The notes beneath the pieces are model-generated. The model made no database searches and had not been told where the DNA came from. It was given only the letters and a program-made list of their open reading frames with translations. Source: Eubacteriales bacterium (GTDB taxonomy: Bacteria > Bacillota > Clostridia > Oscillospirales > Acutalibacteraceae). Taken from it: a DNA stretch of 32,275 nt. Location: NCBI GenBank assembly GCA_029219885.1, contig JAQXUH010000020.1, positions 1 through 32,275 on the forward strand, read 5' to 3'. A program made the translations under genes and the position numbers. Shown here piece by piece: positions 1 through 32,275 of the stretch; within the stretch, counting starts at the first letter, position 1; every line of letters starts with the position of its first letter.

Positions 1-849
1 GAGGGCGTTGCAAAGCTTTCGACAACAGGCAATAAGCTCACATTGACTGCAACAAAGTATGTTGACAATTTCGAGCTGTCAGGTACGGCAAATGATTTGA
101 CAATTTCCGTTGACGCTTTCGATGATGCAGATATTAAGCTCTGCGGACTTACAATAACAAATGACGGCACCAAGGCAACTATCGACGATTGTATCAGGAT
201 AAACAATAAGTGCGGTGACAAGCCTGTTCTTGATGTAAACGGTAATCCGTCTTATGACACTGCAGGAAATCCGATAACAGAAAAAATCGTTCCGACAGTT
301 TCCGTTTCTGCCAAGGACGGCACGGAAAATAATCTTACTGTTAAGCAGACAGGCGGAAAGGCAATTCAGTGCGAAACAAAGCTTGAGCTTAAAGGCCACG
401 GCATTCTCAATATGGACACAGTTTCCACTTCCATTGACGCAAGAGCAAAGCTTTATATCAGGAATCTTACTCTGAATATTAAATCAGGTAACAGAGGTAT
501 TGATACTAAAGTTGATACTGTTGATGAGTACGGACAGCCTGACGAGGAATATTCAAATATCGAATTCGGCGGAAATGCTACAGTATCAATCAATTCCACC
601 GATGACGGCATACGCTGTAAGAATATGGAATTTACGGCTATTGATACAGCTCTCGGTGATACAGATTCTATTTTAACAATCGTAAGCGGTGCCGACGCTA
701 TTCAGCTTGAGGGCAAAAAGGGACTTACTATGTGTCAGGGAAAAGTTACTTTAACAGGTGCAAAGAAAAACCTTAACAACAAGTCAGCTCTTGTTACTCT
801 CAGCGGTACGGCAAAGCTCGTTGACGCAGACGGCAACAGCTTAGCATAA
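1..849 (+). CDS. Carbohydrate-binding domain-containing protein (Cthe_2159-like beta-helix), 5' truncated by window edge
   Basis: Frame open from base 1 to TAA at 847-849; repeated beta-helix-like motifs (LTISVDAFDDADIKLCGLTITNDG, NTDDGIRCKN-type SINSTDDGIRCKN, SGNRGIDTK) typical of Cthe_2159-like proteins. Confidence 0.75.
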   Translation, partial: EGVAKLSTTGNKLTLTATKYVDNFELSGTANDLTISVDAFDDADIKLCGLTITNDGTKATIDDCIRINNKCGDKPVLDVNGNPSYDTAGNPITEKIVPTVSVSAKDGTENNLTVKQTGGKAIQCETKLELKGHGILNMDTVSTSIDARAKLYIRNLTLNIKSGNRGIDTKVDTVDEYGQPDEEYSNIEFGGNATVSINSTDDGIRCKNMEFTAIDTALGDTDSILTIVSGADAIQLEGKKGLTMCQGKVTLTGAKKNLNNKSALVTLSGTAKLVDADGNSLA

Positions 850-870
850 AATAAAAAAGCACAAAATAAC

Positions 871-911
871 AAAAGCAATTCAAACAGCTAAAAACTGAAT
901 GAATTGCTTTT
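871..911. terminator. Bidirectional intrinsic terminator
   Basis: aaaagcaattca ... tgaattgctttt perfect 12-bp inverted repeat, A-rich left and T-rich right; lies between convergent ORFs 1-849 (+) and 948-1082 (-). Confidence 0.8.
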
Positions 912-947
912 ATTTTATACAGTATTATATATAATGCAAAATACAGG

Positions 948-1082
948 CTATCGCAAAATTGCAAAGCCCAAATCAATTACTCCGCCTAAAACCTTACTTG
1001 TCTTTTTCATATTAAGAGTTTCGGCAAACCAAAGAAGTATAAGTGCAACAAGAATTGCAATAACCAAAGTCTTTTCTGTCAT
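948..1082 (-). CDS. Small (44 aa) single-pass membrane protein, uncharacterised
   Basis: Minus strand ATG at 1082-1080, TAG at 950-948: MTEKTLVIAILVALILLWFAETLNMKKTSKVLGGVIDLGFAILR. Preceded by AAGGAGG with 7-nt spacing (cacgAAGGAGGcagttttATG). Strong hydrophobic N-terminal helix. Too short for the supplied ORF track. Confidence 0.65.
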   Translation of the reverse strand: MTEKTLVIAILVALILLWFAETLNMKKTSKVLGGVIDLGFAILR

Positions 1083-1182
1083 AAAACTGCCTCCTTCGTG
1101 TTAATAATATTATATACTATTTCGAAAATAAATCAAGTAAATTTATTGAAAATGACAGAAATAAAAAAATTGAAAAATATCG

Positions 1183-1211
1183 TTGAAATATCTGTTGATA
1201 TGATTTATAAT
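1183..1211 (+). promoter_or_regulatory. Sigma-A type promoter for oadG/oadB-like pair
   Basis: TTGAAA (1183-1188) - 17 bp - TATAAT (1206-1211), ~34 bp upstream of GTG 1245. Confidence 0.65.
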
Positions 1212-1244
1212 AATAACCAAATTTTGTATAATGGGGGAATATAG

Positions 1245-1658
1245 GTGAGTCCGATTTTAATGTTAGTTGCGGACAGAAGTGCTATGTTTACAGCTACGGT
1301 TGTAATCGCCGGTATCAGCATAGTTTTAGGCGTACTTCTGCTCCTGATTTTAGTATTCTATCTTTTCGGTGCTATTGTTTCAAAGGCTGAAAGTAAAGGA
1401 AAGGGCAAGGGTAAGAAAAAGGATGATGTTCCTGCTCCTGCTCCTGCCGTAAAGCCTGCTCCTGCCGCTGTTAAGAATACAGCTCCTGCTCCTGTTGTTG
1501 AACAGGGAATAAGCGGTGAGGTTGTGGCTGCTATTGCCGCCGCCGTTGCTGTCAGCGAGGGACCTCAGGCAGTTGTCAGGTCAATCAAAAAGGTTAACGT
1601 AGGCGGAAGAAATCCTTGGGCGTCCGCTGCTGTTTCAGAAAACACCAGACCTTTTTAG
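1245..1658 (+). CDS. OadG-family sodium pump decarboxylase gamma-like subunit
   Basis: GTG start with gggggaat RBS; N-terminal TM helix, Lys-rich then Pro/Ala-rich linker, C-terminal NPWASAAVSENTRPF motif; directly upstream of the beta subunit. Confidence 0.75.
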   Translation: MSPILMLVADRSAMFTATVVIAGISIVLGVLLLLILVFYLFGAIVSKAESKGKGKGKKKDDVPAPAPAVKPAPAAVKNTAPAPVVEQGISGEVVAAIAAAVAVSEGPQAVVRSIKKVNVGGRNPWASAAVSENTRPF

Positions 1659-1672
1659 GAGGATAAATATAT

Positions 1673-2893
1673 ATGGAGATAATTCAGGGCGTTTGGGAAG
1701 TTATTGTCAGCATCTTCGCAAACTCAGGCTATGCCTATTTCTTTACTGCTGACGGCGGATATAAAAACTTTATTATGCTTCTTATGGCTTTTATTTTCCT
1801 TTATTTAGGAATTAAAAAAGGCTTTGAACCGCTTCTTATGATACCTATTGCATTCGGTATGCTCCTTGCGAATATACCCGGTGCGAATTTGGCGGTACAG
1901 TATCACGACCTTGAGGGCTTCAGAGATTTGATTGCCGGCAGGATGATTAACGAGGCAACGGGTGCTGTTTGTACGCCGGGACTTATGGATTTCCTGTACT
2001 TCGGCGTTAAGGCGGGAGTTTATCCTCCACTTATCTTCCTCGGTATCGGTGCAATGACCGACTTTGCTCCGCTTATTGCAAGACCAAGCAGCTTTATACT
2101 TGGTGCTGCTGCTCAGTTCGGTATCTTCTTTACTTATGTTGGTGCTATTCTTTTAGGCTTTGCTCCTAACGAGGCAGGCTCAATCGCTATTATCGGCGGT
2201 GCTGACGGACCTACGGCTATTTTCGTAACGTCTATGCTGGCTCCTGGACTTCTCGGTACAATTGCCGTTGCGGCGTATTCCTATATGGCTCTCGTTCCGC
2301 TTATTCAGCCGCCTATTATGCGTGCTCTCACCACAAAGAAAGAGCGTTCGGTTGTTATGGGCAATCTTCGTCCTGTATCAAAGCTTGAGAAAATCTTGTT
2401 CCCGATTATGGTAACAGTTATTGTTTCACTTCTTCTTCCTGACGCTGCTGCTCTTGTTGGTATGCTTATGCTCGGTAACCTGCTTAAGGAAAGCGGAAGA
2501 ACAGAGAGAATTGCAAAGGCTGCTCAGAATGAGCTTATGAATATCGTTACAATTCTTCTCGGACTTTCAGTAGGTGCAACCACCTCTGCTGACAGTTTCC
2601 TCAATTTCAACACCTTGAAGATTGTTGCTTTGGGACTTATCGCATTCTGTCTCGGTACAGCCTGCGGTGTTCTGTTCGGTAAGCTTATGTACATCTTCTC
2701 CAAGGGTAAGATTAATCCGCTTATCGGTTCAGCAGGTGTATCTGCCGTTCCTATGGCAGCTCGTGTTTCACAGAAAGAGGGACAGAAAGAGAATCCTGCA
2801 AACTTCCTGCTTATGCACGCTATGGGACCGAATGTATCAGGCGTTATCGGCTCTGCCGTTGCAGCAGGTATACTTCTCACACTTCTTAAGTAA
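1673..2893 (+). CDS. oadB: Sodium ion-translocating decarboxylase subunit beta (OadB/GcdB/MmdB family)
   Basis: 406 aa polytopic membrane protein with family-characteristic [17 protein letters not shown] and [13 protein letters not shown] motifs; RBS aggagg. Confidence 0.93.
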
Positions 2894-2938
2894 GAGGTAC
2901 GCTTGAGAATTTTATAAAAAGTGTAAAACGAATATTTT

Positions 2939-2972
2939 AGTTAGGGTGACAGCGTGTCGCCCTAACTTTTTT
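2939..2972 (+). terminator. Intrinsic terminator after the beta subunit, immediately 5' of pcrA
   Basis: aGTTAGGGtGACA gcg TGTCgCCCTAACttttttt stem-loop plus U-tract. Confidence 0.85.
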
Positions 2973-2986
2973 AAGGAGAAAAATTT

Positions 2987-5173
2987 ATGCCTTTAAACGA
3001 AATGCAGCAGCTTGCTGTTAATACTACCGAGGGACCTCTCCTCATTCTTGCAGGTGCAGGCTCGGGAAAAACTACTGTTCTTGTCAGCAGAGTTCAGCAT
3101 ATTATCGAGTCAGGACTTGCTCAGCCGTGGCAGGTTCTCGCCATTACCTTTACTAATAAGGCAGCAGGCGAGCTTAGAGAAAGACTTATTTCCGCCATCG
3201 GCGAGGAGGCTAACAGCATTTGGGCTCATACTTTCCACAGCTGCTGTTCAAGAATTTTAAGACGTTTCGGTGACAGATTAGGCTACACAAGTCACTTTAC
3301 AATCTACGATACAGACGATTCAAAGCGTGTTATGAAGCAATGTCAGAAGCAGCTTGGAATCGAAGATAAATTTATCAATCATAAGTCAATTTTAAACGAA
3401 ATCAGCAGAGCAAAGGATAGCCTTATTGACCCGCAGGAGTACAAGGCAACCTCGCAAAACGATTTCAGGAAAAGCAAAATCGCACAATGCTATGAGCTTT
3501 ATCAGCAGGAGCTTTTAAAGTCTGACGCTATGGACTTTGACGATATTATTTTCAATACTGTTAAGCTTTTGCAGGAAAACGAGGATGTCAGGGACCTTTA
3601 TCAAACGCAGTTCAAATACGTTATGGTAGACGAGTATCAGGACACAAACCACGCTCAGTATGTGCTCACCTCACTTCTTGCAGGCAAGTACGAGAATATC
3701 TGCGTTGTTGGTGATGATGACCAGAGTATTTACCGCTTCAGAGGTGCTACTATCGAGAATATCCTGTCCTTTGAACAGCAGTACAAGGGTGCAAAGGTTA
3801 TTCGCCTTGAGGAAAATTACCGCTCTACTCAAAACATTCTTGACGGTGCAAATGCCGTTATTGCAAACAATAAAAACAGAAAAGGCAAAACACTTTTCAC
3901 AAATTCCGGTGCAGGCGAGAAGATTGTTGTCAATACCGTTATGAACGAGTCCGACGAGTCGCAGTATATCGTTGACGAGATTTTGAAAAATGTTAAAAAC
4001 GGCAGAAAGTTCAGCGACCACGCTATTCTTTACAGAATGAACGCTCAGTCCAGAAACCTTGAAATTATGCTGACAAAAAGCGGTATTTCCCACAGAATTA
4101 TCGGCGGTCACCGTTTCTTTGACAGAAAGGAAATCAAGGATATCGTTTCCTATCTTGCAGTAATCAACAATCCTGCGGATAATGTAAGACTTCAAAGAAT
4201 TATCAATGTTCCAAAGCGTGGAATCGGCGACACAATGATGGCTAACGTTATGGAAATTTCAGCAGGCTTGGGCATTTCCGCTTTCGAGGTTTGCGAAAGA
4301 GCAGACGAGTTCCAAAAGACCTCACGCAGTGCCTCAAAGCTTATGGGCTTTGCGTCAATGATAAAGCATTTTCAGCAGTGTCTTGACGAAAAAATGCCGT
4401 TGACCGATTTACTTCAGGAGATTTTGGAGTCAACTAAATATCTTGATTATCTCAACGAGGACCCTGAAACCTATGAGGACAGAGCCAACAATATCAAGGA
4501 ACTTTCATCAATGTTCGTCAAGTATCAGGAGGAAAGCGACGAGCCGCAGCTTTCGGAATTTTTAGAGGATGTTGCACTTATTTCCGATATCGATTCATAC
4601 AATGAGGACGAAGATTCTGTTGTTTTGATGACGCTTCATTCAGCCAAGGGACTTGAGTTTCCTGTGGTTTTCATTCCCGGTATGGAAGAGGGAATTTTCC
4701 CAGGGAATCAGTCAATGTACAGCGAAGAGGAGCTTGAAGAGGAACGCCGTCTTGCCTACGTGGGAATTACACGAGCAAAGGAAAAGCTGTATCTTATCAA
4801 CGCTCAGCAGAGAATGCTTTACGGCACCACCTCAAGAAATATGCAATCAAGATTTGTTAAGGAAATTCCGTCAGGCGTTACAGAGGATGTTTCTACAAAA
4901 ATTCACACCACAAACGTCAGCCGTTTTGCCTCTCTCAAAACTGCCCACGCACCAACAAGCGACAACGCACGTAAGTTTGGTCAGGCAGGTAATGTTACGG
5001 CACAGGCTCACGCCGATTACAAGGTGGGCGATACTGTTATTCATAAGAGCTTCGGCACAGGCACAATTCTCTCACTTCAGCCTATGGGTAACGACACTCT
5101 TATGGAGGTCGCTTTTGACAAGGCAGGCACCAAAAAGATGATGGCAAACTTCGCAAGACTTGAAAAGGCTTAA
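2987..5173 (+). CDS. pcrA: ATP-dependent DNA helicase PcrA/UvrD (SF1A)
   Basis: 728 aa with Walker A GAGSGKT, DEYQDTN, VGDDDQSIYRFRGA, LMTLHSAKGLEFPVVFIPGMEEGIFP, VGITRAKEKLYL and C-terminal Tudor-like region; RBS aaggag. Confidence 0.96.
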   Translation: MPLNEMQQLAVNTTEGPLLILAGAGSGKTTVLVSRVQHIIESGLAQPWQVLAITFTNKAAGELRERLISAIGEEANSIWAHTFHSCCSRILRRFGDRLGYTSHFTIYDTDDSKRVMKQCQKQLGIEDKFINHKSILNEISRAKDSLIDPQEYKATSQNDFRKSKIAQCYELYQQELLKSDAMDFDDIIFNTVKLLQENEDVRDLYQTQFKYVMVDEYQDTNHAQYVLTSLLAGKYENICVVGDDDQSIYRFRGATIENILSFEQQYKGAKVIRLEENYRSTQNILDGANAVIANNKNRKGKTLFTNSGAGEKIVVNTVMNESDESQYIVDEILKNVKNGRKFSDHAILYRMNAQSRNLEIMLTKSGISHRIIGGHRFFDRKEIKDIVSYLAVINNPADNVRLQRIINVPKRGIGDTMMANVMEISAGLGISAFEVCERADEFQKTSRSASKLMGFASMIKHFQQCLDEKMPLTDLLQEILESTKYLDYLNEDPETYEDRANNIKELSSMFVKYQEESDEPQLSEFLEDVALISDIDSYNEDEDSVVLMTLHSAKGLEFPVVFIPGMEEGIFPGNQSMYSEEELEEERRLAYVGITRAKEKLYLINAQQRMLYGTTSRNMQSRFVKEIPSGVTEDVSTKIHTTNVSRFASLKTAHAPTSDNARKFGQAGNVTAQAHADYKVGDTVIHKSFGTGTILSLQPMGNDTLMEVAFDKAGTKKMMANFARLEKA

Positions 5174-5289
5174 AAATTTTTTCGTCAATATATATCGTGG
5201 GCTGCGAAAAATCGTCATAATTTTGCCACAAGGTATTGTGTTTGCGGTATTTTGTAAACTTTCTTTTAAAATTTTAACGTAAAAAATGC

Positions 5290-5318
5290 TTTACTTTTTT
5301 ATATAATAGTGATATAAT
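5290..5318 (+). promoter_or_regulatory. Sigma-A type promoter for surface protein gene
   Basis: TTTACT (5290-5295) - 17 bp - TATAAT (5313-5318), 45 bp upstream of ATG 5364. Confidence 0.65.
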
Positions 5319-5363
5319 CATTATAAATAATCGAGTTTAATATTAAATTGAGGTGCATTAAAG

Positions 5364-5927
5364 ATGAAAAAATTACTTTCAATTGTTCTTTCAGCAATTA
5401 TGGCTGTAACTATGTGTACTGCGGCAGCTCTTCCTGCTTTTGCAGCAGACCCTGTTAAGAGCCCGACAGCAGCTACTCTCATTGACGGCAAGGTTACTCC
5501 TACCGTAAACGGTGAGAACAAGCAGGGCGTTATCTACGGCCCAAGCAGCACAAACTCAAACGAAGTAACTTTCAGATATGACGGCGAAGGCACTCTTATC
5601 GGTTGGGAAACAAACCTTCTTGACCTCGGCCTTGTTTCAGGTACTGACTTCACTTTGGTTAATAACGATGACGGCTCTATGACTGTTACATTCATTTCAC
5701 AGAATGCTATCGGCAAGTGGAACGACGGTATGGTTAAGGTTAACGCTCTTGTTGATTTCGACGAGGAAGAACCAACAGAGGAAGAGCCTGAGGAAGAAGA
5801 AACAACTAAGAATGAGTCTTCAAAATCTCCTTCAACCGGTGCTTCTACAGTAGCAGCAGCATCAATCGCAGCAGCAGGTGCAGGTATTGCAGTTCTCGCA
5901 GCTGTAAAGAAGAGAGACGCTGAATAA
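5364..5927 (+). CDS. Secreted, sortase-anchored surface protein with SPSTG-type sorting signal
   Basis: Signal peptide MKKLLSIVLSAIMAVTMCTAAALPAFAA; acidic linker EEEPTEEEPEEEE; C-terminal SPSTG - hydrophobic segment (ASTVAAASIAAAGAGIAVLAAV) - KKRDAE, i.e. a tripartite cell-wall sorting signal. Confidence 0.85.
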   Translation: MKKLLSIVLSAIMAVTMCTAAALPAFAADPVKSPTAATLIDGKVTPTVNGENKQGVIYGPSSTNSNEVTFRYDGEGTLIGWETNLLDLGLVSGTDFTLVNNDDGSMTVTFISQNAIGKWNDGMVKVNALVDFDEEEPTEEEPEEEETTKNESSKSPSTGASTVAAASIAAAGAGIAVLAAVKKRDAE

Positions 5928-5942
5928 TTTAAGTTAAGAAAA

Positions 5943-5975
5943 GGCCTGTTTGCCTATGGTGAACAGGTCATTTTT
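5943..5975 (+). terminator. Intrinsic terminator/attenuator between surface protein and sortase genes
   Basis: GGCCTGTTT gcctatggt GAACAGGTC stem (9 bp incl. two G-U wobbles) followed by aTTTTT. Confidence 0.65.
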
Positions 5976-6003
5976 AATATATCAAAGATTTTTGGTGATA
6001 ACT

Positions 6004-6777
6004 TTGGCTGATAATTTCAACAGCACTGACGGCAGAGAAGATAAAAAGGACAGGCAGAACAATAAATCTAAAAAAATTCTCATATTTATTATTGTATTTA
6101 TTCTTGTTTTCGTTATTGTAATGGCTGTGCTGAATGTGTATAATAAAAGTGTGTCCACTCCACCTGAGGAAACAACTGTAACAACGCAGACCCAATCTCA
6201 GCAGGTGACGGTGGAAAATCCAATTGATTTTGATACACTTCAAAGCGGTAATGACGAGATTTATGCCTGGATAAAAATCGACGATACTAAGGTGGATTAT
6301 CCAATTGTGCAGAGCAAAAGCGACGACGCCTTTTATCTTCGCCACAAGGCAGAGGACAAATCTTGGTCCTCAAGCGGTGCAATTTATACAGAGCTTGCAA
6401 ATACAAAAACGTTTGGCGATTACGTAACAGTAATCTACGGCCACAACGGATACAGCGATTCAATGTTTACAACTCTTCACTATTTTGAGAAAGAGGAGTT
6501 TTTCAACAGCCATCCGTATTTTTATATTTACACACCTACGAAAAGGCTGAAGTATCAGGTGGTTTCGGCATTTAAGTATGATGACAGGCATATTCTCAAT
6601 TCCTTTGATTTTGCAAAGGAGGAGGTTTTGACTGATTTTCAGCAGATGATTCAGGACCCGGATTCCTCGCTGAAGAACGTGAGAACGGAGCTTGATACCG
6701 AAATCAACACAAAAAGCAGAATAGTAGTTCTCTCTACTTGTATCACAAATCAAAAAAGCAGCAGATATTTAGTATGA
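6004..6777 (+). CDS. Class B sortase (C-terminus apparently truncated by in-frame TGA)
   Basis: Track ORF starts at 5950 inside the terminator hairpin; more likely TTG 6004 (GGTGA 5 nt upstream): MADNFNSTDGRED.... N-terminal TM; catalytic His in YGHNGYSDSMF, Cys in VVLSTC, Arg in SSRYLV; DYPIVQ, IYTELAN motifs typical of SrtB. Confidence 0.88.
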   Translation: MADNFNSTDGREDKKDRQNNKSKKILIFIIVFILVFVIVMAVLNVYNKSVSTPPEETTVTTQTQSQQVTVENPIDFDTLQSGNDEIYAWIKIDDTKVDYPIVQSKSDDAFYLRHKAEDKSWSSSGAIYTELANTKTFGDYVTVIYGHNGYSDSMFTTLHYFEKEEFFNSHPYFYIYTPTKRLKYQVVSAFKYDDRHILNSFDFAKEEVLTDFQQMIQDPDSSLKNVRTELDTEINTKSRIVVLSTCITNQKSSRYLV

Positions 6778-6793
6778 GGAGTATTAGTGGAAA

Positions 6794-8161
6794 ATGAAAA
6801 AACCAATTGACCCCAATTTAGATAATTTAATAGATGACGCTCTTATGGCTGATGATATCAGCAACGCCGAGGTGCCTGCTGACGAGCCGAAAATTGAGGA
6901 TAATCATTTCACGGCGGAGAATTTCCCTGAGGGCACAAGCCGTTTGCAGAATGAATCAGAGGAAACTCAGCTGAGTATTGAAACAGTTGATAAGTCACAG
7001 CAAAGGCATCATCACCATCATCATTCATCAAATAGCTCATCAGCTCATCATTCGTCGGGAAGTTCGTCAGGTCATCATCATTCGTCGGGCAGCTCGTCAA
7101 GTCATCATCATTCGTCAAAGCACCATTCATCAAAGAAAAAGAAGAAAAAGCTTTCTACCTCAGCAAAAATTGCTATTGCAGTTTTGCTTATTCTGCTTTT
7201 TCTCATTCTTGCAATAGTTTTCACTGTGGTTTATCTTGAAAGCCACGGAAAAAGTGATATGAAAAACGTTTCGGAAGATACTTCCTACGAGGAGGTTATC
7301 GAGTACAAAGGTCAGTCCTATGTTTATAACGACGACGTTATTTCTATTGCATTTATCGGCGTTGACAAGCGTGATTTAGGACTTGAGGACGGCGTTGTAG
7401 GTACTGCGGGACAGGCTGACGCCGACGTGCTTTTTACAGTTAATACGCAGACGGGCAGAGTTAAGGTTATTGCCGTACCGAGAGATACAATGGTCGACGT
7501 TGACCTTTATTCCGAAAGCGGAATTTTCCTCAGAAGTGAGGAGCTTCAGCTGTGTCTCAGCTATGCTTACGGCGACGGCAAGGAGTCCTCGGCACAGAAT
7601 GTTACTACATCCTTGAGCCGTATTCTTTACGATGTTCCGGTGAATAAATATTTCGCTCTTGACCTTAACGGCATTGCTCCTATCAATGACGCTATCGGCG
7701 GTGTAACAGTAACATCACTTTACGATTTTGACGATATCGGAGTTAAAAAAGGCGACGAAATTCATCTTGAGGGCGACCTGACAGAAAAGTATGTCAGAAC
7801 GAGAGATTTAGATACAGTTAATGCGTCGCTTAACAGAACGGCACGTCAGGTACAGTATATTAAGGCCTTTGCCGGTCAGGTTGTGCCGGCAGTTATGCAG
7901 GATTTCAGCATAATCAGCAGTCTTTACAATACCGCCGCTGATTACAGCACTACTAATCTTTCTCTTTCAAATGCAACATACCTTGCGTCTTTGCTTATTT
8001 CAAAGGGAGTTACAGATTTTGAGACTGTTACTCTTGAGGGCGAAATGGTAGAAAGCGACAAGAAAGATTATGCCGACTTCGTTTATGCTGAATTTTATCC
8101 TGACGAGGATAAGCTTATGGAGGTTGTTCTTGACACCTTCTACACAAAACAGGAGAAATAA
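6794..8161 (+). CDS. LytR-CpsA-Psr (LCP) family protein with His/Ser/Lys-rich N-terminal cytoplasmic region
   Basis: TM helix (IAIAVLLILLFLILAIVFTVVYL) followed by the LCP domain (IAFIGVDKRD, DADVLFTVNTQTGRVKVIAVPRDTMVDV, INDAIGGVTV, KYVRTRDLD). Confidence 0.88.
   Translation: MKKPIDPNLDNLIDDALMADDISNAEVPADEPKIEDNHFTAENFPEGTSRLQNESEETQLSIETVDKSQQRHHHHHHSSNSSSAHHSSGSSSGHHHSSGSSSSHHHSSKHHSSKKKKKKLSTSAKIAIAVLLILLFLILAIVFTVVYLESHGKSDMKNVSEDTSYEEVIEYKGQSYVYNDDVISIAFIGVDKRDLGLEDGVVGTAGQADADVLFTVNTQTGRVKVIAVPRDTMVDVDLYSESGIFLRSEELQLCLSYAYGDGKESSAQNVTTSLSRILYDVPVNKYFALDLNGIAPINDAIGGVTVTSLYDFDDIGVKKGDEIHLEGDLTEKYVRTRDLDTVNASLNRTARQVQYIKAFAGQVVPAVMQDFSIISSLYNTAADYSTTNLSLSNATYLASLLISKGVTDFETVTLEGEMVESDKKDYADFVYAEFYPDEDKLMEVVLDTFYTKQEK
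7007..7150 (+). repeat. Low-complexity/tandem-repeat DNA encoding His/Ser-rich then poly-Lys tract
   Basis: (cat)n and tcg/tca runs with imperfect ~30-bp repeats (tcatcatcattcgtcgggcagctcgtcaag-like); encodes HHHHHHSSNSSSAHHSSGSSSGHHHSSGSSSSHHHSSKHHSSKKKKKK. Confidence 0.85.
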
Positions 8162-8182
8162 AATAAACAAGGAGTTTTATTT

Positions 8183-9031
8183 ATGGATAACGCAACAAAG
8201 AAAATGCTTTCATCCTATGCCACAAAAATCAGAATGGGCATAATTGAAGGTACATACTGTGCAAAGGCAGGTCATCCCGGCGGAAGCCTTTCATCAGCAG
8301 ACCTCTTTTCCTATCTCTATTTTAAGGAAATGAGAGTTGACCCAAAGAACCCTAAGTGGGAGGACAGGGACAGATTTGTTCTTTCAAAGGGACATTGTGC
8401 ACCGGGTCTTTACAGTGCATTGGCACTTAAGGGATATTTTCCTGTTGAGGATATCCGCACCTTAAGGCACATTGATTCATATCTTCAGGGACATCCTAAT
8501 ATGAATACAGTTCCCGGAATTGATATGTCAACAGGCTCTCTCGGTCAGGGAATCAGTGCCGCTGTCGGTATGGCAAAGGGTGCTAAGTATATCGGCAAGG
8601 ACGATATCAATGTTTATACTCTTCTCGGCGACGGCGAAATTGAAGAGGGTCAGGTTTGGGAGGCTATGATGTTTGCTTCTCAGTACAAGCTTGACAATCT
8701 TTGCGTATTTATCGACTGCAACGGTCTCCAGATTGACGGACGCTGTGAGGATGTAATGAGTACAGAGCCAATCGACGAAAAGCTTAAGGCTTTCGGCTTT
8801 GAGGTTATGACTATCGACGGCAACGATTTTGACGAACTTGAAAAGGCATTCGACGCTTTCCACAAAACTAACGGCAAGCCTTTCGGCGTAATTATGAAGA
8901 CAGTTAAGGGCAAGGGCGTTTCCTATATGGAAAATCAGGTTGATTGGCACGGCAAGGCTCCTAACGAGGAAGAATACAACATCGCAATGGCAGAGCTTAA
9001 AGCAAAGCTTGCAGAGATAGAGGAGGCGTAA
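8183..9031 (+). CDS. Transketolase, N-terminal (TPP-binding) subunit
   Basis: 282 aa; CAKAGHPGGSLSSADL, VLSKGHCAPGLYSALA, GSLGQGISAAVGMA, LLGDGEIEEGQVWEA. Confidence 0.93.
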   Translation: MDNATKKMLSSYATKIRMGIIEGTYCAKAGHPGGSLSSADLFSYLYFKEMRVDPKNPKWEDRDRFVLSKGHCAPGLYSALALKGYFPVEDIRTLRHIDSYLQGHPNMNTVPGIDMSTGSLGQGISAAVGMAKGAKYIGKDDINVYTLLGDGEIEEGQVWEAMMFASQYKLDNLCVFIDCNGLQIDGRCEDVMSTEPIDEKLKAFGFEVMTIDGNDFDELEKAFDAFHKTNGKPFGVIMKTVKGKGVSYMENQVDWHGKAPNEEEYNIAMAELKAKLAEIEEA

Positions 9032-9033
9032 TT

Positions 9034-9975
9034 ATGGCAGATATTAAGAAGATTGCAACACGTGAAAGCTATGGTAACGCACTTAAGGAGCTGGCAGCAG
9101 AGGGTGCAGATAATCTTGTTGTACTTGACGCTGACCTTTCCGCAGCAACAAAAACAGGCATTTTCAAAAAGGCTTATCCTGACCGCCATATCAACTGCGG
9201 TATTGCCGAGGCTAATATGCTTTGCGTAGCAGCAGGTATGAGCACTATGGGACTTGTGCCTTTCGCATCAAGCTTTGCTATGTTTGCAGCAGGCAGAGCC
9301 TTTGAGCAGGTTAGAAATACTATCGGCTATCCTCATCTTAACGTTAAAATCGGTGCAACTCACGCAGGTATTTCTGTTGGTGAGGACGGTGCATCTCATC
9401 AGTGCTGCGAGGACTTTGCTCTTATGCGTGCTATTCCCGGTATGGTAGTTATTTGTCCTGCTGATGATGTTGAGGCAAAGCAAGCAGTTAAAGCTGCTTA
9501 CAAGTATGAGGGTCCTGTTTATCTCAGATTCGGCAGACTTGCTGTTCCTGTATTCCACAGCGACGATTACAAGTTTGAAATCGGCAAGGGCGAGGTTATT
9601 ACCGAGGGTAACGACGTTACAATTATTGCCAACGGACTTATGGTAAACGAGGCTATTGAGGCAGGTAAGGCTCTTGCTGAAAAGGGTATCAGTGCCGAGG
9701 TTATCAATATGGCTACAATCAAACCTCTTGACGAGGAGCTTGTTCTCGCATCTGCAAAGAAAACAGGCAAGGTTGTTACAGTTGAGGAGCACAGCATTAT
9801 CGGCGGTCTCGGCGAGGCTGTTTCATCTCTCCTTTCCGAAAAGCTTCCTACTCCTGTTAAGAGAATCGGCGTAAATGACGAGTTCGGCCACAGCGGTCCT
9901 GCTCTTGATTTGCTCAAGCAGTTCGGCCTTTCAGCAGAGAATATTGCTAAGGTTACCAAAGAATTCGTTAAATAA
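9034..9975 (+). CDS. Transketolase, C-terminal subunit
   Basis: 313 aa; ATRESYGNAL, VVLDADLSAATKT, NCGIAEANM, CPADDVEAKQAV, YLRFGR; starts 2 nt after the N-terminal subunit stop. Confidence 0.93.
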   Translation: MADIKKIATRESYGNALKELAAEGADNLVVLDADLSAATKTGIFKKAYPDRHINCGIAEANMLCVAAGMSTMGLVPFASSFAMFAAGRAFEQVRNTIGYPHLNVKIGATHAGISVGEDGASHQCCEDFALMRAIPGMVVICPADDVEAKQAVKAAYKYEGPVYLRFGRLAVPVFHSDDYKFEIGKGEVITEGNDVTIIANGLMVNEAIEAGKALAEKGISAEVINMATIKPLDEELVLASAKKTGKVVTVEEHSIIGGLGEAVSSLLSEKLPTPVKRIGVNDEFGHSGPALDLLKQFGLSAENIAKVTKEFVK

Positions 9976-9993
9976 TTGAATTTCAGATAAAAC

Positions 9994-10030
9994 AAAACTC
10001 GGACTTTCCTTTTGGATTGTCCGAGTTTTT
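9994..10030. terminator. Bidirectional intrinsic terminator between transketolase and GH36
   Basis: aaaactcggac ... gtccgagttttt inverted repeat with flanking A/T tracts; convergent genes. Confidence 0.85.
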
Positions 10031-10044
10031 CTTATGCCTATTTA

Positions 10045-12135
10045 TTATTTTACTTCTTCAAGAACAATGATTTTGTTGTAGTATGCTCCGTGAATATGAG
10101 TCGGTATGCCAACATTCATAAGGTAGGAACCGCTCATTGTGTGCTTTTCTCCCCAAAACTCAAAGCTGTAACGCTTGTTTTCGTCAAGGCCGTCAAAGGT
10201 AAGGGGCAGTCTTTTTTTGTAAAATCTTGTACCACGTGCCGCAATAAAGGCTACAGAGCGTGATTTATCGGCAGTTACGTACTGGTTCATCAGCACCTCG
10301 TCCTTATCAGCGTCAAGAATTCTGTACAGGTCGCCGAACTGAACAATGTCCCTGATTTCCTTGTAAAGAGCAATATTCTTTTTGCAGATTTCCAAATCTT
10401 CCTTGGAGTAGTTCAGCAGATTTCCGCCTACGCCGAGAGCACCCTGCATAGCAATATTAAACCTGAAATCAAGGGAGCACGGCTTGTTAATTCCTGCAAT
10501 ATCAGTTACCCACGCACGCATTGTTTTTGTCGGCCTGAGGAGAGAATAGCCCTTTTGAATAGTCATTCTGTCTATACCGTCAGTATTATCGCTGGTCCAC
10601 GCCTGGTCATAATGAGTGAGTGCACCTAAGTCACTTCTGCCGCCGCCTGATGAACAGCTTTCAATTGCAACGTCAGGATGCCTTTCCTTCAGCGTGTCTA
10701 CAATGTCATAAACTGCCTTGGTGTGGAGGTAATAAAGCATCTTTGGATTGTCAAGATTTTCTGCTCCCGTTTCGGAAAACGGCCTATTCATATCCCATTT
10801 AATATACTTTATGTTGTGGTCTGTCAGCAGTTTATCAAGCACATTTAGTATGTATTCCTGAACATCACTTCTCGTCATATTCAGCACAAGCTGATGTCTC
10901 AGCTCGCAGGCCTCTCGTGTGTCATAGTGGTATGCCCACTCAGGATGAGCTCTGAAAAGGTCGCTGTCGGGATTTACCATTTCAGGCTCTACCCACAGAC
11001 CGAAGTCCATACCGAGATTGTTTACATTCTGTATAAGTTCGTCAAGGCCGTTAGGGAATTTCTCCTTGTTTACATACCAATCTCCAAGTCCGGCACGGTC
11101 ATTGTTTCTTGCACCGAACCAGCCGTCGTCCATAACGAAAAGCTCAACGCCCATATCGGCCGCCAACTCTGCAAGCTTCGTCTGTCCCTCAACGCTTACG
11201 TTAAACTCGGTAGCCTCCCAAGAATTGTAGAGAACAGGCAGAATTTTATCATTAAACTGCTTTGGCAGAACGTTATCAACGCAAAATCTGTTCATCTGCC
11301 TTGACATTTCACCAAAGCCCTCAGTCATTCCGAAGTGAACGGCAGGTGTGGTAAATTCCTCGCCGCCGCCGAGAGTATAGCCGAAATCAAAATCGTTCAT
11401 ACCTATAATAATTCTTGTGATGCCGTACAAATCTCGTGTTGCTTTAACCTTGAAATTACCGCTGTATGCGAGAGAGCCAAAGTAAACCTTACCGCACTTT
11501 TCGTCAGCGTCTTGGTGAGCAATAAAATACGGAGAGTTATTATGTCCCGATATGCCCTTTCTGCTTTCAAACACAAGACTTCCGCCGTCAAGACAGCTTT
11601 CGGTTTCAACAAATTCACCGCCCCAGGCACCATTGGTATTCCTGAATTTATAAGGCTTTATTGAGGGTAAAGTGAACTCTGCACTGTAAAGATGCTCAAA
11701 GTTAATTGGCTCGTTTCCTGTGTTTCTTACAGTGATACTGCGGGTGATTATATCGCCTTTATCGTAGAGGGTGTAGCTCAAATCATATTCCAGAGAGTAT
11801 AATTTGTCGCTGAAAGTCAAGGTCAGCGTACTGCCCTCAATTTTACTGCCGATGAACTTTGAATTTATCTCTCGGCAGCCGTCGGGAAATGTCGCCTTTA
11901 GTACGCACTCTCTGTACATCGTCTGCCCGAAAGCTGTACATTCCTGCTTCATTTCGTCAAGGGTGGTGTGATTTGAATTTTCGTCGCCCCAATTAAATAT
12001 GCGGTAGTCCTTTACATCACACTTTTTGCCCCAATGAATGTGGCGGTTGTATCCGTTTTTGTCAACGCCCAGAACATAATGGGTATTTTCCGTTTCAAGA
12101 ACGAAAATGCCGTTTTTAAGGTCAAGAATTTTCAT
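10045..12135 (-). CDS. Alpha-galactosidase, GH36 family
   Basis: 696 aa; LFVMDDGWFGARNNDRAGLGDWYVNKEKFPNGL, YIKWDMNRPFSE (nucleophile Asp), ESCSSGGGRSDLG, WTSDNTDGIDR (acid/base Asp). Confidence 0.95.
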   Translation of the reverse strand: MKILDLKNGIFVLETENTHYVLGVDKNGYNRHIHWGKKCDVKDYRIFNWGDENSNHTTLDEMKQECTAFGQTMYRECVLKATFPDGCREINSKFIGSKIEGSTLTLTFSDKLYSLEYDLSYTLYDKGDIITRSITVRNTGNEPINFEHLYSAEFTLPSIKPYKFRNTNGAWGGEFVETESCLDGGSLVFESRKGISGHNNSPYFIAHQDADEKCGKVYFGSLAYSGNFKVKATRDLYGITRIIIGMNDFDFGYTLGGGEEFTTPAVHFGMTEGFGEMSRQMNRFCVDNVLPKQFNDKILPVLYNSWEATEFNVSVEGQTKLAELAADMGVELFVMDDGWFGARNNDRAGLGDWYVNKEKFPNGLDELIQNVNNLGMDFGLWVEPEMVNPDSDLFRAHPEWAYHYDTREACELRHQLVLNMTRSDVQEYILNVLDKLLTDHNIKYIKWDMNRPFSETGAENLDNPKMLYYLHTKAVYDIVDTLKERHPDVAIESCSSGGGRSDLGALTHYDQAWTSDNTDGIDRMTIQKGYSLLRPTKTMRAWVTDIAGINKPCSLDFRFNIAMQGALGVGGNLLNYSKEDLEICKKNIALYKEIRDIVQFGDLYRILDADKDEVLMNQYVTADKSRSVAFIAARGTRFYKKRLPLTFDGLDENKRYSFEFWGEKHTMSGSYLMNVGIPTHIHGAYYNKIIVLEEVK

Positions 12136-12171
12136 AACATTCTCCGTAATCTGAATATTTTTTCACCTATC

Positions 12172-12200
12172 ATTATACAGAAACAAATCTTCTTTGTCTA
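12172..12200 (-). promoter_or_regulatory. Sigma-A type promoter for GH36 gene
   Basis: Minus strand TAGACA - 17 bp - TATAAT (12200->12172), upstream of ATG at 12135. Confidence 0.6.
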
Positions 12201-12320
12201 TGAAAAAAGCAAGCAAAGTGAATTTTTTAAATTGAGAGTAATTTTAACAAGTTTCAGTAGGATAAACAAAAAAACAGACAAATTTTTATTTAACAATTTT
12301 GTAAATTTTAAAATTTGCTA

Positions 12321-12349
12321 TTGTTATAAACGGCACTCTATTATATAAT
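12321..12349 (+). promoter_or_regulatory. Sigma-A type promoter for mre operon
   Basis: TTGTTA (12321-12326) - 17 bp - TATAAT (12344-12349). Confidence 0.65.
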
Positions 12350-12429
12350 AGATATACTTATGAGTAAAATTATATTTTATATATAAAACGGCAAACGAAT
12401 TTTGTATGTACTGAAAGAGAGATTTTGTT

Positions 12430-13410
12430 ATGATTTTTTCAAGAGATATCGGTATTGATTTGGGTACGGCGAATACAGTTATCTGCGACAAAAAAGGCAG
12501 AGTTATCATAAGAGAGCCCAGCGTAGTTGCAGTAGACGTTAAGACTAAAAGAGTCCTTGCAACAGGTGACGAGGCGAAATCTATGATTGGCAGAACTCCC
12601 GGCTCAATCGTTGCGGTGAGACCGCTTCAGGACGGCGTTATTGCTGATTTCGATATGACTTCGGATATGCTCAGGAGCTTTATTTACCGCTCCAGCAGGA
12701 GAAATCTTTTTACTAAAACAAGAGTTGTAGTTACAGTTCCAAGCGGTGTTACAGAGGTTGAACGCCGTGCAGTTGAGGACGCTGTCAGGTCGGCAGGTGC
12801 TCAGGAGGTTGAGCTTATTGAGGAGTCTATGGCTGCCGCTTTAGGTGCGGGACTTCCTGTTTATGACGCAACCGGCTCTATGATTGTTGATATCGGCGGC
12901 GGTACCTGTGATGTGGCTGTTATCAGCCTTGGGGGAATTGCCGCTTGCAGAAGTATCAAGGTTGGCGGTAACGCCTTTGACCAGGCTATTGCCGACCATA
13001 TGAAAAAGGCACACAATCTTCTTATCGGCGGAAATACTGCTGAGGATATTAAGCTCAAGATAGGCTCTGCTATGACTTATGACGGCGAGGGTGCTATGGA
13101 TGTCAAGGGCAGAAATCTTGTAGACGGTCTGCCAAAGAGCGTTGAGATTACATCAGAGGAAATCAGGACAGTTCTTGCCGAGCCTGTTGGCCGTATAATT
13201 GCCGCTATTAAGGAAACTCTTGAAGTAACACTTCCGGAGCTTGCGGCTGATATAATCGACAGAGGAATTTATCTTGCAGGCGGCTCAAGTCAGCTCAGAG
13301 GCCTGGCAGATTTAATTGCCAAGGAAACTAAAATGGAAGTTCACATTCCTGAAAAGCCACTTGACTGCGTTGCAATCGGAACATCAATTAAACTGAGAAA
13401 GGCATTGTAA
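12430..13410 (+). CDS. mreB: Rod shape-determining protein MreB
   Basis: DIGIDLGTANTVIC, VVTVPSGVTEVERRAV, EESMAAALGAGLPV, MIVDIGGGTCDVAVISLGG, LAGGSSQLRGL; followed by mreC/mreD. Confidence 0.95.
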   Translation: MIFSRDIGIDLGTANTVICDKKGRVIIREPSVVAVDVKTKRVLATGDEAKSMIGRTPGSIVAVRPLQDGVIADFDMTSDMLRSFIYRSSRRNLFTKTRVVVTVPSGVTEVERRAVEDAVRSAGAQEVELIEESMAAALGAGLPVYDATGSMIVDIGGGTCDVAVISLGGIAACRSIKVGGNAFDQAIADHMKKAHNLLIGGNTAEDIKLKIGSAMTYDGEGAMDVKGRNLVDGLPKSVEITSEEIRTVLAEPVGRIIAAIKETLEVTLPELAADIIDRGIYLAGGSSQLRGLADLIAKETKMEVHIPEKPLDCVAIGTSIKLRKAL

Positions 13411-13411
13411 A

Positions 13412-14269
13412 ATGAAAGACCTTTTTAAAAGCAGCCGTTTCAAGTTAATAGTGGGAGTAATCGCTCTGCTGCTTTTGGGTATGCTTATCGGTGCGGCTAA
13501 CGGTCACGGCGAAACGGCACAGTCAGGAATAGTGGGCACAGTTTTTGCACCTGCTCATTGGGTGGCAGGAAAAATGTCCGACGCTGTTGACGCCATTTCC
13601 GAAAATGCAAAGGGTAATGCAGAGTACGAAAAGAAAATTGACTCTCTTCAGCAGGAGATTGGCGAGCTTCAGGAACAGCTTGCAGACTACAACAACCTGA
13701 AAGCACAAAACGAGCTTTACAAGGAAGCCTTGGAGCTTAAAGAGGAAAACAAGGACTTTCAGTTTGAAGAGGCGTCAGTTATCGGCAGGGACAGTGCAAA
13801 TCCTTACTGCACCTTTACAATCAGCAAGGGAACTTTAAGCGGTATTGAGGACGGCGACGCTGTTCTTTACGGCAAATATCTTGTGGGCGTTATCAAAAAA
13901 GCCTACCCATCTTACAGCGTTGTCAGCACAATTATTGACCCTGATTTTTCAGTTTCAGCCTATGATATCAGCACAAATGAGCTGAGCTATGTTACAGGCA
14001 GTGCAGAGTTTGAAAAGGACGGCTACTGCAAATTTGAAAATCTTGATTCTGCTACTAAGATTTCCTACGGCTCAATTATTGCCACCGCAGGTATCAGCTC
14101 AAAAATGCCTAAGGGTATTATAATCGGCACAGTTAAGGATATCAGCGACGAAACTACAGACATTTCAACCTATGCTCTTATTGAGCCGGGAACAGATATC
14201 AGGTCACTTAACAAATGCCTTATCCTTACAAGCTACAGCGGTGAAAGTGAGGAGCAGGCAAATGACTAA
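13412..14269 (+). CDS. mreC: Rod shape-determining protein MreC
   Basis: N-terminal TM, coiled coil, VIGRDSANPYCTFTISKGTLSGIEDGDAV and VVSTIIDPDFSVSA; position after mreB. Confidence 0.92.
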   Translation: MKDLFKSSRFKLIVGVIALLLLGMLIGAANGHGETAQSGIVGTVFAPAHWVAGKMSDAVDAISENAKGNAEYEKKIDSLQQEIGELQEQLADYNNLKAQNELYKEALELKEENKDFQFEEASVIGRDSANPYCTFTISKGTLSGIEDGDAVLYGKYLVGVIKKAYPSYSVVSTIIDPDFSVSAYDISTNELSYVTGSAEFEKDGYCKFENLDSATKISYGSIIATAGISSKMPKGIIIGTVKDISDETTDISTYALIEPGTDIRSLNKCLILTSYSGESEEQAND

Positions 14270-14786
14270 AAGGCAGAAAACGGCTAAATGGCTCTCTTTC
14301 GGCGGAATACTTCTGCTGTGCGATTTGCTCCAGAATACCGCAGGCCTTTTTCCTGAAATAGGCGGTGCAAGGTGCTTTCTTCTTCTTCCGGCGGCTATAA
14401 TTCTTTCTATGGGCGAGGACGAAAGAGACGGAGCATTTTTAGGGCTTTTTGCAGGACTTCTGTGGGATGTGTCCTCGGGAGTTCATTTGGGCTTTAACAG
14501 TATCTTCATTATGGTGATGTGCTTTTTCTCCTGTGCGTTGGTGACCTATGTGGCGAGAAATACATTCATCACAAATATGATTTCTTCGGTGGTTACAGTC
14601 ATTCTCTACTGCCTTATTTATTGGCTGTTCTTCATTATTATCAAAGGCGTTGACGGCGGAGAAATGACGCTGTTTTCATTCTACATTCCGTGTATGATTT
14701 ATACAGTTGCAGCAACACCTGTTCTGTGGCTTATCCTCAGACCTGTTAAAAGGAAGTTCGAGTATAAGGAAATACCGGAAATATAA
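14262..14786 (+). CDS. mreD: Rod shape-determining protein MreD
   Basis: In-frame ATG 14262 overlaps the mreC stop; hydrophobic polytopic protein with GLFAGLLWDVSSG; lies between mreC and PBP2. Confidence 0.87.
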   Translation: MTKRQKTAKWLSFGGILLLCDLLQNTAGLFPEIGGARCFLLLPAAIILSMGEDERDGAFLGLFAGLLWDVSSGVHLGFNSIFIMVMCFFSCALVTYVARNTFITNMISSVVTVILYCLIYWLFFIIIKGVDGGEMTLFSFYIPCMIYTVAATPVLWLILRPVKRKFEYKEIPEI

Positions 14787-14815
14787 TTTCTACAAATTAT
14801 TGAAGGAGGTTTATC

Positions 14816-16843
14816 GTGAAAAGCAAATATAAAAGCAGCAGAAGCATTATTGCGGTTATTCTTGTAATTGCGGTGGTTGCAGGCTTTGCACTTGACCTCT
14901 ATACTATCCAAATTCGCGACAACGAGTATTACTCGGAGCTTAACAATACTGAGGAAAAATACGTAGTTCCCATTGAGGCGGCAAGAGGTGAAATCGTTGA
15001 CAGAAACGGTAACTCACTTGTTACAAACCGTCAGGGAAATTCCGTTATCTTAAACGCTGTATATTTTCCCTCGGCAAATTCTAAAGAAAACAATCAAAAG
15101 CGAAACAAGATTATCTACAACCTCATTAAGCTTTTTGAATCAAACGGCGAGGAGTACGCAGATAATTTACCCCTTAAAATAGACAAAAAGGGCAATATCA
15201 AATTCGACGGAAAGAAAGAGGATATTGCCACAATGAAAAGTGCCGATATGCTTAATCTTCAGCCTTACGCAACGGCGAGAAACTGCTTTGATGCAATGCT
15301 TGAGAAGTATGAGATTGAGGGCTACGACGACAGAACGGCACTTAAAATAGGCAACATCAGGTACGAGCTGACAAGGCTGCTTTTCTCCTACGAAAACCCT
15401 GTTACTATTGCCGACGACGTCAGCGACAAAACTATTGCCAAGATTAAAGAGGATAAGGAAACCTACCTCGGTGCAGACGTAAGAGTAGTTGCCTACAGAG
15501 AATATGTTGACTCAACTATTGCTCCTCACATTCTCGGTACAGTCCGCAAGATTAACGCAGAGGAATACAACGAGCTTAAGGACGAGGGCTACAAGATTAC
15601 CGACCAGATTGGCGAATCGGGAATTGAACAGGCTATGGAGTCGGAGCTGAGAGGAACGGCAGGCGAGCTGACAATTACAATCAGCCGTGACGGTACTATA
15701 ACTGAAGAGGTTACGAAAAAGCCGATTCAGGGCAATACAGTTGTTTTGACTATCGACCGAGATTTGCAGGTTTTAGCACAGAATAAGCTGAAAGATGTGT
15801 GCAACAGCGTCAGCATTTTGTCCTCGGCAGGTGCGGTGGTAGTTGAGGACTGCAACAGCGGTGAGGTTTTGGCGGCTGCGTCATATCCCACCTACGATTT
15901 AAACGATTATTACGATAAATATGATGAGTTAGCATCTAATTCGAGAAATCCTCTTTGGAGCAGATTTGCTCTTGGTACTTACGCTCCGGGCTCAACGTTC
16001 AAGCCTGTTATGGCGTGTGCCGCTATGGAGGAGGGCACAATCAACAGCGATACAATCTTCACCTGTACAGGTACAATGGAGTACAGAGGACAGAAGTTTA
16101 AATGTCTTCACAGCGTGGCTCACGGCGGAGAAAATGTTAAAACCGCCTTGCGTGATTCCTGTAATATGTTCTTCTACAACTGTGCTATGAAGCTCGGTAT
16201 CAGCAAAATGAACGAGTACGCAGCAGCCTTTGGCTTGGGCGAAAAAACAGGCGTTGAAATTGCAGAGGCGTCAGGACTTCTTGCCACTCCTGAAAACAGA
16301 GAAAAGGCAGGCGGTCTCTGGAACGCAGGTGATACACTTCAGGCGGCTATCGGTCAGAGTGATAACTTGTTTACTCCTCTCCAGCTTGCCAACTATTGCT
16401 CCGCAATTGCCAACGGCGGTACAAGGTACGAAATGCACTTTGTTAAATCTGTTATCGCTGCATCAACAGGCTCTGTCAGGGAAACAGGTGCAACAGTTGC
16501 CGATACGATAGAGCTGAGCAAAACCACCCTCGACGCAGTTCATCAGGGTATGCGTCTTGTTGCCACACAAGGCGGTCCCTATCTTGTGTTTAACGAAATT
16601 GACACTAAGGTTGCCTGCAAAACAGGTACCTCTGAGGTTATTGTAAACGGTGCGAAGAGGAACAACGGTTTCCTTATCACCTATGCACCATATGACAGTC
16701 CCGAAATTGCAGTTTCGTCAGTAGTTGAGCTGGCAGGCTCCGGTTCGGAAACGGCAGAGATTACCGCCGAGATTATCGACTATTGGTATCAAAACAATAC
16801 CGACGCCAAAACAAATCAAAAGGTCGGTACAATTCTTCCGTAA
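14816..16843 (+). CDS. mrdA: Penicillin-binding protein 2 (MrdA-like, rod complex transpeptidase)
   Basis: GTG start, RBS gaaggaggt; PBP dimer domain EAARGEIVDRNG, transpeptidase motifs STFK (GTYAPGSTFKPVMA), SCN and KTGT (ACKTGTSEV). Confidence 0.93.
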   Translation: MKSKYKSSRSIIAVILVIAVVAGFALDLYTIQIRDNEYYSELNNTEEKYVVPIEAARGEIVDRNGNSLVTNRQGNSVILNAVYFPSANSKENNQKRNKIIYNLIKLFESNGEEYADNLPLKIDKKGNIKFDGKKEDIATMKSADMLNLQPYATARNCFDAMLEKYEIEGYDDRTALKIGNIRYELTRLLFSYENPVTIADDVSDKTIAKIKEDKETYLGADVRVVAYREYVDSTIAPHILGTVRKINAEEYNELKDEGYKITDQIGESGIEQAMESELRGTAGELTITISRDGTITEEVTKKPIQGNTVVLTIDRDLQVLAQNKLKDVCNSVSILSSAGAVVVEDCNSGEVLAAASYPTYDLNDYYDKYDELASNSRNPLWSRFALGTYAPGSTFKPVMACAAMEEGTINSDTIFTCTGTMEYRGQKFKCLHSVAHGGENVKTALRDSCNMFFYNCAMKLGISKMNEYAAAFGLGEKTGVEIAEASGLLATPENREKAGGLWNAGDTLQAAIGQSDNLFTPLQLANYCSAIANGGTRYEMHFVKSVIAASTGSVRETGATVADTIELSKTTLDAVHQGMRLVATQGGPYLVFNEIDTKVACKTGTSEVIVNGAKRNNGFLITYAPYDSPEIAVSSVVELAGSGSETAEITAEIIDYWYQNNTDAKTNQKVGTILP

Positions 16844-16856
16844 AAATAATTTTTTA

Positions 16857-16885
16857 TTGAATAAAAATACATTATATGCTAAAAT
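16857..16885 (+). promoter_or_regulatory. Sigma-A type promoter for mgsA
   Basis: TTGAAT (16857-16862) - 17 bp - TAAAAT (16880-16885). Confidence 0.55.
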
Positions 16886-16960
16886 AATATAAATAAGCAA
16901 AATAAACAGCAAAATTATCAGTTATGAAAAAGTAAACAAATATTCCAAGGAGGTAATTTT

Positions 16961-17377
16961 ATGAATATAGCACTTATTGCACACGACGCAAAGAAAGAGC
17001 TTCTTGTCCAGTTTTGTATTGCGTACTGCGGTATTATCAGCCGTCACGACGTATGTGCCACAGGCACAACAGGCAAGCTTGTTTCTGAGGCAACAGGTCT
17101 TAAAATCAACTGCTTTCTTTCAGGCAGTCAAGGCGGCGGTCAGCAGATAGCAAGCAGAATCGCCTGCAACGAGATTGACCTGCTCATTTTCTTCAGGGAC
17201 CCTCTTTCACCGAAACCTCACGAGCCTAAAGACAACGATTTGTTAAGGCTTTGCGACGTTCATAATATTCCCTTTGCAACGAATATTGCCACAGCAGAGG
17301 CACTTATCAGAGGTGTTGAGCGAGGCGACTTCGAGTGGAGAGAGATTGTTAATCCAAGGTATAATCAGTCAAAATAA
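16961..17377 (+). CDS. mgsA: Methylglyoxal synthase
   Basis: [66 protein letters not shown]. Confidence 0.96.
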
Positions 17378-17384
17378 GTGATAA

Positions 17385-17422
17385 AAAATTCTTGTACGCC
17401 CTTTTCGGTGTGCAAGAATTTT
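17385..17422 (+). terminator. Intrinsic terminator after mgsA
   Basis: aaaattcttgtacgcc cttttc ggtgtgcaagaatttt stem-loop. Confidence 0.7.
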
Positions 17423-17464
17423 GGCATTATATAATTAAATTCAGCAAAAGAAAGGCTTTATAAT

Positions 17465-18814
17465 ATGGCGTTAATTACGAAAGCAATTAAGGGCACTAAA
17501 GACGCACTTCCAAAGGACATACACAAGTATCAGTACATTGAGGCTACTGTCCTTGATATTGCCGAGAAATACGGCTATAAGGAAATGAGAACTCCTGTAT
17601 TTGAGCATACAGAGCTTTTTCAGCGTGGCGTGGGCGACACTACCGACGTTGTGCAGAAAGAGATGTACACCTTTGACGATAAAGGCGGCAGGTCTATTAC
17701 ATTAAGACCTGAGGGTACGGCAGGTGCGGTACGTTCTTATCTTGAAAACGGACTTTGCAACGAAACCTTGCCACAGAAAATATGCTACCTGACCTCTTGC
17801 TACAGATATGAGAAACCGCAGGCAGGCAGACTCAGAGAATTTCATCAGTTCGGTATTGAGTGCTTCGGCTCTCAGTCACCTCTTGCAGACGCAGAAATGA
17901 TTTCTCTTGCAAATTCAATTTTCACCACCTTGGGCGTTAAAGATTTAGCTCTTGAGATTAACTCTATCGGCTGTCCAACCTGCCGTGCAGAATACCACAA
18001 GGCACTTAAGGAGTATTTCTCCTCAAGGCAGGAGGATTTGTGCGACACCTGTAAAGGCAGACTTGAAAGAAATCCTATGAGAATTCTTGACTGTAAAAGT
18101 CCTGTCTGCTCCGAAATTGCAGCAGGTGCACCTGTTGTTCTTGATTATCTCTGCGACGACTGCAAGGAGCATTTTGAAAAGGTACAGCAGTATCTCAAGG
18201 CAATGAATATTGACTACACAATCAATCCTAAAATCGTAAGAGGACTTGATTATTACACAAAGACTGTATTTGAATTTGTATCAAATTCCATTGGTGCACA
18301 GGGTACTGTTTGCGGCGGCGGAAGATATGACGGTCTTGTGGAAGAATTAGGCGGTCAGCACACTCCGTCACTTGGCTTCGGTATGGGACTTGAAAGGCTT
18401 ATGCTCCTTATGGACGCTCAGGGCTGTGATTATCCCGCACCTGCCGTTCCTGATTTGTTTATCGTTGCTATGGGCGACAAGGCTACAATGAAGGCTGTGG
18501 AGATTGCCAAGGATATGAGGGAAGAGGGCTTTTCAACAGTCTATGACCTTAATCAAAGAAGTGTTCGTGCACAGATGAAATATGCGGATAAGCTGGGTGC
18601 GAAATTCAATGTGGTAATCGGCGACAACGAGGTTGAGTCAGGCAAGGCAAAGCTTAAGAATATGGCAAGCGGTGAGGAATATGATATTGATTTGAACTTA
18701 TTCGTCAACGGCTTTTATAACATTTCTCTGTCAGACCAGTTAGCTGATTTAGAGATTAACGGCGAGGAATTTGATTTTACATCGCTGTTTGGAGTAAATA
18801 AAGAGGAAGATTAA
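17465..18814 (+). CDS. hisS: Histidyl-tRNA synthetase
   Basis: KGTKDALP, motif 2 CYRYEKPQAGRLREFHQFGIECFG, VRGLDYYTKTVFEF, GGGRYDGLVEELGG, GFGMGLERL. Confidence 0.97.
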   Translation: MALITKAIKGTKDALPKDIHKYQYIEATVLDIAEKYGYKEMRTPVFEHTELFQRGVGDTTDVVQKEMYTFDDKGGRSITLRPEGTAGAVRSYLENGLCNETLPQKICYLTSCYRYEKPQAGRLREFHQFGIECFGSQSPLADAEMISLANSIFTTLGVKDLALEINSIGCPTCRAEYHKALKEYFSSRQEDLCDTCKGRLERNPMRILDCKSPVCSEIAAGAPVVLDYLCDDCKEHFEKVQQYLKAMNIDYTINPKIVRGLDYYTKTVFEFVSNSIGAQGTVCGGGRYDGLVEELGGQHTPSLGFGMGLERLMLLMDAQGCDYPAPAVPDLFIVAMGDKATMKAVEIAKDMREEGFSTVYDLNQRSVRAQMKYADKLGAKFNVVIGDNEVESGKAKLKNMASGEEYDIDLNLFVNGFYNISLSDQLADLEINGEEFDFTSLFGVNKEED

Positions 18815-18817
18815 ACT

Positions 18818-20614
18818 ATGGAAACAGAAACTATAAAAGGACTTAAAAGAACTAATTACTGCGGTGATTTGAGATTGTCCGACGCAGGAAAGGAAGTTAC
18901 TCTTTTCGGCTGGTGTCAGCGTCAGCGTGACCTGGGAAATCTTATTTTCATCGACCTTCGTGACAGAACAGGCATTGTTCAGCTTTCATTTAACGACGCT
19001 ACAGACCGTGAGGTTTTTGCAAAGGCACAGAGCGTCAGAAGTGAATATGTTGTGGCTGCCGTTGGTACTGTCTGCGAGCGTGAAAGCAAAAATAAGGATA
19101 TCCCCACAGGCGAGATTGAAATTCTTGTTAAGGAATTTCGTATTATCTCTAAGGCAGAAACTCCACCTTTCGAGATTGTTAATTCCGAGAGAGTAGGCGA
19201 CGAAACTACACTTAAATATCGTTACCTTAACCTTAGAAATCAAAAGCTTACACAGAATATTCTTATGCGTCACAAGATTGCAAAGATTGCAAGAGAATAT
19301 TTCTACGATAACGGCTTTATTGAAATCGAAACTCCTATGCTTATCAAATCTACTCCGGAGGGTGCAAGGGACTACGTTGTTCCGTCAAGAGTACATAACG
19401 GCAAGTTCTACGCTCTCCCACAGTCTCCGCAGATTTACAAGCAGCTTTGTATGGTTGCAGGCTTTGACAGATATATTCAGCTTGCAAGATGCTTCAGAGA
19501 TGAAGATTTGAGAGCTGACAGACAGCCTGAATTTACACAGATTGACCTGGAAATGTCCTTTGTTGACACAGAGGATATTATGGAAATGGCAGAGGGCTTT
19601 ATTGAAAAGCTGATGAAAGAGACTATTGATGTTGACATCACTCTCCCGATTCCTCGTATGACCTTTGCCGAGGCTATGGAAAAGTACGGCTCCGACAAGC
19701 CTGATACTCGTTTTGATATGCTCATCAACGATATTACCGATTGGGCAGACAAAACTGATTTTGTTGTATTCAAAAACGCTATTGAAAACGGCGGTTCTGT
19801 TAAAGCAATTGTTGCTAAAAATTCCGCCTCTGTTTATACAAGAAAGAAGATTGACAAGCTTACCGAACACGCAAAGGGTATCGGTGCAAAGGGACTTGCC
19901 TATGTAAGGTGGGCAGAGGAGGAGCCAACCTGCTCTTTCAATAAGTTCCTTAAGGACGGCGAGCTTATGGAGCTTTGTTCAATTCTCGGAGCAGAAAAAG
20001 GCGACTGTATCTTTATCATTTCCGACAAGACATCATCGGCTCTTTCAATTCTCGGCTCACTTCGTCTTATCATTGCCAAGGAGCTTGATATTATTCCTGA
20101 TGGCAAGTGGAATTACCTTTGGATTACAGAAATGCCGTTCTTCGAGTATGATGAGGAATCAGGCGAGTGGATTGCTATGCACCATCCGTTTACAATGCCT
20201 ATGGAGGAATGTATCGAGTATCTTGATACCGACAAGGGCAAGGTTAGGGCAAAGGCTTTCGACCTTGTGTTAAACGGCATTGAGCTTTCATCAGGCTCTA
20301 TGAGAATTACCGACTGTCAGCTCCAGAATAAGATGTTCGAGCTTCTCGGTATGGAGCAGGAGGAGATTGACGCAAAGTTCGGTTTCCTTGTTGAGGCGTA
20401 TCATTACGCATCACCACCTCACGGCGGTATGGGTATCGGTCTTGACAGACTTGCAATGCTTATCTGCGGTGCAGACAGCCTGAGAGATGTAACTGCTTTC
20501 CCGAAGGTGCAAAACGCCAGCGAGCTTATGAGCGGTGCACCTGATTATATCGACAATATTCAGCTTGACGAGCTTGGTATAGATATTGCAAAGGCGGAAA
20601 AGGCGGATGAGTAA
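18818..20614 (+). CDS. aspS: Aspartyl-tRNA synthetase
   Basis: OB-fold LFGWCQRQRDLGNLIFIDLRDRTGIVQ, TPEGARDYVVPSR, QSPQIYKQLCMVAGFDRYIQLARCFRDEDLRADRQPEFTQIDLEMSF, GIGLDRLAML. Confidence 0.97.
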   Translation: METETIKGLKRTNYCGDLRLSDAGKEVTLFGWCQRQRDLGNLIFIDLRDRTGIVQLSFNDATDREVFAKAQSVRSEYVVAAVGTVCERESKNKDIPTGEIEILVKEFRIISKAETPPFEIVNSERVGDETTLKYRYLNLRNQKLTQNILMRHKIAKIAREYFYDNGFIEIETPMLIKSTPEGARDYVVPSRVHNGKFYALPQSPQIYKQLCMVAGFDRYIQLARCFRDEDLRADRQPEFTQIDLEMSFVDTEDIMEMAEGFIEKLMKETIDVDITLPIPRMTFAEAMEKYGSDKPDTRFDMLINDITDWADKTDFVVFKNAIENGGSVKAIVAKNSASVYTRKKIDKLTEHAKGIGAKGLAYVRWAEEEPTCSFNKFLKDGELMELCSILGAEKGDCIFIISDKTSSALSILGSLRLIIAKELDIIPDGKWNYLWITEMPFFEYDEESGEWIAMHHPFTMPMEECIEYLDTDKGKVRAKAFDLVLNGIELSSGSMRITDCQLQNKMFELLGMEQEEIDAKFGFLVEAYHYASPPHGGMGIGLDRLAMLICGADSLRDVTAFPKVQNASELMSGAPDYIDNIQLDELGIDIAKAEKADE

Positions 20615-21197
20615 TAATTTCTTCGCTATGGTAAATCGTATGAAGCTTATCGACAGATGGGCTTTGATGAATAATACCACTAAAGAGAATATTGCAGAGC
20701 ACAGCCACACAGTTGCGGTGATTGCTCACGCTCTCGCCCTTATCGGCAACAAGAAATTCAGCAAGAACTATAACGCCGACAGAGCTGCCGTTCTTGCTCT
20801 TTATCACGATACTACCGAGGTTATCACAGGCGATATGCCTACTCCCGTTAAGTATTATAATGACGATATAAAAAACGTCTATAAGGATATTGAGCGTGTT
20901 GCAGGTGAAAGACTTCTCGCTATGCTCCCTGATGAATTCAGAGAAGATTATATTTCTGTTTTTGAGCATCAGGAGGAGGACAAAGACTTATGGAGGCTTG
21001 TTAAGGCGGCAGATAAGATAAGTGCTCTCATCAAGTGTATTGAAGAGGACAGAATGGGAAATCGTGAGTTTGAAAAGGCTCTCGAGGCACAGAAAAAAAT
21101 TATCGACGCCATTGAGTTGGAGGAAGTGAAGTATTTTAAGGATAATTTCCTTGAGTCCTATTACTACACTCTCGACGAACACACAAAGCAGTTTTAA
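20607..21197 (+). CDS. HD-domain hydrolase, YfbR-like (5'-deoxynucleotidase family)
   Basis: ATG 20607 overlaps the aspS stop; NIAEHSHTVAVIAHAL, LYHDTTEVITGDMPTPVKY, KAADKISALIKC HD-type motifs. Confidence 0.85.
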   Translation: MSNNFFAMVNRMKLIDRWALMNNTTKENIAEHSHTVAVIAHALALIGNKKFSKNYNADRAAVLALYHDTTEVITGDMPTPVKYYNDDIKNVYKDIERVAGERLLAMLPDEFREDYISVFEHQEEDKDLWRLVKAADKISALIKCIEEDRMGNREFEKALEAQKKIIDAIELEEVKYFKDNFLESYYYTLDEHTKQF

Positions 21198-21208
21198 TCG
21201 TATATAGC

Positions 21209-21239
21209 AAAAGACATCGGAAACCCGATGTCTTTTTTT
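21209..21239 (+). terminator. Intrinsic terminator of hisS-aspS-HD unit
   Basis: aaaagacatcgg aaac ccgatgtcttttttt. Confidence 0.9.
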
Positions 21240-21257
21240 GCGTTGAATTACAACAAC

Positions 21258-21288
21258 CAAAAACAGCTCCCATTATTCAGGGAGCTGT
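21258..21288 (-). terminator. Intrinsic terminator downstream of metY (minus strand)
   Basis: Minus strand ACAGCTCCC tgaataat GGGAGCTGT tttt. Confidence 0.75.
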
Positions 21289-21371
21289 ATTATTGTAAAA
21301 TTGTCATCACGAGTGATTCAGCAACAACTTTAATATTTGGTGCGGTTTTGTCAATTTAGACCGACAAGCTG

Positions 21372-22646
21372 TTAAATCTTGTCGAGTGCCTGCTGAATAT
21401 CCTCAATAATATCATCAACATTTTCAATACCAACGCTGAAGCGAACAAGGTCAGGGCTTACGCCACATTCCTTAAGCTGTTCGTCGGTGAGCTGTCTGTG
21501 AGTAGTTGATGCAGGATGCAGGCAGCAGGTGCGTGCATCAGCAACGTGAGTAACGATAGCTGCCAGCTTTAAGTTATCCATAAATGTTGTAGCAGCTTCA
21601 CGGCCGCCCTTGATACCGAATGATACAACACCGCAGGTGCCGTTAGGCATATACTTCTGTGCAAGAGCATACTGCTTATCATCCTCAAGCATTGCACATT
21701 CAACCCAAGTAATCTTGTCATTATTCTTAAGATACTCGGCAACCTTCTTTGCGTTTTCGCAATGTCTCGGAACACGAAGGTGGAGAGTTTCAAGACCTAC
21801 GTTAAGAAGAAAAGCGTTCTGCGGTGCAGGAATTGAGCCTAAGTCACGCATAAGCTGAACTGTTGCCTTAGTGATATAAGCAGCCTCGCCGAATGCCTCT
21901 GTATAAGTGATACCGTGATAGCTCTCGTCAGGAGTTGTAAGTCCCGGGAACTTGTCATTCTGTGTCCAGTCAAACTTGCCGGAATCAACAATAGCACCGC
22001 CGATAGTTGATGCGTGTCCCTCCATATACTTTGTAGTGGAGTGAGTTACAATATCAACACCGAACTCGAAAGGACGGCAGTTAATAGGAGTTGCGAAAGT
22101 GTTGTCAACGATAAGCGGAACGCCGTTGGCGTGAGCCACCTTTGCAAACTTCTCAATGTCAAGAATATCAAGGCTCGGGTTAGAAATTGTTTCGCCGAAA
22201 ACAGCCTTGGTATTAGGCTTAAATGCTGCCTGAATTTCCTCTTCTGTTGCCTGAGGGCTGACGAAAGTGAAGTCAATGCCGAGCTTTCTCATAGTAACGT
22301 TAAAGAGGTTGAAAGTACCGCCGTAAATTGCAGAGGATGACACAATGTGGTCACCTGCACTTGCAATATTGAATACTGCATAGAAGTTAGCAGCCTGGCC
22401 TGACGAGGTCAGCATACCTGCCACACCGCCCTCAAGAAGTGCAATCTTTGCGGCAGCGTAATCGCAGGTTGGGTTTTGCAGACGGGAATAGAAGTAGCCT
22501 GACTTTTTAAGGTCGAAAAGGTCACCCATTTCCTCGCTGGAATCGTACTTGTAGGTGGTGCTCTGAACAATAGGAATTACTCTCGGCTCGCCGTTTTTCG
22601 GCTTGTAAGCACCCTGAACGCAAAGTGTTTCAATATTATTTGCCAT
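21372..22646 (-). CDS. metY: O-acetylhomoserine aminocarboxypropyltransferase (MetY-type, PLP-dependent)
   Basis: 424 aa Cys/Met metabolism PLP enzyme: SRLQNPTCDYAAAKIALLEGGVAGMLTSSGQAA, IVDNTFATPINCRPFEFGVDIVTHSTTKYMEGHASTIGGAIVD (PLP Lys), HVADARTCCLHPASTTHRQL. Confidence 0.93.
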   Translation of the reverse strand: MANNIETLCVQGAYKPKNGEPRVIPIVQSTTYKYDSSEEMGDLFDLKKSGYFYSRLQNPTCDYAAAKIALLEGGVAGMLTSSGQAANFYAVFNIASAGDHIVSSSAIYGGTFNLFNVTMRKLGIDFTFVSPQATEEEIQAAFKPNTKAVFGETISNPSLDILDIEKFAKVAHANGVPLIVDNTFATPINCRPFEFGVDIVTHSTTKYMEGHASTIGGAIVDSGKFDWTQNDKFPGLTTPDESYHGITYTEAFGEAAYITKATVQLMRDLGSIPAPQNAFLLNVGLETLHLRVPRHCENAKKVAEYLKNNDKITWVECAMLEDDKQYALAQKYMPNGTCGVVSFGIKGGREAATTFMDNLKLAAIVTHVADARTCCLHPASTTHRQLTDEQLKECGVSPDLVRFSVGIENVDDIIEDIQQALDKI

Positions 22647-22658
22647 ATTTATTTCTCC

Positions 22659-23867
22659 TTAATCTTCAAGAAAATGCTTCATAATACTCGGACCGAAGTC
22701 GATATAGTTACCTGTCTCTTTTGCCGTTTCCTCGTTGATAGTGTCAACACCCTTAATCTCTTTATTCTTGTGATAAATAAGATAAGGCACAGGGTCGCTG
22801 GCGTGAGTGCGGGTAACGATAGGTGTCGGATGGTCAGGAAGAATCATAATCTTGTAATCATCATATTTTTTAAGTCCCTCAAAGAGAATCGGTAAAACTC
22901 TCTCGTCGATAAGCTCAATAGCCCTTACTTTATTTTCAGGCTCATTTCTGTGACCGCATTCGTCAGGAGCCTCAAAGTGGATATATACAAGGTCGTTTCT
23001 CTCTAAAAGGTCAAGAGCCGCATTTGCCTTGCCCTCAAAGTTGGTGTCAATATATCCGGTAGCACCCTCAACGTCTGCCACTTCCATTTTAGCACATCCG
23101 CCGATACCTTTAATAAGGTCAACAGCGGAAACTACTGCACCTTTAATTCCGTAGATTTCTTCAAAAGGTGCAAGGGCAGGTCTTTTGCCCTCGCCCCAAA
23201 GCCAAATGGAGTTTGCAGGTCTTTTGCCTGCTTTCTTCCTTGCAATATTTACAGGGTGGTCCTTGAGTAAATCATAGGACTTTTTCATCATTTCGATAAG
23301 CGGTTTTGCATTTTCGCTTGTGGAAAGATATTCGGTGATAACCTTGCCTGTAATATCGTGAGGAGGTGTCATTTTGCCTAAATCGGTAGTGCCGTTATCC
23401 CAAATCAAGCAATGGCGGTAGGATACGCCGGGATAGAATTTGAACTCGTCTGTACCGAGCTTTTCATCAATATACTTAATGAGAATTTCTGCCTCTTCGG
23501 TGGAAATATCGTCGGCACAGTAGTCCTCGATAGTTTTCTGCTCATAGGGTAAATCGTCCTCGGAAAGAGTAACAAGATTAGTTCTGAGAGAAACGTCGGT
23601 AGGCTTCATATCAATGCCGATTGATGCAGCCTCAAGAGGACTTCTGCCTGTATAGAATTTCATGGGGTCAAAGCCCATAACGCTCATATTTGCAACGTCA
23701 GAGCCTGGCTTTAAGCCCTCGGCAACAGTCCTGATAAGACCTACCTCACCTTTGCTTGCAAGCATATCCATATTAGGCTTTTTTGCACACATCATAGGTG
23801 TTTTGCCGTCAAGTGCCGGTACGGGATAATCTGCCATACCGTCATAAAGAACAACTGCGTATTTCAT
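22659..23867 (-). CDS. 2,3-bisphosphoglycerate-independent phosphoglycerate mutase, ApgM type / proposed homoserine kinase
   Basis: Real start ATG 23867 (RBS caGGAGtattgatATG), not the track ATG at 23966. MKYAVVLYDGMADYPVPALDGKTPMMCAKKPNMD, VANMSVMGFDP, GRSPLEAASIGIDM, HFEAPDECGHRNEPENKVRAIELID, LPDHPTPI, 402 aa. Confidence 0.9.
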   Translation of the reverse strand: MKYAVVLYDGMADYPVPALDGKTPMMCAKKPNMDMLASKGEVGLIRTVAEGLKPGSDVANMSVMGFDPMKFYTGRSPLEAASIGIDMKPTDVSLRTNLVTLSEDDLPYEQKTIEDYCADDISTEEAEILIKYIDEKLGTDEFKFYPGVSYRHCLIWDNGTTDLGKMTPPHDITGKVITEYLSTSENAKPLIEMMKKSYDLLKDHPVNIARKKAGKRPANSIWLWGEGKRPALAPFEEIYGIKGAVVSAVDLIKGIGGCAKMEVADVEGATGYIDTNFEGKANAALDLLERNDLVYIHFEAPDECGHRNEPENKVRAIELIDERVLPILFEGLKKYDDYKIMILPDHPTPIVTRTHASDPVPYLIYHKNKEIKGVDTINEETAKETGNYIDFGPSIMKHFLED

Positions 23868-23904
23868 ATCAATACTCCTGTATTTCAAATTGTTATTCAA
23901 TATA

Positions 23905-23979
23905 TTGTGCCTCTCCTGTGTAAAGAGAGGAGTGTTCGATTTACTGACAATAAGTCTCCCTTGCACAGGGAAGGCTCAA
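23905..23979. repeat. Nested-palindrome / MITE-REP-like intergenic element (~75 bp)
   Basis: Imperfect terminal inverted repeats TTGTGCCTCTCCTGTGTAAAGAGAGGAG / TTGAGCCTTCCCTGTGCAAGGGAGAC, each also containing a local hairpin (CCTCTC..GAGAGG; TCCCT..AGGGA). Confidence 0.55.
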
Positions 23980-23988
23980 TTGGTAATT

Positions 23989-26900
23989 TTATTTAAAGTA
24001 ATTTACGCCGCTTTCAAATATCTTCATATCCTTTTCAAACGGAACGTTTGCGTAAAGGTCTGCACCCTTTCTCTCACAATGTCCCATTTTACCGAGAACT
24101 CTGCCGTCAGGAGAGGTGATACCCTCTACTGCACAAACAGAGCCATTAGGGTTAAACGGCATATCGTCAACAGGCACGCCGTCAGGATTTACATACTGAG
24201 TAGCAACCTGTCCGTTTTCGATAAGCTTTTTCATAACATCATCATTTGCTACAAATCTGCCCTCGCCGTGGCTGATTGGAACAGCGAACATATCGCCTGC
24301 ATTAACAGAGCTGAACCAAGGTGACTTAACGCTTGTAACTCTTGTGAATGCCATTTTGGAAATATGTCTGCCGATAGTGTTGAATGTAAGAGTCGGGTCT
24401 GTTTCCTTAATCTCTCTAATCTCGCCGTAAGGCACAAGACCGAGCTTGATAAGTGCCTGGAAACCGTTGCAGATACCGAGCATAAGACCGTCACGGCAGT
24501 TGAGAAGCTTTGTAACTGCTTCTTTAACAGCAGGATTTCTGAATGTTGTGGCAATAAATTTACCTGAGCCCTCCGGCTCGTCACCGCCGCTGAAACCGCC
24601 CGGAAGCATAACTATCTGTGCACTTTCAATCTCCTTAACCATCTTCTCGATAGTTTCGTTAATAGCAGATGATGAAAGGTTGTTCACAACAAGAATTGAG
24701 GTTTCTGCTCCTGCCTTTTCAAATGCTCTTGCAGTATCAACCTCGCAGTTAGTACCGGGGAATGCAGGAATAAATACCTTTGGCTTTGCTACTCTGTTTT
24801 TAGCAACAAAGATTGAACGCTCCTTGTAAAGCGGTACATCGTAAGGCATTTTAGCCTTTTTGCCTGAATCGGTTGGGAATACCTTTTCAAGCTTTCCTGT
24901 CCAAGCTTCAATAAGCTCGTCAACAGTCTGTACCTCGCCGTCAATAATGAACACGCCGTTGTCGTTTGTTCTGCCGAGAGTAATGCCGTCATAAGCGTTT
25001 TCATCAGCAAGCTCAACAACAAATGATGCTTCCTTAGCAGCAAAAAGAGTTTCCTTGTCAAGACCTTGTTCAAAGGTAAAGCCTGTCTTGTTACCGAATG
25101 CCATTTTGCATACGCAGGCAGCGGCACCGCCCTCTTTAACTACTGATGCGGAAAGAATTTTTCCGTTTCTTACGCCCTCATAAACACTTACCATAAGTGC
25201 CATTGCTTTATCGTAAATCGGAAGTCCTGTTTCCTCATCAACAGGCAGAGGAAGAAGCTTAACAACAGAGCCTGTTCTCTTGAACTGAGATGAAACAGTC
25301 TTTGATGCCTCACTCATACCTACTGCAAAAGAAACGAGAGTAGGAGGAACATCAAGGTCATTAAACGAACCGCTCATTGAGTCCTTACCGCCGATTGACG
25401 GACACTTGTATCCAACCTGAGCTGAAAGAGCACCTAAAAGTGCTGCGGCAGGTTTGCCCCAACGTGACGGAACATCGTTAAGTCTTTCAAAATATTCCTG
25501 GAAAGTAAGCCTTGCTTTTGATGGGTCACAGCCTACTGCTGCAAGCTTTGCAAGAGATTCGGAAACAGCAAAAGCAGCTGAATGGAATGGTGACCAGCGT
25601 GAAAGCTTTGGAATAAAGCCGTAAGCCATAACTGTTGCAGTATCTGTTTCGCCCTCAAGAAGAGGAATTTTAGCAACCATTGCGTCTTCAGGTGTAAGCT
25701 GATATTTACCTGCATAAGGCATCAAAACAGTTGATGCACCGATTGATGAGTCGAAACGCTCCACAAGTCCTTTCTGTGAGCAAACCTCAAGACGTGAAAG
25801 GTTTGCCTTAAGTGCCTTTGCGTTATCGAGAGATGCAAGGCATTCAGGAACTTTCTTTGTGTAATTCTCTTTATCGTCAACAGCTGTAATCTCTGCCTTT
25901 GCGTGCTGAGTTACGCCGTTAGTGTTGAGGAAATCTCTGCTGATATCAACAATCTTGTCGCCTCTCCAGGTCATTTCAAGGCGGTTGTCAGAGGTTACAA
26001 CTGCCACAGGAGTAGCCTCAAGATTTTCTTCATTTGAATATTTGATAAATTTATCTACATCGTTCTTGTCAAGAACTACTGCCATTCTCTCCTGAGATTC
26101 GGAAATAGCAAGCTCTGTACCGTCAAGACCGTCGTACTTCTTAGGCACTTTGTCAAGGTCAATCTTAAGTCCGTCTGCAAGCTCACCGATAGCAACGGAA
26201 ACACCGCCTGCACCGAAATCGTTGCAACGCTTAATCATCTTTGCAACCTCTGCCTTGCGGAAAAGACGCTGAATCTTACGCTCGGTAGGAGGATTACCTT
26301 TCTGTACCTCTGCACCGCAGGTTTCGATTGATGATGAGTTGTGAGCCTTGGAGGAGCCTGTTGCACCGCCGCAGCCGTCACGTCCTGTTCTTCCGCCGAG
26401 GAGAACTATAATATCGCCCTCCTCAGGACATTCACGGATAACATTATCCTTTGGTGACGCACCGATTACAGCACCGATTTCCATACGCTTTGCAATGTAT
26501 CCCTCGTCATAAAGCTCTGTTACCTGACCGGTAGCAAGACCGATTTGGTTACCGTAGCTTGAATAGCCTGCTGCCGCACCTGTGGTAATTTTGCTCTGTG
26601 GAAGCTTGGCGTCAAGTGTATCTTCAAAAGGAGTTGTAGGGTCGCCTGCACCTGTTACACGCATTGCCTGATATACATAAGCTCTGCCTGAAAGTGGGTC
26701 ACGGATTGCACCGCCGAGACAAGTTGCGGCACCGCCGAAAGGCTCAATTTCAGTAGGGTGATTGTGTGTTTCGTTCTTAAACTGAACAAGCCACTGCTCC
26801 TCTTTGCCGTCAATAACAACAGGCACCTGAATAGAGCAAGCATTGATTTCGTCGCTTTCGTCAAGGTCATTTACATAACCTCTCTTTTTAAGCACCTTTG

Positions 26901-27741
26901 TGCCGATACAAGCCATATCCATAAGGCAGACAATTTTATCTCTGTCGCCGTAAACTTCTTTTCTTATGTCAAAATACTGCTCAAGAGCCTCGTTAATAGC
27001 CTTGTTGTACTTGCTCTCGTCAATCTTTATTTCGTCAAGCTCTGTGGCAAAGGTTGTGTGACGGCAATGGTCAGACCAATAAGTATCAATAACCTTAAGC
27101 TCTGTAAGGCTTGGGTTTCTGCTTTCTGTCTTGCTGAAATAATCTCTTACCCAGCACAAATCGGCAACGCTCATTGCAAAGCCCATAGAAGCGTGATACT
27201 GTGCAATCTCCTCATCGTTCATATCAATAAAGCCGTCTATCCTGATTATATCAGCAGGAACGTCGGACTTAACATCAAGGGACTCAGGCAAATCAAGAGA
27301 CGCAACTCTTGACTCAACAGGATTGATTATGTAAGACTTAATCTTTTCAAATTCCTCGTCGGTAATATCACCCTTAACGGCAATAACCTTTGCGGAAAGA
27401 ACCTCAGGTCTTTCACCTGCGGTAAGAAGCTGAATACACTGTGCGGCGGAATCTGCTCTCTGGTCATACTGTCCCGGAAGATATTCGGTTGCAAAATATC
27501 TCCAGCCGCTTGGTATATCAAGCTCGTAATAAACATTATCGAGATTCGGCTCAGAGAGAATTTCGCTGACTGCAAGAGAAAATTCCTCATCGCTTAAGCC
27601 TTGTGCATCATAGCGGTTAATGATACGCAAATCTTCAAGAGCGGTGATACCTACATTTTCTTTCAGGTCAGTAAGTGTCTGTCCTGCCTCGATATCGTTG
27701 CCCTTTTTCTTTTCAACAAATACACGGTAAACCTTAGCCAT
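23989..27741 (-). CDS. purL: Phosphoribosylformylglycinamidine synthase, large fused form (PurL)
   Basis: 1250 aa; TYWSDHCRHTTFATEL, FKNETHNHPTEIEPFGGAATCLGGAIRDPLSGR, GGKDSMSGSF and C-terminal class I amidotransferase (FPGTNCEVDTARAF, LGICNGFQALIKLGLVPYG, ISHGEGRF). RBS aaggag. Confidence 0.97.
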   Translation of the reverse strand: MAKVYRVFVEKKKGNDIEAGQTLTDLKENVGITALEDLRIINRYDAQGLSDEEFSLAVSEILSEPNLDNVYYELDIPSGWRYFATEYLPGQYDQRADSAAQCIQLLTAGERPEVLSAKVIAVKGDITDEEFEKIKSYIINPVESRVASLDLPESLDVKSDVPADIIRIDGFIDMNDEEIAQYHASMGFAMSVADLCWVRDYFSKTESRNPSLTELKVIDTYWSDHCRHTTFATELDEIKIDESKYNKAINEALEQYFDIRKEVYGDRDKIVCLMDMACIGTKVLKKRGYVNDLDESDEINACSIQVPVVIDGKEEQWLVQFKNETHNHPTEIEPFGGAATCLGGAIRDPLSGRAYVYQAMRVTGAGDPTTPFEDTLDAKLPQSKITTGAAAGYSSYGNQIGLATGQVTELYDEGYIAKRMEIGAVIGASPKDNVIRECPEEGDIIVLLGGRTGRDGCGGATGSSKAHNSSSIETCGAEVQKGNPPTERKIQRLFRKAEVAKMIKRCNDFGAGGVSVAIGELADGLKIDLDKVPKKYDGLDGTELAISESQERMAVVLDKNDVDKFIKYSNEENLEATPVAVVTSDNRLEMTWRGDKIVDISRDFLNTNGVTQHAKAEITAVDDKENYTKKVPECLASLDNAKALKANLSRLEVCSQKGLVERFDSSIGASTVLMPYAGKYQLTPEDAMVAKIPLLEGETDTATVMAYGFIPKLSRWSPFHSAAFAVSESLAKLAAVGCDPSKARLTFQEYFERLNDVPSRWGKPAAALLGALSAQVGYKCPSIGGKDSMSGSFNDLDVPPTLVSFAVGMSEASKTVSSQFKRTGSVVKLLPLPVDEETGLPIYDKAMALMVSVYEGVRNGKILSASVVKEGGAAACVCKMAFGNKTGFTFEQGLDKETLFAAKEASFVVELADENAYDGITLGRTNDNGVFIIDGEVQTVDELIEAWTGKLEKVFPTDSGKKAKMPYDVPLYKERSIFVAKNRVAKPKVFIPAFPGTNCEVDTARAFEKAGAETSILVVNNLSSSAINETIEKMVKEIESAQIVMLPGGFSGGDEPEGSGKFIATTFRNPAVKEAVTKLLNCRDGLMLGICNGFQALIKLGLVPYGEIREIKETDPTLTFNTIGRHISKMAFTRVTSVKSPWFSSVNAGDMFAVPISHGEGRFVANDDVMKKLIENGQVATQYVNPDGVPVDDMPFNPNGSVCAVEGITSPDGRVLGKMGHCERKGADLYANVPFEKDMKIFESGVNYFK

Positions 27742-27971
27742 AGTTTGTCTCCTTGAAAATTATGTAAATTTAATATAATTATATACAAATCATATTCTAC
27801 CACAAAAAGCTCTGCTTGCATATACCAAATTTATAATTTTTTCTTATTATTTTTCTGTTAAAATTAAATATTTATTTACAAATATTATTCACTGTTGTCA
27901 TTTTTTATGGTAGAATTAATGTGAACGGTTAATTTTTACATTTTTACCGAATAAATATTGATAGCGGTTTT

Positions 27972-29168
27972 TTGTTATTTTATGAAAGGAGTGACAAGAA
28001 AACGGATACGTTAGCAGATGAAAATATTTATGACGTGGAGTTTATGAACCTTGTGGTTGACAAGGCGGATAATCTTAAGGTTGTAGATTCGGACAGCCAT
28101 TTTTCCGAGTTTACGGGAGTGCATCCGTCAAAAATCAAACAGGGAAAGCTTTTTCTCCACGATATTATAAGGCCTGTATACAGGGAAGAAATTATGCAGG
28201 TACTCTGCAAAAAGAATTCGCCCTATGTGTATTTTGACGCAGAATTTAAGGATAAAGACGGAAACGATGTTTTTATGCACTGCACAGGTCAGAACTTTGA
28301 GGACTCCAGCCTTTGCCGTTTAACTCTTGCAGATTTGACAAAATCTAAAGAAAAGCAGGAACAGCTCAGGAACAACGCAAGGCAGATGAATTATCTTATC
28401 GACCTTGTTACGGGAGGAGTTTGTCTTTTTAAGGTAACGGCCGATATGCACATTGAGGTTATTTATCTTAACGCAGCGGCCTGCCGTCTTTTCGGCACTA
28501 CAAAAACTGCCAGCAGGAAGCAGCCTCACCGCTTTGACGAGCTTATTCATCCTGAAGATAAGAGCATAGTTTTTCAGGCTATCGGCAGAGCAATGGCAAC
28601 AGGTGAGGACGTTGACCTTGAAATGAGGACAATTGTACATAAAGGTGAGTACCGCTGGTGCAAGCTCAGTGCCGCAATTCAAAAATATGATGATGACGGC
28701 ACGCCGATTTTCCACGCTATGATTACAGATATTACCCGTATTAAAGTGGCGGAGGAAAAGGCAGACAGAATGAATGATACTCTTGTGGAGATGTTCAAAA
28801 ATCTTCCCGACCCGATTTTCTGCACAGAAACAGAGGATGTATTCAAGCTCCAGATTGTCAGCGAAGAGTTCGTCAAGTTTTTAGGCTACTCCCGTCGTCA
28901 GCTTTTTGAAGATTACGAGGGCAGACTTGACACTTTTGTTCCCGAAAGGGAAAGAAAGTATGTTGAGGCCACTTTCAGGAAGCAGATGAAAGACAGCAAG
29001 GACGTTTCCGTCAGGTATAAAATCAGGACAAAAAGCGGTAAATTCCTTGTGGTTGAGGACACCAGAAAGGTTGTTATCCAGGAGGACGGCACAGGCTCTA
29101 TGGTGGGCAGACTTAAAAATGTGACAAAGAAATACGATACCGAAGCAGATATTCCCGGTATGGTGTGA
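27972..29168 (+). CDS. PAS-domain sensory protein without recognisable output domain (start uncertain)
   Basis: About three PAS-like segments (HFSEFTGVHPSKIKQG; YLNAAACRLFGTT..FDELIHPEDKSIVFQAI..GEYRWCKLSAAIQ; FVKFLGYSRRQLFEDY..VPERERKYVEATF..VRYKIRTKSGKFLVVEDT). Ends with TGA 33 bp before a terminator. Confidence 0.75.
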   Translation: MLFYERSDKKTDTLADENIYDVEFMNLVVDKADNLKVVDSDSHFSEFTGVHPSKIKQGKLFLHDIIRPVYREEIMQVLCKKNSPYVYFDAEFKDKDGNDVFMHCTGQNFEDSSLCRLTLADLTKSKEKQEQLRNNARQMNYLIDLVTGGVCLFKVTADMHIEVIYLNAAACRLFGTTKTASRKQPHRFDELIHPEDKSIVFQAIGRAMATGEDVDLEMRTIVHKGEYRWCKLSAAIQKYDDDGTPIFHAMITDITRIKVAEEKADRMNDTLVEMFKNLPDPIFCTETEDVFKLQIVSEEFVKFLGYSRRQLFEDYEGRLDTFVPERERKYVEATFRKQMKDSKDVSVRYKIRTKSGKFLVVEDTRKVVIQEDGTGSMVGRLKNVTKKYDTEADIPGMV

Positions 29169-29194
29169 TTTTTAAAAAATACATATAAAAAAGT

Positions 29195-29227
29195 AAAAGC
29201 AACAGTTCCGTTGAAACTGTTGCTTTT
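29195..29227. terminator. Bidirectional intrinsic terminator between PAS gene and vanW-like gene
   Basis: aaaagcaacagtt ccgttg aaactgttgctttt, convergent genes. Confidence 0.85.
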
Positions 29228-29243
29228 GTTATTCGCAAAAAAC

Positions 29244-30122
29244 TTAATTCTTTTTAGTTGTATTTTTCTTTTCGGTTTTATCCTTTTCGGTTTTGTCTTT
29301 ATCCTTATCTTTTTTAGTAGTGGTGGTTTTTGCCTTTTGATACTTGCTGTATGTAGTATAGTTTACCTTGCCGTCAACAGACCTGGTAAGGACATAGGAT
29401 TTGCCGTCTTTTTTAATCTTGATTTCCACCTTGCCTTTGGGCTTAATATCTTCCTTAGCAAAAATCTTACAGGTCAGAGTGCCGTCATTGGCAATAACAG
29501 ACATTTTAATATCGCTGTCGGAATTATTTACAAACTGAAAGTCCTGAGAATTCCACTGAACAGTTGCGTCGCCCCCAAGGTCAACATAGCTTATTTCAAG
29601 GGAATGACAGGCTCTCACCTTAATTTCCAAATTGGCTCTGAGTGCCGCCTGAAAAACTGTTGAGCTTACCTGACAGATACCGCCACCGAGACCGTCAACG
29701 AACTCGTCACCTTTAACAACCTTTGCCTCCTCATAGCCTGCAAGGACAGTACGCTTGCCTACCGTTTGATTAAATGAAAAGGTTTCGCCGGCAGGAATGA
29801 CAACGTTGTTCAAATGGTCAACAGCGTTGTGAATATTAGTTGTCCTTGTTGTGTTTGTGGCAAGATAATACGTTGTAAAGCTTGATATTTCGTAGGGATA
29901 ATCGTCGCTTGTATCTTTCTTCAAGGCAGGATAAATTGTGTTAGTCTCCGCCTCTTTAAAGGTTGTGGACAAATCTTCCGTAGTACGCATTGTAGTCGTT
30001 GTGGCTGATACAGTTGTTTCGTCAACTTCCTCGTTGACGCTTTCAGCCGTTCTTTCGCTGCAAGCGGTAAAAGTACAGCAGACAATAATTACCGCCAAAA
30101 TAACAGCAATAAATTTTTTCAC
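29244..30122 (-). CDS. VanW-family lipoprotein
   Basis: GTG start; lipobox TACS; VanW core NVVIPAGETFSFNQTVGKRTVLAGYEEAKVV...GGGICQVSSTVFQAALRANLEIKVRACHSLEISYV; Lys/Thr/Asp-rich C-terminal tail. Confidence 0.9.
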   Translation of the reverse strand: MKKFIAVILAVIIVCCTFTACSERTAESVNEEVDETTVSATTTTMRTTEDLSTTFKEAETNTIYPALKKDTSDDYPYEISSFTTYYLATNTTRTTNIHNAVDHLNNVVIPAGETFSFNQTVGKRTVLAGYEEAKVVKGDEFVDGLGGGICQVSSTVFQAALRANLEIKVRACHSLEISYVDLGGDATVQWNSQDFQFVNNSDSDIKMSVIANDGTLTCKIFAKEDIKPKGKVEIKIKKDGKSYVLTRSVDGKVNYTTYSKYQKAKTTTTKKDKDKDKTEKDKTEKKNTTKKN

Positions 30123-31502
30123 CTATTTATTCTCCTTGTATGGCTTCTTTTCAGTTACCCAATCTTCCTTGTTTTTCTGCTTTGCTCTTGCTACTGATAA
30201 AGCGTTGTCGGGAATATCGTCTGTTATTGTTGAGCCTGCCGCGATATAAGCGTTTTCGCCAACCTTAACAGGTGCAATAAGATTTGTGTTACAGCCGATA
30301 AAAGCTCCGTCCTTAATCTCTGTGCGGTGCTTTTTCTTTCCGTCATAATTGCAGGTAACAGTACCGCAGCCGAAATTAACTCTTTCTCCTACATCGCTGT
30401 CGCCGATATAGGTCAGGTGGGCACTTTTACTGCCTTTGCCGATAACGGAATTTTTCACCTCAACAAAATTGCCGATGTGAACATTTTCTCCGAGAACGGA
30501 ATTGTTCCTGATTTTAACAAAGGGACCTGCGTCTGCTCCGTTTTCTACTTTACTGTCAAGAACCTTGCAGTTGTCAAGAGCAACATTGTCACCGATTTCA
30601 CAGCTGTCAATATATGTGTTAGGACCGATTGTGCAGTCCTTGCCGATAACAGTATCACCGATAATAATTGTGTTGGGAAGAATTACTGTTGAACTGCCGA
30701 TTTTAACATCTTTTCCAATCATTACGCCGTCGGTACAAGGAATATCAACGCCCTCAACCATAAGACGCTCGTTAATATTTCTCCTCATAATCGAGGTTAA
30801 GCCGTTTAACTGCTTTCTGTCGTTTGCACCTAAGATTACCTCGCTGTTTTCAACAACATATGCACCGGCATTCTTTCCTGCGTTAAGAAGTATTTCAAGG
30901 CTGTCGGTAAGGTAATATTCGTTCTGTGCGTTGTTGTTTGTGATTTTTGAAAGAGCGTAGAGCAAATCACCGCCGTTAAACCAATAACATCCGGCATTTG
31001 ACTCGTTAATCTTCTTCTGCTCCTCGTCGGCGTCCTTGTGCTCAATAATTCTTTCAAGCTTGCCGTTTTCGTCACGCTTGATATGACCGATGCCGTTGGT
31101 GTCCTCAACAATAGCACTGATGAGAGTAATGGAGTTGTTATTCTCCTTGTGATAAGCGTAAGCCTTGTTGATAGTTTCAGCGTCCATAAGAGGGCCGTCG
31201 CCGTTTAAAATGAGGATATCGTCCTCTGTGTGCTCCTTGATGAATTCCGTCGCCTGCATTACTGCGTGACCTGTACCAAGCTGCGGCTCCTGAAGAGCTG
31301 TTTTAATGTCGGCAGACAGATGTGCCTCTACCTCGTCGTGGCGGTAGCCTGTAATAACACAGATATCCTCTGCTCCCGCTTCCTTTACAGCGTCAACAAC
31401 ATAATCAATCATAGGCTTGAAAAGAACACAGCACATAACCTTAGGGCAGTCTGCCTTCATTCTTGTTCCTTTTCCCCCTGCAAGAATTATCGCACATTTC
31501 AT
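30123..31502 (-). CDS. glmU: Bifunctional UDP-N-acetylglucosamine pyrophosphorylase / glucosamine-1-phosphate N-acetyltransferase
   Basis: 459 aa; CAIILAGGKGTRMKADCPKVM, hexapeptide-repeat left-handed beta helix (VILPNTIIIGDTVIGKDCTIGPNTYI), CNYDGKKKHRTEIKDGAFIGCNTNLIAPVKVG. Confidence 0.97.
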   Translation of the reverse strand: MKCAIILAGGKGTRMKADCPKVMCCVLFKPMIDYVVDAVKEAGAEDICVITGYRHDEVEAHLSADIKTALQEPQLGTGHAVMQATEFIKEHTEDDILILNGDGPLMDAETINKAYAYHKENNNSITLISAIVEDTNGIGHIKRDENGKLERIIEHKDADEEQKKINESNAGCYWFNGGDLLYALSKITNNNAQNEYYLTDSLEILLNAGKNAGAYVVENSEVILGANDRKQLNGLTSIMRRNINERLMVEGVDIPCTDGVMIGKDVKIGSSTVILPNTIIIGDTVIGKDCTIGPNTYIDSCEIGDNVALDNCKVLDSKVENGADAGPFVKIRNNSVLGENVHIGNFVEVKNSVIGKGSKSAHLTYIGDSDVGERVNFGCGTVTCNYDGKKKHRTEIKDGAFIGCNTNLIAPVKVGENAYIAAGSTITDDIPDNALSVARAKQKNKEDWVTEKKPYKENK

Positions 31503-31542
31503 AGGAATATCCTCCGTAAATTCTGTATTTAATCAAGATTAT

Positions 31543-31571
31543 ATTATAATTGATATTACCCAATTATGCAA
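31543..31571 (-). promoter_or_regulatory. Sigma-A type promoter for glmU-vanW
   Basis: Minus strand TTGCAT - 17 bp - TATAAT. Confidence 0.65.
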
Positions 31572-31629
31572 CAAAAGTTGTGATTTTTCAAGAGGAATAA
31601 TTATAAAGGTAAAAATTTATAAAAAATGT

Positions 31630-31658
31630 TTGTATTTTATTTCATATTATGTTATAAT
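31630..31658 (+). promoter_or_regulatory. Sigma-A type promoter for ppdK
   Basis: TTGTAT (31630-31635) - 17 bp - TATAAT (31653-31658). Confidence 0.65.
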
Positions 31659-31759
31659 GCTATCGCATTATACTATGACGTTGTGCGATTTACTGCGTAA
31701 AACGTCAAATCAAGTATAAAAGTCTAAAAAGATGTTAATTAATTTAGGAGGTATTCTCA

Positions 31760-32275
31760 ATGGCAAAAAAGTATTGCTACCTTTTCTCAGAGGGTAATGC
31801 TAACATGAGAGAGCTTCTCGGCGGTAAGGGTGCTAACCTTGCAGAAATGACCAACATCGGTCTTCCTGTTCCTCAGGGTTTCACCATTACAACAGAGGCT
31901 TGTACACAGTACTACGAGGACGGCCGTGAAATCAACGACGATATTATGGCTGAAATCAACGAGTACATCGTAAAGATGGAAGAAATCACCGGTAAGAAGT
32001 TCGGTGACAAGGAGAACCCACTTCTTGTTTCTGTTCGTTCAGGTGCAAGAGCATCAATGCCTGGTATGATGGATACAATCCTCAACCTCGGTCTTAACGA
32101 AGAGGTTGTTGAGGTTATGGCTGAAAAGTCAGGTAATCCAAGATGGGCTTGGGACTGCTACAGAAGATTCATTCAGATGTATTCTGACGTAGTTATGGAA
32201 GTTGGTAAGAAGTATTTTGAAGAGCTTATCGACAAGATGAAGGCTGAGAAGGGCGTAACTCAGGACGTTGAGCTT
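31760..32275 (+). CDS. ppdK: Pyruvate, phosphate dikinase (5' part, runs off window)
   Basis: RBS taGGAGGtattctcaATG; [48 protein letters not shown]...[26 protein letters not shown]. Confidence 0.96.

Follow-up and report, generated by a model that had tools for sequence, protein, structure and literature searches.

The window analysed here, the whole stretch of 32,275 nucleotides, carries on its forward strand pcrA and a compact group of genes for a secreted protein, a class B sortase and an LCP family protein. The sortase frame meets an in-frame TGA just short of the end that its relatives share.

pcrA, in the window, + strand
5364-5927, + strand: open reading frame for a secreted protein whose C-terminus carries a sorting signal (SPSTG, a hydrophobic stretch, then KKRDAE), the likely dedicated substrate
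6004-6777, + strand: class B sortase frame as it stands, 257 amino acids from a putative TTG start to the TGA (PF04203, TIGR03064, motifs LSTC and RYLV)
6775-6777, + strand: in-frame TGA in place of a genus-conserved Cys codon, recognised by comparison with 72 relatives
6777-6781, + strand: AGGAG, which most relatives have as CGGAG, the Shine-Dalgarno sequence of the LCP gene, recognised from the Gly-codon bias
6778-6810, + strand: still-encoded C-terminus GVLVENEKTN with its own TGA, past the premature stop, aligning to an 11-residue tail in 71 of 72 orthologues
6794-8161, + strand: LCP (LytR-CpsA-Psr) family gene (PF03816, 69.4 bits), sharing 17 nucleotides with the encoded sortase tail

A sortase with its catalytic residues in place

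The protein has the membrane anchor, sortase domain and catalytic residues of a class B sortase: the His lies in YGHN, the Cys in LSTC and the Arg in RYLV. As it stands it scores 36.5 bits against PF04203 over 1-120, above the gathering cut-off, and the solved structures nearest to it all belong to class B, while the class B equivalog model TIGR03064 gives 147.8 bits against a cut-off of 153.75, the same with or without readthrough of the TGA. A single-sequence structure model had a mean pLDDT of 43, too poor to use.

In 18 of the 19 genus loci examined, and also in the closest relative, G054, the gene immediately before that of the sortase encodes a protein with an (S/A)Px-TG sorting signal. 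This is probably a dedicated substrate-sortase pair conserved across the genus, in which a small secreted (S/A)Px-TG protein (5364-5927 in the window; L003-L031 elsewhere) and its sortase are followed by the LCP gene. The arrangement recalls C. difficile, where the substrate is likewise of the SPxTG type and models exist of SrtB with the peptides SPKTG and PPKTG.

A further sortase-fold protein is encoded elsewhere in this genome (G000:C79, L146:1228-1860). At 210 amino acids and 27.9 bits against PF04203, it seems by eye to be without the catalytic His and Cys (AAGCDETYF, LVLYSVFSEF), and is possibly a non-catalytic sortase-like protein.

The encoded C-terminus beyond the stop

Re-reading of the window gave the same frame and stop position as the earlier note: the sortase reads ...CITNQKSSRYLV, then TGA at 6775-6777, and the same frame continues as GGA GTA TTA GTG GAA AAT GAA AAA ACC AAT TGA (6778-6810), or GVLVENEKTN followed by a stop. 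When the TGA is read through, the PF04203 match rises to 41.4 bits over 1-125, a gain of about 5 bits that carries the alignment to the end of the model.

Comparison within the genus establishes what these codons are. The search took in 80 genus genomes and found matches in 78, from which 72 orthologous C-termini could be read. In 71 of these, exactly 11 residues follow RYLV, and in the remaining one, 7; the continuation is real coding sequence because of this fixed length, and the proposal that the downstream codons represent a genuine sortase C-terminus is thereby upheld. The opposite prospect, that relatives might naturally end at RYLV, proved false. The tail consensus is C-G-V-L-(V/T)-K-D-E-K-T-(N/Y/D), and its first position is where the window has TGA. 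That position had been taken for the variable residue of the class B motif, which does not hold in this genus, since it is nearly invariant: Cys in 69 orthologues (57 TGC, 12 TGT), Ser in two (AGC) and Asn in one (AAC). None of the 72 same-genus orthologues has a stop there.

A private stop on one terminal branch

The stop is confined to a single lineage. In a tree of 72 sortases (the window sortase and 71 orthologues) the window sortase pairs with that of G054 with support of 100/92, and because G054 keeps TGC, the TGA is placed as a single substitution on one terminal branch. More broadly, the pattern R-Y-(L)-(V/I)-TGA-G-V-L occurred only in this genome among 398 of its family. Across 85,000 species the same scan gave 26 chance matches, none of them in a sortase frame, and a search of viral contigs found no homologues.

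The remainder of the gene is undamaged. Its catalytic domain has 7 lineage-specific amino-acid changes compared with 13 on the G054 lineage, nucleotide changes are nearly equal (48 in this lineage versus 46 in that of G054), and pN/pS for the pair is 0.11. With the catalytic domain intact, the stop must be young, tolerated or not real. Across 136 gene pairs compared with the genome G041, no point stop other than the sortase TGA fell within an aligned gene; the remaining stops either preceded true starts or belonged to an indel.

Two further in-frame stops were seen in passing. The LCP gene of G054 has a TGA in its His/Ser-rich linker (L003:2615-2617), about 75 bases from a contig end, which may reflect an error at the end of the assembled sequence or be a further premature UGA. 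In the genome under study, a ParB-like gene (G000:C104, L164:15548-16372) differs from its G041 counterpart by a short insertion, close to the C-terminal end, that contains an in-frame stop; the protein may simply finish naturally at another point.

In our view the TGA is probably a real, recent and private nonsense change that truncates the sortase, one of the origins that the earlier note had offered, and the one best supported by a single-genome stop that replaces a near-invariant Cys codon in an otherwise intact gene. A single-base substitution would have converted the conserved codon (TGC or TGT) to TGA in this species or strain, and ribosomes would normally terminate at 6775-6777. The mark of a nonsense allele, or early pseudogene, is a single-base stop, private to a lineage, in a frame that is conserved elsewhere, and here there is exactly one such stop, confined to one lineage, with recognisable codons downstream. 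The case differs from the typical one in that the stop falls within the final 4% of the gene, directly next to the Shine-Dalgarno sequence of the following one, so that polarity is probably small.

Consequences for the enzyme and its neighbour

In class B sortases, the catalytic Arg stands at the start of strand beta-8, a strand flanked by beta-7 and beta-6 that lines the face of the active site (PMC3019223; PMC5118464). The number of residues that follow this Arg sets the window sortase apart: it ends after three, whereas 71 of 72 same-genus orthologues continue for 14, and C. difficile SrtB for eight, from Arg217 to residue 225 (PMC5118464). Termination at the TGA would thus leave strand beta-8 incomplete, the lost 11 residues forming its second half, and with the strand cut in two the protein is probably destabilised or only weakly active. 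A nonsense allele late in a gene, seen in a single draft genome, is an ordinary finding in itself, but it offers a clean natural test of whether a class B sortase needs this half of strand beta-8.

The consequences for the LCP gene look milder. Its ATG at 6794 does lie inside the sortase extension, as had been noted, and the same 17-nucleotide overlap (6794-6810) is present in most relatives. Within the overlap region a conserved GGAG both encodes part of the sortase tail and serves as the LCP Shine-Dalgarno sequence. This dual use is visible in codon choice: the Gly codon at the site is GGA or GGG in 63 of 63 overlapping loci, compared with 148 purine-ending Gly codons among 517 in sortase bodies, a contrast to which we attach no p-value because the relatives are non-independent. 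Since the stretch past the TGA has two jobs, its conservation at the DNA level is uninformative as to whether the tail is translated here. The substitution itself changes CGGAG to AGGAG, with predicted pairing to CCUCC of -5.0 to -5.6 kcal/mol. The TGA sits immediately 5' of the Shine-Dalgarno sequence, and termination occurs 16 nucleotides before the LCP ATG. From this geometry, LCP translation was probably kept, or slightly strengthened, once the stop arose.

A possible error in the assembly

The most serious competitor to a genuine nonsense change is that the TGA arose in sequencing or assembly, or belongs to a minority strain, and that the species itself carries a sense codon here. The draft assembly comprises 105 contigs, is 85.8% complete and has a contamination estimate of 3.8%, the TGA is a lone event among the 136 gene pairs, and the coding frame is otherwise undamaged by decay, all of which would fit such an artefact. 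Nevertheless, the site lies well inside a 32-kb contig, away from its ends, and short-read assemblies seldom contain substitution errors in their consensus. We therefore regard an artefact of this kind as unlikely.

A diverged tRNA-Trp and the prospect of leaky decoding

A second competitor accepts the TGA and supposes that termination at it is incomplete. Here tRNA-Trp would sometimes read UGA in an unprogrammed manner, so that a minority of the sortase would be full-length, carrying Trp where relatives have Cys. A single tRNA-Trp (CCA) was detected in this genome (G000:C62:23077-23153, minus strand; L208:1501-1577); it adjoins tRNA-Met, as in the genus. The genus-standard tRNA-Trp is identical in 31 genus genomes, and the copy in this genome is strongly diverged from it, with a different D-arm. 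An A27.C43 mismatch reduces its anticodon stem to 4 bp, and its D-stem has U11-A24. Contamination was considered as the source of this odd gene, the contig showing few matches to part of G041, and was rejected: mnmA on the same contig is genus-typical, 87% identical to that of G054, and the contig is genuine.

Both features have been linked to UGA misreading. According to work published in 2026, tRNA-Trp with a 4-bp anticodon stem increases UGA readthrough in E. coli about 2.5-fold, and A24 is one of the known states that promote readthrough (PMC13092985). The sole detected tRNA-Trp combines the two, so that low-level reading of UGA as Trp is plausible; the absence of sortase decay is also what one would expect if function were retained in this way. 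Set against this, UGA is neither avoided as a stop, ending 50 of 265 open reading frames here (19%) compared with 83 of 673 in G041 (12%), nor found in frame within any other of the 136 gene pairs. G039 also has a tRNA-Trp with a 4-bp anticodon stem (T27.T43), yet its sortase keeps TGC, and tRNA-Trp of this kind is common in bacteria with the standard code (PMC13092985). A second, canonical tRNA-Trp may, moreover, be encoded in the 14% of the genome that is missing.

On balance, the diverged tRNA-Trp is a possible source of leakiness and not evidence of recoding, and we consider leaky reading of the sortase UGA to be quite improbable. Less probable again is the wider proposition that a naturally UGA-leaky tRNA-Trp makes premature UGAs partly tolerable in this organism, with the sortase surviving in part as a full-length Trp variant. 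Were it true, it would represent an early step toward UGA reassignment in a standard-code bacterium, and would tie drift in a tRNA to the toleration of premature UGA codons, a proposed route to change in the genetic code. The tRNA-Trp is a more interesting thread than the sortase.

The tRNA-Trp gene drew attention on a separate count. Exact 45-nucleotide copies of its 3' part (positions 32-76) are present in five genomes (G018:C12, G028:C24, G072:C5, G023:C90 and G038:C248), lying about 10-14 kb from the full gene in G018, G028 and G072, while further genomes have contig breaks within the gene. Taken together, the copies and the breaks look like the attachment site of a family of integrating elements.

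Selenocysteine, programmed readthrough and code reassignment

A programmed event at the TGA is not supported. The earlier note had raised a readthrough or recoding site giving a short and a long sortase; such a site is expected to show a UGA conserved across lineages, and this one occurs in none of the 72 orthologues and in one genome among 398 of the family. Nor was it accompanied by selenocysteine machinery, RNA structure or another in-frame UGA.

Selenocysteine deserves mention, since selenoproteins are classically recognised by a UGA where homologues have a near-invariant Cys. The resemblance to a Cys/UGA selenoprotein pair ends with that substitution: there is here no second homologue with UGA and no SECIS-like fold, the RNA downstream of the UGA reaching -3.9 kcal/mol (z = -0.01 versus shuffles) and forming no stable hairpin. 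The machinery is missing as well. SelA scored over the cut-off in none of the 80 genus genomes, in a search that matched E. coli, SelB over the cut-off was not found in this genome, and the tRNA-Sec model matches examined, this genome's best included, were all tRNA-Ser. A selenoprotein sortase is thus effectively refuted, unless the portion of the genome absent from the assembly encodes a Sec system.

Reassignment of UGA to an amino acid throughout this organism, for which the single in-frame TGA is the sole pointer, is likewise refuted, as no tRNA with a UCA anticodon was found in the genome and the frames downstream of the 50 TGA-terminated long open reading frames are ordinary and short. 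Within the window, TGA had seemed scarce as a stop (2 of 24 genes), a hint of reassignment that dissolved once stop usage was counted over sampled stretches of the genome, where 330 kb with 265 open reading frames gave the 19% cited above.
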